Made by a program: the position numbers and the translations under genes
The notes under the pieces: generated by a model
Told to the model about the DNA's origin: nothing
The model's database searches: none
Seen by the model: the letters and a program-made list of their open reading frames with translations, nothing else
Origin: Sphingomonas jeddahensis
GTDB taxonomy: Bacteria; Pseudomonadota; Alphaproteobacteria; Sphingomonadales; Sphingomonadaceae
NCBI RefSeq assembly: GCF_001981525.1
Contig: NZ_MPSB01000005.1
Location: 62,001-126,000 of the forward strand
Length of the DNA: 64,000 bases
Reading direction: 5' to 3'
Shown: positions 1 through 64,000 of the stretch, piece after piece
Position numbering within the stretch: the first letter of the stretch is position 1
How the letters are laid out: each line of letters opens with the position of its first letter

Positions 1-269
1 CGCTTCCTTGTCCGAAACCAACGCTTACCCCCCGAAACACCTGTTCCGTGTGATGCCCATAATTTCCTTGGCCGGATACAGGCCGTGGCGCCAGCCTGTT
101 GATCAAGGCTGGCGAGCGTTGAAACCAAAAAGCCATTCGATGGTTCCATGCCCGACGACGAAATGCGTCGTCGGGCGCGTGACGCCCGCGGGGGGTCGTC
201 GGTGAAGTTGATCAATCAAGGGTTGGCGGTCAAAGCCATGCCTTCATCTATTGGGAGTCGTTCCGCCTC
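1..269. other. Left-edge non-coding region upstream of phyR
   Basis: No convincing gene is seen in this stretch. It contains a GC-rich hairpin at 150-176 (arms GCCCGACGAC and GTCGTCGGGC around a 7-base loop), with no T-run behind it, so it is not a typical intrinsic terminator. A GGGAG sequence at about 251-255 could serve as the phyR ribosome binding site. The leader presumably carries the phyR promoter, but no EcfG-type promoter (GGAAC, 16-17 bases, CGTT) was found on the plus strand here. Confidence 0.4.
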
Positions 270-1067
270 ATGTCGCTTGGACAACAGCTCGCCCCGCATC
301 TTCCCTTTCTGCGTCGATACGGGCGGGCGCTCACCGGCAGCCAGTCGCACGGCGACAAATATGTACGCGCCACGCTGGAGGCGATCGTCGCCGCGCCGGA
401 GGAGTTTCCGCGCGACGTGGATCCGCGGCTGGGGCTTTACCGCACGTTTCAGGTGATCTGGAGTTCGACCAACGACGATCAACAGGCAGACCCGGGTGAG
501 GTGGACGATCAGGAAGCAATCGCCCGTGCACGCCTGGCGCGCATGACGCCCCTGTCGCGCCAGGCGCTGCTGCTCACCGCCATGGAAGGCTTCACGGTTG
601 AGGACACGGCCTATCTGATCGACGTCCCGGCGAGCGAGGTGGAAACGCTGGTTTCCGACGCGCTGTCAGAGATCGAGAACCAGACCCGCGCGCGCGTGCT
701 GATCATCGAGGACGAGCCGATCATTGCGATGGATATCGAGACCATCGTCCGCGATCTGGGCCATGACGTCACCGGTGTGGCAGTGACCCGCGACGAGGCG
801 GTGGCACTGGCACGCGAGGATCGCCCGGGGTTGGTGCTTGCCGACATTCAGCTCGCCGATGATTCGTCGGGTATCGATGCGGTGAAGGACATCCTGTCCG
901 AATTCCAGGTGCCGGTGATCTTCATCACCGCCTTTCCGGAGCGCCTGCTGACCGGGGAGCGGCCGGAGCCGACCTTCCTGATCACCAAGCCGTTCCAGCG
1001 CTCGACCGTGAAGGCGGCGATCAGCCAGGCGCTGTTCTTTGATCAGTCCACTGCGCCAATTTCGTAA
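270..1067 (+). CDS. phyR: General stress response regulator PhyR (anti-anti-sigma)
   Basis: PhyR turns on the alphaproteobacterial general stress response. When phosphorylated, its sigma-like domain binds the anti-sigma factor NepR and frees EcfG. The 265-residue protein has the expected order: a sigma-like region at about residues 1-130 (helical, with a region-4-like segment at about 90-130) followed by a receiver domain at about 141-258. The receiver starts with VLIIEDEP and has the phospho-acceptor Asp192 in the ADIQL motif, with TAFPERL and the conserved Lys in TKPFQ further on. The neighbours (ecfG at 1264 and a NepR-like ORF at 2023-2199) fit the assignment. The ATG at 270 is preceded by GGGAG. 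Confidence 0.95.
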   Translation: MSLGQQLAPHLPFLRRYGRALTGSQSHGDKYVRATLEAIVAAPEEFPRDVDPRLGLYRTFQVIWSSTNDDQQADPGEVDDQEAIARARLARMTPLSRQALLLTAMEGFTVEDTAYLIDVPASEVETLVSDALSEIENQTRARVLIIEDEPIIAMDIETIVRDLGHDVTGVAVTRDEAVALAREDRPGLVLADIQLADDSSGIDAVKDILSEFQVPVIFITAFPERLLTGERPEPTFLITKPFQRSTVKAAISQALFFDQSTAPIS

Positions 1068-1075
1068 AACGATAC

Positions 1076-1100
1076 GGAGCCAAAACGGAATTCGATCGTT
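1076..1100 (+). promoter_or_regulatory. Putative EcfG-type promoter
   Basis: GGAGC at 1076-1080, a 16-base spacer, then CGTT at 1097-1100. The known consensus for EcfG-family sigma factors is GGAAC with a 16-17 base spacer and CGTT, so the -35 differs at one base and the spacing is right. It lies 9 bases before the ATG of the small membrane gene and could transcribe that gene and ecfG, giving the autoregulation usual for this locus. Inferred from motif only. Confidence 0.5.
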
Positions 1101-1109
1101 TAACGGATC

Positions 1110-1253
1110 ATGGCTGACGAGAACCGTAGGATCGAAGTGAACACCAATGAGGCGCGCGCCGGATCGACGCCGCACATGACGCGCTACATCCTTGGCGCGT
1201 CCTTGGTGCTCATCGTGGTGATATTCGCCGTTCTGCTGTTCGCGCGGCAGTAA
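1110..1253 (+). CDS. Small single-pass membrane protein (47 aa)
   Basis: A 47-codon ORF lies between phyR and ecfG on the same strand. The first 23 residues are polar. They are followed by one strongly hydrophobic segment at about residues 26-44 (YILGASLVLIVVIFAVLLF) and a short C-terminal tail ending FARQ. This predicts a single transmembrane helix. It is not NepR: it has no paired amphipathic helices. It lies directly behind a possible EcfG promoter and 10 bases before the ecfG ORF, so it may be co-expressed with the stress sigma factor. Function unknown. Confidence 0.55.
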   Translation: MADENRRIEVNTNEARAGSTPHMTRYILGASLVLIVVIFAVLLFARQ

Positions 1254-1263
1254 CGGCGCCACC

Positions 1264-1998
1264 ATGCTGACACAGCGGCTGGCAAACCAGACCGGCGATG
1301 CCTATCTTGCGGAGAGGATGCCGGATTCTTCCGGTGCGGGGACCGATCGACACGATATGACCGAAGCTGAACCGCGTGATAACACCGCGGCCGACGGGGC
1401 TGCGGTCGAGCACGTCTCGCTGTCCGACCCCGAGTTCAAGAAGCAGTTGGCGCAGGTCATCCCGCACCTTCGCGCGTTTGGACGCTCGCTGTCCGGCAAC
1501 CGCGACCTTGCCGATGATCTGGTGCAGGAGACGCTGTTGAAGGCCTGGGCTGCGCGCAAGCGGTTTCAGGCCGGCACCAACATGCGTGCCTGGACCTTTA
1601 TCATCCTGCGCAATCTATATCTGTCGCAGATGCGTCGCGCGCGTTTCAAGGGCGAGTGGGACGATCTGGTCGCCGATCGCTTGCTAGCGGCGCCGGCGAG
1701 CCAGGACAAGCATGTCGAGCTTGCCGACATGCAGCGCGCCTTGCTGCATTTGCCGCAGCCCCAGCGCGAGGCCTTGATCCTCGTCGGTGCGGGCGGCTTC
1801 GCTTATGAAGAAGCGGCTGAGATCTGCGGCGTCGCCGTGGGGACGATCAAGAGCCGGGTTGCACGCGGTCGCGTGGCGCTCGAAACGCTGATGAGCGGCA
1901 GCGACATGACGTCGCGAACCGATCATGCCATTCCCAACGTGAAGCCGACGCTCGACGAGATCATGGACGAGGTGGACGAACTCAGCCGGGATCGCTGA
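1264..1998 (+). CDS. ecfG: ECF sigma factor EcfG (general stress sigma)
   Basis: Extracytoplasmic-function sigma factor of the EcfG group, released by PhyR to transcribe general stress genes. The core region reads HLRAFGRSLSGNRDLADDLV (sigma region 2), followed by WTFIILRNLYLSQMRR. Region 4 covers LPQPQREALILVGAGGFAYE and GTIKSRVARGR. The longest reading begins at 1264 and gives 244 aa. The family is usually shorter, and an ATG at 1357 (MTEAEPRDN) giving 213 aa is a good alternative start, so the first 31 residues are doubtful. The gene converges on the NepR-like ORF, with 24 bases between the stop codons. Confidence 0.92.
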   Translation: MLTQRLANQTGDAYLAERMPDSSGAGTDRHDMTEAEPRDNTAADGAAVEHVSLSDPEFKKQLAQVIPHLRAFGRSLSGNRDLADDLVQETLLKAWAARKRFQAGTNMRAWTFIILRNLYLSQMRRARFKGEWDDLVADRLLAAPASQDKHVELADMQRALLHLPQPQREALILVGAGGFAYEEAAEICGVAVGTIKSRVARGRVALETLMSGSDMTSRTDHAIPNVKPTLDEIMDEVDELSRDR

Positions 1999-2022
1999 GC
2001 CGTCCTTCATCCGATCTGCCGA

Positions 2023-2199
2023 TCAATGACGTGAAGGCAGTCCCTCCAGCGCCCTTAAAGCGCGGCTGAGATCATCGGGAAGGTTGCGCGCGTCCGCATA
2101 AGCGTGACGCAACGATTCCCCGATCGCATCGGTGGTCCTAGGACGGCGTACGAAATACCCGCCGCTGCTGCGCTCTTGCCGACGATGTTCATGTCCCAT
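2023..2199 (-). CDS. nepR: NepR-like anti-sigma factor (58 aa)
   Basis: A short minus-strand ORF encodes 58 residues. After a basic N-terminus come two likely helices joined by a short linker: IGESLRHAYADARN, then LPDDLSRALRALEGL. This is the layout of NepR, the EcfG anti-sigma factor, whose two helices clamp the sigma factor or the PhyR sigma-like domain. Position beside phyR and ecfG supports the call. In most alphaproteobacteria nepR lies just upstream of ecfG in the same operon. Here it is convergent, so it may be the main NepR or a second paralogue. An ATG one codon upstream (2200-2202) is an equally possible start. Confidence 0.62.
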   Translation of the reverse strand: MGHEHRRQERSSGGYFVRRPRTTDAIGESLRHAYADARNLPDDLSRALRALEGLPSRH

Positions 2200-2261
2200 C
2201 ATAAGCGCTAGAACGGGCGAAGAGGCCGTAAGGTTTCACGGCTGTTTTTGCGGGGAGTTGC

Positions 2262-4925
2262 TTGTCAAGCGAAAACTGTAGAGGAGCCGCCATCGCCAAC
2301 GCGGTGGTAAGGGCACAAGATTGCTCGCCTTTTCTGGCGAACCTGCTTCAGCGCGACAGCGCGATGCACGCTGCGGCACTGGCGGAGGTGCCGGTGCTCG
2401 ATCCCGATCTGCCGGCCGGGAAAGCGCTTCGCCTGGCGCGTCGGCGGTTCGCATTGCGTGTCGCAATCGGTGATCTGGCGGGTGTGTTCGACCTAACGGC
2501 GGTAACCAACAGGCTGACCGACTTTGCCGACGGCGCGCTTGATCTCGCCATCCGGACAGCGATCACGGAACGGACGCCCGATGCCTCGCCGGGCGGGTTC
2601 GTGGCGATTGCGCTCGGCAAACAGGGTAGCCGGGAGCTCAATTATTCGTCGGATATCGATCCCATCTTCCTTTTCGATCCAGCAGTGCTGCCGAGACGCC
2701 GCAATGAGGAGCCCGTCGATGCAGCGGTGCGGATTGGCCGGCGGGTGATCGAGTTGCTCCAGGCGCGCGACACGGACGGCTATGTCTTGCGCGTTGATCT
2801 ACGGCTTCGGCCGAGCCCCGAGGCCACCCCCATCGCATTGCCGATTGAAGCGGCGATCGCTTACTATGAATCGCAAGCACTGCCTTGGGAGCGCGCCGCC
2901 TTTATTCGCGCGCGGCCTGCGGCCGGCGATATCGCACTAGGCGAACAGTTTCTCGATACGATCCGGCCGTTCATCTGGAGGCGCAGCCTGGATTTTGGTG
3001 CGCTCGGCGAGATCCTCGAAATCACGCGCCGCATCCGCGATCATCATTCGCAGGGGCAGACCTTTGGGCCGGGCTATGACCTGAAGCGCGGACGGGGCGG
3101 CATCCGCGAGATCGAATTCTTTGCACAGATCCATCAGTTGATCCACGGCGGGCGTGATCCCGATCTGCGCGCGGGTGATACGCGCGCGGCACTGGCCGCT
3201 TTGGCCAAGGCCGGTCGAGTCGATCCGCGGGACGCGGCGGCGTTGTCCGAAGCCTATGTCGCTTTGCGCACGATCGAGCATCGCGTGCAGATGATCGACG
3301 ATCGCCAGACCCATGCACTACCGTTCGGCGACGCGCTGGATCAGGTCGCCCGTCTCGATGGGCGCAGCGATGGCGCGGCGTTGCTCGCCTACCTGGAACC
3401 GCATGTCACGCGCGTCGCGGACATCTTCGGCCGATTGGCGCCGCCGCCCACGACGGCCCTGTCGAGCGATACCGAGGTGCTGGTCGGTCGGCTAGCCGAG
3501 GCGAGGTTCGCCGACCCGCCATCGGCCGCCGCACGGATCGCCACGTGGCGCGGGGCGCGCTATCCCGCGCTGCGCAGCGCGGCTGCCCAATCGGCGCTGG
3601 AGGCGGTGTTGCCGGGCCTCGTCACCGCACTGGCAGAGGCGCCGGTGCCCGAAGCTGCGCTGAACCGCCTTGACCGCTTGTTCGAACGGCTGCCGAGTGC
3701 GGTCAACATCTTCCGCCTGCTCGAAGCGCGCCCTGCGCTTGCCGCGCTTCTGGTGCAATTGCTCAGCCACGCGCCGACGCTTGCCGACGAACTCGCCCGC
3801 CGGCCCGATCTGCTCGACGGCCTGATCGACGCCTCGGCGTTCGAGGCGATGCCGGACGTGGCAACGCTCGCCCGCGGCATGCAGGTCGGTGATCGTAGCG
3901 ATGACTTTCAAGCGCGGCTCGATCACGCCCGACGGCTGGTGGGCGAACATCGCTTTGCATTGGGCGCGCAGATCATCGCCGGCGTGTCGGATCCGCTTGC
4001 CGTGGCCGCGGGCTATTCACGCGTGGCGGAGGCGGCGATTGAGGTGCTCGCCGGCGCAACGGTCGCCGAGTTCGCCCGTGCGCATGGGCGTGTGCCGGAC
4101 AGCGAGTTCGTGATCCTCGCACTTGGCCGGCTGGGTGGCGGGGCGTTGACCCATGCCTCGGATCTCGACCTCGTTTATCTCTTCACCGGCGATTTTGCGG
4201 CGGAGTCCGATGGCCCCAAGTCGCTGGGCGCGACGCTTTACTATAATCGCCTGGCACAGCGGGTGAGCGCCGCTTTGTCGGTCCCTACAGCTGCCGGCCC
4301 GCTTTACCCGATCGACACGCGGCTGCGCCCATCGGGGGCGCAAGGCCCGCTGGTCGTCAATTTCGAATCGTTCGCCCGCTATCAGCGCGAAAGCGCCTGG
4401 ACGTGGGAGCATATGGCGCTGACCCGCGCTCGCCCGGTGTTCGGGTCTGCGGAAGCGCGCCGCGCCTTGAGCGACATCATCGCAAGCGTCCTACACGGGG
4501 ATCGACCCGAGCGCGATATTTCCGCCGACGCCTTGACGATGCGGGCAGAAATGGCGGCGCACAAGCCGCCGATGGGGCCGCTCGATGCGAAGCTGCTGCC
4601 GGGCGGTCTGGTCGACTTGGAATTTGCGGTTCACGTCATGCAGCTCATGAGGCGCACCGGCTTCGATCCCAACCTTGGTCGCGCCATTGCGGAGCTTGAT
4701 CTGCCCCCCCGCCTGGCCGCGGCGCATGACCTTCTCACCCGGCTCATCGTGACGCTGCGATTGGTCGCGCCCGATGCGGCCGAACCGGAGGCCGCCGCCA
4801 CCCGGACGCTGATCGCCCGTGCGCTGCAGTTGCCGGACTGGGCCGCCGTGCTGGCCGCGCTGGACAGCGCGCGGGAGGAAGTTACGGCCGCGTGGAAAGG
4901 AGTGACGCATGGAAACGCTGCCTGA
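2262..4925 (+). CDS. glnE: Bifunctional glutamine synthetase adenylyltransferase/deadenylyltransferase
   Basis: GlnE adds and removes AMP on glutamine synthetase in response to PII, controlling nitrogen assimilation. The 887-residue length is typical for the family. Two nucleotidyltransferase halves are visible. The N-terminal half has SSDIDPIFLFD and DLRLRPSPE, then the GlnE signature RGGIREIEFFAQ. The C-terminal half has ASDLDLVYLFTGD and DTRLRPSGAQG, and ends with LLPGGLVDLEFAVH. The chosen start is a TTG preceded by GGGGAG; no better ATG lies near. The last 17 bases overlap bcp, so the two genes are probably cotranscribed. Confidence 0.95.
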   Translation: MSSENCRGAAIANAVVRAQDCSPFLANLLQRDSAMHAAALAEVPVLDPDLPAGKALRLARRRFALRVAIGDLAGVFDLTAVTNRLTDFADGALDLAIRTAITERTPDASPGGFVAIALGKQGSRELNYSSDIDPIFLFDPAVLPRRRNEEPVDAAVRIGRRVIELLQARDTDGYVLRVDLRLRPSPEATPIALPIEAAIAYYESQALPWERAAFIRARPAAGDIALGEQFLDTIRPFIWRRSLDFGALGEILEITRRIRDHHSQGQTFGPGYDLKRGRGGIREIEFFAQIHQLIHGGRDPDLRAGDTRAALAALAKAGRVDPRDAAALSEAYVALRTIEHRVQMIDDRQTHALPFGDALDQVARLDGRSDGAALLAYLEPHVTRVADIFGRLAPPPTTALSSDTEVLVGRLAEARFADPPSAAARIATWRGARYPALRSAAAQSALEAVLPGLVTALAEAPVPEAALNRLDRLFERLPSAVNIFRLLEARPALAALLVQLLSHAPTLADELARRPDLLDGLIDASAFEAMPDVATLARGMQVGDRSDDFQARLDHARRLVGEHRFALGAQIIAGVSDPLAVAAGYSRVAEAAIEVLAGATVAEFARAHGRVPDSEFVILALGRLGGGALTHASDLDLVYLFTGDFAAESDGPKSLGATLYYNRLAQRVSAALSVPTAAGPLYPIDTRLRPSGAQGPLVVNFESFARYQRESAWTWEHMALTRARPVFGSAEARRALSDIIASVLHGDRPERDISADALTMRAEMAAHKPPMGPLDAKLLPGGLVDLEFAVHVMQLMRRTGFDPNLGRAIAELDLPPRLAAAHDLLTRLIVTLRLVAPDAAEPEAAATRTLIARALQLPDWAAVLAALDSAREEVTAAWKGVTHGNAA

Positions 4926-5355
4926 CGTAACGGTGACGGCAACCGATGGCACTGCGCTGCGTCTGCGCGATCAGCCGCTGCCGCTTGTTGTGTATTTTTA
5001 TCCCAAGGACGACACCGCTGGCTGCACGCGGGAGGCGCAGGACTTTTCCGCGCTTGCGGCTGATTTCGCGGCCGCCGGCGTCCATGTGCTCGGGATCTCG
5101 AAGGATGCGCCCAAGAAGCACGAGAAGTTCATCGCCAAATACGAGCTCGCGGTTCCGCTCGCGAGCGACGAGGATGGGGCGGCTTGCGAGGCGTTCGGCA
5201 CCTGGGTCGAGAAGTCGATGTACGGCCGCACCTATATGGGGATCGAGCGCGCCACCTTCCTTTTCGACGGTGCCAGAAAGGTCGCGCGCGAATGGCGCAA
5301 GGTAAAGGTCGCCGGCCATGCCGCGGCGGTGCTGGAAGCGGCCCGCCAGCTGTGA
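4909..5355 (+). CDS. bcp: Peroxiredoxin, BCP/PrxQ family
   Basis: Thiol peroxidase that reduces hydrogen peroxide and organic hydroperoxides in the cytoplasm. The 148-residue protein begins LPDVTVTATDGTALRLRD and has the AhpC/TSA fold motif VVYFYPKDDTAGCTREAQ, with the peroxidatic cysteine at Cys39. The second cysteine typical of PrxQ five residues later is not present (the segment reads CTREAQDF), so resolution may use another thiol; Cys84 in DGAACEAFG is the only obvious candidate. The start overlaps glnE and the stop overlaps the GTG of the next gene, indicating translational coupling across the three genes. Confidence 0.93.
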   Translation: METLPDVTVTATDGTALRLRDQPLPLVVYFYPKDDTAGCTREAQDFSALAADFAAAGVHVLGISKDAPKKHEKFIAKYELAVPLASDEDGAACEAFGTWVEKSMYGRTYMGIERATFLFDGARKVAREWRKVKVAGHAAAVLEAARQL

Positions 5356-6140
5356 CCAGCATTGCCGAGGCGGCGCGCATTGTCCTCGAAACTGCCGAGC
5401 CGCTCGAGAAGGTGAGGGCCGCTCGCCACGCCGCACGTGCGTGGCGAAAAGGCAAGCTCGATCACCGGTTCAATGTGGAAATGCCCGAGGAGCCAGCGCG
5501 GCCGGACCGACCCGAGCTGTTGCCGCCGAACCGCATGCCCAAGCGCGGCAAGGGCGGCTCGGAACGCGGGCGCCTCGCGCTGCTGCACGCGCTGGCGCAC
5601 ATCGAGTTCGTGGCGATTGACCTCGCCTTCGACATGGCGGCGCGCTTCGGCGCGCAGTTTCCGCGCGCGTTCGTGGATGACTGGATTTCGGTCGGGGCGG
5701 ACGAAGCGATGCATTTCGCCATTCTCGATCGTCGCCTTCGTTCGCTTGGCAGCTTCTACGGTGCGCTGCCGGCCCATGACGGGCTTTGGGAGGCGGCAAG
5801 TGCCACGGCGGGGGATGCGCTGGCGCGGCTCGCGGTGGTTCCGATGGCGCTGGAAGCGCGCGGACTCGACGTGACACCGATGACGGTGGAGCGGTTCCAT
5901 GGGGCCGGTGATCACACCAGCGCGCGCATCCTGCACCGCATCTATTCCGATGAAATCCGACACGTTCGCTTTGGCACCAAATGGTTCGAGATCGCCTGCG
6001 AAGACGGCGGCCTGACCCCCGCCACGCATTGGCAGGCGCTGATCGGAACGCAATTTCGCGGGATCGTGAAGGGTCCGTTCAACGACTCGGCGCGTGACTC
6101 TGCCGGCCTGACGCGGGATTACTACGGCGCTATTGCCTAA
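5352..6140 (+). CDS. Ferritin-like domain protein, DUF455 family
   Basis: 262-residue protein of the DUF455 family, a ferritin-like group related to the tRNA hydroxylase MiaE. Likely iron-binding motifs are spread along the helices: ALAHIEFVAIDLAFD, DEAMHFAILDRRLRSLG, and IYSDEIRHVRFGTKWF, each giving Glu and His candidates for a di-iron site. The GTG at 5352 overlaps the bcp stop (GTGA) and begins the region conserved in the family. Substrate unknown. The association with a peroxiredoxin is seen here, but a shared oxidative-stress role is only inference. Confidence 0.85.
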   Translation: MTSIAEAARIVLETAEPLEKVRAARHAARAWRKGKLDHRFNVEMPEEPARPDRPELLPPNRMPKRGKGGSERGRLALLHALAHIEFVAIDLAFDMAARFGAQFPRAFVDDWISVGADEAMHFAILDRRLRSLGSFYGALPAHDGLWEAASATAGDALARLAVVPMALEARGLDVTPMTVERFHGAGDHTSARILHRIYSDEIRHVRFGTKWFEIACEDGGLTPATHWQALIGTQFRGIVKGPFNDSARDSAGLTRDYYGAIA

Positions 6141-6267
6141 CCCACGAAGAACAGGCCAGTTGCGGATGTCCGGGTGCGGGGGGCCGCAATCCAGACCAGT
6201 TTTGAAGAATCAAAGCGCGTCGGGTCGCCTCGGCGTCTATCGTTTCAACGATCTCGCTCGGGGTTCG

Positions 6268-7476
6268 ATGACCAACATTTCTTTCGCGTCGGCTAACCGC
6301 ATCGCTGCTGGCGCCCGCCTTCTCTTTTCGCCGCGTAACGTGATCTTTCATGACGGGCGCTCGGTTCGCCGTCTGCGCCTGAACGGCCTGTCACAAGGCG
6401 TGGCGGCCAGCGCTGCGGCCGTGGTGGTGGCCTTTGCCGGTTACGGCGCCGCAACCGCGACCGGGCAGGCCGCATCGGCGGCAGGCCTCACTGCCGCGCC
6501 GCAGGCCGAGCAGCGCATCGCCGGCATGGAGCGCAAGCTCGAAAGCATGCAGACTCGGGTCGCCGCTGTTCGCAAGAGCGCGGAACAGCATGCCACCCGG
6601 CTGGAGCAGCGCCAGGCGCTGCTCGCTGCTGCGCTGACCGGCGTTGGTGACGAAAAGAAGCTGGCGCTCGCCACGCTCAAGATCGATCCGAACGGTGATC
6701 GGCTGGCGGCATTCGCGCTGGCGCCGTTCGGCAAGGTCGAGCGTCGGCAGGCGATGCTGGCAGAAGTGGCGTTGAACCAGCTCAACGACCGTTATTCGCT
6801 CGCCACCAGCGAAATTCGTGAGCGCGGGTTACGGCCCGAGCGTCTCGTGAAGGGCCGCAAGCTTGAGGCAATGGGTGGACCGCTGATCCCGGCGGCGAGT
6901 GCGGAAGCAACCGCGGATCTGAACGCCGACGCCCAGTTCCGTTCGCTGTTCATGACCTGGAAGAAGCTCGACACGCTGGAACAGGGTGTGATCTCGATCC
7001 CGTCGGTTCAGCCGGTGGCGCATCTTCGCTTCACCAGCAACTTCGGGGTGCGCAGCGATCCCTTCCGCGGCACCGCTGCGATGCACGCCGGCGTCGACAT
7101 TCCCGGGCCGGTCGGCACGCCGATCTATGCAACCGCCGATGGCATCGTGAACCATGCTGCCCGACAGGGCGGTTATGGCAACATGGTCGAGGTAAATCAC
7201 GGAAAGGGTATCGCGACCCGCTACGCCCATCTGTCGAAGATCATTGTCGGCGACAATGCACGGGTTCGCCGTGGCCAGATCATCGGCCTGATGGGGTCGA
7301 CCGGCCGATCGACCGGCTCGCACCTTCATTATGAAGTGCGTATCGACGGGCGTGCGGTGAATCCGGTGCCGTTCCTGACCACTGCGGATTATCTGCTGGC
7401 CGTACAGGATCGTTCGGTCGGTCAGATCCCGGTGTCGACAACCGGCCCGGCGGCGCAGGACGCTCACGACCATTGA
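6268..7476 (+). CDS. M23 family metallopeptidase (membrane-anchored murein hydrolase)
   Basis: Probable cell-wall endopeptidase or amidase activator of the LytM/M23 type. Starting at the ATG at 6268 it has 402 residues: a hydrophobic anchor at about 38-62, a helical coiled-coil-like region at about 70-150, and a C-terminal M23 domain. The zinc ligands are in place: HxxxD at His273 and Asp277 (MHAGVDIPG), and HLH at 352-354 (GSHLHYEVRIDG). Full conservation of ligands suggests an active enzyme and not a degenerate EnvC-like activator. In-frame codons upstream of 6268 do not look like coding sequence. Confidence 0.88.
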   Translation: MTNISFASANRIAAGARLLFSPRNVIFHDGRSVRRLRLNGLSQGVAASAAAVVVAFAGYGAATATGQAASAAGLTAAPQAEQRIAGMERKLESMQTRVAAVRKSAEQHATRLEQRQALLAAALTGVGDEKKLALATLKIDPNGDRLAAFALAPFGKVERRQAMLAEVALNQLNDRYSLATSEIRERGLRPERLVKGRKLEAMGGPLIPAASAEATADLNADAQFRSLFMTWKKLDTLEQGVISIPSVQPVAHLRFTSNFGVRSDPFRGTAAMHAGVDIPGPVGTPIYATADGIVNHAARQGGYGNMVEVNHGKGIATRYAHLSKIIVGDNARVRRGQIIGLMGSTGRSTGSHLHYEVRIDGRAVNPVPFLTTADYLLAVQDRSVGQIPVSTTGPAAQDAHDH

Positions 7477-7546
7477 TCGTCCGCTTATTGGTGTTCCAAG
7501 GATCAGTCCGGTTGCGGGCGGGGGCAGGGGGCCTTATCTCTTCGTC

Positions 7547-7885
7547 ATGGCTACGCTCGCCACCGACATCGCCCTGACACCCGCCGCTGCGGCTCGGGTT
7601 GCCGCCATTGCGGCCAAGCAGAATAAGTCTGCGATCCTCCGCCTCTCGGTTGAGGGGGGGGGCTGTTCGGGGTTTCAGTATAAGTTCGGGTTTGCGGACG
7701 CACCGGACGCGGGCGACATCGTCGTGGAAACGGATGGCGTTAGGCTGGTGGTTGATGACGTGAGCATCGATCTCGTTCGCGGCGCTTCGGTCGATTACGT
7801 CGAATCGCTTGGCGGTGCGGCGTTCAAGGTCGACAATCCGGTCGCTGCGTCGGGTTGCGGTTGCGGCACCAGCTTCTCGGTGTAA
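7547..7885 (+). CDS. Iron-sulfur cluster insertion protein, IscA/ErpA family
   Basis: A-type carrier that delivers Fe-S clusters to apoproteins. The 112-residue protein has the three invariant cysteines of the HesB/IscA family: Cys40 in GGGCSGFQY, and Cys104 and Cys106 in ASGCGCGTSF. Length matches ErpA/IscA (about 107-115 aa). No isc or suf genes adjoin, which favours an ErpA-like general carrier, but the subtype cannot be fixed by eye. The stop codon lies 10 bases before the xth GTG. Confidence 0.92.
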   Translation: MATLATDIALTPAAAARVAAIAAKQNKSAILRLSVEGGGCSGFQYKFGFADAPDAGDIVVETDGVRLVVDDVSIDLVRGASVDYVESLGGAAFKVDNPVAASGCGCGTSFSV

Positions 7886-7895
7886 TGCCGTTGAC

Positions 7896-8669
7896 GTGAA
7901 GATCGTCACCTACAACGTCAATGGCATCAAGGCGCGCTTGCCGCGCTTGCTGGAATATCTCTCCGAGCAGCAGCCGGATGTCGTCTGCCTGCAGGAACTC
8001 AAGTCCAGCGACGAAACCTTTCCGATCCAGGATGTGCGCGATGCCGGCTATGGTGCGGTGTGGCACGGGCAAAAGGGCTTCAACGGCGTGGCCGTGTTGG
8101 CGCGCGGTGTCGATCCGGTCGAGCGGCAGCGCGGGCTGGAGGGCGAACCGGAGGATGAGCACAGCCGGTATCTCGAATGCGATGTGAACGGTCTGGCTGT
8201 TGCTTCCATCTACCTGCCGAATGGCAATCCGCAGCCCGGGCCAAAATTCGACTATAAATTGCGCTGGATCGAGCGCTTGTCGCAGCGTGCCCGTGCCCTT
8301 CTGGTCTCAGAGACGCCGGCGGTGCTCGCGGGTGACTATAACGTGATTGCCAATGACGATGACACCTTCTCCGTCCGCGCGATGAAGGACGATGCGCTGA
8401 TGCAGCCGGAAAGCCGCGCAGGTTACCGTGCCTTGGTGGCGCAGGGGTGGACCGATGCGCTGCGCGTCCGCCATCCCGGTGGCGGCGTGTGGACTTTCTG
8501 GGATTATCAGGCGGGTGCCTGGCAGCGCGACGCGGGCTTCCGGATCGATCACCTCCTGCTCTCGCCCGCGGTCGCGGATCGCTTGATCGAGGCTGGTGTC
8601 GACAAAGAGTATCGCGGCCGAGAGAAGGCGAGCGATCACGCGCCCACTTGGGTGCGCCTGCGCCCGTAG
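7896..8669 (+). CDS. xth: Exodeoxyribonuclease III
   Basis: AP endonuclease and 3'-5' exonuclease of the exonuclease III (EEP) family, acting in base excision repair. The 257-residue protein begins VKIVTYNVNGIKARLPRL. It has the metal-binding Glu in VCLQELKSSDETF, the catalytic Asp-Asn in LAGDYNVI, the ARALLVSETP region, and the terminal catalytic Asp-His in KASDHAPTWVRL. The GTG at 7896 gives the start expected for this family; upstream in-frame sequence belongs to the iscA-like gene. Probably cotranscribed with that gene. Confidence 0.94.
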   Translation: MKIVTYNVNGIKARLPRLLEYLSEQQPDVVCLQELKSSDETFPIQDVRDAGYGAVWHGQKGFNGVAVLARGVDPVERQRGLEGEPEDEHSRYLECDVNGLAVASIYLPNGNPQPGPKFDYKLRWIERLSQRARALLVSETPAVLAGDYNVIANDDDTFSVRAMKDDALMQPESRAGYRALVAQGWTDALRVRHPGGGVWTFWDYQAGAWQRDAGFRIDHLLLSPAVADRLIEAGVDKEYRGREKASDHAPTWVRLRP

Positions 8670-8861
8670 CGTCCGGCGCCGCTTTTGCTAGACAAGCTAC
8701 CGATATCGCGCGTTCGCTGGTGAACAGCGGCCAAGTGCGTGTCCGAACCCGTACAATGAAGCGTCGGCAAGATCCGCCGCCACTTGGCGAAAAGCGCCTA
8801 TGATCAGTGCTTGCTGCGCGGGTTGATTTGCCAAGTCATTGAAAACACGTTCCTCAACAGT

Positions 8862-8878
8862 TTGGCACGGCAGATGCA
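8862..8878 (+). promoter_or_regulatory. Putative sigma-54 (RpoN) promoter
   Basis: TTGGCACGGCAGATGCA matches the sigma-54 consensus YTGGCACGRNNNTTGCW at every defined position except one (A for the first T of TTGC). The diagnostic GG and GC doublets are exactly 10 bases apart (8864-8865 and 8876-8877). It lies 54 bases upstream of the ATG of the small exported protein. Upstream (8670-8861) there is no gene; no enhancer-binding site was recognised. Confidence 0.5.
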
Positions 8879-8931
8879 AAGTGTCAGGCGGCGGCGCGAT
8901 CGGGCGCTGCCGGACCTGAAAGGAACCCGCC

Positions 8932-9177
8932 ATGACGATCTACGCTTTCGCCGCCGCGCTCGCCCTCGGCACTGCTGCGCCCGAACCTGCCCCCGCCCCG
9001 GCGCCTGCGCCCATCGCTCCCGCCGAACAATCGCTGGGCAGGGACGTGAAGCCGAGCACCGACATGCGGCGGGTGTGCGTGATCGGCGACGTAACCGGCT
9101 CGCGCCTTCCGCGCCGTCATTGCCAGACGCGCGCCGAATGGGTCGCACAGGGCGTCGATCCGCTGGCCACGCGCTGA
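8932..9177 (+). CDS. Small exported protein (81 aa), unknown function
   Basis: The 81-residue product starts with a short hydrophobic signal-like stretch (YAFAAALALGTAA), followed by an Ala/Pro linker (PEPAPAPAPAPIAPAE). The C-terminal part contains RRVCVIGDVTGSRLPRRHC, with two cysteines 15 residues apart that could form a disulfide in the periplasm. The RBS is AAGGAA, 7 bases before the ATG. Small proteins with a similar TGSRLP-C module are recalled from other sphingomonads, but no function is known to me. It lies behind a sigma-54-like promoter and converges on the gene at 9296. Confidence 0.65.
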   Translation: MTIYAFAAALALGTAAPEPAPAPAPAPIAPAEQSLGRDVKPSTDMRRVCVIGDVTGSRLPRRHCQTRAEWVAQGVDPLATR

Positions 9178-9295
9178 GTGCCGGAGCTCGGGGGCGCAAT
9201 GGCGCTCAAGGACACGGCAGGAGAGGATGATCGTACCGGCCTCGCGGTGGCGCCAAGCGCCTGCCGCGAAGCCGGCGCGAAGTTCGCCAACCGCT

Positions 9296-10450
9296 CTACA
9301 GCGCCTTCTCGTACACCTGATAAACCTTGTTGACGCGGCTCTCGATCGTCTCGGCGATCGACCGCATCCCCTGGTTGTCGTCGAGGATCCATCCGATCTC
9401 GCCGCGCGAGGCGCCATAGCGTTCCACTGAGGCGCGGCGGATGTATTCGATCATCATGAAGGCCAGCTGGCTCGCCATGCGTGATGATTGCAGATCCTTG
9501 ATCACCCCCATCAGCGGCACGCGCATCGTCCGCACCTTGGGGCGGCGCAGCCACAGGAGGAGCTTGGCCCAGCCGAACGGCCACAGCGAACCGCCCAAGT
9601 TCGCCAGTGGCTCGTTCAGATCGGGCAAAGTGATCATGAAGGCGACGGGCTTGCCGTCCACCTCCGCGATCCGGATCAGGTCGTTGAACACGATCGGCTT
9701 CAGCTTGACGCCGACGTCCCGGATTTCGGGCGGGGTGAGGGGAACGAAACCCCAGTTGTCGCTCCAGGCATCGTTGAGGATGCGAAGGATGATTGCTGCC
9801 TCTTCATCGAAACGCGACTTATCGACCTCGCGCACGTTGATGCGCGGGTTCTTCTCGCCCGATTTGATGATGCGCTGAACGATCGGGGGGAAGTCCTGCG
9901 TGATGTCCAGTTCGTAAGTCATCAGCTGTTTGGCTGGCGCGTAGCCCGCCGCCTCGATCCAGCCGCGATAAGCAGGCTTGGCATGGCCCATCATCACCGT
10001 GGGTGGATGATCGAAGCCCTCGATTAGCAGCCCTGGCTCCTCCCACACGGATTGGGAGATGGGGCCGAGCACGCGAGTCATGCCCTGCTCGCGCAGCCAT
10101 TGCTCGGCACGTTCGATTAGGGCGCGGAACACGCCTTCGTCCTCGGCCTCCATCAGCCCCCACTGGCCGGTGCCGGGGCCGAACCCTTGCGCCGCGGGCA
10201 TCTCAAGGGCCAGCGTATCGATGTGCGCCGAGATGCGGCCAACCGTGGCGCCGTTACGTTCCGCCAGGAACAGCTGCACCTTGGCATGGCTGTACCAGCC
10301 GTTTTTCTCTGGCGTGAGTAGCCCCAGCGCCTCGCCCTTCAACGGCGGCACCCAGTTCGGATCGTCGCGATAGAGCCGAAAGGGAACATCGACAAAGGTG
10401 CGCCGGTCACGCTTGGTCACGACCGGGCGGATGGTGAGGGAGCCTGTCAT
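9296..10450 (-). CDS. Large GNAT-like N-acyltransferase; candidate bacterial ceramide synthase
   Basis: A 384-residue protein of the large GNAT-like group often labelled N-acetyltransferase or, wrongly, dATP pyrophosphohydrolase. The N-terminus has the characteristic YRDDPNWVPPL at residues 27-37, followed by HAKVQLFLAERNGATVGRI, a GNAT core strand pair. In Caulobacter a GNAT-type acyltransferase in the sphingolipid locus is the bacterial ceramide synthase. The serine palmitoyltransferase, ACP and SDR genes lie 2-5 kb away here, which makes that role plausible. The assignment is inference from family and neighbourhood. The gene is on the opposite strand to the rest of the block. Confidence 0.6.
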   Translation of the reverse strand: MTGSLTIRPVVTKRDRRTFVDVPFRLYRDDPNWVPPLKGEALGLLTPEKNGWYSHAKVQLFLAERNGATVGRISAHIDTLALEMPAAQGFGPGTGQWGLMEAEDEGVFRALIERAEQWLREQGMTRVLGPISQSVWEEPGLLIEGFDHPPTVMMGHAKPAYRGWIEAAGYAPAKQLMTYELDITQDFPPIVQRIIKSGEKNPRINVREVDKSRFDEEAAIILRILNDAWSDNWGFVPLTPPEIRDVGVKLKPIVFNDLIRIAEVDGKPVAFMITLPDLNEPLANLGGSLWPFGWAKLLLWLRRPKVRTMRVPLMGVIKDLQSSRMASQLAFMMIEYIRRASVERYGASRGEIGWILDDNQGMRSIAETIESRVNKVYQVYEKAL

Positions 10451-10546
10451 GCCCCGTCCTGTAATCGCCGCAGGCGATCATGGCGAGCGGCCTTTCCGCC
10501 GGGATCACGCCTGTTCCAGCCACCGTCTCGCCACTATCTTGGGGCA

Positions 10547-11635
10547 ATGGACATGCCCATGACGACCATGACTCTCGACCGCACACCGGCTGTGCAGGCC
10601 GCACGCGCGCCGATCGCTGACGATCGCGCGATGCTCAAGGCTGCCGCTGAGTTGACGCGGGATCTCAATGCGCCGCGCCCCGCGGTGTACTGGGCCGACT
10701 TCATCGGTTCGGCGCTGCTCGGTTATGTTGCGCTTGGTGTGGCGATTGCAGCCGGCCCCTTGTGGCTGACGCTGGTTGCCGGTGTCGTTGCGATGTTCGC
10801 GTTGTACCGTGGCATGAGCTTCATTCACGAGCTCACCCATGTGAAGCATGCGTCGCTGCCGCACTTCCGGTTGGGCTATAATATCTTCATTGGCGTGCCT
10901 ATGTTGGTGCCGTCGTTCATGTACGAAGGCGTCCACAACCTTCACCATGCCAAGACGCGGTACGGCACGTCGGAGGACCCCGAGTATCTGCCGCTCGCGC
11001 TGATGAAGCCCTGGTCACTGCCGGTGTTCGTGCTGGTTGCCGCCTTGGCGCCGGTTGCGCTGATCTTCCGCTATGGCGTGCTTTCTCCGCTGTCGATGAT
11101 CGTACCGGGCCTGCGCCGGATCGTCGTCGAGCGCTATTCGGCGCTGGCGATCAATCCGGGGTTCCGCCGCCGCATGCCGGAGGGGGCGTTTGCCAGCCAA
11201 TGGAACCGGATAGAGGCGGCCTGCGCGCTTTGGGCGATGGCGCTGATTGCGCTGGTCGCCACTGGCACAATCCCACTGCGTGCCTTCGGCATCGCCATGG
11301 CGGTCGCTTCGGGCGTCGCGGTGATCAACCAGCTGCGCACACTGGTCGCCCATCTGTGGGAGAATGACGGCGAGGCCATGACGGTGACGGCGCAATATCT
11401 CGACTCGGTCAACGTTCCGCCGCCGTCGACGCTGCCGGCTTTGTGGGCGCCGGTCGGGCTGCGCTACCATGCGCTGCACCATCTGCTGCCGGGCCTGCCG
11501 TACCATGCGCTTGGCGAAGCGCACCGTCGTCTCAGCGCGGTGCTCGACAAGGGTTCACCGTATTACAAGGCGAACTATGCCGGCATGCCGGGTCTAGTCG
11601 CCAAGATCGCCCGCAGCACCATGTTGCCGCGCTAA
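10547..11635 (+). CDS. Membrane fatty acid desaturase / hydroxylase
   Basis: Integral-membrane di-iron enzyme of the fatty acid desaturase superfamily. The 362-residue protein has all three histidine boxes: HELTH at 94-98, HNLHH at 130-134 and HALHH at 308-312. Hydrophobic segments lie at about 50-90 (LLGYVALGVAIAAGPLWLTL), about 155-180, and about 220-265. Possible substrates are membrane acyl chains or the sphingoid base; its place between a putative ceramide synthase and the sphingolipid genes suggests the latter, without proof. The region upstream of 10547 is shared with the divergent GNAT-like gene. Confidence 0.85.
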   Translation: MDMPMTTMTLDRTPAVQAARAPIADDRAMLKAAAELTRDLNAPRPAVYWADFIGSALLGYVALGVAIAAGPLWLTLVAGVVAMFALYRGMSFIHELTHVKHASLPHFRLGYNIFIGVPMLVPSFMYEGVHNLHHAKTRYGTSEDPEYLPLALMKPWSLPVFVLVAALAPVALIFRYGVLSPLSMIVPGLRRIVVERYSALAINPGFRRRMPEGAFASQWNRIEAACALWAMALIALVATGTIPLRAFGIAMAVASGVAVINQLRTLVAHLWENDGEAMTVTAQYLDSVNVPPPSTLPALWAPVGLRYHALHHLLPGLPYHALGEAHRRLSAVLDKGSPYYKANYAGMPGLVAKIARSTMLPR

Positions 11636-11644
11636 GCGGGGGCG

Positions 11645-11670
11645 GGGAAGGGCTCCAAGCGCCCTTTCCC
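11645..11670 (+). terminator. Hairpin between desaturase and proB
   Basis: An imperfect stem (GGGAAGGGC against GCCCTTTCCC, one bulge) with a 7-base loop starts 10 bases after the desaturase stop. No T-run follows, so it may slow or end transcription only weakly, or it may be a simple repeat. Confidence 0.3.
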
Positions 11671-11701
11671 ATCCGCCGTTGCCGGCTTATCGCGGTTCGC
11701 G

Positions 11702-12802
11702 ATGCTGTTCGCGCCCGCCTCCTGTGCTCGCCTCGTAATCAAGATCGGATCGGCGTTGCTTGTCGATCCGTCAGGCGCCGTACGTCGCGATTGGCTCGCC
11801 GGCATTGCGGCGGACGTGGCTGACCGGACGCGCGCGGGTCAGCAGGTTGCGATCGTTTCGTCCGGGGCGATCGCGTTGGGCGCGCGGCGGCTCGGCCTGC
11901 CGCGTGGCGGGCGTGCCAGCCTGGAGGATGCGCAAGCCGCCGCCGCGACCGGGCAGATCCTGCTCAGCCAGACCTGGGCGGAGGTGCTCGCCGCCGAAGA
12001 ACTGACGGCAGCGCAGATGCTCGTCACGCTTGACGATCTCGAAGATCGCCGGCGCTATCTCAACGCGGCTGCCACGCTCGGGCGCCTGCTTCAACTCGGC
12101 ACGGTGCCGGTAATCAACGAGAATGACAGCGTGGCTACCGCCGAAATCCGTTTTGGCGACAATGATCGGCTCGCCGCGCGCGTTGCACAGGCTGCGGGCG
12201 CGCAGGGGGTGATCCTCTTGTCGGATATTGATGGGCTGTACGACCGCAATCCTGCGCAGCCGGGCGCGGTGCATATCGCGCAGGTCGACCGGATCGATGG
12301 GCGGATCGCCGACATGGCGGATGATGGCTCGGCTTCGGGCATGGGATCCGGCGGCATGGTTTCCAAGATCGAAGCGGCGCGGATCGCGACGGGGGCGGGC
12401 GTCGCGCTCGCCATCGCGTCCGGGCGGGTCGAGCGACCGCTTTCCATCGATGCGCGCCACACCATGTTTCTTCCCGAACGGCGCGCCCGGGCGCGCAAGG
12501 CCTGGCTCGCCGGCCGGCTAACGGTGAAGGGGAGGATCGAGATCGACGCGGGCGCGGCACAGGCGCTTGCCGACGGCCGCAGCCTGCTCGCCGCGGGCGC
12601 GACAATGATCGAGGGGGCATTTGGTCGCGGCGACGTGGTTGCGATTCACGGGCCGGCCGGGCCGATCGCGCGCGGTCTGGCGGAATATGACGCCGCCGAG
12701 ATGCAGCGCCTGCTCGGCCGGCGCAGCGAGGAGCATGAGGTGTTGCTCGGCTATGCTCCGCGATCGGCGCTGGTTCATCGCAATCACATGGCGCTGCTGT
12801 GA
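11702..12802 (+). CDS. proB: Glutamate 5-kinase
   Basis: First enzyme of proline synthesis: phosphorylates glutamate to gamma-glutamyl phosphate. The 366 residues match the usual 367. The amino acid kinase domain shows RLVIKIGSALLVDPSG, IVSSGAIALGARRLG, the NENDSVATAEIRFGDNDRL nucleotide/glutamate site and LLSDIDGLYDRNP. A C-terminal PUA domain follows from about residue 275 (GRIEIDAGAAQALADGRSLL). The stop overlaps the GTG start of the downstream SDR gene. proA is not in the window. Confidence 0.96.
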   Translation: MLFAPASCARLVIKIGSALLVDPSGAVRRDWLAGIAADVADRTRAGQQVAIVSSGAIALGARRLGLPRGGRASLEDAQAAAATGQILLSQTWAEVLAAEELTAAQMLVTLDDLEDRRRYLNAAATLGRLLQLGTVPVINENDSVATAEIRFGDNDRLAARVAQAAGAQGVILLSDIDGLYDRNPAQPGAVHIAQVDRIDGRIADMADDGSASGMGSGGMVSKIEAARIATGAGVALAIASGRVERPLSIDARHTMFLPERRARARKAWLAGRLTVKGRIEIDAGAAQALADGRSLLAAGATMIEGAFGRGDVVAIHGPAGPIARGLAEYDAAEMQRLLGRRSEEHEVLLGYAPRSALVHRNHMALL

Positions 12803-13680
12803 TCCTCGCGCTCACCGGCGGTACAGGCTTCGTCGGGCGTGCGACGATCGAGCGCGCGTTGGCCGCCGGGCATTACGTACGCGCGCTGACCCGCCGGCCG
12901 CAGCCGCCACGCGCCGGCGTTACCTGGGTGAACGGCGCTCTGGACGATGCTGCAAGTCTGACCGAGTTGGTGAGCGGGGCCGTTGCGGTGATCCATATCG
13001 CGGGGGTGGTCAACGCGCCCGACCGTGCCGGCTTCATCACCGGTAATATCGACGGCACGCGTCAGATGATCGCGGCGAGCGGATCGCGGCGCTTTGTCCA
13101 TGTCTCCTCACTGTCGGCGCGAGAGCCGGATCTGTCGAACTACGGCTGGTCGAAGCGAGAGGCTGAGGAGCTGGTTGTGGCGAGCGGTGCGGACTGGGCG
13201 ATCGTTCGGCCGAGCGGGGTCTATGGCCCCGGCGACACGGAGATGCGGGATCTGTTCAGGCTGGCGCGCTACGGCCTGGCGCTGCTGCCGCCGCCGGGGA
13301 AGGTGTCGCTGATCCACGTCGACGATCTCGCGCGACTGCTCGTCCTGCTCGCCGAAGCACCGGAGCAGCGTGCGATGTTCGAGGTCGATGACGGGGAAGT
13401 GCTTACCCACGCGGCTCTTTCCGCCGCGATCGGCCGAGCAGTCGGCCGGCGCGTCGTGCCCTTGCATCTGCCGGCCTCGCTGCTTCGGCTTGGCGCCAGG
13501 CTGGACGGCGCCGTTCGAGGAACAGGGGCCAAGCTGACGGCCGATCGGGTGGGCTATTTGACGCATCCCGATTGGACTGCGCGCGCCGAATACCGTCCGC
13601 CTGCAGCCTTGTGGACGCCGACCATCCCGCTGGCCGATGGGCTTGCCGGAACCGCCCGGTCGTACGGTATCGCGGGATGA
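12799..13680 (+). CDS. Extended SDR (NAD(P)-dependent epimerase-like); candidate ceramide reductase
   Basis: Extended short-chain dehydrogenase/reductase of 293 residues. The Rossmann motif TGGTGFVGRA is at residues 6-15 and the catalytic YxxxK pair is in YGWSK. The Ser is provided by HVSSLSARE. The family includes NDUFA9-like proteins and the Caulobacter ceramide reductase CerR, which is encoded next to acp and spt as here. That synteny makes CerR a reasonable candidate (reducing the 3-oxo group of 3-oxo-dihydroceramide), but sequence alone does not fix the substrate. Start GTG overlaps the proB stop. Confidence 0.75.
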   Translation: MILALTGGTGFVGRATIERALAAGHYVRALTRRPQPPRAGVTWVNGALDDAASLTELVSGAVAVIHIAGVVNAPDRAGFITGNIDGTRQMIAASGSRRFVHVSSLSAREPDLSNYGWSKREAEELVVASGADWAIVRPSGVYGPGDTEMRDLFRLARYGLALLPPPGKVSLIHVDDLARLLVLLAEAPEQRAMFEVDDGEVLTHAALSAAIGRAVGRRVVPLHLPASLLRLGARLDGAVRGTGAKLTADRVGYLTHPDWTARAEYRPPAALWTPTIPLADGLAGTARSYGIAG

Positions 13681-13736
13681 CCACGCTTCGGCCGCATTCG
13701 ATTGGCACCTGCGCCCGCGGACGTTAAGGAACCCCG

Positions 13737-13979
13737 ATGAGCGACCGCGACAGCATCTTCGACACCATCACGGCCCAGATCGAGCCTTTCAACAAGAAGG
13801 GCGTGACGGTCACCGAGGCGACGACCTTCCAGGGCGATCTGGAATGGGATTCGCTGACGGTGATGGATTTCGTCGCCGCGATCGAGGACGAATTTGACAT
13901 CATCATCACGATGAACATGCAGGCCGAAATCGAAACGGTCGGCCAACTCGCCGACGCCGTGGCGAAGCTGAAGAACTAA
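13737..13979 (+). CDS. Acyl carrier protein of the sphingolipid locus
   Basis: An 80-residue ACP. The phosphopantetheine attachment site is Ser39 in EWDSLTVMDFV, which replaces the usual DSL of AcpP with the same core. It is short, acidic and helical as expected. It is not the housekeeping AcpP: there are no fab genes around, and it sits 97 bases upstream of serine palmitoyltransferase, as the dedicated ACP does in other sphingolipid-producing alphaproteobacteria. It probably presents acyl chains to SPT. RBS AAGGAA precedes the ATG. Confidence 0.88.
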   Translation: MSDRDSIFDTITAQIEPFNKKGVTVTEATTFQGDLEWDSLTVMDFVAAIEDEFDIIITMNMQAEIETVGQLADAVAKLKN

Positions 13980-14076
13980 GCACCCGTTCGTCCCGAGCGA
14001 TGTCGAGGAACGTGCCGCCTATGTTGCGCGTGGCGTCTCGACGTTGCCGGACACGAACGGTTTGGGACAGGAATCT

Positions 14077-15339
14077 ATGACCGAAACCGGCCTCCAGGCG
14101 GAAGCTTTGCCCGCCGACCTCCCGACCGTTCCGTCGGAGCGCGACCTGTTCGATAAATTCGCACCATTGATTGCCGAGCGTGAGGCGCTGCTCGCCTCCG
14201 GCCTGCGCGATCCCTTTGGCATCGTCATGGAGGAGGTGAAGAGCCCCACCGTCGCGATCATCAAGGGCCGCGAGACGATCCTGCTCGGCACCTACAATTA
14301 CATGGGAATGACGTTCGATCCGGACGTGATCGCCGCCGGCAAGAACGCCTTCGACAAGTTCGGCACCGGCACGAACGGCAGCCGCGCGCTGAACGGCACG
14401 TTCCACGATCACATGGAAGTCGAAGCCGCGCTTCGCGACTTCTACGGCATGTCGGGCGCGATCGTCTTCTCAACGGGTTACCAGGCGAACCTCGGCGTGA
14501 TCTCGGCGATCGCGGCGAAGGGCGAATATATCATTCTCGATGCCGACAGCCATGCGTCCATCTATGACGGCTGCGCGATGGGCAATGCCGAGGTGGTCCG
14601 CTTTCGCCACAATTCGGTCGAGGATCTCGACAAGCGGCTGGGCCGTCTGCCCAAGGAGCCGGGCAAGCTCGTCGTGCTCGAGGGCGTCTATTCGATGCTC
14701 GGCGACATCGCGCCGCTCAAGGAGATGGTCGCCGTCGCCAAGAAGCATGGCGCGATGGTGCTGGTCGACGAAGCGCACTCGATGGGCTTCTTCGGCGAAC
14801 ATGGCCGCGGCGTGTACGAGGATCAGGGGCTCGAGGATCAGGTCGATTTCGTGATCGGCACCTTTTCCAAGTCGGTCGGCACGGTGGGGGGCTTCTGCGT
14901 CTCCAACCATCCCAGCTTCGAGATCCTGCGCTTCGTCTGCCGCCCGTACATCTTCACGGCAAGCCTGCCGCCGGCGGTGGTCGCTTCCGCCGCCACGTCG
15001 ATCCGCAAGCTGATGCACGCCGCCGACAAGCGTGAGCGGCTGTGGGCCAACACGCGCCAGCTTCACGCCGGCCTCAAGCAGCTCGGCTTCCGCCTGCCCA
15101 CCGACGCGCCCGAATCCGCCATCGTTGCTGTGCTGCTCGACGATCAGGAGCAGGCTGTGCGCATGTGGCATGGGCTGCTGGAAGCGGGGCTCTACGTCAA
15201 CGTCGCGCGTCCGCCGGCGACGCCAGCGGGGATGTTCCTGCTGCGCTGCTCCGTCTGCGCCGAACATACCAGCGAGCAGATGGCGCGCGTGATCGGCATG
15301 TTCGAAGCCGCAGGCCGCGCTACGGGCGTGATCGTCTGA
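14077..15339 (+). CDS. spt: Serine palmitoyltransferase
   Basis: PLP enzyme that condenses serine with a long-chain acyl thioester to 3-oxosphinganine, the first step of sphingolipid synthesis. From the ATG at 14077 the protein has 420 residues, the same length as the Sphingomonas paucimobilis enzyme. The PLP lysine falls at Lys265 (GTFSKSVGTVGG) and the ring-stacking histidine at His159 (DADSHASIYDG), both as in that enzyme, which confirms the start. Further family motifs are LLGTYNYMGMTFDPDVIAAG and the C-terminal RPPATPAGMFLLRCSVCAEH. Cytoplasmic homodimer, probably working with the upstream ACP. Confidence 0.97.
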   Translation: MTETGLQAEALPADLPTVPSERDLFDKFAPLIAEREALLASGLRDPFGIVMEEVKSPTVAIIKGRETILLGTYNYMGMTFDPDVIAAGKNAFDKFGTGTNGSRALNGTFHDHMEVEAALRDFYGMSGAIVFSTGYQANLGVISAIAAKGEYIILDADSHASIYDGCAMGNAEVVRFRHNSVEDLDKRLGRLPKEPGKLVVLEGVYSMLGDIAPLKEMVAVAKKHGAMVLVDEAHSMGFFGEHGRGVYEDQGLEDQVDFVIGTFSKSVGTVGGFCVSNHPSFEILRFVCRPYIFTASLPPAVVASAATSIRKLMHAADKRERLWANTRQLHAGLKQLGFRLPTDAPESAIVAVLLDDQEQAVRMWHGLLEAGLYVNVARPPATPAGMFLLRCSVCAEHTSEQMARVIGMFEAAGRATGVIV

Positions 15340-15394
15340 GCACGCCCAACCGGCTGCTTCCGCCGAGTCGCCGCTTCTGCTAGGCCTGTCGACC

Positions 15395-17317
15395 GTGATC
15401 GCGGACGAAGGTGCGGGGGCCCGTGGAGGTCTGGCTTCGGCCTGGCGCACTATCACGCTTGTCGTGATGGGCGTGCTCGGCGTGGGCGTTCTCGTCGCGC
15501 TGATCCTGACGCTGGGTGAGGCGAACAAGCAGCGTAATCGCGCCGTCTCGCTTCAGTCGCACAGCTATGACGTCATGGTTCTGGCCGGCAGGTTGTCGGG
15601 CACGATTGCGCGGTCGGAGGCGTCGCTGGGCCGTTACGTCATCTCCGGTGACCAGCAGTTGGGGCAGCTTTATTACGAAGATTGGCGGCGCGCGGGCGAC
15701 CAGATCAGTCGGCTGTCGAAGCTGACGCGCGACAATGAAGAACAGCACGTGCTGATCGACAAGCTGCGCGTGGCTTATCGGGCGCGCGGCGAGCAGTTGT
15801 CGCTGATCGCGCTATCGACCAATTACGGCAAGAACGCCCAAGCGCTCGCGCGTTTCTACCAGGCCCGCGAGTCCAGGGCGCTCGACGATATCAATCAGGC
15901 GCTTGACTCGATCATTGCCGGGGAGCGCAGCCTGCTGGTTCGCCGCACGAATGCAGCCATGGCGCTGGTGGACCGCTCGACCCGTGCGGCATTCGTGCTG
16001 TCGGCATTTGGTGTCCTGCTGCTGATCGGTGCCATTGCGCTCGGCTGGCTCACCGTCCGTGCGCTAACCGGTCGCGCGCGGGCGCAAGCCGAGGCGGATG
16101 CGCAGCGCGCGCGTGCCGGTGAACTTGCGCTGGCGGTGGCTGAGGCGACGGAGGAGCTGCGCAGCCAGGAGGCGCGCCTGCGCCAAGCCCAGAAGATGGA
16201 CGCGATCGGCCAGCTGACCGGGGGCATTGCGCACGACTTTAACAACATGCTGGCGGTTGTGATCGGCGGACTGGAACTGGCACAGCGCGGACTGGCGAAC
16301 GGCGGGGGTGACGTCGGTCGTCATGTCGAGAGCGCCAGGGAGGGTGCCACGCGCGCGGCGGAGCTGACCAGGCGGCTGCTGGCCTTCGCGCGCGAAGGGG
16401 CGATCGATCCGGAGTTGATTGAGGTCGGCGCGTTGCTGTCCGGCATGCGCGACCTGCTCGACCGAACACTGGGCGATGGCATTCGGATCGAGATCGTCGC
16501 CGCAGCCGACGGCGCCTGCGTCCGGGTTGATCGCGTGCAGCTGGAGAACGCCATCCTCAACCTCGCCGTCAACGCACGCGACGCCATGGACGGGCGAGGA
16601 ACGCTGACGATCACCGCGAAGTCCGGGCACGCCAACGGTCGCGATCATGTCGTCATCGCGGTGCAGGACAGTGGCTGCGGCATGGCGCCCGAGGTTGCGG
16701 AGCGGGTGTTTGAGCCGTTTTTCACCACGAAGCCGGTGGGCAAGGGGACCGGTCTTGGGCTCAGCCAAGTCTTCTCGTTGGTGCGCCAATTGGATGGCGA
16801 GGTCGCGATCGACAGCACCCCTGGCCGCGGTACGGTCGTTCGGCTGATGCTTCCTCTCGAAACCGTGATGTTGCAGCAGCCCGCCGAGGATGAGGCCCTG
16901 ATCGCAACGCCGCAGGATCTGCAGTCCCTGCGCGTGCTGGTGGTGGAGGACGATCCGCGTGTGCTCGCGGCCACCGTGGGCGCATTGGAGGAGCTCGGCC
17001 ACCGGCCCATCTCCTGCTCCGATCCGCTGGACGCACCGTCGCTGCTCGATCGTCAGGCACCGATCGACCTCATCCTGAGCGACGTGCTGATGCCCGGGCA
17101 GACCGGGCCCGAGATGATCGCCGCGCTCGACTATCGTCATGCGAACGTTGCCGTGCTGTTCGTCACCGGCTTTGCGGGCGAAACGCATGACGTGGCGATG
17201 TTTGGCGGCCATCATGTGCTGCGCAAGCCCTTCACCCTCGTCGGACTAGAACGCGCCATCGCCGAGGCTTTGGGGCGCAGCCGGCCAGATGCGACCCACA
17301 GCATCGCGGCGGAGTGA
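15395..17317 (+). CDS. Membrane hybrid sensor histidine kinase
   Basis: A 640-residue two-component hybrid kinase. Two transmembrane segments (about residues 18-40 and 195-217) flank a helical periplasmic sensor of CHASE3-like character. A short coiled-coil then leads to HisKA with the phospho-accepting His280 in GGIAHDFNN. The HATPase domain shows NLAVNARDAM, VQDSGCGMAPE and GKGTGLGLSQV. A C-terminal receiver has the acceptor Asp563 in ILSDVLMPGQTGPEM. No separate response regulator adjoins, so the output target is unknown. The start is a GTG at 15395; the stop overlaps open sequence ahead of lptF. Confidence 0.88.
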   Translation: MIADEGAGARGGLASAWRTITLVVMGVLGVGVLVALILTLGEANKQRNRAVSLQSHSYDVMVLAGRLSGTIARSEASLGRYVISGDQQLGQLYYEDWRRAGDQISRLSKLTRDNEEQHVLIDKLRVAYRARGEQLSLIALSTNYGKNAQALARFYQARESRALDDINQALDSIIAGERSLLVRRTNAAMALVDRSTRAAFVLSAFGVLLLIGAIALGWLTVRALTGRARAQAEADAQRARAGELALAVAEATEELRSQEARLRQAQKMDAIGQLTGGIAHDFNNMLAVVIGGLELAQRGLANGGGDVGRHVESAREGATRAAELTRRLLAFAREGAIDPELIEVGALLSGMRDLLDRTLGDGIRIEIVAAADGACVRVDRVQLENAILNLAVNARDAMDGRGTLTITAKSGHANGRDHVVIAVQDSGCGMAPEVAERVFEPFFTTKPVGKGTGLGLSQVFSLVRQLDGEVAIDSTPGRGTVVRLMLPLETVMLQQPAEDEALIATPQDLQSLRVLVVEDDPRVLAATVGALEELGHRPISCSDPLDAPSLLDRQAPIDLILSDVLMPGQTGPEMIAALDYRHANVAVLFVTGFAGETHDVAMFGGHHVLRKPFTLVGLERAIAEALGRSRPDATHSIAAE

Positions 17318-17397
17318 GCCGAAAAACGCTGGCACTCCCCACCCGCTGGCCTATACCGGCCCTCCGTCCGCCAGACCGAGATATTCAGCCGCGCCTC

Positions 17398-18594
17398 ATG
17401 AAATCGATCGACCGCTACATGGCCCGGCTGATCGCGCTGCCGCTGTTCTCGACGCTCGTGATCTCCGCGATGCTGCTGGTGCTCGATCGCATGCTGCGGC
17501 TGTTCGACTTCGTCGCTACCGAGGGCGGGCCGGTGAGCGTGGTGTGGCAGCTGCTCGCCAATCTGCTGCCGGAGTATCTCGGGCTCGGCATTCCGATCGG
17601 GCTGATGCTCGGTATCCTGCTCGCCTTCCGCCGCCTCGCCACCTCGTCCGAGCTGGACGTAATGCGCGGCGTCGGGATGAGCTACGGCCGGCTGCTGCGC
17701 GTGCCGTACATGTATGCGATCGGACTCGCGCTCATCAATCTCGCGATCGTCGGCTTCATTCAGCCGCGCGCGCGTTATGCTTACGAGGGCTTGCGCTTCG
17801 AGCTGCGCACCGGCGCGCTTGGCGCTTCGATCAAGGTCGGTGAGTTCACGCATCTGGGCGATCGCATGACGCTGCGGATCGAGCGTAGCCGCGACAAGGG
17901 GCGTGAGCTGTCGGGCATCTTCGTCCGCGCGCAGACACCGGCGGGGGATTGGATCGGCGTCACCGCGCAGCGTGGCCAGTTCTTCGCCACCGACGATCCC
18001 AACACGATCATCTTTCGCCTCACCAATGGCACGCTGATCCACAATCGCGCGAATTTCCCGACGCCGCGCGTGCTGACCTTCAGCGTCCACGATCTGCCGA
18101 TCGATCTGCCGCGCTTTGAGCAGTTCCGTGCGCGCGGCGGTCGCAACCTTGAATATACCATCCCCGAACTCGCCCGCATTGGCGCGACCAGCAACAATGC
18201 CGAGCTGCGCCAGGCCAGCCAATCCGAATTGTATTTCCGGCTCGCCGAAGTCGCGATGATGTTCTTGCTGCCGCTGCTAGCGGTCGCGCTCGGGGTACCG
18301 CCGAAACGCTCGACCTCCGCACTAGGCGTGTTCCTGTCGATTGTTTTCGTCGTCGCCTATCACAAGGTCAACCAATATGCCGCGTCGATCGGTGAGCTCG
18401 GCCGGGTCGATCCCTTCATTGCCCTGTGGGGGCCGTTCGCGATATTCGCGGCGCTGATCATCTGGATGTACTACATGCTCGCCTATGTCCCCGGCGGACA
18501 GCCGATCGGCGCGCTGGAACGGGGCGCGGGCAAGGCGCTGAAGGCTATCACCCGGCGCTTGCCCGGCCGCAGCGCGCGGGAGGCGCGCGCATGA
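17398..18594 (+). CDS. lptF: LPS export ABC transporter permease LptF
   Basis: Inner-membrane permease of the LptB2FG transporter that extracts lipopolysaccharide (or the sphingomonad equivalent) and passes it to the Lpt bridge. The 398 residues show the YjgP/YjgQ family layout: an N-terminal membrane block (MKSIDRYMARLIALPLF, then LPEYLGLGIPIGLMLGILLA), a periplasmic beta-jellyroll-like middle, and a C-terminal membrane block from about 280. The RRLATSSELDVMRGVGMSY coupling helix is clear. The stop overlaps the lptG start (ATGA). It is notable that organisms rich in glycosphingolipid keep this pair. Confidence 0.93.
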   Translation: MKSIDRYMARLIALPLFSTLVISAMLLVLDRMLRLFDFVATEGGPVSVVWQLLANLLPEYLGLGIPIGLMLGILLAFRRLATSSELDVMRGVGMSYGRLLRVPYMYAIGLALINLAIVGFIQPRARYAYEGLRFELRTGALGASIKVGEFTHLGDRMTLRIERSRDKGRELSGIFVRAQTPAGDWIGVTAQRGQFFATDDPNTIIFRLTNGTLIHNRANFPTPRVLTFSVHDLPIDLPRFEQFRARGGRNLEYTIPELARIGATSNNAELRQASQSELYFRLAEVAMMFLLPLLAVALGVPPKRSTSALGVFLSIVFVVAYHKVNQYAASIGELGRVDPFIALWGPFAIFAALIIWMYYMLAYVPGGQPIGALERGAGKALKAITRRLPGRSAREARA

Positions 18595-19682
18595 CATCGT
18601 TCTTCCCGTCGCGTACTGTCGCACTTTACATGGGCCGGATGTTCCTGGTGCGCACGTTCGGCATTCTCGCCGGGCTGGTGCTCGTCCTTCAGGCGCTCGA
18701 TCTCCTCGGCGAATCCGGCAAGATCCTGGCGGTGCCGGGCAATACGGATGCGCAAGTGTGGCACTACATGTCGCTGCGCGTGCCGCAGATCATCGCACGC
18801 TTCCTGCCGTTCTCTGTGCTGCTGGGTACCATCTTGACGCTGATCACGATGAACCAGAACAGCGAGATCGTCGCGCTGAAGGCATCGGGCATGTCCGCGC
18901 ATCAGGTGCTGGCGCCGTTGATCATCGCCAGCGTCGGCGTGGCCGTGCTTAGCTTCGCCTTCAACGACCGGGTCGTTTCGCGCTCCACTGCCACCTTGGC
19001 GCAGTGGCAGAAGGTGAACTACGGGCCGCTGCCGATCGATCGCGGCGATCGCGCAAACGTCTGGGTGCGCACCGGTGACGATCTGATCCAGGTCGATCAG
19101 ATCCGCGGGCGCGGTGCCGCCGCGCAGCTCGGCGGCATCACGCTGTACGAGCGCGACGGCGGCAGCCTGCGCGCGATCATCACGGCTCCCAACGGGCGGC
19201 GCAGCGGCGATGGCTGGGCGATCGGGCCGGCGCGCCGCTTCGACGTGGCGAGCGGACAAGTCACGAAGCCCGGCACGATCATCATCGCGCGCGGCGTGGC
19301 GCCCGATCAGTTCACCTTGTCGACAGTGAATGCCGATGGCCTGTCGTTCCGCGCCCTGAACGAGGCGATCGACGATCTCGCCGCCGCCGGCCGCCCGACC
19401 AAGGCGCTGGAAGGCGCGCTGTGGCATAAGCTCTCTGGGCCGCTGTCGTCGGTGCTGATGCCGCTGCTCGGTGCCGTTGCGGCTTTCGGCATCGCGCGCT
19501 CGGGCAAGCTGTTCGTCCGCGCGGTGATCGGCATGGCGCTGGGCTTTGCCTATTTCGTTGCGGACAATTTCGCGCTCGCGATGGGCAATCTCGGCGCCTA
19601 TCCTCCGATCCTCGCCGCCTGGGCGCCGTTCCTGCTGTTCCTGCTGATCGGCGAAGCGGTGCTGCTGCGAACGGAGGAATAG
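18591..19682 (+). CDS. lptG: LPS export ABC transporter permease LptG
   Basis: Partner of LptF in the LptB2FG exporter. 363 residues with the same architecture: N-terminal membrane helices (GRMFLVRTFGILAGLVLVLQ), the coupling motif LTLITMNQNSEIVALKASGM, a periplasmic domain, and a C-terminal helix group (LSSVLMPLLGAVAAFGIARS and onward). The ATG at 18591 overlaps the lptF stop by four bases, indicating translational coupling. It converges on pth, with only 8 bases between the stops. Confidence 0.93.
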   Translation: MTSFFPSRTVALYMGRMFLVRTFGILAGLVLVLQALDLLGESGKILAVPGNTDAQVWHYMSLRVPQIIARFLPFSVLLGTILTLITMNQNSEIVALKASGMSAHQVLAPLIIASVGVAVLSFAFNDRVVSRSTATLAQWQKVNYGPLPIDRGDRANVWVRTGDDLIQVDQIRGRGAAAQLGGITLYERDGGSLRAIITAPNGRRSGDGWAIGPARRFDVASGQVTKPGTIIIARGVAPDQFTLSTVNADGLSFRALNEAIDDLAAAGRPTKALEGALWHKLSGPLSSVLMPLLGAVAAFGIARSGKLFVRAVIGMALGFAYFVADNFALAMGNLGAYPPILAAWAPFLLFLLIGEAVLLRTEE

Positions 19683-19690
19683 GGCGGCGG

Positions 19691-20260
19691 TCAGCTCTGC
19701 AGCCGCAGGGCCACGTCGTTCATGAAGCGGACGTCGTCGCCTGCGGCAAGCGTCGCCGCCTCCGCGGCCAGCGCGCCGAGCAAATCACTAAGCGGTTCGA
19801 TTTCGTTCTTGGCGTAATTGCCCAGCACGTGGCCGGTGACCCGGTCCTTGTGTCCGGGGTGGCCGATGCCGATGCGGACTCGGCGGAAATCGGGCCCGAG
19901 ATGCTGGTCGATCGAGCGCAGGCCGTTATGCCCCGCAAGCCCACCGCCCTGGCGCACCTTCACCTTCATGGCGGCAAGGTCGAGTTCGTCGTGGAAGACG
20001 GTCAGGGCATCCGCGCCGAGCTTGTAGAAGCGCAGCGCCTCGGCGACACTGCGGCCGCTTTCGTTCATGAAGGTTGCGGGCTTCAGGAGCAGCACCTTTT
20101 GGGTGCCCAGCCGGCCTTCCTGCACCCAGCCTTGGAACTTCTTGGCCGGCGCACCGAAGCCGTGAACCGCCGCGATTGCGTCAAGCGCCATGAAGCCGAC
20201 ATTGTGGCGGTGCATCGCATATTGCGCGCCCGGATTGCCGAGGCCGACCCAGAGTTGCAC
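19691..20260 (-). CDS. pth: Peptidyl-tRNA hydrolase
   Basis: Recycles peptidyl-tRNA released from stalled ribosomes. The 189-residue protein begins MQLWVGLGNPGAQYAMHRHN, with the conserved Asn and the catalytic His in RHNVGF. LLKPATFMNESGRSV and VFHDELDLAAMKVKVRQGGG are also typical. Located downstream of rplY on the same strand, a common bacterial pairing; a strong hairpin terminator lies between the two genes. Confidence 0.96.
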   Translation of the reverse strand: MQLWVGLGNPGAQYAMHRHNVGFMALDAIAAVHGFGAPAKKFQGWVQEGRLGTQKVLLLKPATFMNESGRSVAEALRFYKLGADALTVFHDELDLAAMKVKVRQGGGLAGHNGLRSIDQHLGPDFRRVRIGIGHPGHKDRVTGHVLGNYAKNEIEPLSDLLGALAAEAATLAAGDDVRFMNDVALRLQS

Positions 20261-20311
20261 GTTGATTCTCCTGATCGCGTTCGATGACTTCGTGGCGCCT
20301 AGGGCAGCGTT

Positions 20312-20351
20312 TAAACGAAAACGGGCGGGGGACGTCGCCGCCTCCCGCCCG
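20312..20351 (-). terminator. Intrinsic terminator of rplY
   Basis: On the minus strand, just after the rplY stop, an arm CGGGCGGG pairs with CCCGCCCG across a GC-rich loop and is followed directly by TTTTCGTTT. This is a standard rho-independent layout. Some readthrough into pth would be expected if the two genes share a promoter. Confidence 0.65.
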
Positions 20352-20376
20352 CATCCGTACGCAACAAGCTGAACGA

Positions 20377-20994
20377 TTACTCGCTGGCCGTGCCCGCGGC
20401 TTCGCCCGCGTCCTCGGCAGCACCTTCGCTCGACTTCAGCGCCGAGGGCGCGACCACCGTCGCGATGGTGTAATCGCGGTCATCGATCGCCGACTGCGTA
20501 CCTTGCGGCAGCGTGACGGCGGAGATGTGAAGCGAATCGCCGACGTCCAGGCCCTTGAGCGAGATGGTGACTTCCGACGGGATTTCAGCCGCGTCGCATA
20601 CCAGCTCCAGCTCGTGACGAACCACGTTCAACACGCCGCCCTTCTTCAGGCCGGGGGCCTCTTCTTCGTCGATGAACACCACCGGCACTGCGACGGTGAC
20701 GGTCGCGTGCGCGCTAATGCGCAGGAAGTCGACGTGAACCGGACGATCGGTGACGGGGTGGAAGTGCACGTCCTTGGGCAGGGTGCGCTCACCGTTCACC
20801 ATCACCACGGTGTTCATGAAGTGGCCGGTGCCGAGCGCCTTGACGAGCGCCTTCTCCTCGAGGTGGATCGAGGTCGGTTCCTTGTTCTGGCCGTAGATCA
20901 CGGCGGGGACGCGGCCGTCACGACGCAGCGCCCGGGAGGCTCCCTTGCCAACCCGGTCACGCGTCTCGGCTGCGAGCGTCAGCTGGTCGCTCAT
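20377..20994 (-). CDS. rplY: 50S ribosomal protein L25/general stress protein Ctc
   Basis: 5S-rRNA-binding ribosomal protein of the long L25 (Ctc/TL5) form. The 205 residues have the N-terminal L25 domain ([20 protein letters not shown], then [10 protein letters not shown]) and a C-terminal beta domain. The tail is Ala/Glu-rich ([15 protein letters not shown]), a feature of alphaproteobacterial members. The start is the ATG at 20992-20994; longer in-frame readings do not resemble the family. Confidence 0.95.
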
Positions 20995-21131
20995 CGATAT
21001 TCTCCGAAACAGGTGTGTGTTTATCCGCGCCACGCCTCCAGGGATGACCATGGAACGGAAGCGGGCGCGCATAGCGGGGGAGGGGCAGAAAGGCAAGCGA
21101 TCCTCCCCGCGCCGGGGAGGATGTCGGCGGC

Positions 21132-22031
21132 TCAGTACTTAACTCGCACCGCCTTCAGCTTGTACTTGCCCAATTGCGCCTGCACGCTGTCCGGCCCGGC
21201 GAGATGCCCCGCGCCCACCGCGATGAACACCCGGCCCGGCGTGCGCATCCGCTCGGCGATCCACGCCGCCCATTTCGCATTGCGATCGACCAGCAATGCC
21301 TTGGCGACTTCCGGCGATTCCTTCAGGCTCTCATTCATCGTTGCGGCGAGCCCTTCCGGATTGCCTCTGGACCAATCCGAAACCATCCGTTCCATCGTCT
21401 CGCCGGCCTTGGGCAGTTCCTCGACCGTGGATGTCAGCAGCTGGACCTGCGCCCTTTGCGAGAGCGAGTCGAAGATCGACATCTGCCCTTCAAAGGTTTC
21501 CAGCCCCATCACCTGCTTCTTCTGTGCCTCGGCAGCGGCGGTCAGGATGCCTTCAGGCCCGTTCAGGGCTTGGTAACCCAGCTTCTGCACCGGCAGTACC
21601 GACAGGCTGATCGCGGCGAACCACGGCTGCATCCGCTCGAACGAGGCGCGCGATAGCTTGTTGTCCTCCAGCGCCTTTTCAAACGCAGGTCGCTTCTCCG
21701 CTGGCAGCTTTTCGAGCAGTGTTGGTCCGGCGGGATCGAACGCCTTGGAGACGACCACCCTTTGCTGAGTTTCCTGATCGGGTTCCACCATCTCCAGCAC
21801 CAACGTGCCCGAGCGATCGAACGCCTTTTTCACCGCTTCGTCGAACCAGCTGAGGCCCGGCTTCAGCACATGAATTGTGCCGAACAGATAGATCGTTGTG
21901 TCCTTGTCCCGCACCACCCAAAGCGCCGGATCGGCATCCTGCGGCTGCACCGCGGGCGCGGGCTGCGCGCAGGCGGGAAGGGCGAAGGCTAGGCCTAGCG
22001 AGGCGAACAGGGGGGCAAACGGGCGGAACAC
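21132..22031 (-). CDS. TraB/GumN family lipoprotein
   Basis: Protein of the TraB/GumN group (distant relatives of Tiki-type metalloproteases). The best start is the GTG at 22029-22031, preceded by AGGAAGG, giving 299 residues. The N-terminus [20 protein letters not shown] is a signal peptide ending in a lipobox (LPAC), so export and lipid anchoring are likely. Family motifs: [11 protein letters not shown] with the conserved GTx[13 protein letters not shown], and C-terminal [16 protein letters not shown] with the conserved GxxH. The proposed metal-binding His residues are kept. Divergent from glyQ, and longer starts would overlap glyQ. Confidence 0.85.
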
Positions 22032-22119
22032 GGGTGTGGAAGACCTTCCTGAGCGGAGCAGGGCCAACCTAGCGCGGCCCTTGCCTGTTGGCGAGCCATC
22101 CGCCATTGCCCGGCGGGCG

Positions 22120-23001
22120 ATGAACGCCACCTCAACAGAAGCGCCGCTGAGCTTTCAGGACATGATCCTGCGCCTCCATTCCTATTGGAGCGCGCGCGGA
22201 TGCGCCATCCTCCAGCCCTATGACATGCGCATGGGCGCTGGCACCTTTCACCCCGCGACGACGCTGCGCGCGCTCGGCCCCGATGCGTGGAACGCCGCCT
22301 TTGTCCAGCCGAGCCGTCGCCCGACCGACGGCCGCTATGGCGAGAACCCCAATCGGCTGCAGCATTATTACCAATATCAGGTGATCATGAAGCCGAGCCC
22401 GCCGGACTTGCAGGAGCTGTATCTCGGCAGCCTGGCGGCGATCGGCATCGATTTCACGCGCCACGACATCCGCTTCGTCGAGGACGATTGGGAAAGCCCG
22501 ACGCTGGGCGCCTGGGGGCTCGGCTGGGAGGTCTGGTGCGACGGGATGGAGGTGACCCAGTTCACCTATTTCCAGCAGATGGGCGGCTTTGACTGCAAGC
22601 CCGTCGCGGGCGAGCTGACCTACGGGCTCGAACGGCTGGCGATGTACATCCAGGATGTCGACAATGTGTACGACCTGCGGTTCAACGACGCCGGCGTGAG
22701 CTACGGCGACGTGTTCCTCGAAAACGAGCGGCAGATGTCGACGTGGAACTTCGAGGTCGCGGAGACCGATGCGCTGTTCGACTTGTTCCGCAAGGCGGAG
22801 GCGGAATGTGCGCGCTGCTTGGACGCGAAGCTGCCGATCCCAGCCTATGAACAGGCGATCGAGGCGAGCCACATCTTCAACCTGCTCAACGCGCGCGGTG
22901 TGATCTCGGTGGCGGAGCGGCAGGCGTATATCGGCCGCGTGCGCGATTTGGCGAAAGGCGCTTGCGCATCGTACATGGAGAAGAACGGGTGGGCGGCGTG
23001 A
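22120..23001 (+). CDS. glyQ: Glycyl-tRNA synthetase alpha subunit
   Basis: Catalytic subunit of the bacterial alpha2beta2 glycyl-tRNA synthetase. 293 residues beginning [20 protein letters not shown]. The sequence includes [39 protein letters not shown] and [15 protein letters not shown]. The ATG at 22120 gives the length expected for the family. It pairs with glyS, 235 bases downstream across a large inverted repeat. Confidence 0.97.
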
Positions 23002-23002
23002 G

Positions 23003-23220
23003 TTTGTTCACGCGAAGCCGCGAAGGCGCGAAGACTGGTTTCGCGCAGAGGCGCAGAGGACGCGGGGGCGTGACGCTTGCGGCCCTGTTTCGCGGCAGCA
23101 ACAAGTCAGTGATTGCTGCCGCACTCCCTGGCAACCAGCGCAGCACCTCTGCGCCCTCCGCGCCGCCGCGCGAGCAAACCTTCCTTTCTCTTCGCGTCTT
23201 CGCGCCTTCGCGTGAACAAA
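23003..23220. repeat. Large imperfect inverted repeat between glyQ and glyS
   Basis: Two 32-base arms, at 23003-23034 and 23189-23220, are inverted copies matching at 30 of 32 positions. Each starts TTTGTTCACGCGAAG and is built from CGCGAAG units. Inside them, GCAGAGGCGCAGAG at about 23046-23059 is echoed in inverted form by CTCTGCGCC at about 23151. The element can fold into a long hairpin within the glyQ-glyS transcript. An apparent ORF through it (rich in SREGAK-like words) is an artefact of the repeat and not a gene. Confidence 0.75.
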
Positions 23221-23236
23221 TCCAAGGCCGCCACGC

Positions 23237-25246
23237 ATGACCGACTTCCTCCTTGAGCTCCGCTCGGAAGAAATCCCCGCCCGCATGCAGGACAAGGCGC
23301 GCGAGGATCTCGCCCGCCTGTTCGCGGCGGAACTCGCCAAGGCTGGCCTCGCCGCCGGCGCACTCCTCACCTATGCCACGCCGCGCCGCCTGGCGCTGAT
23401 CGCGCGCAACCTGCCCGATGCCACGCAGGCGGTGAGCGAGGAACTCAAGGGCCCGCGCACCTCCGCGCCGCCGCAGGCGCTGGAGGGCTTTCTCCGCAAG
23501 ACCGGCCTCTCGCAGGAGCAGCTGGTCGATCGTGATGGCGTGTGGTTCGCGGTGATCGACAAGCCGGGCCGTGCGACCGCCGATGTGCTCGTCGAGGCGA
23601 TCCCGGCGATCGTGCGCGGCTTCCCTTGGCCCAAGTCGATGCGCTGGGGTGCTCCGTCGCTTTCCACGGAGAGCCCGCGCTGGGTGCGCCCGCTGCAAGG
23701 CATTGTCGCGCTGTTCGGCGAAGAGGTCGTGCCCTGCACCATCGCCGGTGTGGAGAGCGGCGCCGCCACAGTCGGCCATCGCTTCCATCACCCCGGCGTG
23801 ATCACCATCGGCTCCGCGACGGATTACGTCGAGAAGCTGCGCGCTTGTCACGTCATCGTCGACCAGGACGAGCGCCGTACCACCATTGCGATCGGTGCGA
23901 AGATGGCGGCCAACAAGGCCGGTCTGAGGCTGGTCGAGGACGAAGGGCTGGTGGCGGAGAATGCCGGCCTTACCGAATGGCCGGTGCCGCTGCTCGGCCG
24001 CTTCGACGCGGCGTTTCTCGACGTGCCGCCGGAGGTGATCCAGCTCACCGCGCGCGTGAACCAGAAGTATTTCGTGTGCCGCGACGCGGACGGAAAGCTC
24101 GCCAACGCCTTCATCTGCACCGCCAATATCGATGCGGCGGATGATGGCGCGAAGATCGTCGAGGGCAACCGCAAGGTGTTGGCCGCTCGCCTCTCCGATG
24201 CCCGCTTCTTCTACGAGACGGACCTCAAGGTGCCGCTCGATGAGCAGGCGAAGAAGCTCGAAAAGATCGTCTTCCACGAAAAGCTCGGCACCGTCGCCGA
24301 TAAGGTAGAGCGCGTCGCCAAGCTCGCGCGCTGGCTGGTGGACGAAGGCATCGTACCAGGCGCGGACCCCGAGCATGCCGAGCGCGCGGCGCGGCTCGCC
24401 AAGGCCGATCTCGTCACCGGCATGGTCGGCGAGTTCCCCGAATTGCAGGGCGTAATGGGCGGCTATTATGCCGAGCGCCAGGGAGAGCACCCGGCCGTGG
24501 CCGCTGCGATCCGCGATCACTACAAGCCGGTCGGGCAGGGCGATGACGTGCCCACCGCTCCGGTGACGGTGGCGGTATCGCTGGCGGACAAGCTGGATAG
24601 CATCGGCCAGTTCTTTGGCGCGGATCTCAAGCCCAGCGGGTCTAAGGATCCGTTCGCCCTACGTCGCTCGGCCCTGGGCATAGTCGCGCTCGTACTCGAC
24701 AACGGGCTTCGCTTTCCGCTCGCTCGCGCGGTAAATGCCGACGTGCTCGATTTCTTCGCCGACCGCCTCAAGGTCCAGCAGCGGGAGGCCGGCGTCCGCC
24801 ACGACCTGATCGACGCGGTGTTCGCGCTCGGCGGGGAGGACGATCTCGTTCGCCTGCTCGCCCGAGTGAAGGCGCTCCAGGCATTCGTCGACACCGAAGA
24901 CGGTGCGAACCTGCTCGCCGGCTACAAGCGCGCCGCGAACATCCTCAAGAAGGAGGGCGGGGTGCCCGAGGGCGCAGCGAGCAACGCCGCGCCCGACACA
25001 GCCGAAGCCGCCCTCACTCAGGCGCTCGACACGGCGGAACCCGCAGCGAAGGACGCCATCGCGCGCGAGGACTTCGAAGCCGCAATGGCAGCGCTCGCCA
25101 CGCTTCGTGCGCCGATTGATTCGTTCTTCGACCAGGTTACGGTCAACGATGCCGATCCCGCCAAGCGCGCGGCCCGTCTCGCTCTGCTCGCCCGGGTGCG
25201 TGATGCGGTTCACGGGGTGGCCGATTTCTCGCGGATCGAGGGATAA
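23237..25246 (+). CDS. glyS: Glycyl-tRNA synthetase beta subunit
   Basis: Beta subunit of the bacterial glycyl-tRNA synthetase, involved in tRNA recognition. The 669 residues start TDFLLELRSEEIPARMQDKA, the family signature. Internal motifs include FPWPKSMRWG, LTARVNQKYFVCRD, ARLSDARFFYETDL and HEKLGTVADKVERV. A C-terminal DALR-like anticodon-binding part covers about 570-660 (AANILKKEGG, FFDQVTVNDADPAKRAARLA). The start ATG directly follows the inverted repeat. Confidence 0.96.
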   Translation: MTDFLLELRSEEIPARMQDKAREDLARLFAAELAKAGLAAGALLTYATPRRLALIARNLPDATQAVSEELKGPRTSAPPQALEGFLRKTGLSQEQLVDRDGVWFAVIDKPGRATADVLVEAIPAIVRGFPWPKSMRWGAPSLSTESPRWVRPLQGIVALFGEEVVPCTIAGVESGAATVGHRFHHPGVITIGSATDYVEKLRACHVIVDQDERRTTIAIGAKMAANKAGLRLVEDEGLVAENAGLTEWPVPLLGRFDAAFLDVPPEVIQLTARVNQKYFVCRDADGKLANAFICTANIDAADDGAKIVEGNRKVLAARLSDARFFYETDLKVPLDEQAKKLEKIVFHEKLGTVADKVERVAKLARWLVDEGIVPGADPEHAERAARLAKADLVTGMVGEFPELQGVMGGYYAERQGEHPAVAAAIRDHYKPVGQGDDVPTAPVTVAVSLADKLDSIGQFFGADLKPSGSKDPFALRRSALGIVALVLDNGLRFPLARAVNADVLDFFADRLKVQQREAGVRHDLIDAVFALGGEDDLVRLLARVKALQAFVDTEDGANLLAGYKRAANILKKEGGVPEGAASNAAPDTAEAALTQALDTAEPAAKDAIAREDFEAAMAALATLRAPIDSFFDQVTVNDADPAKRAARLALLARVRDAVHGVADFSRIEG

Positions 25247-25344
25247 GGCACGGGTAAACGGTTACATTCAGTCAGGGGCAGCTTTGTTCTTGCAATCGGG
25301 CGTTTGCCCGTGTGTTGCAGCGCAAAACGAATACAGGAGACGAG

Positions 25345-28038
25345 ATGATGGCGACGGCGGTGAAACCCCAGACGGATGAACGCTACGTCTATCGCTTCGG
25401 CGGCGGCGTCTCCGATGGCGGTAGCGGGGACAAGAACCTCCTGGGCGGCAAGGGCGCGAACCTTGCCGAGATGGCGTCGATTGGCCTGCCGGTGCCGCCG
25501 GGCTTCACCATCAGCACCGCGATGTGCACGCGCTATTATGAAGAAGGCGAGGCGTTTCCGGACAGCCTGCGCCAGGAAGTGGCCGATGGCCTTGCGCATA
25601 TCGAAGCGATCACCGGCAAGAAGTTCGGCGATGCGTCCGACCCCCTGCTCGTTTCGGTCCGCTCGGGCGCGCGCGTGTCGATGCCGGGGATGATGGATAC
25701 CGTCCTCAATCTAGGCCTCAATGACGAGACGGTCGAAGGGCTCGCCAAAACGTCGAATGACGAGCGCTTCGCCTGGGACAGCTATCGCCGCTTCATCCAG
25801 ATGTATTCGGACGTGGTGCTCGGGCTCGATCACGGCGCGTTCGAGGAAGCGCTTGAGGTTGCTAAGGAAGATAATGGCTTCACGCTCGATACCGAGCTGT
25901 CGGCCGATGACTGGAAGGCGCTCGTCGCCGAGTTCAAAAAGCTGGTCCAGGAACAGCAGGGCGCTCCGTTTCCGCAGGATGTGCACGATCAGTTGTGGGG
26001 CGCGGTCGGCGCGGTGTTCGGATCGTGGCAGTCGGATCGTGCCAAGGTCTATCGCCGGCTGAACGACATTCCGGGCGGCTGGGGCACGGCCGTCAACATC
26101 CAGGCGATGGTGTTCGGCAACATGGGCGATACGTCCGCGACCGGCGTCGCCTTCACGCGCGATCCCTCGGCCGGGCACAATGCCTATTATGGCGAGTTCC
26201 TGATCAATGCGCAGGGCGAGGACGTCGTCGCCGGCATCCGCACGCCGCAATATCTCACCAAGACGGCGCGCGAAGAGGCGGGCGCCAAGCCGCTCAGCAT
26301 GGAAGAGGCCATGCCAGAGGCCTATGCCGAGCTCGCCGCCGTGTTCGACCGGCTGGAGCGGCATTACCGCGACATGCAGGACATCGAGTTCACGGTGCAA
26401 CAGGGCAAGCTCTGGATGCTCCAGACGCGCTCGGGCAAGCGCACGGCGAAGGCGGCGCTCAAGATCGCGGTCGACATGGCCGCGGAAGGGCTGATTACCC
26501 GCGACGAGGCGATCGCGCGCGTCGATCCGCAAGCGCTGGACCAGTTGCTCCACCCGACGCTCGATCCGAACGCCAAGCGCGACGTGCTGACCAAGGGGCT
26601 GCCCGCTTCCCCCGGCGCCGCATCGGGCGCGGCGGTGTTCGACGCCGACACCGCAGAGAAGATGGCGGCGGATGGCAAGTCGGTAATCTTGGTGCGCACC
26701 GAGACGTCGCCGGAGGACATCCACGGCATGCACGCGGCAAAGGGCATTCTCACGGCACGCGGCGGCATGACCAGCCACGCGGCAGTGGTAGCGCGCGGCA
26801 TGGGTCGGCCATGCGTGTCGGGCGCCGGTGCGCTCTCGATCGACAACAAGGCGAAGATCGCGCGCATCTCCGGCCGCGAGGTGCGCGAGGGTGACCTGCT
26901 CACCATCGACGGCACCACCGGCGAGGTGATGGCCGGTGAGGTCGCGACGATCCAGCCAGAGCTGGCCGGTGATTTCGGCACGCTGATGGAATGGGCCGAC
27001 GAGGTTCGCCGCCTCAAGGTGCGCGCCAATGCCGAGACGCCGCTCGACTGCCAGACGGCGCGCGATTTCGGCGCCGAAGGTGTCGGCCTGTGCCGCACCG
27101 AGCATATGTTCTTCGAGGCCGACCGCATCACCGCAGTGCGCCAGATGATCCTCGCGGAGGACGAGAAGGGGCGTCGCGCGGCGCTGGAGAAACTGCTGCC
27201 GGAACAGCGCAGCGACTTCCAGGCGATCTTCGAGGTCATGGCTGGCCTGCCAGTGACGGTGCGGCTGCTCGATCCGCCGCTGCACGAGTTCCTGCCGCAC
27301 GAGGAAGCCGAGTTCGCCGAAGTCGCCACCGCCGCCGGTGTCGACGTCGACACGCTGAAGCGCCGCGCGGGTGAGCTCCATGAGTTCAACCCGATGCTCG
27401 GGCATCGCGGCTGCCGCCTCGGCGTCACCTATCCCGAAATCTACGAGATGCAGGCGCGCGCGATCTTCGAGGCCGCGCTCGACGTGGCGGAGAAGAGCGG
27501 CGAGGCGCCGATCCCCGAGATCATGATCCCGCTGGTTGCCACCAAGCGCGAGCTGGAGCTGATGAAGGCCGTGGTCGATCGCACCGCCAAGTCGGTGTTC
27601 GAGGAGCGCGGCAAGACGGTCGAGTATCTCGTCGGCACGATGATCGAGCTGCCGCGCGCCGCGCTGCGTGCAGGCGAGATCGCCGAGGCGGGCGAGTTCT
27701 TCTCGTTCGGCACCAACGATCTGACGCAGACCACGCTTGGCGTCAGCCGCGACGACGCGGGCCGCTTCCTAGGTTCGTACGTGGAGCAGGGGATCTACGC
27801 CAAGGATCCGTTCGTCAGCATCGACGTTGACGGTGTCGGCGAACTCATCAGCCTCGCCGCCGAGCGCGGGCGGGCGACTCGATCGGGTATCAAGCTCGGC
27901 ATCTGCGGCGAACATGGCGGCGATCCGGCGTCGATCGCCTTTTGCGAAAGCGTAGGCTTGGATTACGTATCGGCGTCGCCGTACCGCGTGCCGATCGCTC
28001 GGCTTGCCGCCGCCCAGGCGGCGCTGAAGGCGAAGTAA
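25345..28038 (+). CDS. ppdK: Pyruvate, phosphate dikinase
   Basis: Interconverts pyruvate, ATP and Pi with PEP, AMP and PPi. 897 residues from the ATG at 25345, which has RBS AGGAGA. The N-terminal ATP-grasp region shows LLGGKGANLAEMASIGLPVP and FGNMGDTSATGVAFTRDPS. The swivelling domain carries the phospho-His at about residue 478 in GGMTSHAAVVARGMG. The PEP-binding TIM barrel shows GLCRTEHMFF, IPEIMIPLVA, FSFGTNDLTQTT and the catalytic Cys in LGICGEHGGDPASI. Monocistronic here. Confidence 0.97.
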   Translation: MMATAVKPQTDERYVYRFGGGVSDGGSGDKNLLGGKGANLAEMASIGLPVPPGFTISTAMCTRYYEEGEAFPDSLRQEVADGLAHIEAITGKKFGDASDPLLVSVRSGARVSMPGMMDTVLNLGLNDETVEGLAKTSNDERFAWDSYRRFIQMYSDVVLGLDHGAFEEALEVAKEDNGFTLDTELSADDWKALVAEFKKLVQEQQGAPFPQDVHDQLWGAVGAVFGSWQSDRAKVYRRLNDIPGGWGTAVNIQAMVFGNMGDTSATGVAFTRDPSAGHNAYYGEFLINAQGEDVVAGIRTPQYLTKTAREEAGAKPLSMEEAMPEAYAELAAVFDRLERHYRDMQDIEFTVQQGKLWMLQTRSGKRTAKAALKIAVDMAAEGLITRDEAIARVDPQALDQLLHPTLDPNAKRDVLTKGLPASPGAASGAAVFDADTAEKMAADGKSVILVRTETSPEDIHGMHAAKGILTARGGMTSHAAVVARGMGRPCVSGAGALSIDNKAKIARISGREVREGDLLTIDGTTGEVMAGEVATIQPELAGDFGTLMEWADEVRRLKVRANAETPLDCQTARDFGAEGVGLCRTEHMFFEADRITAVRQMILAEDEKGRRAALEKLLPEQRSDFQAIFEVMAGLPVTVRLLDPPLHEFLPHEEAEFAEVATAAGVDVDTLKRRAGELHEFNPMLGHRGCRLGVTYPEIYEMQARAIFEAALDVAEKSGEAPIPEIMIPLVATKRELELMKAVVDRTAKSVFEERGKTVEYLVGTMIELPRAALRAGEIAEAGEFFSFGTNDLTQTTLGVSRDDAGRFLGSYVEQGIYAKDPFVSIDVDGVGELISLAAERGRATRSGIKLGICGEHGGDPASIAFCESVGLDYVSASPYRVPIARLAAAQAALKAK

Positions 28039-28042
28039 GCGG

Positions 28043-28270
28043 TGGCGCTCCCCTCTCCGTCGCGGACGGGGAGGGGGAGTCGGCGTGAGAGATGCTCGCG
28101 TTATGTCGCGGCTGAATGTTTCGAGCTGCTCCAGGCGCCGCCTTCGCTCAGGGCAGAAGAAGACGCGGCCTCCGATGAAGGCCTCACCCTGAACTTGTTC
28201 AGGGTCCACCCGTCAGCGGACGCGCCGTGTTCTGCTGCACGGTGGATGCTGAAACAAGTTCAGCATGACG
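28043..28270. repeat. Non-coding region with palindromic repeats after ppdK
   Basis: No gene is seen between ppdK and the next ORF (28039-28379). A GC hairpin at about 28048-28079 (arms of CTCCCCTCTCCGTC type) follows ppdK and may help end transcription, although no T-run follows. At 28184-28270 are two palindromic words, CCTGAACTTGTTCAGG and, 40 bases later, GCTGAAACAAGTTCAGC, which together make an inverted pair. Such words are typical dispersed intergenic repeats in sphingomonads. Confidence 0.55.
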
Positions 28271-28379
28271 CTGGTTCGGTAGGGCTGTACACCCCCGCAT
28301 AGGTCTGCCGCTGATCATCTTCACAGGCTGCGCCCCGGCCTCTTGAGGCCTACGCTTCAACCGGTCTGACCGGTCAGCC

Positions 28380-28742
28380 TCACCCGTTGGTGCCAACGCG
28401 GTTCTGCCAGTCGAACCAACGCGCCCGCATCGTACCCGCGGGGCGTGCCGCCGTCTGGGCGATCGGCGCATGAGCCGCCACCGGCGCGTGCGTCGTCACA
28501 GGCGCCGCCACCGGAGCGGCCTTCGCCAGCCGCGCATTCTCGCGCTCCAGTTCTTTGATTCGCGCGTCCCGCTCCGCGAGCCGCGCGTCATAGTCCTTGC
28601 GGTTGCGGCCATGCACATCGCGTTCGTCGGCGTAGCGCTGCTTCCACTTGCGGCCACCGGGATGGCTCGCCAACCCGAACAGCCAGCCGGCGATCAGCGC
28701 CACGGCCAGCGCCAGCCATTGCGTCGGCGTCGTGAAGAGCAT
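28380..28742 (-). CDS. Small membrane protein with coiled coil (120 aa)
   Basis: A 120-residue protein with one N-terminal transmembrane segment (WLALAVALIAGWLFGLA at about 9-25). It is followed by a charged, probably coiled-coil region (about 35-72, with RLAERDARIKELERENARL) and an Ala/Pro/His-rich tail with VAAPVTTHAPVAAHAPIA repeats. The RBS AGGAGG is 7 bases before the ATG. No function recognised. It lies 70 bases beyond the tadC stop on the same strand and could be transcribed with the pilus operon. Confidence 0.7.
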   Translation of the reverse strand: MLFTTPTQWLALAVALIAGWLFGLASHPGGRKWKQRYADERDVHGRNRKDYDARLAERDARIKELERENARLAKAAPVAAPVTTHAPVAAHAPIAQTAARPAGTMRARWFDWQNRVGTNG

Positions 28743-28812
28743 CGGCGTTCCTCCTGTTACGGATGCCTAACGATGCTCTCCAGACGGCGTTCCCCGGCCG
28801 CAGATAGGGCTT

Positions 28813-29817
28813 TCAGATGTTGCCGTTGAGGAACGCGTCGCTGATCGAGCAGGCGGCGGGCCCGAGGATGACGATGAACAGCACGGGCAGGATGAACATG
28901 ATCAGCGGAATGGTCATGATCGCCGGCAATCGCGCGGCTTTCTCTTCCGCGCGCATCATGCGCTCGTTGCGGAATTCGGCGGACAGCACACGCAGCGCGC
29001 TTGCCAGCGGCGTGCCGTACTTCTCGGTCTGCACCATTGTCGTGACGATGCCCTTCACTTCGTCCAGCGCAACTCGGTTGGCGAAATTCTCGAATGCGGA
29101 GCGCCGATCGGTGAGGAATCCAAGCTCGATCGCGGTGAGCGCGAATTCGTCGCCAAGCTCGGGATAAGCCTTGCCCAATTCCTTCGCGACACGGTGAAAG
29201 GCAGCGTCCACCGTCAAGCCGGCCTCGGCGCAGATCACCAGCAAGTCGAGCGCATCGGGCAGGCCCTTGCGGATTGCATCCGACCGCTTGGTGATCTTGT
29301 TCTTGAGATAGATGTCGGGCGCTTTGTAGCTCAGGATGAACGTGCCCGCGACCAGGCCGTAGCGCTTCAGCGCGGACCATTCGGCGAACGTGTTGGTGCC
29401 ATAGACCACGAACACCATGAAACCGCCGATCACGAGCGGCAGGATCAGCCGGCCGAAGATCACGCCGACCGCCCATTCCTTCTTTCGGATACCGGCCTGA
29501 AGCAGCTTTGTCTGCGCCTCCTTAACCTGGCTGTCCTGCAGAACCTTGAGCGATTCGAGCAGCGTGCGGATCCGATCCGCATGCTCGTTCTTCTGCACCA
29601 GCTTGGCGCGTCGCTTGCTGGTGGAGGCAGTGATGCCGGCCTTCAGCTGCTCGCGCCGATCATTGAGCGCCTTGACGCGTTTGGCCATCGGATCGCGCAC
29701 GCTGAGCGCGGCATAGATGGCGACGAAAACCGCGCCCGCGGCGATCGCCGACAGGATCGTGGCGACCCACAATACATCCACGCCAAGCAACGTCGGGCCT
29801 TGTGTCGGTTCCATCAT
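28813..29817 (-). CDS. tadC: Tad pilus inner-membrane protein TadC (T2SS F family)
   Basis: Inner-membrane platform protein of the Tad/Flp pilus machine, partner of TadB. 334 residues with hydrophobic segments near the N-terminus (VDVLWVATILSAIAAGAVFV), a GspF-like cytoplasmic domain, then LPAIMTIPLIMFILPVLFIV at the C-terminus. The GspF motif LDLLVICAEAGLTVDAAFHR is clear. Its ATG overlaps the tadB stop. Last gene of the pilus set. Confidence 0.92.
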   Translation of the reverse strand: MMEPTQGPTLLGVDVLWVATILSAIAAGAVFVAIYAALSVRDPMAKRVKALNDRREQLKAGITASTSKRRAKLVQKNEHADRIRTLLESLKVLQDSQVKEAQTKLLQAGIRKKEWAVGVIFGRLILPLVIGGFMVFVVYGTNTFAEWSALKRYGLVAGTFILSYKAPDIYLKNKITKRSDAIRKGLPDALDLLVICAEAGLTVDAAFHRVAKELGKAYPELGDEFALTAIELGFLTDRRSAFENFANRVALDEVKGIVTTMVQTEKYGTPLASALRVLSAEFRNERMMRAEEKAARLPAIMTIPLIMFILPVLFIVILGPAACSISDAFLNGNI

Positions 29818-30791
29818 CAGATCTCGAAATTGACCATCTTGGCCATGATGAATGCGCCGATGCCCATCCAGATGAGCCCGCCGCCGCCAGCGACGATCAG
29901 GCGCGGATCAACGAAGAAGTTCTGCATGTACGCGCCGTTCACGAACCAGATCAGGATGAAGACGATGAACGGCAGCGCGCCGATGATCATCGCCGAAGCC
30001 TTTGATTCGGATGACATCGCCTTGATCTTCAGCTTCATCTGGCCGCGCTGGCGCAGGACGCTGGCGAGGTTTTGCAGCGTTTCGGCGAGGTTGCCGCCGG
30101 TTTCGCGCTGGATCGAGATGGTGATGACGAAGAACTGAAATTCCGCGGTCCCCAGCCGGTCTGCGGTTTCCTGCAACGCTATGTCCATCGATCGGCCGAT
30201 CTTCATCTTGTCAGCCACCGACCGGAATTCCTCGCCGACCGGGCCGGCCACTTCGCTGCCGACCACTGCCATCGTCTCGGTGATCGGAAGGCCCGAGCGC
30301 AGGCCCCGCACCAGCAGTTCGATCGCGTCCGGGAACTTCGCGTTAAAGGCCGCGACGCGCCGCTTGATGAAGAAGCCGACGATGAAGTGCGGCAGGCCGG
30401 CGCCAAGCGCCAGGCCCAGAAAAAAGGCGAGCAGCAGCGGCAGGCCGATCATCCACATCAACAGCATGGTGCCGAGGAACACCGCAATCGTGGCGCCGCC
30501 GTATTTACCGACGGTCCAGTTCTTCCCCGTCATGTTAAGCCGCTTCTGCAACTCCTCGGGGCGCGGCAGGAAGCGCATGGCGGCGGCATCCGCCTTGGTA
30601 GCGCTACGCCCGGTGATCCGGCGCATCTGCGCCTCCACCACTGCGGTCGGCGACACCGCGTGGCGCTCGCGCATCGCTGCCAGCCGCCGATTGCCGGCGC
30701 GCTGCGGCGACGGGCCGGACAGCGCGACGTACAGGAGGCCCAGCGTGATAAGCGCGCCGATCGCCAGGGTGATCACCGGTAACAGGGGCAT
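29817..30791 (-). CDS. tadB: Tad pilus inner-membrane protein TadB (T2SS F family)
   Basis: 324-residue GspF-family platform protein of the Tad/Flp pilus. An N-terminal transmembrane segment (VITLAIGALITLGLLYVAL) is followed by a central membrane pair (MLLMWMIGLPLLLAFFLGLA) and the GspF domain IELLVRGLRSGLPITETMAV. FQFFVITISIQRETGGNLAE is another family motif. It starts only 45 bases after cpaE, where cpaF would normally be expected. Confidence 0.93.
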   Translation of the reverse strand: MPLLPVITLAIGALITLGLLYVALSGPSPQRAGNRRLAAMRERHAVSPTAVVEAQMRRITGRSATKADAAAMRFLPRPEELQKRLNMTGKNWTVGKYGGATIAVFLGTMLLMWMIGLPLLLAFFLGLALGAGLPHFIVGFFIKRRVAAFNAKFPDAIELLVRGLRSGLPITETMAVVGSEVAGPVGEEFRSVADKMKIGRSMDIALQETADRLGTAEFQFFVITISIQRETGGNLAETLQNLASVLRQRGQMKLKIKAMSSESKASAMIIGALPFIVFILIWFVNGAYMQNFFVDPRLIVAGGGGLIWMGIGAFIMAKMVNFEI

Positions 30792-30835
30792 GTCGCGCTC
30801 CGTTCTCCCACTTCAGCCGTCCGCCAGGTGACGGA

Positions 30836-32122
30836 TCAGCGCTTGCCCGGCTTCTTGGGCATCAACCCTTTCAAATCCGCAAACTTCCCCATCAGCGACG
30901 TGCCGGTCAGGCCGCGACGCGCCTTGCCCTTGATCGGATCAGCGTCGCTGCTGATGAAGCACAGGCGCGTGACGAGTTCGGCGATCGGGGCGACCGTCTT
31001 CGATGTCTTGCCCACTTCGTACAGCGGCTTGCCGAGCTTTGCGGCCTGTGCCGCCAGTTTCTGATCGAACGGGACGAGGTAATCGATCTTGCGTTCGATT
31101 GATGTCTCGAAGTCCTTGCGGGAGATCTCCAGCTGCTGGCCGGGATGCACCTTGTTGGCGAGCACCAGCACCTGCGCTTCGGGCGCATGCGATCTCAGCC
31201 AAGACAGCAAGCGGATGCTGTCGCGCGCCGCCGCCAGCGTCAGTTCGGTGACGATCACCACCGTCTGCATGTCGTGAACGAGGTGCGGATGGGTGACCAG
31301 CATGCCGCGCGGCATGTCGACCACCGTCGCTTCAAATGCGGCGCGCATCTCCTCCTGCAACTGGTGGAAGGCGCCGCCGTCCGTCACGACCGGCGAGTTG
31401 ATCGGCGCTTCGGCCGACAGCACCGCCAGTTTGTCGGAGGCTCGCACCATGGCCCGTTCGATGAACAGCCCGTCGATGCGGCTTGGATTCTCGATCGCGT
31501 CGGTGAGGCCGCGCCCGGGCTCCAGATCGAGCGCAAGCGCACCCGTGCCGAAATGGACATCGAGATCGAGCAGCGCCGTCGAGCGCCGCTCCTTGTCGCT
31601 CATCAGCCAGGCGAGCGAGGTGGCAATGGTCGATGCGCCGGCGCCGCCCCGCGTGCCGATCACCGCCACCGAGCAATGCGGATGCTCGGCAACCGCTTCG
31701 ATCACCTTGGGCGTGCTGAGCAGCGCCTGCGCATGCGCAAAGGTATCGCGCACCACATCGGGGCTGAGCGGCTTGAGCAGATAATCCTGAATGCCGCTGG
31801 CGACGAGATCGCGATACAAGCGCACGTCGTTGACCTGCCCGGCGGCGATCACGATCGTGCCGGGTTCGCACACTTCGGCGAGCGAGTTGATGTCGTTGAG
31901 CGGATCGCCCGATTCGGCGAGGTCGACGAACAAAACGTGTGGCGACGCGGTGACGGAGAGTGACTGCACGGCATTGCGCAGCCCGCCGCGATTCACTTTT
32001 TCCGCCGACCAGCCCATTTCGCTGACGATCGGGCGAAGCGCCTCCGCCGTATTCTCGTCGCAGACATAAGCCACGAACGGTTCGCGGTTGGCTGCGCCCG
32101 CTGGTTTCCAGGGTGCGTTCAT
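30836..32122 (-). CDS. cpaE: Pilus assembly protein CpaE/TadZ (MinD-like ATPase)
   Basis: Polar localisation factor of the Tad pilus. 428 residues: an N-terminal receiver-like domain (about 15-130) and a C-terminal ParA/MinD-type ATPase. The deviant Walker A reads GTRGGAGASTIATSLAW, in which the usual Lys is replaced, as is common in TadZ. The switch motif LLDLDVHFGTGALALDL follows. The ATG at 32120-32122 comes one base after the cpaD stop; longer readings are low-complexity. Confidence 0.92.
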   Translation of the reverse strand: MNAPWKPAGAANREPFVAYVCDENTAEALRPIVSEMGWSAEKVNRGGLRNAVQSLSVTASPHVLFVDLAESGDPLNDINSLAEVCEPGTIVIAAGQVNDVRLYRDLVASGIQDYLLKPLSPDVVRDTFAHAQALLSTPKVIEAVAEHPHCSVAVIGTRGGAGASTIATSLAWLMSDKERRSTALLDLDVHFGTGALALDLEPGRGLTDAIENPSRIDGLFIERAMVRASDKLAVLSAEAPINSPVVTDGGAFHQLQEEMRAAFEATVVDMPRGMLVTHPHLVHDMQTVVIVTELTLAAARDSIRLLSWLRSHAPEAQVLVLANKVHPGQQLEISRKDFETSIERKIDYLVPFDQKLAAQAAKLGKPLYEVGKTSKTVAPIAELVTRLCFISSDADPIKGKARRGLTGTSLMGKFADLKGLMPKKPGKR

Positions 32123-32123
32123 G

Positions 32124-32789
32124 TCAGCGCCCCCCGCCCGAGCTGCCGCCACCGCCGCCGCCACCGCCTGCGCTCTCCGCGCGCACCGTGGTGCCACCGC
32201 CGCCGGTCGGCTCGGCCTTGCGGAAGCGGTCGATCGCCTTGGTCGCGACCGCCGGATCGGAGAAGCCGCGTGCTCCTTCGCCGCGCACCAGATCGGTCGG
32301 GTTCGCGACCATCGCGGCGAGGTTGGAATTCACCGCGCAACCCTGGTTTGACGACGTGTGCGCGTCGTAATCGGGCTGATACATGCGGCTGTGATCGGGG
32401 CAGCCCGGCACATAAGCGCGCGCCCGGCTGATCACCACGCGCGCGGTGCCCGGCGCAATTGGGGCAGGGGTGACTGGCGCCTCGTCAGACACCAGCAGGC
32501 CGAATCTTGCTGCCGCATTGGCGATATCCGCGCGGGTCGCGGCATCGCGCGATGGATCGTCGACCGCGATGCGATCGCCATAGCCGACCCGCAGCGAGCC
32601 CATCCAGGCGCCAAGCCGCTGTGCCTCGCCCGGTGCAAGCCCGTCCGGGCCGCTGCCGACGTCAAAGGCGTAATCGGCGCGAGCGACGACCGGCTGGTGG
32701 ACCGACTCGAGCCCGCGGTTCTGCGTGCCACCGCACCCGCCGATCAGCAGGGCCGGGGCAAGGCCGAGAAGGAAAGTGTGCGTGCGCAT
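32124..32789 (-). CDS. cpaD: Pilus assembly lipoprotein CpaD
   Basis: Outer-membrane lipoprotein that helps the CpaC secretin. From the ATG at 32787-32789 it has 221 residues with a lipoprotein signal, MRTHTFLLGLAPALLIGGC. The CpaD family body follows (GYGDRIAVDDPSRDAATRAD; RVVISRARAYVPGCPDHSRM). The tail is low-complexity Gly/Ser. An alternative ATG at 32813 overlaps the cpaC stop (TGATG), but it would add 8 residues ahead of the signal peptide. Confidence 0.88.
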   Translation of the reverse strand: MRTHTFLLGLAPALLIGGCGGTQNRGLESVHQPVVARADYAFDVGSGPDGLAPGEAQRLGAWMGSLRVGYGDRIAVDDPSRDAATRADIANAAARFGLLVSDEAPVTPAPIAPGTARVVISRARAYVPGCPDHSRMYQPDYDAHTSSNQGCAVNSNLAAMVANPTDLVRGEGARGFSDPAVATKAIDRFRKAEPTGGGGTTVRAESAGGGGGGGGSSGGGR

Positions 32790-32812
32790 GGTGCTGTTCC
32801 TCACCGTTGCCA

Positions 32813-34471
32813 TCAGTTGATCGAAAAGCCGGGGACGGGCGCAGCGTTCTTGCCCTTCTTCCCCTTGCGGCTCGCCTTGGCGTCCTTGCCGTCATCCTCC
32901 TTGCCGGGCAGCGGCACGGGGATTGCCGGCATGATCGGCGTCGTCGCGCCGATCGCGGGCGCGGCGGGCGGGCCTGCTTCGAGCGAGGGCTTGGGCCGGT
33001 CGCCGCCGGTGGTGCCCGACGACAGCTGGCCCATCAGGATGCGCTCCACATCGGTGGGCGACTTGTAGCCATCGGTGGGCAGCTTGATGTCGTTGCCGTT
33101 CACCGGCTGCACCAGATACGGCGTGATCACGATCACCAGCTCGGTTTCGCCGCGCTGAAAGCCGTTGGAGCGGAACAGCGCGCCCAAGATCGGAACATCG
33201 CCGACCCCCGGCGTCTTTTCGATCGAATTGTTATGGTTGTTCTGCAGCAGGCCGGCGATCATGAAGCTCTGTCCGGAACCGAGCTCCACGGTCGTCTCGG
33301 TCCGCCGCGTCGTCAGACCCGGGACCTGCGCACCGCTCACCGTCACCGCGTTCGAATAATCGAGCTGCGACACTTCGGGGCGCACCCGAAGCGAGATGCG
33401 GCCATCCGCCAGCACCGTCGGGGTATAGGCCAGGCTGACGCCATATTGCTTATACTCGACGCCTACGCCGCCAAGCCCTTGCGCGATGGGGATCGGGATT
33501 TCGCCGCCGGCGAGGAAGGTACCGGTCTCGCCCGACAACGCGGTGAGGTTCGGGTTGGCAAGGCTCGTCACCTGGCCAATCCGCTCACCCAGGTCGAGCG
33601 CGCCAGCAAGGTTTAACCCGAGCAGTTTGGTGAGAAAGCCGAGCGTCGTACGGTCTGAACCCGGCGTGATCGTCGTTCCTGCGCGCTGTACCATTCTAAT
33701 CGAAGTTGGATCGATCTGACCGTTAGGCAGATAGGTGATCGATGTGGGGTCGATCGTATAGCCTTGCACGGTGCCACCGACCCCAAGTGGGAGTCGTGGA
33801 TCAGTAGTGATGGTCCCGACCGGACGACCGCTACCGACGCCGAACTTAAATCCGCCCGTTCCGTCAATCGTTGTTAGATTCGCGCCAATGTTCTTGGCGA
33901 AGCTGCGCGTCACCTCGGCGAAGCGCACCTGCAGGTTTACCTGCAGCGGCGTCGCGGTGCGCAGGCGACTGACCACCGTCGTGCCTTCCCCGACGAAAGC
34001 CTGCACCAGTCGCTCGGCCTCCGCGCCGTCATCCGGGCTGGCAACGGTGCCGGTCAGCAGCACGATGCCGTTCAGCGTCGTCGCGGTGACGTTAGCCTCC
34101 GGCATCGCCAGCGCCAGCATCTGGCCGAGCGAATCGAAGTTGTTCCCGACCCGAACGGTGGTGGCATAGACCACCGCCCCGCTCTTCGCGGTCGCCGAGA
34201 CAGTCGTCTCGCCGGCCTTCTTGCCGAACACATACAGCTGCGTCGGCGAGCGGACCTGGACGTCGGCGATTTCCGGATTGGCCACGAACAGGTCGCTCAT
34301 CGGCCGCGACAGCGTGATCAGCTGCCCGCGATTGGTCGCGACCTGAAGCGTGCCGCCCTCGCTGCGCACCGCCGCATTCTGCGCTGGGGCGGCGGCGGGC
34401 GTGATCGTCATTGCGGCGGCGGCAAGCGCCACGGCAAGCGGCCGGCCGATCGTTGTTGAACGAAGGCGCAT
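32813..34471 (-). CDS. cpaC: Tad pilus secretin CpaC/RcpA
   Basis: Outer-membrane secretin through which the Flp pilus passes. 552 residues: signal peptide (LAVALAAAAMTITPAAAPAQ), an N-terminal pilus-specific domain (SRPMSDLFVANPEIADVQVR), a BON-like region, then the secretin core (RFAEVTRSFAKNIGANL; LTALSGETGTFLAGGEIPIP; GSGQSFMIAGLLQNN). The C-terminal tail is Lys-rich (KASRKGKKGKN). It lies directly behind cpaB, with only one base between the genes. Confidence 0.95.
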   Translation of the reverse strand: MRLRSTTIGRPLAVALAAAAMTITPAAAPAQNAAVRSEGGTLQVATNRGQLITLSRPMSDLFVANPEIADVQVRSPTQLYVFGKKAGETTVSATAKSGAVVYATTVRVGNNFDSLGQMLALAMPEANVTATTLNGIVLLTGTVASPDDGAEAERLVQAFVGEGTTVVSRLRTATPLQVNLQVRFAEVTRSFAKNIGANLTTIDGTGGFKFGVGSGRPVGTITTDPRLPLGVGGTVQGYTIDPTSITYLPNGQIDPTSIRMVQRAGTTITPGSDRTTLGFLTKLLGLNLAGALDLGERIGQVTSLANPNLTALSGETGTFLAGGEIPIPIAQGLGGVGVEYKQYGVSLAYTPTVLADGRISLRVRPEVSQLDYSNAVTVSGAQVPGLTTRRTETTVELGSGQSFMIAGLLQNNHNNSIEKTPGVGDVPILGALFRSNGFQRGETELVIVITPYLVQPVNGNDIKLPTDGYKSPTDVERILMGQLSSGTTGGDRPKPSLEAGPPAAPAIGATTPIMPAIPVPLPGKEDDGKDAKASRKGKKGKNAAPVPGFSIN

Positions 34472-34472
34472 C

Positions 34473-35522
34473 TCAGTTCTTCCCCCCGACCGGCACTTCG
34501 GTCACGTTGTTTCCTCGCGCGATCCGCACCACCGGTCCGGAGACACGCACCGGAGCCCCCGGATAGGCAGTGGCGGGCGCGGCCCCCGGACCCGGCGGCC
34601 CGGCCATCACCATCGACGGCTGCTCGCTCTTCCCCGGAACCGTGCGGCGCTGGAAGCGCGACACGTCGGCACCGACGGCATAGGTGGAGTTGCCGGTCTG
34701 CGGCGCGCTGGCGAGTTGCAGCATCATCGCGCGCTCGGCCTTCGGATCGCTGCCGTCCGGCACCTTCACCGCGCCCGAGGCAATCGCCTGCTCCAGCTCG
34801 GCGGCGTTGTCCGCGATCGAGCGCAGCGACAGCGAGATCGAGCCAAGCGTCTGCGCCACCGCGATCTCCTCGGCGATCTTGGGCGTCGCCTCGATCGTCA
34901 CGGTGGAGAAGGTGCGCACGACGGTGTTGCCGGCCTCATCCTTTTCCTGCTTGGTGCTCTGGTCCGTGGCGAGCACGCGCAGGTTGCGCATGATCGTCTC
35001 GGCGGCCTTCAGCGGCGGGCCATCGCCGCCGCCCTCGACGGTCTGCGTCAGCAGCAGGTCGATGCGGTCGCCCGGAAAGACGAAGCCCGCGACCGAAGAC
35101 TGGGTCGACACCGGCACGGTCACGGCGCGCATGCCCGGCCCGAGCGCAGCGGCGAGGAAACCGCGATCGCCCGGCTTCACCAGCGCGCCCTGCGTCACCG
35201 GCTGCCCCGCGGTGATGGCGTTGCGCACCACCGTGCCGAGCACGTTCTTCATGTCGAATTCGGCGCCTTCCTGGAAGTAGGCCCCTTCGACCAGCTCGGC
35301 CGGCCACGGCTGGAACTTGATCGATCCGGGATCGATGATCGTGCCAATGGGAAGCGCTCGCGTGGCGACCAACACCTTCGGTCCCGTCGGTACCGGAGCC
35401 TCGCCCGGCACGGCCATCGCCGTCGGCGTGCTGGTGCCCATGATCAGCGTGCGTGCCATGAAGGCAGTGATCGCCGCGACGATGAGCGCCCCCACCAGCA
35501 ATATGACCTTGCGACTATCCAT
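34473..35522 (-). CDS. cpaB: Pilus assembly protein CpaB/RcpC
   Basis: Periplasmic pilus assembly factor. 349 residues with an N-terminal membrane anchor (VILLVGALIVAAITAFMART) and a SAF domain (KVLVATRALPIGTIIDPGSI; FPGDRIDLLLTQTVEGGG). A Pro/Gly/Ala-rich C-terminal part follows. First gene after cpaA in the minus-strand pilus operon. Confidence 0.93.
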   Translation of the reverse strand: MDSRKVILLVGALIVAAITAFMARTLIMGTSTPTAMAVPGEAPVPTGPKVLVATRALPIGTIIDPGSIKFQPWPAELVEGAYFQEGAEFDMKNVLGTVVRNAITAGQPVTQGALVKPGDRGFLAAALGPGMRAVTVPVSTQSSVAGFVFPGDRIDLLLTQTVEGGGDGPPLKAAETIMRNLRVLATDQSTKQEKDEAGNTVVRTFSTVTIEATPKIAEEIAVAQTLGSISLSLRSIADNAAELEQAIASGAVKVPDGSDPKAERAMMLQLASAPQTGNSTYAVGADVSRFQRRTVPGKSEQPSMVMAGPPGPGAAPATAYPGAPVRVSGPVVRIARGNNVTEVPVGGKN

Positions 35523-35578
35523 GAAATAACGTGCCTTTCGCCTCGGCGCTGGCCAATGTTGCCCAAGATGCGGTATAA

Positions 35579-36061
35579 TTACGTGAAGTGGTTAAGAAGC
35601 GGTTCGCGCAGCCCCATCAAACCGGCTATTGCGATGGCAACGCCGTATGGGATTTCCGGCGTGCCGCCAGCTTTCCGGAACCTGTGATCAATTAGCATCA
35701 CTATCGTCAGTGCCCCGCCAACTAGCGACATGACGACCAGCAATCGAAGCAACGGCGTGATCGGCAGCCACAATGCGATCGCGGCGATCAGCTTCACGTC
35801 ACCGCCGCCCATCTGACCGAAGTGGAAAGCAACCGCGAACAGCACCAGCACCAGCAGGGCGATACCAAGCTGCAATGCCATGTCCGGCCACGGCGCCAGG
35901 CCGATCGACACCCACCACAATGGGGCGAGCAGCGCGATCACCGCATTCTTCCAATTGGCGATCTCGCGCACGCGCGCATCCTCAATGCCCGCCGAAACGA
36001 GCAGCAGCCCCAGCACCGCCGGCAGCCCCCAGGAAAGAAAATCCCACCCCATGCCGGGCAA
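35579..36061 (-). CDS. cpaA: Prepilin peptidase CpaA/TadV
   Basis: Aspartic membrane peptidase that processes Flp prepilins. 160 residues and about five hydrophobic segments. The two catalytic aspartates are Asp28 (AGIEDARVREIANW) and Asp88 in the GxGD-like motif MGGGDVKL. There is no N-terminal methylation domain, as usual for TadV. Start at 36061, or three codons in (MGWDFLSWG). No Flp pilin gene is seen upstream or elsewhere in the window, so the substrate is encoded elsewhere. Divergent from the hydrolase at 36108. Confidence 0.9.
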   Translation of the reverse strand: MPGMGWDFLSWGLPAVLGLLLVSAGIEDARVREIANWKNAVIALLAPLWWVSIGLAPWPDMALQLGIALLVLVLFAVAFHFGQMGGGDVKLIAAIALWLPITPLLRLLVVMSLVGGALTIVMLIDHRFRKAGGTPEIPYGVAIAIAGLMGLREPLLNHFT

Positions 36062-36107
36062 GCACTAGACGGAATGGCTTGCGAAACCGTAACCACGCGA
36101 TCTCGCG

Positions 36108-37043
36108 ATGAATACGCATGCCCCGACCCGCCGTGCGATCCCCGCCGACGCGACGATCGCCCATTGGCGGGCACGCGATGGCTGGCAGCTTCGCCGTTTC
36201 GACTGGCGCGCCGCCAAAGCGGGGAGCCGTGGCGGCATCCTGTTTCAGACCGGGCGGGCGGATGTGTTCGAGAAGTATTTCGAATCGTTCGCGCATTGGC
36301 ATGATGCCGGCTGGTCCGTCACCGCATTCGACTGGCGCGGGCAGGGCGGATCGGGCCGACTTTCCGCCGATCCCCATGTCGGCCATGCCGATAGTTTCGC
36401 GCCGCTGATCGCTGACCTCGCCGCTTTCTGGCAGCAATGGGATGTGGCGGGGCCGCGCGTGCTGATGGGGCATTCGATGGGCGGCCATTTGGCCTTGCGC
36501 GCGATGCTGGAAGGTGTCGTGAAGCCCGACGCGGCTGTTCTGATCGCACCGATGCTCGGCCTGAAGGGACCGATCGGGTCGCGTTTGGCCGAGCGGCTCG
36601 CACGGCTGATGCGGGCGCTAGGTGATCCGGCGCGCCCCGCGTGGAAGGCGAACGAGCGCCCGGCGAGCCTCACGTCACGCCAAAAACTGCTGACCAACCA
36701 TCCCGAACGCTATTCGGACGAGCATTATTGGTACGAGCAGACGCCGGAGATCAGGCTCGGCCCGCCGAGCTGGTCATGGCTGGTCGAAGCCTTTGCCTCG
36801 ACTCGTGCGCAACGCGAAGATCCGCGGCTGGCGACGCTGGGGATCCCAATCCTGATGCTGGTCGCCGATGCCGATGGCCTGGTCGATCCGAGGGCCGCGG
36901 TCGAGGTCGCCGGGCGGCTTCCGAACGCCGAATTGCTGCGCTTCGGGCATGAATCGGCGCATGAGATATTGCGCGAGGTCGATCCGGTACGCGACCGTGC
37001 GCTGGCCGCGATCGACACCTTTCTCGCCACAAACGCCCGATGA
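36108..37043 (+). CDS. Alpha/beta hydrolase (lysophospholipase-like)
   Basis: Serine hydrolase of 311 residues, similar in layout to bacterial monoacylglycerol lipases and lysophospholipase PldB. The nucleophile elbow is GHSMGGHLALRAML; the oxyanion region FDWRGQGGSGRL comes before it. The acid and base are likely in LVADADGLVDPRAA and in FGHESAHEIL. No signal peptide. The stop overlaps the start of the FAD oxidoreductase gene, so the two may be cotranscribed. Substrate unknown. Confidence 0.85.
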   Translation: MNTHAPTRRAIPADATIAHWRARDGWQLRRFDWRAAKAGSRGGILFQTGRADVFEKYFESFAHWHDAGWSVTAFDWRGQGGSGRLSADPHVGHADSFAPLIADLAAFWQQWDVAGPRVLMGHSMGGHLALRAMLEGVVKPDAAVLIAPMLGLKGPIGSRLAERLARLMRALGDPARPAWKANERPASLTSRQKLLTNHPERYSDEHYWYEQTPEIRLGPPSWSWLVEAFASTRAQREDPRLATLGIPILMLVADADGLVDPRAAVEVAGRLPNAELLRFGHESAHEILREVDPVRDRALAAIDTFLATNAR

Positions 37044-38113
37044 TTTGGGACATCGCCATTGTCGGCGCTGGCATCGCCGGCGCGACGCTCGCTGCCGAAA
37101 TCGGCGATCGTGCGCGCGTGCTGCTGATCGAAGCGGAGGATGTAGCCGGCTATCACGCGACCGGCCGGTCGGCGGCGTTCTGGTCCGAGACTTACGGCGG
37201 CCCGGGCATCCAGCCGCTCACGACTGCGTCGGGCGACGCGCTGCGCGCCGGCGGTTTCCTCGATCCGCTCGGCTCGCTGCATATCGGTCGGGCGAGTGAC
37301 AAGGCGCAGGCGGCGGCGTTGCTGGATGGTTTTGCAGGCAGCGGCGTGGCGCTGCACGCGGTCGATCCGCACGATTACGTTCCCGGGCTGCGGCCGGGCT
37401 GGACGATCGGCATCATGGAGCCGACCTGCTCCTATATCGATGTCGCGGCGCTTCACGCCGATGCGCTGGCGCGTGCGCGAAAGGGCGGGGCGCAACTCGT
37501 CCTGCGTGCAGCACTCACGTCGGCGCAGCGTGTGGATGGCCGCTGGCAGATCGGGACCACGGGCGGTGGCTATGAAGCCGCAGTGCTGGTCGATGCGGCT
37601 GGCGCCTGGGCGGATGGCGTCGCCCGCATTGCCGGCGCATCGCCGCTCGGCGTCCAGCCGTACCGCCGCACCATGGTGCAGCTGAAAACCGACCCCGCGC
37701 CGGCTGCGGGCGTGCCGCACGTTGTTCACGTCGGCGGAGACTTCTATTTCAAACCGGAGGCGGGCGGGCGGCTGTGGCTGAGCCCGCATGACGAGGCTCC
37801 GTCCGATCCGACCGATGCCCAGCCGGAGGAGCTCGACGTGGCCGTGGCGATCGACCGATTCGAGCAGGCGGTCGATTGGCGAGTCACGCAAGTTGAACGG
37901 AAATGGGCCGGCCTGCGCAGCTTTGCCCCGGATCGTTTGCCGATCTACGGATTTGCCGCACACACGCCCGGCTTCTTCTGGTTCGCCGGGCAAGGCGGCT
38001 TCGGCATCCAGACCGCTCCTGCCGCCGCCCGGATCGGCGCGGCCCTGCTGCTGGGTGAAGATCCGAACCTGGATCTTGACATCGAACGCTACGCACCAAC
38101 GCGGTTCACCTAA
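37040..38113 (+). CDS. FAD-dependent oxidoreductase (DAO/DadA-like)
   Basis: 357-residue flavoprotein of the D-amino-acid oxidase-like family. The dinucleotide-binding motif is [16 protein letters not shown] near the N-terminus; the segment HATGRSAAFWSETYGGPGIQ follows. Near the C-terminus, WAGLRSFAPDRLPIYGF and FAGQGGFGIQTAPAAARI are typical. Probably oxidises an amine or amino acid; the exact substrate cannot be told. Its stop lies 38 bases before the target duplication of the transposon. Before the insertion it would have converged on rnhA. Confidence 0.85.
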   Translation: MIWDIAIVGAGIAGATLAAEIGDRARVLLIEAEDVAGYHATGRSAAFWSETYGGPGIQPLTTASGDALRAGGFLDPLGSLHIGRASDKAQAAALLDGFAGSGVALHAVDPHDYVPGLRPGWTIGIMEPTCSYIDVAALHADALARARKGGAQLVLRAALTSAQRVDGRWQIGTTGGGYEAAVLVDAAGAWADGVARIAGASPLGVQPYRRTMVQLKTDPAPAAGVPHVVHVGGDFYFKPEAGGRLWLSPHDEAPSDPTDAQPEELDVAVAIDRFEQAVDWRVTQVERKWAGLRSFAPDRLPIYGFAAHTPGFFWFAGQGGFGIQTAPAAARIGAALLLGEDPNLDLDIERYAPTRFT

Positions 38114-38151
38114 CCCCATCCTCCCCGCGCCGCGGGAAGGAAAAAGAGGAT

Positions 38152-38156
38152 CTACC
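38152..38156. repeat. Target site duplication CTACC (left copy)
   Basis: CTACC directly precedes the left transposon end at 38157. The same five bases directly follow the right end, at 47040-47044, where they are the reverse complement of the rnhA stop codon TAG plus the two bases before it. A 5-bp duplication is the hallmark of Tn7 and Tn5053-type transposition. Confidence 0.9.
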
Positions 38157-38295
38157 TGATGGATCGGGCATAAGTTGTCCCGCCACTGCCTTTTCCTCTC
38201 TCGTGATGTGGACGACCCATCGATTGGAGAAGATGTTCGGCACCTCCTCATAAGTTGTCCAGCGCCATGATGGTTCAATCGCATAACTTGTCCCG
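38157..38295. repeat. Left end: inverted repeat and three TnsB-type binding sites
   Basis: The left end carries three copies of a 13-mer in the same direction: ATAAGTTGTCCCG at 38170-38182, ATAAGTTGTCCAG at 38250-38262, and ATAACTTGTCCCG at 38283-38295. The outermost lies 13 bases from the tip, as at the right end. Several spaced transposase sites per end are the known Tn7 pattern. The innermost site lies within the 3' end of tniQ. That TnsB is the binder is inference. Confidence 0.85.
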
Positions 38296-40454
38296 AGGCA
38301 GGGCAACGCCGGCAGCGCTTGGCGCCTTGCAGGTGGGGGCACGCGAAGCGCGTGCCCGGTCGCCCGTTCGGCGCCAGCCCGGCAGGGTAGGCACGTGGGG
38401 GTTCGGTGATGGCAGTCGCATCCCATCGCCTGCGAGGGTATTCTTCATCTGAGCGGCGATGGCTGAGATGTATGTGTTAGCCTCCTGCTCCGTCGGGCCA
38501 ACGACCACGCGATCGCACGGCTTTTTCGCGTTGCGGTGGTCTCGCAGAACCTTGTCTACCAGCGGCGAGAGCGACGGGCCCTGAAGCAGTGCCGCACGCT
38601 CCAGGAGGTCGACGAGCGAGAAGTGATATAACGGCCGGTCGCGTCCTTCGGTCGTGTTCCGGACGTCGACGAACCGCACGGCTTCGGTGCGCCGGAGATG
38701 GCGCAGGTGGTAGTCGGTGAAATGATCGGGATTTCTATCCCAGATGGCGGTGACGAATGTGCGGCAGCGGTGCGCGATAGCGAACACGTCCTTCTCGAGA
38801 ACCGCTTTGACGCGGTGCTCCAGCGCTAGGTTGCGGACGTCGTCGAGGTGGAACCACATCTCCGCGAGCTTCGGCCGCTCGATGGTCGATCGTGCACGGA
38901 TGCGTCCATCGAGGAACGCCCTGATGAAATCCAAGCGCGGCCAACCGCCGCCGTGGAACTTTCGGCATCGCGCGAAGATCTCGAACCCGAACATCTCCGT
39001 ATCGCTGTCCACCAACTCGACTCGGGAGGCGATGCGATCGATGAGAGCGTCGACATCAGACTTGAGGAAGTTGCGTCCTCCGCGCCGAGCGACCAGCACG
39101 TCGTCGATGCCGAGTTCTTCCACGTCGACTGGCACCAGCAGTTCCTCGATCATCCAGTCCGTCGGTCGGTGCGTCGATGTCGGATGGTTCAGGGATCGCG
39201 CGGCTCGATCAAGCGAGATCGTCTCGTGGGTGTTGTTCCAGCGACGCAGCACCTCCTGCTCAACGAGATCTGCAAGACGCTCTGCCTCGTGGCGATTGGC
39301 GTAGTCCTTGTCATCAAACAGTCGAATCACGCCGTCGAAGATGCGCGCGAGCAACGGGGCCTGCGGCGCCACTCCGATGGCGGCGGCGAGCTTGCGGCGC
39401 GTCAGATGCGGCGCGATCTTGCGCCCGACCGGGCTGTCCCGTCGATGCGAGGCTTTGCGCGGTTTCACGCCGTGCCTCTCCTGGCAGAACAGCTCCACCG
39501 CCTCCGTCATGCAGGCGAGTGGGATGCCGTCGATGCCGCGGGGAGGACGGCGCAGCGTGCGACCGATGGCGGTGGCGAACACGCTGTCGGCGTCGTTGGT
39601 GCCGGCCGCCTCGTTGCGACAGGCGACATTGGACAGCAGACGCGGATAGGCATCGCTCCACGACATGAGGTACGGTGCCGCTGCCTCAATGAGGTCCGCC
39701 ATGCTGGCAACGTCCGCGTGGTCGGCGGCGACGCGCACCGAGCCGTAGACCGCCCCCCTCGGCTCGACATGCCGATCTTCCGATGCCGGCGTGGTGTCGG
39801 CCACGCCCACGACGTGCGCGATGCTGAGGATGTCGGACAGCGGCAGCCGACGAAGCACCGGATCGAGTTCGTCGTGGTCGCATCCGGAGATCGCCTTGTC
39901 GACGATCCTTCCATCGAGATCAGGCCTGGCCTAGCCGGACTGGCATCAAGTGTCGCGAAGGGTGAGCCGCAGAGGCAGCTGGTCGAGATCCTGCTGCCCC
40001 TATAGCGGGGTGAGAGCGGCTTCCCGCATCGGCAGGTGTCGACCAGCTGCTTGGAATGCCTGAGGCACACCGGTGCGTGGGCGATGTCCCAGCGCTCGAG
40101 CATCGGTCGACCCTCCGCCAGGCAGGCGGGACAGACGCGCAGCGCTCCGTGGACGACCAGGTGATAGCGCAGGGTCTGTCCGAGCATGCGGATGGCGCCG
40201 CTTTCCCTGCCGAGCCGGACCTCGTGGCGGCGCATGCCGGACAGGGTGGCCTCGTTGAGGCCCAGTGCTCCCGCCAATCGCGTCCACTGCTCGTCAGAGA
40301 GCATGAAGCTCGCCCGGACACCGAGGTGCTTGAGCATTGCGGCGAACGATGCACAGAGGGCGTCGGCCTGGCGGCCGATCAGTCCGACGACGCTCTCCTC
40401 CTCCATCGGTCGGACGACGAGCGGCAGCATGCCGCTTTCACGTGCCACGGTCAC
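38275..40454 (-). pseudogene. tniQ: TniQ/TnsD-like target selector, frameshifted
   Basis: Two overlapping reading frames make one TniQ-family protein. The first (GTG at 40454, overlapping the tnsC stop) holds the N-terminal TniQ domain: LPLVVRPMEEESVVGLIGR, then a zinc-binding set CPAC...WDIAHAPVCLRHSKQL...CRCG...CLCG. At about 39905-39930 the match moves to the -1 frame (PDLDGRIVDKAISGCDHDEL), which runs open to 38275. The junction corresponds to a single-base indel near the TAG at 39931-39933. Rejoined, the protein would have about 725 residues, long for TniQ and closer to TnsD-type site-specific selectors. No standard slippery heptamer is seen, so mutation or sequencing error is more likely than programmed shifting. 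Confidence 0.8.
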
Positions 40455-41500
40455 TCGGCCTTCCAGCCGCTCTTCTTCCGCGCAGGACCCTTGGCGGAGG
40501 ACAGGATGGGTGCAGGGAAGGGGTTTACGACGACGCGACCCTTCTCGTCCTCGTCCACGAGCAGGTTGGACTGCAGCAGGTTGCGCTGGTCCTCGATCGA
40601 GCGGTGCAGGTGGTGCTCGCGGATGCCGGCGTCCCCCTCCACGATGGCGAGTTCGGCGGCGTAGGTGATCAGGTGGTGGATCTGGCGCAACAGACCGTAG
40701 GTGGCGATGTGGATCTTCTCGGCCAGGCCGCCCTTCGCGAGGCCGCTGAAGTCGTCGAAGGGCAATTCGTTGTCCAGCTTCTGGAGGAAGGCTTCGAACT
40801 CCTTGATGCCTTCCTGTCCCTCGAACCGGTAGCGCGGGATGCTAATGTTGAACGGTGTGAGGCTGGCCAGTTCCGGGTTCTGATTGGCGTTGACGATATT
40901 CAGCACCTTGCGGGTGCCGATCATGGCGAAAGGGATGTTCTCGTCCTGCGTGCCGTCGGGCCATTCCGGTGTGCGGTCCTTCGTCTTGCAGAGATCCTTC
41001 ACCCATTCGGCGATGCGGTTGGACCGGGTCTCCTCCCGGATGTTTCCGGCGTCAGTCAGCGTGTTGTGGAATTCGTCGAGCATCACGAGCTCCACGCGCT
41101 GTCTCACGAGGTTGTACTTCGCCTGGCGGGCGAGATCGGTCACGTTCGCCGCCTGCAATCCCTTGGTGATGCCGAGGCCCTTGAGGATGGACTGCGCGAC
41201 GGCGCGAGGTGACGAGCTGTGGCGGATGTCCACCAGGATAACCGGCCGGACGATGTTGCCGTCGTCGTCACGCCTGGTGGGGTTGGCCGCGAGATAGCGG
41301 GCGAAGATCTTGGACTTGCCCACGCCCGTTTCGCCGGTGATCACGGCGTTGCGCGGCTCGTCGTAGATCCGTCGGGACTGCCGCATCCGGTCGAGCATCG
41401 AGGCGATCTGCGTCTCGATGTCGCGTTCGACGAAGAGCTTGCCCAGATGCTGCAGGCGAATGTCCTGTGGCATCTGCGACCACGGGATATCGTCGCTCAT
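40451..41500 (-). CDS. tnsC: Transposition AAA+ ATPase TnsC/TniB
   Basis: AAA+ regulator linking target selection (TniQ) to the transposase. 349 residues with Walker A GETGVGKS at 56-63 and Walker B VELVMLDEFH at 136-145 (Asp142, Glu143). PFAMIGTRKVLNIVNANQNP is a sensor-like segment. The basic C-terminal tail (KGPARKKSGWKAE) may contact TnsB or DNA. The gene looks intact. Its ATG overlaps the tnsB stop (ATGA), and its stop overlaps the tniQ GTG (GTGA). Confidence 0.92.
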   Translation of the reverse strand: MSDDIPWSQMPQDIRLQHLGKLFVERDIETQIASMLDRMRQSRRIYDEPRNAVITGETGVGKSKIFARYLAANPTRRDDDGNIVRPVILVDIRHSSSPRAVAQSILKGLGITKGLQAANVTDLARQAKYNLVRQRVELVMLDEFHNTLTDAGNIREETRSNRIAEWVKDLCKTKDRTPEWPDGTQDENIPFAMIGTRKVLNIVNANQNPELASLTPFNISIPRYRFEGQEGIKEFEAFLQKLDNELPFDDFSGLAKGGLAEKIHIATYGLLRQIHHLITYAAELAIVEGDAGIREHHLHRSIEDQRNLLQSNLLVDEDEKGRVVVNPFPAPILSSAKGPARKKSGWKAE

Positions 41501-43506
41501 GCCCTGTAGCCCTTCTTCCTGGTCGGTGCCGCCCCGTCGGTGTCGAGGACGCCCGGCGCGCTGGTGTCGACCGTCTTGGTGGCCGTAAGATTGATGCTGG
41601 TTTTCCCGCGCGGATCGCCGCGTCTCCTACGGTTCTGCCGTGGAGCGGGCTTGGCCGCAGCCTTGGCGACGGCCTTCTTCGCCTTCTCGGCGACCTTCGC
41701 CTCCTCCTGACGCGTGTGCGCATCGGAGCCGGGCACTGCCGTGGAGGCGTCGCTTCCCGCACGCGCGATGCGGTTGACGCCCTCCATGCGCGCGACGGTC
41801 TGTGCCGCCCTGACGGTGCCACGGCGGCCCTGCATCTGCTCGCGCATCATGGCGATGAGCTCGGCCTTGCACTCCGTCAGCGAGTCCGCCTCGTTGGCAC
41901 TCCTGCTGCTCTCGCGGGCGAACTCGCGGATGCGCCTGTGATGCCACAGCGACAGGCCGTTGGCGTAGTCCTGCCACTTGGGCGCGACGGGCACGCGGAT
42001 GGTCTCGTCTAGGTGGGGCAGGACCACGTGGATGACGCCGAGATTCGCCGGGTCGACGTGGAACTGGATCACGCCCCCCTGACGATCCAGCGCCTTCTGG
42101 AACTTGGCAGACTTGCGCTCGGCGAGGAGGCGCTTGGAGAAGAACTGCATGTTCTCGTAGTTGATGCCATGCCGACCGGGGACGGCGGTTTCGGTCCGTC
42201 CGAACAGGTGGTTGACGCGCTGGACATCGCCGACGCTCCGCACGGGGAACTTGCGTGTCAGGTCCCGCCAAACGTCGATGCGGCGCTTGTTGTTATGAGT
42301 TCGCTCTCCGCCCCTCGGATAGATGTCGATGAAGAACTTGTGCAGCGCGTGGTCGAGGGCCGACACGGTGACGACCGTGTCCCTCTTCGGATCGTAGCCC
42401 ATCTTCATCAGCGCGTTGTGAAAGGTCGTTCCCGGAGCGATGTGGAGGACGGACTCCGACATGGTTCGGATCATCCGCTCGATCGCGCCCTTCAGCCACG
42501 GCTTCTTTCGGGCCATGATCAGGATGCGGTTGATGCCGAGCTTGGTCGCCATCATGGCGATGCTTTCGGCGAGATTCTCGAGTCCGCGGTCGAGCACCAG
42601 CGTCTTTGGCACGCCGAACGTCTCGCATTTGTGGCGGATGGTCCAGCCGGCGGTCTCGTTCAGCTCCTCGACGTAATCCTTGCTCAGGACGGCATTGCGG
42701 AGACTCTGGCTGAGCGCCAGGATGCTCGGTTTCTCGAAGGTGGTCGTCCAGCTGAGCGGCATGCCGGTGCAGCGGTCCTTGCCACCCACGAACGTCGCGC
42801 GTCCCAGCGGCAGCATCGTCTCGTCGTCAACTACGAACAGGTCGGTCACGGTGGCGTCGAACTCTGCCCGGTCGAGTGGCGCCTGAGGTGCCTTCTGCGC
42901 TTCGGCCGAGCCGTAGGTGATGAAGGCAGACTGCTCACCATAGCGGCGCCTGACTACCTCTTCCTGGTCGAACTCCGCGACGCAGTTCTCGATGGCGGTG
43001 ACCCCGGCCTCGGGGAACGCCGACAAGCCGATGGCCGCCCGCTTGACGTTCTCCTTCTTCGTCTCGACCGCTAGCCAAGCCTTGAAGTCGTAGATGTTGA
43101 TCGCCGGCCGCTGAAGATACTGCTCGTCGACCTTGGCGATGATGAACTCGAGGAAGTCCTCGTCGTAGCGGCGGTCACGATTGCCCTTCGCCCGGTGACG
43201 AGGCGTTAGCTTCTCAAGCGTCGGGTTGGTCCCGCCCTTCACCACCAGCCGCTGTACGGTCTTCAGCGAAGGGGCCGGCACGGGGTTGCCCATTCGGCGA
43301 CCGCGCAGCCTAGTCCAGTTCTGACCGTGGCGCTTCCAGGTGTCCGCAATGCAGGACTTCCACTCGCCAGCCCGGTTCCTAGTGCCGTAGAGACCGCATT
43401 CGTGGATGGCTTTGACGTAGATGAGGGCCCGTCGACCCTCCTCGAGGTCCTCCGGACTGGCCTTCGTCACCCCATGGATCGCCGAGGGCTTGCCGTCGGC
43501 GGGCAC
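41497..43506 (-). CDS. tnsB: DDE transposase TnsB/TniA (Mu-type integrase core)
   Basis: Transposase that binds the ends and joins 3' strands to the target. The open frame from the ATG at 43506 gives 669 residues. HTH-like N-terminal regions come first. The catalytic core has Asp217 in RAEFDATVTDLFVVDD, Asp306 in KTLVLDRGLEN and Glu343 in KGAIERM; the last two are 37 residues apart, as expected for a DDE enzyme. A Mu-type C-terminal domain follows (FHVDPANLGVIHVVLPHLDE), with a basic Lys/Ala-rich tail. The true N-terminus probably lies at 43698, behind an in-frame amber codon (next entry). Restart at 43506 or an internal GTG could still give a core enzyme. Confidence 0.9.
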   Translation of the reverse strand: MPADGKPSAIHGVTKASPEDLEEGRRALIYVKAIHECGLYGTRNRAGEWKSCIADTWKRHGQNWTRLRGRRMGNPVPAPSLKTVQRLVVKGGTNPTLEKLTPRHRAKGNRDRRYDEDFLEFIIAKVDEQYLQRPAINIYDFKAWLAVETKKENVKRAAIGLSAFPEAGVTAIENCVAEFDQEEVVRRRYGEQSAFITYGSAEAQKAPQAPLDRAEFDATVTDLFVVDDETMLPLGRATFVGGKDRCTGMPLSWTTTFEKPSILALSQSLRNAVLSKDYVEELNETAGWTIRHKCETFGVPKTLVLDRGLENLAESIAMMATKLGINRILIMARKKPWLKGAIERMIRTMSESVLHIAPGTTFHNALMKMGYDPKRDTVVTVSALDHALHKFFIDIYPRGGERTHNNKRRIDVWRDLTRKFPVRSVGDVQRVNHLFGRTETAVPGRHGINYENMQFFSKRLLAERKSAKFQKALDRQGGVIQFHVDPANLGVIHVVLPHLDETIRVPVAPKWQDYANGLSLWHHRRIREFARESSRSANEADSLTECKAELIAMMREQMQGRRGTVRAAQTVARMEGVNRIARAGSDASTAVPGSDAHTRQEEAKVAEKAKKAVAKAAAKPAPRQNRRRRGDPRGKTSINLTATKTVDTSAPGVLDTDGAAPTRKKGYRA

Positions 43507-43698
43507 GACGCCATCCCCGTCGTCAAGGACGACTTCGCCAAGACGGATCCGCTTCTGCAGCTCGAAATCAGTGAAGTTGACGACCTCGTAGGTCGTGTCG
43601 GACCGCCACTCCGTGCGTGCTTCCTGGCGCCGTTGAAAGTCCCAGTGCTAATTGATGTATTTGATGGAGGCGCCGACTACGATGTTCGCATAGCTCAT
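43507..43698 (-). pseudogene. N-terminal segment of tnsB interrupted by an amber codon
   Basis: An ATG at 43696-43698 overlaps the stop of the 75-codon ORF (ATGA), as every other junction of this operon does, and is in frame with tnsB. It reads MSYANIVVGASIKYIN and then meets TAG at 43648-43650. After the stop, the frame stays open (HWDFQRRQEARTEWRSD, then TTYEVVNFTDFELQKRIRLG) into the tnsB body. TniA/TnsB proteins often begin with a similar beta-rich domain, so this looks like real coding sequence broken by one nonsense codon. Confidence 0.65.
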
Positions 43699-43922
43699 GG
43701 CGTCACCTCGGACCCGATTGGATCGTGCGGCCGCCTGCTAGGCAGCAACGTGTCGGGCAGGGCGCGGCGGTCTGGGAAGCGCACCATCGCACCCTCGTCC
43801 ACCGGCGCGTCGTGATCGAAGAAGACATGACCGGACGCGATCAGCGACAAGACCTGCTCGAAGGTCGTCCCGTCCATGCCGCCAGTGCGCCTGACTTCGG
43901 TGAGCAGGTCACGAATCACCAT
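43695..43922 (-). CDS. Short ORF (75 aa), possible TnsA C-terminal domain
   Basis: 75 codons between tnsA and tnsB. Its ATG overlaps the tnsA stop (ATGGTGA) and its stop overlaps the proposed tnsB start. The product contains TTFEQVLSLIASGHVFFDHD and then APVDEGAMVRFP, which resembles the winged-helix C-terminal domain found in full-length TnsA (the part that contacts TnsC in Tn7). Together the two ORFs give about 254 residues, close to the 273 of Tn7 TnsA. Either TnsA is naturally made as two polypeptides here, or a frameshift has split it. Confidence 0.6.
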   Translation of the reverse strand: MVIRDLLTEVRRTGGMDGTTFEQVLSLIASGHVFFDHDAPVDEGAMVRFPDRRALPDTLLPSRRPHDPIGSEVTP

Positions 43923-44455
43923 CCTTCCCTTGCGCAGGATGCTGCCGGCCGCAGGCGCAGCGTTTCGGGAATGTCGGGGCGGAACTGGCGCCAGATCGTC
44001 TCGATGCCAGGCAGCCGACGGTCCGCGAGCATCTCGCCGCCGAGCGCCAATCGGTAGTCGTAGCCACAGTCATTTGCCAACTTGGCCGCGCAACGCAGAC
44101 GTTCGATGGTGTCGGGACGAGCCGCCTTGTCGTCGGGCTTGGCCTCCACCAGTACGCCGACGCCATCCAGCACCATGGCGTAGTCAGGCACGTGGGAGAA
44201 CAGGATGCCCGAGCGCGTGGAGGTGGTGATTTTGGTAGGCTGCGCCGTGATGGCGGTGATGCCGGGATCCATCTCTGCCAGCATCGAGACCAGTAGCTCG
44301 TTCTGCGACTCGCCGGGCAGGTATCCGAGAGGGTGCTTTTGAGTGCGACTCCAGCCATTGCAGATGACGGAGGAGCGCCTGATCACCCGGCGGAGCGGTG
44401 TGAGCGAGATGTTCAGCCCGTCAGGCCATCCTTCCGCATCAAACTTGAGGCCCAT
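43916..44455 (-). CDS. tnsA: TnsA-like endonuclease
   Basis: Restriction-endonuclease-fold nuclease that cuts the 5' strands at the transposon ends in cut-and-paste Tn7-type elements. 179 residues, with the probable active site Glu53 (GESQNELLVSML), Asp91 (SHVPDYAMV) and Glu104-Ala-Lys106 (GVLVEAKPDD), the E-D-ExK arrangement of TnsA. It lacks the C-terminal domain, which appears to be encoded by the next ORF. First gene of the transposition operon; its start is 4 bases from a 28-bp direct repeat that may be an operator. Confidence 0.82.
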   Translation of the reverse strand: MGLKFDAEGWPDGLNISLTPLRRVIRRSSVICNGWSRTQKHPLGYLPGESQNELLVSMLAEMDPGITAITAQPTKITTSTRSGILFSHVPDYAMVLDGVGVLVEAKPDDKAARPDTIERLRCAAKLANDCGYDYRLALGGEMLADRRLPGIETIWRQFRPDIPETLRLRPAASCAREGW

Positions 44456-44458
44456 GAG

Positions 44459-44543
44459 ACATACTCTTTTAAGAGTGCAACATGGCCGATCTAGGTGCGG
44501 TGCTGGTTTCGGTCAACATACTCATCTAAGAATGCAACATGGC
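44459..44543. promoter_or_regulatory. Direct repeats / putative operator between divergent genes
   Basis: Two 28-bp copies, 44459-44486 and 44516-44543, match at 25 of 28 bases in the same direction, 57 bases apart start to start. Each begins ACATACTC and ends GCAACATGGC. The first contains ACTCTT-TT-AAGAGT (44463-44476), a dyad with 6-base arms; the second has the decayed form ACTCAT-CT-AAGAAT. They lie between divergent tnsA and the 408-aa gene, and the second copy covers the start codon of the latter. This suggests an operator shared by both promoters, perhaps for a transposon-encoded HTH protein. Confidence 0.55.
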
Positions 44544-45765
44544 GATGTCCCAAGACGATCCGGATGATTGGCTCGAAACGCTGATGCACGAGGCCTGGCC
44601 CGGTGGGCCTCCGATCGAGGAGTTGGCGATAGCGCGATCGATGTCCCCTGATCGTCGGCTCGTTGCCTCCCAGCGTCTCGATGGCGTCTTGGACGAGGAG
44701 CGAGGCCGGTCATTGTCGAATGCCGCAGCGAGACTGGGCATGGACCGGATCGCCTTCTTCCGTCTGCGCCAGCGATGGAAACGCAGCCGTTCGCTTCGGT
44801 CGGTCGTCCCCTTCATGGGACGTGCCCCGCGCAAGGTGGGCCATGGCAGGCAGGAAGAGGCGGGCATGGCCTTGGAACTGCTGAAGGCGGAAGGCGGCGT
44901 GGTGACTGCCCCGCATCTCGCCGACCGACTGGTTGCGGAGGCGTCCGCGCCGATGTCGAGGCAGACGGCGACGAGGCTACTGCGGGAGGCTTCGGCGCGC
45001 CTCTCCGCCGGATACGAGGAGCTGGCCACGACACTCGGAAGGGAAGCCCTTGTGGACTTCAGCGGCACCGCCATGCGCATTCTTCCCGAGGACGGAGGCG
45101 GTATGCTGGCCGTCTGCCTAGGTGTCGAAACCGCCAGCCGGGTTATCGTAGGATGGGCTGCTGGGCCGATCGTGCGCTCGGAGGCCATGCTGTTGGAGAC
45201 GTGGCGCGGCTTCGAGGAGGGCTTTGGCAACGTCGGGAAATCCGAACGCGCCTTCGGCCGCTTGAAGGTCATTCTACCCGATGTACTCGCGGCATTCGGA
45301 GCTGTGGCGTTCTCGGCGGTGCCTGGCGGCGTCGTGGATGCACTGTCAGACGGCGAGCGTCGCTTTGGACGTGGTCTCGTTGGGCTTCTCGGCCACAGGG
45401 TCGGACGCGTCAGCCTACATCCCCGCGCGTATTCGCGGGGCGAACCGCCCATCCACGGTTCGGGCGCCCGCACGCTCCGCATTATCGACGCAGCCGCACT
45501 AATGGGGGAGGCCGTGCGTGACCATAATCTTGAGCGCCGCGTCGCCCTTATTGATGCCGTCTCCAAGGTGGATCCGGCCCTGGCCGGACAACTGAGTCTG
45601 CAGACCGAAGGGTTGGATCACATCACTGCGGTGCGGACCGTTCTGTCTGCAGTGCCGTCATGGCGAGACGGATGCGATCGCATCGCCGCGGCGGCGGCTC
45701 AGGCCGGGCGCTGTGCCGACATCCTCGCGGCCCGCATGTCCGTTCGTATCCCGCTACAGCCGTGA
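44539..45765 (+). CDS. HTH / degenerate RNase H-fold transposase-like protein (408 aa)
   Basis: Unassigned transposon gene. Two HTH-like regions are seen, at about 55-80 (SLSNAAARLGMDRIAFFRLR) and about 115-145 (VVTAPHLADRLVAEAS; MSRQTATRLLREA). They are followed by a segment like the first strands of an integrase core: REALVDFSGTAMRILPEDGG, then MLAVCLGVETASRVIVGW. The later Asp and Glu of a DDE triad are not recognisable, so it is probably not catalytic. The best guess is a regulator or an accessory DNA-binding subunit derived from a transposase. Start ATG at 44539 or 44545; no clear RBS. Converges on the next gene with 26 bases between. Confidence 0.55.
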   Translation: MAMSQDDPDDWLETLMHEAWPGGPPIEELAIARSMSPDRRLVASQRLDGVLDEERGRSLSNAAARLGMDRIAFFRLRQRWKRSRSLRSVVPFMGRAPRKVGHGRQEEAGMALELLKAEGGVVTAPHLADRLVAEASAPMSRQTATRLLREASARLSAGYEELATTLGREALVDFSGTAMRILPEDGGGMLAVCLGVETASRVIVGWAAGPIVRSEAMLLETWRGFEEGFGNVGKSERAFGRLKVILPDVLAAFGAVAFSAVPGGVVDALSDGERRFGRGLVGLLGHRVGRVSLHPRAYSRGEPPIHGSGARTLRIIDAAALMGEAVRDHNLERRVALIDAVSKVDPALAGQLSLQTEGLDHITAVRTVLSAVPSWRDGCDRIAAAAAQAGRCADILAARMSVRIPLQP

Positions 45766-45791
45766 CCAGCCAGTCGCCTGTGTTCTGCTGG

Positions 45792-46715
45792 TCAGTGCGT
45801 GATCCAGCGCTCCAGGACGAGGGCCTTAGCCTCATTGAGCGAGAGTGGCGTCGCTCCGGCCGGCAGCGTCGCTGGGCGCTGGTCTCGGGCGCGACCGGCG
45901 AGTCGCGGCTTGATCCTGATGCCTGCGATGCGCTCGGCGAGCATCGTCATCGCCGGCCCCTTTCGTCCCAGCCGCTCTCGATCGAAGAGCCGCAACTTCA
46001 GCGGCATGTCGCGCAGATCGTCGGCCAGTCGCTGCCACTCGTCGCCGGGAAAGACTTCGGCGGCCAGCATGGCCTCGGGTGTGATATCGGCCACCATCGT
46101 CGACCTGGCGATCGCGACGGCGGTGCGGGCTGCCATGGCGGATGGGCTGTCGAGGTCCAGGTCGACGCCTACGACCGATGCGTCGTCCATGCGCAGCACC
46201 AAGGATGCCACGGGCATTGTGACGCGGTCACCATCTTTGACAGGCAGGTCGAGCGCCACGTGATCGATGGCGAACGTGGCGCCGGCTGCGAAGGACGTGT
46301 CGGGAAGGCGCGCCCCAAGCAGTTTGCGCAGATGGGTGCGGGACGTGTTCCAGCTCGGCATCTCGACGCCGCGCGCCGCTCCCAATTCGGAGGCCTGGTC
46401 GATCACGCGCTGCAGCACCGTCTCGGTCGTGGTTTTCGAGACCTCCTCGAAGATGTCGCGCTGCTCGTCGGACAGCTCGTCCCTGCGGTGGCGCGGCTTA
46501 CCTGCGCCTTGCAGCATCTCTGGCTGCTGCATGGACGACCAGGCCCTCGCCAGATTGTAGAAAGAGCTGAGCGACAGACCGAGCTCGGCGGATGCTGCCT
46601 TGGCGGCCGCCAGCCCAGGTGCCTTGAGGTAGCCGCGGAGCACGCGGATGCGTCGGGAAACCTCCTCGCGCCGATGGGGCGCGACGAGCCGCAGGTTCGG
46701 TTCGTCGGAATCCAT
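45792..46715 (-). CDS. Truncated transposase-like protein lacking a full DDE set (307 aa)
   Basis: Second unassigned transposon gene. The start at 46713-46715 (MDSDEPNLRLV) is chosen because GGAGGA lies 6 bases upstream. An N-terminal HTH-like region (LAAAKAASAELGLSLSSFYN at about 30-50) and a second helical region lead to an integrase-like sheet at about 165-210: TFAIDHVALDLPVKDGDRVT, then MPVASLVLRMDDASVVGVDL. By eye this lines up with residues 214-260 of TnsB in this element, including the first Asp. The chain ends without a recognisable second Asp or Glu. Likely a non-catalytic paralogue; role unknown. Confidence 0.55.
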   Translation of the reverse strand: MDSDEPNLRLVAPHRREEVSRRIRVLRGYLKAPGLAAAKAASAELGLSLSSFYNLARAWSSMQQPEMLQGAGKPRHRRDELSDEQRDIFEEVSKTTTETVLQRVIDQASELGAARGVEMPSWNTSRTHLRKLLGARLPDTSFAAGATFAIDHVALDLPVKDGDRVTMPVASLVLRMDDASVVGVDLDLDSPSAMAARTAVAIARSTMVADITPEAMLAAEVFPGDEWQRLADDLRDMPLKLRLFDRERLGRKGPAMTMLAERIAGIRIKPRLAGRARDQRPATLPAGATPLSLNEAKALVLERWITH

Positions 46716-47039
46716 GGAATTCCTCCGTTGCATGGTTTGTGGATGTGCGTGGGCGAGCGTCGACGAGCGTCGTCGGCGCGGTCTCGGTCGATCGTGTGCT
46801 GTTCGAAGCCACGATTCCCGCGGCGACGATTGCCGTGACGCGTCAGCGGCTCTGATGAGGCCCCGCGCCAGTTCGCAGGGCTAAGACGAGCCCCGCGGAC
46901 AACTTATGGTGTTCTATGACAAGCGAAGTTGTCTCGATTTCAACGGAAAACCCGCAAGTTCTAGTGATCTGGGCGTCGTGTTCTCGTAGTCCGGGGCTTG
47001 TGGGACGCCTCGGCGGGACAACTTATGCTCTATCTATCA
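46716..47039. repeat. Right end region with TnsB-type sites and inverted repeat
   Basis: No gene is seen here. Sites in inverted orientation relative to the left end are CGGGACAACTTAT at 47014-47026 (13 bases from the tip) and GCGGACAACTTAT at 46895-46907. A partial opposite-strand copy, CGAAGTTGTCTCG, lies at 46924-46936; with the preceding GACAAGC it makes a small dyad (GACAA, 6 bases, TTGTC). The terminal inverted repeat is 47012-47039. Confidence 0.82.
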
Positions 47040-47489
47040 CTACCGCCGCCCCGCCGCCATTGCAGCATCGCTGGCCAGCCGATCCGCACGCTCATTCTCC
47101 GGGTGCCCGGCATGGCCCTTTACCCATTGCCATTCCACCCGGTGGCGCTCGCTTGCGTCGAGAAGCGCCTGCCAAAGCTCGGCATTCTTCACCGGCTTCT
47201 TGTCCGCTGTCTTCCACCCGTTCTTGCGCCAGCCGTGAATCCACTTGGTCAGCCCGTCCATGACATAGCGGCTGTCGGTGTAGAGCGTGACGTGGCATGG
47301 CCGCGTGAACGCGCGCAGCGCCTCGATCGCGGCCGTCAGTTCCATGCGGTTGTTGGTGGTCAGCGGCTCGCCCCCTGACAATTCCTTTTCATGCTCACCC
47401 ATGCGCAGCACCGCGCCCCAGCCGCCAGGGCCAGGATTGCCCTTGCACGCGCCATCGGTGAACGCCTCGACCTTCGTCATTTCACTCAT
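47040..47489 (-). CDS. rnhA: Ribonuclease HI
   Basis: Degrades RNA in RNA-DNA hybrids. 149 residues with the catalytic carboxylates in [41 protein letters not shown] and the C-terminal ENERADRLA. The TAG stop at 47040-47042 lies inside the transposon target duplication, so the insertion fell exactly at the end of the gene and left the protein unchanged. The start overlaps the thrB stop (ATGA). Confidence 0.96.
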
Positions 47490-48445
47490 GCAGAACGCTT
47501 TACCAATTCCGGATCATAATGTTTGAGGCGGCGGACATAGGCGAGCGGATCCTTGCGCACGACCAGGGCGTCCGGCGGCGTGTTCAGCCAATCCCAGGCC
47601 CGGGACAGCGCGAAGCGGATGCACGCACCGCTCGCCAGCGTGTTGAACTGCGCGCGCTCGAACGCCGACAGCGGGAAGTGCCGTTCATAGCCGGCGATCA
47701 GCCCGTCACCGACGCCCGCATCAAAGCCGCGCCCCTGCGCGTCGAACGACCAGGCGCTGTGCATCACGGCCAAGTCATAAACACGGATGTCGGTACACGC
47801 GAAGTAGAAGTCGATCAGCCCCGCCACTTGATCGCCGAGCATCAGCACATTGTCCGGAAACAGATCGGCATGGATCGCGCCACGATCCAGCGCATCGCCG
47901 GGCCAGCGCGCCAGCACGCTTTCCAGCGCCTTGCCGAGATCATCATACAACCCCGGCGCGATGTCATCGAGGCTGCGCCCACAGCGCTCGAAGAGCGGCC
48001 GCCACGTCTCGACGCCCATCGAATTGGCGCGTGTCGGCGCGAAATCCGCAACCGCGCGGTGCATCGCCCCCATCGCCTCGCCCGCCGCAAGCGCCTGCGC
48101 CGGCGTGGGATGCGATAGCGACACGCCCGACAGGAACTTGATCAGGCAAGCGGGCCGACCCGCCAGTTCCTGGATCTCACGCCCGTCGCGATCCTTGATC
48201 GCCGGCGGCACCGGCAGCCCCTTGGCGTCCAAATGATCGAGCAACGCCATGAAGAACGGCAAGTCATCTGCCGCCACTCGCTTCTCGTACAGGGTCAGGA
48301 TAAAACGGCCCCGCGTTGTATCAACGAGGTAGTTGGAATTCTCCACCCCCTCGGCGATGCCCTTGGCGGAGACCAACTCGCCGACGTCATAACGCGCGAG
48401 AAAGGCCGAAAGCGCTTCGGCAGAAACATGCGTGTAAACGGCCAC
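47486..48445 (-). CDS. thrB: Homoserine kinase, ThrB (APH-fold type)
   Basis: Phosphorylates homoserine in threonine synthesis. It belongs to the aminoglycoside-phosphotransferase-like ThrB type common in alphaproteobacteria and Pseudomonas, not the GHMP type. From the GTG at 48443-48445 it has 319 residues: [40 protein letters not shown], and the kinase loop [14 protein letters not shown] with [17 protein letters not shown] longer reading would start inside a palindromic repeat and is rejected. Middle gene of ispH-thrB-rnhA. Confidence 0.92.
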
Positions 48446-48455
48446 CACATACCCC

Positions 48456-48530
48456 GCTCGCCCTGCGCTTGTCGAAGGGCTGTACTTTTTCAAGAGGAAG
48501 GGCAGGGCTTCGACAAGCTCAGCCCGAACG
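48456..48530. repeat. Palindromic intergenic repeat between ispH and thrB
   Basis: An inverted pair: CCCTGCGCTTGTCGAAGGGC on the left and AGGGCTTCGACAAGCTCAGC on the right, separated by an A/T-richer spacer (TGTACTTTTTCAAGAGG). It forms a hairpin in the ispH-thrB transcript. The CTTCGACAAGCTCAG word is a dispersed repeat that I recall from many sphingomonad genomes. Confidence 0.65.
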
Positions 48531-48535
48531 GAAGG

Positions 48536-49486
48536 TCAGGCCGCCGCTTCCAGCGCGCGCGGCAGCTTGAACGCAATGGTCTCGCGCGTCGTCTCTTCCT
48601 CGCGCTCGGTCACCTCGTACCGCGTCGAGAGCAGATCGACCAGTTCGCGCACCAGCAATTCCGGCGCCGACGCCCCGGCGCTCACCCCCAGCGTTCCCAC
48701 GCCCTCAAGGAACGCCCAGTCGAGATCGCTCGCGCGCTGGATCAGCGCTGCGCGAACGCCCTCGCGCTCCGCCACTTCCACCAGCCGTACCGAGTTCGAC
48801 GAATTGGGTGCCCCGATCACCAGCACCGCGTCGCAGGCGCTTGCGATCGCCTTCACCGCCGCCTGGCGGTTCGACGTGGCGTAGCAGATGTCCTCGCCGC
48901 GCGGCGGCTGCATGTTGGGGAAGCGGCGCTGTAGCGTGCGCACCACTTCCGCCGTGTCGTCCACCGACAAGGTGGTCTGAGTCAGAAAGGCGAGATTGTC
49001 CGGATCGGCCGGCGCGAACGCCTCCGCATCCTCCACATCCTCAACCAGCGTCATCGATCCCTCGGGAACCTGGCCGAAGGTGCCGATCACCTCGGGATGC
49101 CCCTGGTGCCCGATGAACACGATATGCCGCCCCGCTGCTACCAGCCGCTCCGCCTGGCGGTGCACCTTGGAAACGAGCGGGCAGGTGGCGTCCAGATAGT
49201 CCAGCCCGCGCGCCTGGGCGTTCGCGGGTACCGACTTGGGCACGCCATGCGCGGAGAACACCACCGGCGCGCCGTCGGGCACCTCGTTCAGTTCCTCCAC
49301 GAACACCGCGCCCTTGGCCTTGAGGCTGTCCACGACGAACTTGTTGTGAACGATTTCGTGACGGACATAGACGGGCGCGCCATGCTTCTCGATCGCCAGC
49401 TCGACGATGCGGATCGCACGGTCGACCCCGGCGCAGAAGCCGCGCGGCGCGGCGATCAGCAGTTCGAGCACGGGCTTGTCTGTCAT
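48536..49486 (-). CDS. ispH: 4-hydroxy-3-methylbut-2-enyl diphosphate reductase
   Basis: Last enzyme of the MEP isoprenoid pathway (LytB), an Fe-S protein making IPP and DMAPP. 316 residues. The cluster cysteines are in [15 protein letters not shown] (Cys18), in [13 protein letters not shown], and in [12 protein letters not shown] or [27 protein letters not shown] and the [10 protein letters not shown] segment near the C-terminus are also standard. First gene of the operon with thrB and rnhA; divergent from the lipoprotein at 49567. Confidence 0.96.
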
Positions 49487-49566
49487 GGCCCGCCGCTTAC
49501 GCGATTGCCTGCCCGCACGGAAGGCGGTTATGAGCGCGTCGGTATCGTATCAAGGTGTCTTAGCCC

Positions 49567-50214
49567 GTGTCATTCCGCCTCATTGCCGCTCCCGTCGCTC
49601 TTGCTCTGCTCGTCGGCGGGTGCGCCAAGACCGGTGAGCTCTCGCTTGACGGGGGTGTCGGCATCACGGCGGTGCGCACCGCTTGCCCGATCGTCGGCGT
49701 GCCTGCGGGCACGGGCGACATCACCCTGTTCGATCCGGCGACCAGCACCGATGCCAGCGCGATCGACGTGACGGCGGTGCTCACCAACGTGCGCGGCACC
49801 TGCGATGAAACCGGTGCCGAAGTGGTCAGCAACGTGACGTTCGACGTGCGCGCGCGCCGCACGCGCACAGACGGCCCGCGCGACGTGACCTTGCCCTATT
49901 TTATCACAGTGGTGCGCGGCGGTACGCAGGTGGTGGCGAAGCGCATCGGTCAGGTTGCGCTGCACTTTGATACCGGTCAGGCGCTGGCGAGCACCAGCGC
50001 GCAGGCGTCGGCCAACGTCAACCGCGCCGCCGCAACCCTGCCGCAGGACGTCCGCGACCGGCTGACGCGCAAGCGCAAGGCGGGTGATCAGGATGCCGCG
50101 CTCGATCCACTCGCCGCGCCGGAAGTGCGGCAGGCGGTGTTGGCGGCGAGCTTCGAATCTTTGGTCGGTTTCCAGCTCACCAACGACCAGCTGCGCTACA
50201 ACGCGCAGCGTTAA
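49567..50214 (+). CDS. Predicted lipoprotein (215 aa), unknown function
   Basis: Exported lipoprotein: the signal peptide SFRLIAAPVALALLVGGC ends in a lipobox (VGGC). The mature part is a single predicted beta-rich domain (AIDVTAVLTNVRGTCDETGA; VVSNVTFDVRARRTRTDGPR), with two conserved-looking cysteines, then a helical tail (APEVRQAVLAASFESLVGFQ). No family named with certainty. GTG start. A palindromic repeat and the glycine riboswitch follow. Confidence 0.75.
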   Translation: MSFRLIAAPVALALLVGGCAKTGELSLDGGVGITAVRTACPIVGVPAGTGDITLFDPATSTDASAIDVTAVLTNVRGTCDETGAEVVSNVTFDVRARRTRTDGPRDVTLPYFITVVRGGTQVVAKRIGQVALHFDTGQALASTSAQASANVNRAAATLPQDVRDRLTRKRKAGDQDAALDPLAAPEVRQAVLAASFESLVGFQLTNDQLRYNAQR

Positions 50215-50246
50215 CACGCGACGCGGCGCTGCCGCCGCGCTACCCC

Positions 50247-50340
50247 CGTCATGCCGGCCTCGTGCCGGCATCCAGCCGTCCGCGCGTCCGGCGCCGCTGA
50301 GTTCGCGGAGCCCTGGATCCCGGCACCAGGCCGGGTGACG
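50247..50340. repeat. Palindromic repeat after the lipoprotein gene
   Basis: An inverted element beginning CGTCATGCCGGCCTCGTGCC and ending CGGCACCAGGCCGGGTGACG. It is the same family as the elements at 53742-53837 and 61721-61820 (GTCATGCCGGG...CCCGGCATC words). It lies between the 215-aa lipoprotein gene and the riboswitch and may act as a transcription end signal. Confidence 0.65.
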
Positions 50341-50474
50341 TTAGGTGGGAGCCATCCAAAGAAGCGCACGTCTGGAATGATGACGAGCGACAAAGGCCCC
50401 TATCGATTGCCAGATTGACTCGCCCCGCACACCCCGCCACAGCGCGCCAGGTCGATGCCGGGCAACCGGCGTGG

Positions 50475-50675
50475 GCGCGCGGGAGAGTGCGACAGGTCTT
50501 TCAGGCCATCACGTCGCCGCCGAAGGAGCAACCACCCCGGAATCTCTCAGGCATCAGGGACCGCGCTTGCCCGATTCGACGCTCTGGAAAGCGGCCTTGC
50601 TTCGGCATGGCCCACCGAAGGGGTAACTCCGCGCAAGCAGGAGGAAAGCTCTCAGGTTCCGTGACAGAGGGGGTT
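50475..50675 (+). ncRNA. Tandem glycine riboswitch upstream of gcvT
   Basis: Two glycine aptamers in tandem. The first runs from about 50477 (GCGCGGGAGAG) to about 50565, with GCCGAAGGAGCAA and AATCTCTCAGGCATCAGGGAC. The second runs from about 50578 (GCTCTGGAAAGCGG) to about 50673, with CACCGAAGGGGTAACTCC and AAAGCTCTCAGGTTCCGTGA, then CAGAGGGGG. These core words match the glycine riboswitch family known to switch on glycine cleavage when glycine is abundant. gcvT begins about 56 bases downstream, so control could be at translation or transcription. Confidence 0.93.
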
Positions 50676-50730
50676 CGGTTCGTATCTCTCGCCAGAGCGG
50701 GTACGATCGCCCTTGCAGACGGAATGCGCC

Positions 50731-51876
50731 ATGAGCGACCACGACGAAGACGTCATCATAGAAACCTTGGCCCTGCCGCTCGATGGTTGGCACCGCGCCC
50801 GCGGTGGCCGGATGGTCGAGTTCGCCGGCTATTGGATGCCCGTCCAGTACGAGGGCATCATGGCCGAGCATCTCTGGACGCGTGAAAGCGCCGGCCTGTT
50901 CGACGTCAGTCACATGGGCCAGATTACCTTCCGCGGCGAGGGCGTCGTCCCCGCGCTCGAGGCGCTGATGCCCGCCGACATCGCCGGCCTCGCCTTCAAT
51001 CGCGCACGTTATTCGCTGCTGCTCGACGAGAATGGCGGCATCCTCGACGATCTGATGCTCACTCGCCAGGCGGCGAGCGAGGAAGACGGCGAGCAAGTCT
51101 ATATGGTCGTCAACGGCGCGACCAAATATGACGACATCGGTCATATGATCGAGCATCTGCCCGACGAGATCACGCTCAACCTCATGGAAGATCACGCGCT
51201 GCTCGCGTTGCAGGGTCCAAAGGCGGTCGACGCACTGTCCCGCCTGATCCCCGGCGTCGAGACGATGGTCTTCATGCAGGCAGGCAGCTTCGATTGGCAG
51301 GGCCACGATCTGTGGATCAGCCGCTCGGGCTACACCGGCGAGGACGGCTTCGAAATCTCCGTCCCGGCAGAGGCCGCCGAGGCGTTCGCCGATGCGCTCA
51401 CCGCACAGCCAGAGGTGAAACCGATTGGCCTTGGCGCGCGCGATTCGCTCCGCCTTGAGGCTGGCCTCCCGCTCTACGGCCACGATCTTTCGCCCGAAAC
51501 GACGCCGGTCGCCGCCGATCTCGGCTTCGCGCTGTTCAAGCGTCGCCGCGAAGCCGCCGATTTCCCCGCCGCCGCGCGCATCCTCGCCGAGCGTGAGTCC
51601 GGCCCCGCCACCAAGCGCGTCGGCCTGCTGGTCGAGGGCCGCCAGCCCGTCCGCGAGGGAGCCACGGTCATCGACGCGAGCGGCGCCGAAATCGGCCGCG
51701 TCACTTCTGGCGGCTTCGCGCCGAGCGTCGGGGCACCGATCGCGATGGCATACGTTCCGCTCGCGATGGCCACGCCCGGCACCCGCATCCAGCTGTCACA
51801 GCGCGGCAAAACCCATGCGGCGACCGTCACCGCCATGCCTTTCGTCCCCCACCGCTACTTCCGAGGAGCGAAGTAA
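50731..51876 (+). CDS. gcvT: Glycine cleavage system aminomethyltransferase (T protein)
   Basis: Transfers the methylene group from lipoyl-GcvH to tetrahydrofolate and releases ammonia. 381 residues: [53 protein letters not shown] and [13 protein letters not shown]. The C-terminal barrel runs from about 300. The ATG at 50731 is chosen because similarity starts just after it. First gene of the gcv operon, controlled by the riboswitch. Confidence 0.96.
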
Positions 51877-51878
51877 AG

Positions 51879-52250
51879 ATGAGCCGTTATTTTACCGAGG
51901 ATCATGAGTGGATCCGGATCGACGGCCAGACCGGCACCGTCGGCATTTCCGATTATGCGCAGGGGCAGCTCGGCGACATCGTGTTCGTCGACGTGCCCGA
52001 GCAGGGCAAGGGTCTGTCCAAGGGCGACGAAGCCGCCGTGGTGGAAAGCGTCAAGGCGGCGAGCGACGTCTATTCGCCGGTGTCCGGCGCGGTGATCGAG
52101 GGCAATGCCGCGCTCGCCGACGAGCCGGCGCTGGTCAACAGCGATCCCGAAGGCGAGGGCTGGTTCTTCAAGCTCACGCTGTCAGATCCGAGCGAACTCG
52201 ACAGCCTGATGGACGAAACCGCCTACGAAGCCTTCGTCGCAAAGCTCTAA
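51879..52250 (+). CDS. gcvH: Glycine cleavage system H protein
   Basis: Lipoyl carrier of the glycine cleavage complex. 123 residues with the lipoylated Lys59 in [16 protein letters not shown]. Begins [20 protein letters not shown]. The gene starts two bases after gcvT. Confidence 0.97.
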
Positions 52251-52253
52251 GTC

Positions 52254-52360
52254 CCCCTCCCGCGGGGCGGGAGGGGCTAGGGGAGGGCCTGTCACCCGCC
52301 TCCTAGCGCAACGATGATGGCAGGCCCTCCCCCGACCCCTCCCGCACGCGGGAGGGGAGG
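52254..52360. repeat. GC-rich inverted repeat between gcvH and gcvPA
   Basis: Arms at about 52254-52290 (with GGGGCTAGGGGAGGGCCT) and 52322-52360 (AGGCCCTCCCCCGACCCC) are inverted copies; each arm also contains its own small hairpin of CCCTCCCGC type. The right arm ends GGGAGGGGAGGAG, which is positioned to act as the gcvPA ribosome binding site, so the repeat has been built into the translation signal. Confidence 0.7.
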
Positions 52361-52370
52361 AGTGTACCGA

Positions 52371-53729
52371 ATGCGCTACCTACCGCTCACCGACCATGAC
52401 CGCCGCGAGATGCTCGCCGTCATCGGCGCCGGCTCGATCGACGACCTCTTCGTAGACGTCCCCGAAGCCGCGCGCCTCTCCGGTCCGATCGCGGACCTCC
52501 CCGGCCACGCCAGCGAGCTCGCCGTCGAACGCCACATGACCAGGCTCGCGCGCCAGAACCTCTCCGCTGGCGAGGCGCCGTTCTTCCTCGGCTGCGGCGC
52601 CTATCGCCACCATGTCCCCGCCAGCGTCGATCACCTGATCCAGCGCGGCGAGTTCCTCACCGCCTATACGCCTTACCAGCCCGAGATCGCGCAGGGCACG
52701 CTGCAGATGCTGTTCGAATTCCAGACGCAGGTCGCGCGTCTGCTCGGGACGGATGTGGCGAATGCGTCGATGTACGACGGCTCGACGGCCTGCTGGGAAG
52801 CGATCGGCATGGCGCGTCGCATCACCAAGCGGGGCAAGGCGATCCTGTCGGGCGGCCTCCACCCGCATTACGTCTCGGTCGCGAAGACCATGGCAAAGTA
52901 CACCGGCGACGCGCTCGACGTGTCGCTGCCCGCCCTCACCGCCGAAACCGATCTCGACACGCTGATCGGCAAGATCGACGCCGATACCTCCTGCGTCGTC
53001 GTGCAATATCCCGACATCCTCGGCCGGATCGCCGACCTGACGCCGCTCGCCGACGCCTGCCACGCCAACAAGGCGCTGCTGATCGCCGTCGTCACCGAGC
53101 CGGTGGCGCTCGGCGCGATCAAATCGCCGGGCGAGATGGACGCCGACATCGTCGTCGGCGAGGGCCAGTCGATCGGCGTCGGCCTCCAGTTTGGCGGGCC
53201 GTATGTCGGCCTGTTCGGCTGCAAGGATAAATACGTCCGCCAGATGCCGGGCCGCCTCTGCGGCGAGACGGTGGACGCCGACGGTCGCCGCGGTTTCGTG
53301 CTGACGCTGTCGACCCGCGAGCAGCACATCCGCCGCGAAAAGGCGACTTCGAACATCTGCACCAACTCCGGCCTGTGTGCACTGGCCTTCTCGATCCACA
53401 TGACTTTGCTCGGCGAGGCCGGCCTGCGCGCGCTCGCCGCTGCCAATCACGCCGGCGCGGTGGCGGCGGCGGAGCGGCTCGCGAAGGTACCGGGCGTCGG
53501 TCTCGTGAACGACACATTCTTCAACGAATTCACGCTCGACCTCGGCCGCGAGGCGCGCCCGATCGTCCGCGCGCTCGCCGACAAGCAGATCCTCGCCGGC
53601 GTGTCGCTCGGCCGCCTCTACCCGGGCGAGGCAGCGCTGGAGAACGGCCTGGTGGTCGCGGTAACCGAAACAAGCACGCCTGAGGACGTCGAGGCGCTGG
53701 CCACCGCCCTTGAAGAAGCGCTGGCGTGA
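52371..53729 (+). CDS. gcvPA: Glycine dehydrogenase (decarboxylating) subunit 1
   Basis: N-terminal half of the split glycine decarboxylase (P protein). 452 residues: [58 protein letters not shown] and [14 protein letters not shown]. The PLP lysine lies in subunit 2. The ATG at 52371 follows the GGAGGAG provided by the upstream repeat. Confidence 0.96.
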
Positions 53730-53741
53730 CCTCAACCACTC

Positions 53742-53837
53742 CGTCATGCCGGGCTCGTCCCGGCATCCACCCGTCCTACATCCCAACGTCTGTTGGGTGC
53801 GCGGCACGGTGGGCCCCGGAACAAGCCCGGGGTGACG
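53742..53837. repeat. Palindromic repeat in the gcvPA-gcvPB gap
   Basis: Starts CGTCATGCCGGGCTCGTCCC and ends GGAACAAGCCCGGGGTGACG, forming an inverted element of the same family as 50247-50340 and 61721-61820. The rest of the gap (53838-54033) has short open frames in two phases, but nothing with a convincing start site or family; no gene is called there. Confidence 0.65.
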
Positions 53838-54033
53838 TCCGTCAGGCAAGCCCTTCAAATGTTGGAAAAGTCATGGTTTCCTCCCACCATGACCCCGCGC
53901 TTGCCGACTCCGATCACCGCCGTCCCCAACGCCCATCCGCGGCGTTGGAGAAAAACGCGCGATCGTCTCAACTTTCTCAACATTCGTTTTTTGCAATCGT
54001 CGCCCGCGGCGGCGTGGAAAGGTCTTTGACCCC

Positions 54034-55653
54034 ATGGCACTGAACCAGAGCGGCTGGCGCCCGACCACCCCGGAAAGCGGCAGCAACGCCCCCGCCACCT
54101 TCACCGGCAACAAGGCGCTGATGCTGGAGGAAGCGCTGATCTTCGAGATCGGCTCCACAGACACCACCGGCGTCGACTTTTCTGCTTCCCCGGCGAAGAC
54201 CGGGGCCCAGTCGGGGGACGTCGCAACTGGACCTCGGCCTTCGCCGGGGAACAAGTTGGGTGACCTGTTCCGCGCAAAGCCGATCGGCCTGCCCGGCCTC
54301 AGCGAGCCCGAGACGGTGCGCCACTACACCCGCCTCAGCCGGCAGAATTACGCTATCGACCTCGGCCTCTTCCCGCTCGGCTCGTGCACCATGAAGCACA
54401 ACCCGCGCCTGAACGAAAAGATGGCGCGTCTGCCGGGATTCGCCGACGTCCACCCGCTTCAGCCTGTCGACACGGTGCAGGGCGCGCTCGGCGTGATCCA
54501 CCAGCTTGCCGAATGGCTGGTGACGCTCACCGGCATGCACTCGGTTGCGATGAGCCCCAAGGCGGGTGCACATGGCGAGCTATGTGGAATCCTCGCGATC
54601 AAGGCCGCGCTCGAGAAGCGCGGCGAGGGGCACCGCAAGGTCGTGCTGGTTCCCGAAAGCGCGCACGGCACCAACCCCGCCACCGCAGCCTTTGCCGGTT
54701 TTGCGGTAGAGGACATTCCCGCAACGCCGGACGGGCGCGTCGATACCGAGGCATTGGTCGCGCGCCTCGGCCCCGATGTTGCGGGAGTGATGATCACCAA
54801 TCCCAACACCTGCGGTCTGTTCGAACGCGATCTGAAGGCGATTTCGGAGGCGGTCCACGCCGCCGGCGGTTACGTCTATTGTGACGGCGCGAACTTCAAC
54901 GCCATCGTTGGTCGCGTGCGGCCGGGCGATCTCGGCATCGACGCGATGCACATCAATCTGCACAAGACCTTCTCCACCCCGCACGGTGGCGGCGGCCCCG
55001 GTTCGGGTCCGGTCGTGTTCTCGGAGCGGCTGACACCCTTCGCCCCGCTTCCGTTCGTTGAGCGTTCAGACAGCGGCTTCCATCTGGTCGAGGAGGAAAC
55101 CGCCGGCGAGCACCACGCCGACAGCTTCGGCCGCATGACTGCCTTCCACGGCCAGATGGGCATGTTTACGCGAGCCCTCACGTACATTCTCTCCCATGGC
55201 GCCGATGGCCTGCGTCAGGTCGCCGAGGATGCGGTGCTCAACGCCAACTACGTGCTGCGCTCGCTTGAGGATGTGCTCGACGCACCTTTCGCGAAGAGCG
55301 GCCCGTGCATGCACGAGGCGATCTTCTCCGACGAGGGCTTCCCCGAAGGCTTCACGACGATCGACGTCGCCAAGGCGCTGATCGACGAGGGTTTCCACCC
55401 GATGACGATGTACTTTCCGCTCGTGGTCCACGGCGCGATGCTGGTGGAGCCCACGGAAACTGAGTCCAGGGCGGCTCTGGACCAGTTCATCGGTGCGCTG
55501 CGTTCGGTCGCGGAGCGCGCAAAGGCAGGTGACGCCACACTCAAGACCGCACCGCATTTCGCCCCGCGCAGCCGGCTCGACGAGACGCTCGCGGCACGTA
55601 AGCCCAAGCTCGTGTGGCGCGAGCCGGTGGTGGCCAGCGAGGCGGCGGAATAA
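54034..55653 (+). CDS. gcvPB: Glycine dehydrogenase (decarboxylating) subunit 2
   Basis: C-terminal half of the split P protein, carrying the PLP lysine Lys311 in HINLHKTFSTPHGGGGPGSG. 539 residues. Other motifs: LSRQNYAIDLGLFPLGSCTM, GILAIKAALEKRGEGHR, and GFHPMTMYFPLVVHGAMLVE as a variant near the C-terminus. Residues about 51-73 (FSASPAKTGAQSGDVATGPR and the next few) are encoded by a palindromic repeat and do not look like family sequence, so the N-terminal linker is extended by about 22 residues. Confidence 0.95.
   Translation: MALNQSGWRPTTPESGSNAPATFTGNKALMLEEALIFEIGSTDTTGVDFSASPAKTGAQSGDVATGPRPSPGNKLGDLFRAKPIGLPGLSEPETVRHYTRLSRQNYAIDLGLFPLGSCTMKHNPRLNEKMARLPGFADVHPLQPVDTVQGALGVIHQLAEWLVTLTGMHSVAMSPKAGAHGELCGILAIKAALEKRGEGHRKVVLVPESAHGTNPATAAFAGFAVEDIPATPDGRVDTEALVARLGPDVAGVMITNPNTCGLFERDLKAISEAVHAAGGYVYCDGANFNAIVGRVRPGDLGIDAMHINLHKTFSTPHGGGGPGSGPVVFSERLTPFAPLPFVERSDSGFHLVEEETAGEHHADSFGRMTAFHGQMGMFTRALTYILSHGADGLRQVAEDAVLNANYVLRSLEDVLDAPFAKSGPCMHEAIFSDEGFPEGFTTIDVAKALIDEGFHPMTMYFPLVVHGAMLVEPTETESRAALDQFIGALRSVAERAKAGDATLKTAPHFAPRSRLDETLAARKPKLVWREPVVASEAAE
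54186..54251. repeat. Palindromic repeat inside the gcvPB coding sequence
   Basis: Two 26-base arms, 54186-54211 and 54226-54251, are inverted copies matching at 23 of 26 positions; they begin and end TTCCCCGGCGAAG / CTTCGCCGGGGAA. The element is 66 bases long, exactly 22 codons, and keeps the gcvPB frame open. Sequences of this kind are common between genes in sphingomonads; here one sits within an essential-pathway enzyme gene. Confidence 0.8.
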
Positions 55654-55964
55654 TGCGCGGGCGCGTGGCGCTGGCGGGGCTCACCGGCCTTGTCGGCGGC
55701 GCCACGCTCGAACTGCTGCTCGCGCTCGCCTTTGTGTATCTTTGGTTCACGGTGCTGAAGCTGCCAGCGTTCAACGGCGATCCGAAGCCCGGCATCACGA
55801 TGCTCGGCGGGGTCGTCCCGATTTCAACGGCGTTAGGCGCACTGGTCGGCGCGGTCGGCGTGGTGCGCCGCGCCAAGGCCGGGCACCCGCTGCGCGCGTG
55901 GCTGGCAACATTCGCCGGCGCGCTGGTGGTCGCGCTGGCTGGTCTCGCGATGATCGTTGCTTGA
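55653..55964 (+). CDS. Small membrane protein coupled to gcvPB (103 aa)
   Basis: 103 residues with about three hydrophobic segments: GLTGLVGGATLELLLALAFV, GITMLGGVVPISTALGALVG, and WLATFAGALVVALAGLAMIV. The ATG shares a base with the gcvPB stop (TAATG), so it is translationally coupled to glycine cleavage. No family recognised. Confidence 0.7.
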   Translation: MRGRVALAGLTGLVGGATLELLLALAFVYLWFTVLKLPAFNGDPKPGITMLGGVVPISTALGALVGAVGVVRRAKAGHPLRAWLATFAGALVVALAGLAMIVA

Positions 55965-56088
55965 TGACGGTTCCTGCTCCGGCGCCATGCCTGCGAGCGG
56001 TCTCATTCACACCATCAACCGCGATCATCCCTGCCAAGCGCGGAAGGCCAATCGTCACAACCTGATCGATGCCACTCGGCGCGCGGTC

Positions 56089-57825
56089 TCATGTGTCGAC
56101 CCCGTCCGGATACGGCGAAGGGCCACCGTCCGCGATGAAGCGATCGATGCGGCTCTCCAGCACCGGCAGCGGCACGCTTCCGAGGCTGAGCACGGTGTCA
56201 TGGAAGTGGCGGATGTCGAACTTCTCGCCCAGCGCCTTTTCCGCCTTTGCCCGCGCCCTCTGGATGGCAAGCTGGCCGATGTAGTAGCTCAGCGCTTGCC
56301 CGGGCCAGCCAATGTAGCGATCGACTTCGGTGGTGATCTCATGCTCGCTGAGCGCGGTGTTTTCGCGGAAATATTGTAGCGCCTGCTCGCGGCTCCATCC
56401 CTTGGCGTGAATGCCGGTGTCGATCACCAGCCGCGCCGCCCGCCACGCCTGATAGGACAGCATGCCGAACCGCTCATATGGCGTACGATAGAAGTCCATC
56501 TCGTCGCCAAGCCGCTCGGTATAGAGCGCCCAGCCTTCGCCGAACGCCGAGATATAGCTGTTGCGGCGGAACGGCTTCAGTGTCTTGTTCTCGATCGACA
56601 GCGGCATCTGGAATGCATGGCCCGGCGCGCTTTCATGCAGCGTCAGCGCCGGCAGCTGAAATAGCGGTCGCGAAGGCAGGTCGTAGGTGTTGACCAGATA
56701 CGTCCCCGGCCCGCCACGCCCGGCCGTGTAGAAGGGCGCGATATCCGGCGGCACCTCGATGATTGCGAAGCGCTGGCGCGGCAGCCGCCCGAACCACTTG
56801 CCCGCCATCGCGTCGAAGCGCTTGGCGTGCCATGCTGCCTCTTTCATCAGCTCGTCGGCGGTCTTCGGGTAGAATTGCGGGTCCGTGCGAAGGAAGTGGA
56901 GGAACGCCGGCAGGTCGCCGTCGAACTTCGCGTCGTTCTTCACCTTCTCCATCTCGGCGCGGATCTTGGCGATCTCGGCGAGGCCGAGTGCGTGGATTGC
57001 GTCCGGCGTCAAGTCCAGGGTGGTGAAGGCACGGATCCGGCTGCGGTAATAGGCCGGACCGTTCTGGTAACGCTCGGCGGCGAGATTGTCGGTGAGCTTG
57101 GGCCAGTACTGGGTGCGCAGAAAAGCGAGCAGCGTCTTGTGCGCTGGGATGATCTGCTCGGCGATGATCGTGCGCGCTTGCGCCTGCAGGGCGGCGCGTC
57201 GATTGGCGGGGATCGACGCGGGCAGTTTGGCGAACGGCTCGTAGTAGATCACCTTTGTCGGATCGCTCGCTGTAGCGATCGTCTCCACCGCCTTGTCGCG
57301 GCCGGTCATGATCACCGCCGGAGGGGTGAAGCCGCGCTTCAGCCCAGCGCGCATATTGTCCGTGTTCTGTGCCAGGTATCGGGGCACGTCACCCAGCCAC
57401 GTCAAGTAGCGGCGATAGTCCGACTCGCCACCGGCGATGGTGCGCTGCGCGGCATAATGCAGGTCGGACCAGAAGGCGCTGTCGCCATTCAGCGGCTTTT
57501 CCCACTCGCGGAACCGCTCCTCGTCCACCTGCGCCGCGATCTGCGCACGATAGACTTGCCAGTCGGTCAGCGCGTCCGGCGACAGCCGCTTGGTATCGAT
57601 CGCGTCAAGCTTCGCCAGCGTCCCCTTCCAATAAGCGAGCCGCCGTGCATGCGCCTCGGCGGACACGTCCGGAAGGTGGTCGTCCACCGTGCCCGGTGGA
57701 TTGTCGGCGATTCCCTCCTGTTGACGCCAGGCCCATTCCGCCCGCCAGATTGCGTCAAAGGCGGTATCGGCCGGGGCAGGGGCGGCGGCAGTGGCGACAA
57801 GGGCCAGCGGAGCAAAGAGGCGCAT
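56089..57825 (-). CDS. DUF885 family protein (probable exported metallopeptidase-like)
   Basis: 578 residues from the ATG at 57823-57825. Short signal peptide (RLFAPLALVATAAAPAPADT). The DUF885 core contains LTLHESAPGHAFQMPLS with an HExxxGH-like metal site, then GEGWALYTERLGDEM and the C-terminal PGQALSYYIGQLAIQRARAK. DUF885 proteins are distant relatives of M2/M32-type zinc carboxypeptidases. Role unknown. Confidence 0.88.
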   Translation of the reverse strand: MRLFAPLALVATAAAPAPADTAFDAIWRAEWAWRQQEGIADNPPGTVDDHLPDVSAEAHARRLAYWKGTLAKLDAIDTKRLSPDALTDWQVYRAQIAAQVDEERFREWEKPLNGDSAFWSDLHYAAQRTIAGGESDYRRYLTWLGDVPRYLAQNTDNMRAGLKRGFTPPAVIMTGRDKAVETIATASDPTKVIYYEPFAKLPASIPANRRAALQAQARTIIAEQIIPAHKTLLAFLRTQYWPKLTDNLAAERYQNGPAYYRSRIRAFTTLDLTPDAIHALGLAEIAKIRAEMEKVKNDAKFDGDLPAFLHFLRTDPQFYPKTADELMKEAAWHAKRFDAMAGKWFGRLPRQRFAIIEVPPDIAPFYTAGRGGPGTYLVNTYDLPSRPLFQLPALTLHESAPGHAFQMPLSIENKTLKPFRRNSYISAFGEGWALYTERLGDEMDFYRTPYERFGMLSYQAWRAARLVIDTGIHAKGWSREQALQYFRENTALSEHEITTEVDRYIGWPGQALSYYIGQLAIQRARAKAEKALGEKFDIRHFHDTVLSLGSVPLPVLESRIDRFIADGGPSPYPDGVDT

Positions 57826-57863
57826 GACCCCTTTGGTGGCCGAACCAGCTGCCGCCTTCAACC

Positions 57864-58775
57864 CTACGTTATAGCTCGCTCGGTTCCATGCCGCCGCCGA
57901 ACATGCTCCCGCCACACGATATAGAGACCGGAGGCGACGATCACCGGCGCGCCGACCCACGTGCTCGCCACCGGCAGCGTGGCAAAAACGAGCCAGCCAA
58001 ACAGGGTTGCCCAAAGCAACGCGGTATAATCCATCGGCACGACAAGGCTGACGTCGCCGAGTTGTAGCGATCGCGTCATTGCGATCTGCGCCGCGCCGCC
58101 GAGTAGCCCGATGCCGAGCAGCAGCGCCCAGACGAGCGGCGGATGCGGCTGCGCGACCATCATGTAGAAAGGCGCGAGCGGCACCATCGACAGCACCGAG
58201 AACCAGAACACCGTCGTCAGTCCCGCCTCCGTCTTACCGATCGTGCGCAGCAGGATGGAGATGCACGCGGTGCAAAAGGCCGCGCCAAGCCCGGTCGCGA
58301 TGCCCAACGGCGGGATATGCCCGCTGCCGGGTTGGGTGACGATGATGACGCCCACGAACCCCGTCAGCACCGCGGCCCAGCGCCGCCACCCGGTCGCCTC
58401 GTGCAGCACCAGCGCGCCGAGCACCGTAGCGAAGATCGGCATGGAGAAGCCGAGCGTCGTCGCTTCGGCAAGCGGCAGCAGCAGCAGGGTCCAGAAGGTA
58501 AGCGACATGGCAGTGAGGCCAACCACGCAGCGCACGATATGGGCGCCGAACCGCCTGGTCCGGAGCGAGCCGAAGCCCGGCCCCCCACCAACGATGCTGC
58601 CGACCAGCAACGCCGCCCCGAACTGCCGCCAGAACAGGATCTCGCCGAGCGAGGCGCCGCGCGCCTCGACGAGCTTGATCCCGACATTCATGGTGGCGAA
58701 TAGCGCGACTGATGTGAGGCGCAGGCCGATGGCGTGCGACAGGGACTCGGAGCTGCCCGGCATGAGCCCGCGCAT
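57864..58775 (-). CDS. DMT superfamily transporter (EamA family)
   Basis: About 300 residues with ten predicted transmembrane helices in two EamA repeats: LTSVALFATMNVGIKLVEAR, FSMPIFATVLGALVLHEATG, and in the second half VPMDYTALLWATLFGWLVFA. Probably a small-metabolite exporter. The start is uncertain: ATGs at 58775 and 58763 are both reasonable, since helix 1 begins just after. Confidence 0.85.
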   Translation of the reverse strand: MRGLMPGSSESLSHAIGLRLTSVALFATMNVGIKLVEARGASLGEILFWRQFGAALLVGSIVGGGPGFGSLRTRRFGAHIVRCVVGLTAMSLTFWTLLLLPLAEATTLGFSMPIFATVLGALVLHEATGWRRWAAVLTGFVGVIIVTQPGSGHIPPLGIATGLGAAFCTACISILLRTIGKTEAGLTTVFWFSVLSMVPLAPFYMMVAQPHPPLVWALLLGIGLLGGAAQIAMTRSLQLGDVSLVVPMDYTALLWATLFGWLVFATLPVASTWVGAPVIVASGLYIVWREHVRRRHGTERAIT

Positions 58776-59103
58776 ATGGGAGCCGTGCCGCTGGGGAAAC
58801 CGTCTTATCGGCAGCAGCACGATCTTTCTTTGCCGAGCGCGGGCTTACGTGCGGTTCGCTGAGCCGACCTGACGATTGTCGGGGATTGCTCCGAGTCGGC
58901 GCAAAACAACCGTAAAGGCTGACCGCTCTTCAGCGACAATGGTAATAGTGACGCTCGTAGCAGTCATATTGGCTCTCCTGATCGAAGCCTTGCGGCTGTC
59001 AGCGAGTGTCGATCACCTGAGCCGAACAGCGCAACGAACGTTTGCTCCGGTTTGGATCCATGAGCGACTTTCCGCGACTCGCGCGAGAACGTATAAGGAA
59101 CAA
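58776..59103. other. Gap upstream of the Cas5-like gene
   Basis: No independent gene is called. The plus frame continuous with the Cas5-like gene is open from 58876. It contains an ATG at 58939 followed by a hydrophobic run (VIVTLVAVILALLIEALRL), which would give a membrane-anchored form of the protein, but without a good ribosome binding site. No CRISPR repeats, leader-like A/T-rich tract or remnant of another cas gene was recognised. Confidence 0.4.
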
Positions 59104-59676
59104 ATGGGTGCTGAGACGTCGGTAAAGGTGGTTGTGAGAGGCGAGAGCGCTTGCTTTCCACGACCGGAGTTTCGCCGTGATCAGATCTCCTACGACGTGC
59201 TCACCCCGGCATCGGCGCGCGGAATTCTCGATCGCATTCACTGGCGTCCGGCAATACGCTGGGTTGTTACATCGATCGCCGTGCTCAAACCTATTGCTTT
59301 CGCCGAGAAGGAGAGCGCCGCTACTGGCGGCCGGGCGGTTGTTCTACGGGACGTCGCCTATGTTATCGAGGCGCGCTTCGACATGACCTCCCGCGCTGGC
59401 CCCCTCGATGAGGCCGCACGGCACCGTGGGATGTTCAAGCGTCGCCTGAGAGCCGGCGCAACGGTGTATCTGGGGAGCGATTGCCATCCAGCGGAGGCCA
59501 TTCTGTTCGATGAAGCCGGTGAGGGCGGAACCCCGATCCCCTCGACGCGCGACCTGGGCTGGATGGTGTATGAGGCAGACTATGAGGACCGAGGACGTTT
59601 GCGCTTCTTCCGAGCCGAGCTGATCGACGGCGTCGTTTCGGTACCGCTCCCTGGTAGCTCGCAACTCTACGGATAG
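59104..59676 (+). CDS. Orphan Cas5d (type I-C Cas5)-like protein
   Basis: 190 residues with clear Cas5d/Cas5c signatures: ACFPRPEFRRDQISYDVLTP, ASARGILDRIHWRPAIRWVV, VVLRDVAYVIEARFDMTSRA and TRDLGWMVYEADY with RFFRAELIDGVVSVP. In type I-C systems this protein cuts pre-crRNA and caps Cascade. At the Tyr46 position of Bacillus halodurans Cas5d it has His46, and the catalytic Lys-His pair is Arg106-His107. The segment between LKPIAF and VVLRDV is shorter than usual. No other cas gene or array is in the window. The ATG at 59104 has AAGGAA just upstream; a longer start at 58939 would add a membrane segment. Intact, so possibly repurposed. Confidence 0.8.
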   Translation: MGAETSVKVVVRGESACFPRPEFRRDQISYDVLTPASARGILDRIHWRPAIRWVVTSIAVLKPIAFAEKESAATGGRAVVLRDVAYVIEARFDMTSRAGPLDEAARHRGMFKRRLRAGATVYLGSDCHPAEAILFDEAGEGGTPIPSTRDLGWMVYEADYEDRGRLRFFRAELIDGVVSVPLPGSSQLYG

Positions 59677-59728
59677 TCTCGCATGTCGTGCTTGGCATCC
59701 GGCCCATCGCCCCGCTATCCGCACGCGC

Positions 59729-61264
59729 ATGATCAAGCATGCGCTCCCCGTCACCCGCGAGGCGGATTTTGCCGCCTGGTACCAGGCCGTCATCACCGAA
59801 GCCGACCTCGCCGAGGAATCGGGCGTGCGCGGCTGCATGGTCATCCGGCCATGGGGCTATGGCATCTGGGAGCGGATCCAGCGCTTGCTCGACGATCGCA
59901 TCAAGGCGACCGGGCACGAGAATTGCTACTTCCCGTTGTTCATCCCGCTTTCCTATTTCGAGAAGGAAGCCGAGCACGTCGAGGGCTTTGCCAAGGAGAT
60001 GGCGGTCGTCACGCACCATCGGCTCGTCGCCGACGGCGAGGGCGGGCTGGTGCCCGATCCCGAAGCCAAGCTGGAGGAGCCGCTGGTCATCCGGCCGACC
60101 AGCGAGACGGTGATCGGCACCGCCTTTGCGCGCTGGGTGCAATCGTGGCGCGATCTGCCGGTGCTGATCAACCAATGGGCCAATGTCGTGCGCTGGGAAA
60201 TGCGCACGCGCATGTTCCTGCGCACCGCCGAGTTCCTGTGGCAGGAGGGGCATACCGCGCACGCCAACGCGGAGGAGGCGCGCGAGGAAACGCTCAAGAT
60301 GCTCGAGGTCTATCGCGAGCTGGCCGAAGATTGTCTCGCGCTGCCGGTGATCGCGGGCGAGAAGCCGGAGAATGAGCGCTTTCCCGGCGCCGTCGCGACC
60401 TATTCGATCGAAGCGATGATGCAGGACGGCAAAGCGCTCCAGGCGGGCACCAGCCACTTCCTCGGCACCAATTTCGCGCATGCCCAGAATATCCGTTTCC
60501 AGAATGCCAACGGGGAACTGGAATTCGCCAACACGACGAGCTGGGGCGTCTCGACCCGCATGATCGGCGGCGTGATCATGGTGCATGGCGACGACGACGG
60601 GCTGCGCGTGCCGCCGCGCATCGCGCCGTGGCAGGTGGTGATCGTGCCGATGCTGCGCGACAAGCCCGAGGACGCGGAGCTCATCGATTATTGCAAGGCG
60701 TTGCAGGCCGACCTGGCGAAGCAGAGCGCGCTGGGCGAGCCGGTGCGCGCGCTGCTTGATCTCAAGCCCGCGAAGGCGGCAACCAAGCGCTGGGGCTGGG
60801 TGAAGAAGGGTGCGCCGATCATTGTCGAGGTGGGCCCACGCGACATGGCCGGCGGCAACGTCTCGGTTGTGCGCCGCGATCGACTGTATCGCGAGGATGG
60901 CAAGCTCGACAGCGCGATCCTTGGCCGCGATGCGTTCGTGGGCGACGTCGCGGACATGATCGCGGACGTTCAGGCGCAGCTGTTCGCCGACGCCGATGCG
61001 CGGTTGAAGAGCAACATCGCGCCAGTCGACGACTGGGCAACGATCGAGGCGATGTTCGCCGATAGCGCCGCCAAGCCGGGCTGGTTCGACGTTGCCTGGT
61101 CGCGCCCGACCGGTGCCGAACTCGACAAGGTGGTGGAGCGACTGAAGGCGCTGAAGCTCACCATCCGCAATGCGCCGATGGGCCAGACCGGGCATCCGGG
61201 CGCGGCATGCATCTTCACCGGCGCGCCGGCGGTCGAGCGCGTGCTGATCGGGCGGTCCTACTGA
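59729..61264 (+). CDS. proS: Prolyl-tRNA synthetase (archaeal/eukaryote-like type)
   Basis: Charges tRNA-Pro. 511 residues of the ProS type without a large editing insertion: MIKHALPVTREADFAAWYQA, RGCMVIRPWGYGIWERIQ, PLVIRPTSETVIG (motif 2 region), EFLWQEGHTAHANAEEA and DGKALQAGTSHFLGTNFA. A C-terminal extension follows, ending APAVERVLIGRSY. This form is shorter and different from the long E. coli type. Downstream of the Cas5-like gene on the same strand by 52 bases; the stop overlaps the next ATG. Confidence 0.95.
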   Translation: MIKHALPVTREADFAAWYQAVITEADLAEESGVRGCMVIRPWGYGIWERIQRLLDDRIKATGHENCYFPLFIPLSYFEKEAEHVEGFAKEMAVVTHHRLVADGEGGLVPDPEAKLEEPLVIRPTSETVIGTAFARWVQSWRDLPVLINQWANVVRWEMRTRMFLRTAEFLWQEGHTAHANAEEAREETLKMLEVYRELAEDCLALPVIAGEKPENERFPGAVATYSIEAMMQDGKALQAGTSHFLGTNFAHAQNIRFQNANGELEFANTTSWGVSTRMIGGVIMVHGDDDGLRVPPRIAPWQVVIVPMLRDKPEDAELIDYCKALQADLAKQSALGEPVRALLDLKPAKAATKRWGWVKKGAPIIVEVGPRDMAGGNVSVVRRDRLYREDGKLDSAILGRDAFVGDVADMIADVQAQLFADADARLKSNIAPVDDWATIEAMFADSAAKPGWFDVAWSRPTGAELDKVVERLKALKLTIRNAPMGQTGHPGAACIFTGAPAVERVLIGRSY

Positions 61265-61695
61265 TGGCGGCGATCTGGACCCGGCCGATCGATCTTGCGC
61301 AGCTCACCGCGCTCGGCGACGGCGTGTTGCCGGGGCTGCTCGAGATCGAGTTCACCGAAGTGGGTGACGATTGGCTGCGCGCGCGCATGCCGGTGGGCCC
61401 GAAGGTGCACCAGCCGTTCGGGCGGCTGCACGGGGGCGCGTCGGTGGTGCTCGCCGAAACGGTAGCTTCGGTCGGGGGTGCGATGGCCGTGCCCGAGGGC
61501 AAGGTGACGGTCGGGCTCGACATCAACGCCAACCACGTTCGCGCCGCACGCGACGGCTATGTTCATGCAACCGCCAAGGCGGAACAGCTTGGCCGGACCA
61601 CGCAGGTGTGGACGATCCGCGTCGAGGATGATGCCGGCAAGCTGGTGTGCCTATCGCGCATGACCGCCGCGGTGATCGACGCGGCAGCGGGGTAG
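61264..61695 (+). CDS. PaaI-type hotdog thioesterase
   Basis: Hotdog-fold acyl-CoA thioesterase of the PaaI/YdiI group. 143 residues: MPVGPKVHQPFGRLHGGASV carries the HGG motif with the catalytic acidic residue following in VLAETVASVGGAMA. DINANHVRAARDGYVHATAK is the typical central helix and strand. The ATG overlaps the proS stop. Substrate unknown. Confidence 0.9.
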   Translation: MAAIWTRPIDLAQLTALGDGVLPGLLEIEFTEVGDDWLRARMPVGPKVHQPFGRLHGGASVVLAETVASVGGAMAVPEGKVTVGLDINANHVRAARDGYVHATAKAEQLGRTTQVWTIRVEDDAGKLVCLSRMTAAVIDAAAG

Positions 61696-61720
61696 GGCGC
61701 ACCACGCGTCCTCATGACCC

Positions 61721-61820
61721 TCGTCTTGCCGGGCATGTGCCGGCATCCAGCGAGCCGCCGCACTCCCCTCGTCGTTGGAGTTCGCAGATGGCTGATGCCG
61801 GGACGAGCCCGGCATCACGA
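61721..61820. repeat. Palindromic repeat between thioesterase and AIM24 genes
   Basis: Begins TCGTCTTGCCGGGCATGTGC and ends GGGACGAGCCCGGCATCACG. It lies between two convergent genes, where it could act as a bidirectional transcription end. Same family as the copies at 50247-50340 and 53742-53837. Confidence 0.65.
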
Positions 61821-61837
61821 CCTCGGTCACATCGCCC

Positions 61838-62668
61838 CTAGTCATTTCCCCCGATCAGGTCGCCCAAACCGCCGAGTACCGAGCCCTCACCGCGGTTTCC
61901 GCCGCCACCGCTGGCGGCGGCCATCATCCGGCCGGCCAAACGGGCGAACGGCAGCGACTGTATCCACACCTTGCCCGGTCCGGTCAGCCGGGCGAAGAAC
62001 ACGCCCTCGCCGCCGAAGAACATGCTCTTGACGCCGCGCACCATCTCAAGGTCGAAGTCGATTGATGGCGTGAACGCCGCAAGACAGCCCGTATCGACGT
62101 GGAGCTGCTCTCCCGGCCGAAGCTCGCGCTCCACCAGCGTGCCGCCCATTTGCACGAACACCCAGCCGTCCCCCTCCAGCTTCTGCATGATAAAGCCTTC
62201 GCCGCCGAACAGGCCGGTCATCATCCGGCGCTGGAACGCGACGCCGATCGACACGCCCTTGGCAGCGGCAAGAAAGCTGTCCTTCTGGCAGATCAGCGTG
62301 CCGCCGACATCGGCGAGCCGGATCGGCAGGATCGAGCCGGGCGTGGGGCTGGCAAAGGCGACACGCGCCTTGCCCGATCCGCGATGGGTGAAAACAGTGG
62401 TGAACAAGCTTTCGCCCGTCACCAGGCGCTTGCCCGCGCCGAGCAGTTTGCCCATGAACCCGCCATCCGCACCGCCGGAACCGTCGCCGAACACGGTGGT
62501 CATGTCGATCGAGGCATCCTTCCACACGAAGGCGCCGGCCTCGGCGACGGCGCTTTCGCCAGGATCGAGCTCGATCTCGACAAACTGGAGCTCCTGTCCC
62601 TTGATCTCGAAATCGATGTCGTCGGACAGGCCCGGGCGGGCAACGTGGGACCAGGGACCAGCAGCCAT
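61838..62668 (-). CDS. AIM24/TIGR00266 family protein
   Basis: 276-residue beta-sandwich protein of the TIGR00266 (AIM24-like) group. Motifs: IKGQELQFVEIELDPGESAV, the glycine-rich GKLLGAGKRLVTGESLFTTV, LICQKDSFLAAAKGVSIGVA and GEQLHVDTGCLAAFTPSID. A C-terminal Gly-rich tail follows. Biochemical role not known. Confidence 0.9.
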   Translation of the reverse strand: MAAGPWSHVARPGLSDDIDFEIKGQELQFVEIELDPGESAVAEAGAFVWKDASIDMTTVFGDGSGGADGGFMGKLLGAGKRLVTGESLFTTVFTHRGSGKARVAFASPTPGSILPIRLADVGGTLICQKDSFLAAAKGVSIGVAFQRRMMTGLFGGEGFIMQKLEGDGWVFVQMGGTLVERELRPGEQLHVDTGCLAAFTPSIDFDLEMVRGVKSMFFGGEGVFFARLTGPGKVWIQSLPFARLAGRMMAAASGGGGNRGEGSVLGGLGDLIGGND

Positions 62669-62823
62669 GCGTGAAGCTCCTTCAGCCGTGTTGATGAACT
62701 AACACAGTGGTAGCCGATCGGGCGCCTGTATGGGAAGAGCGTTGACGCTCGCCTTGGCAGGCCGGTATCAAGGTCGCGGGCGGTCCGATCCGGGCCGCCC
62801 TTGCTATTTCAAGGAGACGTCCT

Positions 62824-64000
62824 GTGACGATCACGCCCCTCATGCCCGTCTATCCCCGCTGCGGGGTGCGGCCGGTGCGAGGCGAGGGGTGCCATCTGAT
62901 CAGCGAGGACGGATCGCGCTACCTCGACTTCGCCAGCGGCATCGCGGTGAATGCGCTCGGCCACGGTCACCCCAAGCTCGTGAAGGCCATCGCCGATCAG
63001 GCGGCGACGCTGATGCACGTCAGCAATCTGTACGGGAGCCCGCAGGGCGAGCACTTCGCGCAGCGGCTGGTCGACAATACCTTCGCCGACACCGTGTTCT
63101 TCACCAACTCGGGCGCCGAAGCGGTAGAATGCGCGATCAAGACGGCGCGCCGCTACCATTTCGCCAACGGCAATCCCGAGCGGCACGACCTCATCACCTT
63201 CTCGATGGCGTTTCACGGCCGCACGATCGGCACGATCTCGGCCACCAACCAGGCCAAGATGCGCGACGGGTTCGAGCCGCTGCTGCCGGGGTTCAGGTAC
63301 GCCGAGTTCAACGATCTCGAAGGCGCGCTGGCGCTAATCGACGAGCATACCGCCGGCTTCCTGGTCGAGCCGATCCAGGGCGAGGGCGGCATCCGTGCCG
63401 CCCCGCCGGAGTTCCTCCAGGGCCTGCGCAAAGCATGCGACGAGCATGGCCTGCTGCTGGTGCTGGACGAAGTGCAGGCGGGCTATGGCCGCACCGGCAA
63501 GCTCTTCGCGCACGAGCTTTACGGCATCACGCCCGACATCATGGCGGTGGCCAAGGGCATCGGCGGCGGTTTCCCGCTCGGCGCGTGCCTTGCGACCGAG
63601 GAAGCGGCCAAGGGCATGGTGATCGGCACGCACGGCTCCACCTATGGCGGCAACCCGCTGGCGATGGCCGCTGGTGAGGCGGTGCTCGACGTCCTCCTGG
63701 AGGAGGGCTTCCTCGACAACGTCACCCGCATGGGCGAGCGGCTGCGCTCCAGCCTGGAGCAGATGATCCCCAATCACGATCACCTGTTCGACAGCGTCCG
63801 CGGACATGGGCTGATGCTCGGCCTCAAGCTCAAGAGCGACAGCCGTCGCTTCGTCGAGTTTGCGCGCGACAACCACGGCCTGCTGCTGGTCTCGGCGGGC
63901 GAGAATGTCGTGCGCATTCTCCCGCCGCTGGTGATCGACGAGAGTCACATCGCCGAGTGCCTCGAGAAGCTGAGCGAAGCGGCCCGCGTCTATGTGCCGG
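62824..64000 (+). CDS. argD: Acetylornithine aminotransferase (truncated by window end)
   Basis: Class-III PLP aminotransferase of arginine synthesis. It begins at the GTG at 62824 with RBS AAGGAG, and no stop is reached before 64000 (392 codons visible). Motifs: [56 protein letters not shown] and the PLP lysine Lys244 in [16 protein letters not shown]. It could act on succinyldiaminopimelate as well. About 400 residues would be complete, so only a few are missing. argF is expected next but lies outside the window. Confidence 0.95.

Follow-up and report, generated by a model that had tools for sequence, protein, structure and literature searches.

The window, that is the whole stretch of 64,000 nucleotides analysed here (contig NZ_MPSB01000005.1 of Sphingomonas jeddahensis, positions 62,001 to 126,000), harbours a solitary gene related to cas5c, flanked by housekeeping genes. 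The following features were located at this site, with positions counted within the window:

57864 to 58820, minus strand: EamA/DMT-type transporter, the left neighbour conserved at proS-site loci (synteny and Pfam).
59087 to 59101, plus strand: GAACGTATAAGGAAC, an exact GAACN7GAAC LexA (SOS) box found by pattern match, ending 2 bases before the ATG.
59095 to 59099, plus strand: AAGGA, probable ribosome-binding site, 4 bases 5′ of the ATG and within the LexA box.
59104 to 59676, plus strand: solitary short Cas5c-like gene, 190 aa plus stop (profile matches and AlphaFold2 model).
59239 to 59244, plus strand: codons of His46-Trp47, at the position of BhCas5d Tyr46 (alignment); His is normal here for proteobacterial Cas5c.
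59419 to 59424, plus strand: codons of Arg106-His107, at the positions of the catalytic Lys116-His117 of BhCas5d (alignment).
59729 to 61264, plus strand: prolyl-tRNA synthetase proS, the right neighbour conserved at proS-site loci (synteny and Pfam).

The frame is unbroken, and its 190 aa product is a homologue of Cas5c, with a match far beyond chance. It scored 100.5 bits against TIGR01876 (curated cut-off 85), 159 bits against the PADLOC Cas5c profile, and 59 bits against Pfam Cas_Cas5d (PF09704, cut-off 23), and matched the Xanthomonas oryzae Cas5d 3vzi with an E value of 4e-43. A Cas5c fold is also predicted by an AlphaFold2 model built from seven input sequences (mean pLDDT 81.5), whose top 11 PDB matches were all Cas5c-type entries, the nearest being 3vzi (TM 0.78), 3kg4, 8dej, 7kha, and 4f3m. 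An upstream start at TTG 58876 was ruled out at family level, because in the orthologues L064 and L065 a stop codon immediately precedes the homologous ATG. The first-pass annotation of this DNA had described an intact Cas5d-like gene with a good ribosome-binding site, and both descriptions were borne out, the AAGGA at 59095-59099 overlapping the LexA box.

Family searches of the whole S. jeddahensis assembly detected neither cas7c nor cas1. The genome-wide searches took in these two genes and the core of the type I-C repeat (Sphingomonas repeat RNA, GTCGCCTCCCGCGCGGAGGCGTGGATCGAAAC). Matching the repeat core to the assembly yielded three isolated hits of 13/14, each on a contig of its own, and no I-C array was present. 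A concealed type I-C system elsewhere in the genome was ruled out by the missing cas7c, cas1, and array, which together with the housekeeping neighbours agrees with the earlier view of the gene as an orphan with no CRISPR system nearby.

A search with the window protein gave matches in 35 of the 295 genomes of the genus. Short solitary cas5c genes are present in 28 of the 295, the window genome counted, i.e. in about one in ten, and several carrier genomes possess two of them. Full-length Cas5c (about 221-225 aa) was found in six of the 35 matching genomes, and one more has a weak fragment only. The full-length loci show cas3-like and cas8c-like ORFs, and five of the six genomes with full-length Cas5c encode cas7c, versus none of the genomes with solitary copies. 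Mutual exclusion of solitary copies and type I-C systems is not significant alone, the expected overlap being about 0.6 genome. In one genome (G281, locus L035), cas3-like and cas8c-like ORFs accompany a full-length Cas5c, but cas7c gave no match; this may be a damaged I-C locus.

Beyond the genus, Cas5c was mostly full-length in the searches that covered the order (398 genomes) and the class (385 genomes). Another genus of the same family is represented by a genome (G267) with two short copies, one of them broken. The set of solitary genes comprises 35 loci, from Sphingomonas plus one other genus. The second solitary gene of S. jeddahensis (G000:C7:149072-149590; L031:14064-14618) is 39% identical to the window copy and sits between RlmD-like and DUF892-like genes. 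Both the genus-wide family and the LexA box were absent from the first-pass annotation.

The solitary genes form one clade among proteobacterial type I-C Cas5c (support 92/86, 94% of bootstraps); they have a single origin, from proteobacterial type I-C Cas5c. The chromosomal site of the window is common to 18 loci, with proS adjoining or near in 17, and the syntenic solitary copy upstream of proS that had been proposed for a search in other sphingomonads was thereby found. Distances between the Cas5 proteins at this site correlate with those between the proS neighbours (Mantel r 0.65, a value that none of 5000 permutations reached), a pattern indicative of vertical inheritance and numerous losses. 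Another site, at the atp operon, comprises eight loci, six of them directly after priA. The priA set, which includes the second S. jeddahensis copy, is a clade nested within the solitary genes (support 96/90), and S. jeddahensis carries one gene of each clade, the proS set and the priA set.

No neighbour cluster common to all sets of solitary genes was found that could indicate a partner gene. Plasmid origin was rejected, the plasmid matches being ordinary I-C Cas5c with less than 40% identity, and so was phage origin, as no short forms were present among the viral sequences searched; the search of a phage collection gave one match only. Different neighbours were noted at single loci. The solitary gene L070 (G531:C78) directly follows a gene that looks RadC-like by eye, and a CBASS set of cyclase, E1-E2, and JAB lies about 3 kb away. 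L071 (G347:C6) has a serine-recombinase-like ORF (5719-7464, by sequence reading) with the solitary gene about 1.5 kb after it, which suggests an island copy. A small nuclease-like ORF (SNase-like by eye) adjoins the solitary gene in both L033 and L079, which belong to different genera.

Intact solitary genes are under purifying selection. Nei-Gojobori dN/dS, with pairs having saturated synonymous sites left out, came to 0.07, 0.15, and 0.21 in closely related pairs and ranged from 0.27 to 0.43 in more distant ones; true I-C Cas5c gave 0.12-0.14. Seven of the 35 copies are broken (L034, L066 at the N terminus, L067, L090, L091, L092, and L093), so the solitary gene is dispensable. It also evolves fast, since the mean protein distance is 0.62 versus 0.17 for proS. 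Broken copies and fast protein evolution would both suit a remnant of a lost I-C locus that drifts to decay and has a LexA box by coincidence. Nevertheless, we regard such a relic as very improbable: it is largely refuted by the selection on intact orthologues, whose dN/dS is well under 1, and the genes form a single clade sharing the loss of a catalytic Lys and an insert (see below), of which S. jeddahensis keeps two copies. The first-pass annotation had taken broken relatives as the mark of a relic; disrupted copies do occur, but the intact ones keep their low dN/dS. Its reading of the gene as a retained stand-alone protein is supported by the synteny at proS, by purifying selection, which came out in the dN/dS comparison that it had suggested, and by the lack of an I-C system in the genome. 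In Sphingomonas sp. TZW2008, the proS-site copy (L067 in G442, and L026) has one in-frame TAA in an otherwise intact frame, and its dN/dS to the nearest relative is about 0.2.

The catalytic triad of BhCas5d, whose sequence was compared with 4f3m, consists of Tyr46, Lys116, and His117. A review (PMC3727216) gives Lys as the one residue of the Cas5c triad that never varies, and states that the Tyr may be replaced by His, e.g. in the active Xanthomonas and Mannheimia enzymes. All ten true proteobacterial I-C Cas5c compared possess His at the Tyr46 position. The same ten possess the equivalent of Lys116, versus only one of 29 solitary proteins (L033). This position is occupied by Arg in the window protein, and by Ala, Gln, Met, Glu, His or a gap in the others. 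In the priA set, the His117 equivalent and the catalytic helix motif are also gone. An insert of about 30 aa present in sphingomonad I-C Cas5c is absent from nearly all solitary proteins; the loop of BhCas5d is short too, so the missing insert alone is no proof of lost function. The Cas5 core, on the other hand, is kept at 86-100% (ACF-RPE, YD, P, A, LG, D-G as DLGW, FR as FFR). Because the invariant Lys and a cas operon were both tested for and are missing, the window family is not classed as a functioning type I-C Cas5c.

These comparisons divide what had first been said about the active site. The change of Lys116 to Arg106 is real; His46 was ruled out as a sign of decay, being usual in proteobacterial I-C Cas5c and documented in active enzymes (PMC3727216). 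The loop falls about 30 aa short of that in sphingomonad I-C Cas5c, yet BhCas5d has a short one too. The suggestion of a stand-alone RNase is disfavoured, because Lys is lost in 28 of 29 solitary proteins and the catalytic helix motif is lost in the priA set. A related possibility is an SOS-induced RNase or toxin whose changed active site (His46, Arg106, His107) still cuts RNA and slows growth after damage. Control by an SOS box and frequent loss would fit such a costly effector, a His46 does not preclude activity (PMC3727216), and the window protein still has its Arg-His pair. However, with the Lys that is reported as invariant (PMC3727216) lost nearly throughout, and His and the helix motif missing from the priA set, what selection maintains across the family is not RNA cleavage, and we consider an RNase or toxin distinctly unlikely.

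Read on the opposite strand, the box of the window gene is GTTCN7GTTC, the alphaproteobacterial LexA box, whose consensus was reported for Caulobacter (PMC12700426). Nineteen of the 35 solitary genes have an exact box at their start, versus 2 of 606 other ORFs on the same contigs; this enrichment (p 6e-25, not corrected for the shared descent of the solitary genes) also speaks against a relic with a coincidental box. Both of the two boxed ORFs are one orthologous gene, radical-SAM-like by eye and probably another SOS gene, with an exact GTTCN7GTTC at its start (L072:11983-13053 and L075:11348-12448 in the oriented loci, minus strand). Among true I-C cas5c genes the exact box was found in one of ten, a weaker difference from the solitary genes (p 0.027). 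An exact box precedes recA in 13 of 13 and lexA in 13 of 13 genomes tested, S. jeddahensis included. In several solitary genes, chiefly those of the priA set, GAAC recurs three or four times at 11-bp spacing, as it does in the lexA promoters of the genomes concerned, and the second S. jeddahensis copy has two overlapping GAACN7GAAC boxes at its start. The exact box is missing in 16 of the 35 solitary genes, some of which have one mismatch and others none of the motif (no box at e.g. L033, L070, L071, L080, L085, and L086); several single copies are among the boxless.

From the predicted LexA box, the solitary Cas5c would be SOS-regulated and induced through it. A role of the GAAC motif in translation or at the RNA level is also conceivable, as the boxes of the solitary genes are all in the GAAC orientation, opposite to those of recA and lexA, and overlap or closely precede the start. 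A non-coding RNA common to the gap between the transporter and cas5 was rejected on an alignment of the upstream regions, in which hardly anything was conserved apart from the GAAC motif next to the start. A further GAACN7GAAC at 49337 of the window, inside ispH, was taken as chance.

Retention in the absence of type I-C, the lost Lys, and the LexA box that most lineages have at the start codon make the solitary gene look like a CRISPR part recruited into the SOS response. That the window gene belongs to a Sphingomonas lineage of solitary type I-C Cas5c derivatives which are LexA-controlled, non-cleaving, and RNA-binding is, in our judgement, somewhat probable. To the fuller account, in which Cas5c was domesticated once in Sphingomonas as a LexA-controlled, cutting-deficient, RNA-binding DNA-damage protein, was duplicated, and is kept independently of type I-C, we give an even chance. 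LexA would repress the gene until DNA damage occurs, and cleavage of LexA activated by RecA would then allow the protein to be made. The retained Cas5 surface together with the lost catalysis suggests that the protein may bind RNA without cutting it, probably a hairpin or an element resembling the 5′ handle. In that case its part in the damage response would be that of an effector or regulator that binds RNA, and not that of a crRNA maturase. The same LexA control, and the adjacency of one set of copies to priA, would be expected of a repair factor whose Cas5 fold acts on DNA at sites of damage instead of on RNA. However, the conserved residues are those common to crRNA-binding Cas5c, and the priA adjacency may be incidental; we therefore regard a DNA-acting factor as most improbable.

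The main rival to a LexA-controlled RNA-binding protein is an anti-CRISPR decoy, in which the shortened Cas5c competes for I-C crRNA or Cascade subunits and is switched on by the SOS response when mobile DNA or prophages are active. What keeps it in this place is the island setting of two single copies, the first with CBASS and the second close to a serine-recombinase-like gene. A decoy could also be expected to retain the Cas5 core and to lack the insert and the catalytic Lys, and a viral precedent is described in PMC13131331, namely AcrIB3, a Cas5 homologue acting inside Cascade. Yet the main sets occupy fixed chromosomal sites, with the proS set vertically inherited, the carrier genomes possess no I-C system to inhibit, and the coding on mobile DNA typical of AcrIB3 was not seen apart from the two island copies; the short form has no relatives in the viral contigs and phage sequences searched. 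We consider a decoy unlikely.

To our knowledge, most of the stand-alone cas genes on record are anti-CRISPRs or relics. The open-access literature searched, in which subscription papers are mostly absent, held no description of a Cas5 homologue in the alphaproteobacterial LexA regulon and none of an SOS-controlled solitary Cas5c, which is not proof of novelty. If the proposed reading is true, a vertically inherited, SOS-controlled Cas5c would exemplify a CRISPR subunit that has acquired a new function in the cell, and it would offer a simple test of what the RNA-binding surface of Cas5 is capable of without Cascade. For annotation, a match to type I-C Cas5c in these genomes does not equal a CRISPR system.

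Similar to type I-C Cas5c (Cas5d) in sequence family, predicted fold, and conserved core motifs, the solitary protein differs from it in that the window genome lacks cas7c, cas1, and an array, the catalytic Lys is missing from 28 of 29 solitary proteins and the insert from nearly all, and a LexA box lies at the start of the window gene. AcrIB3 is, going by the account of Katz et al. 2024 in PMC13131331, the closest working parallel: a viral Cas5 homologue with 38% identity that lacks the 'hook' contacting Cas8b and acts from inside Cascade. Both are solitary Cas5 homologues missing an accessory element. However, AcrIB3 is viral and targets type I-B, whereas the solitary genes are chromosomal, vertically inherited at the main site, and equipped with an SOS box, in hosts without an I-C target. 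The non-catalytic Cas5 proteins of other type I systems likewise have a Cas5 fold without endonuclease residues, but they work inside Cascade with Cas7, and the genomes with solitary copies lack cas7c. With the alphaproteobacterial LexA regulon, finally, the window gene shares the exact GTTCN7GTTC, which recA and lexA in these genomes carry as well.
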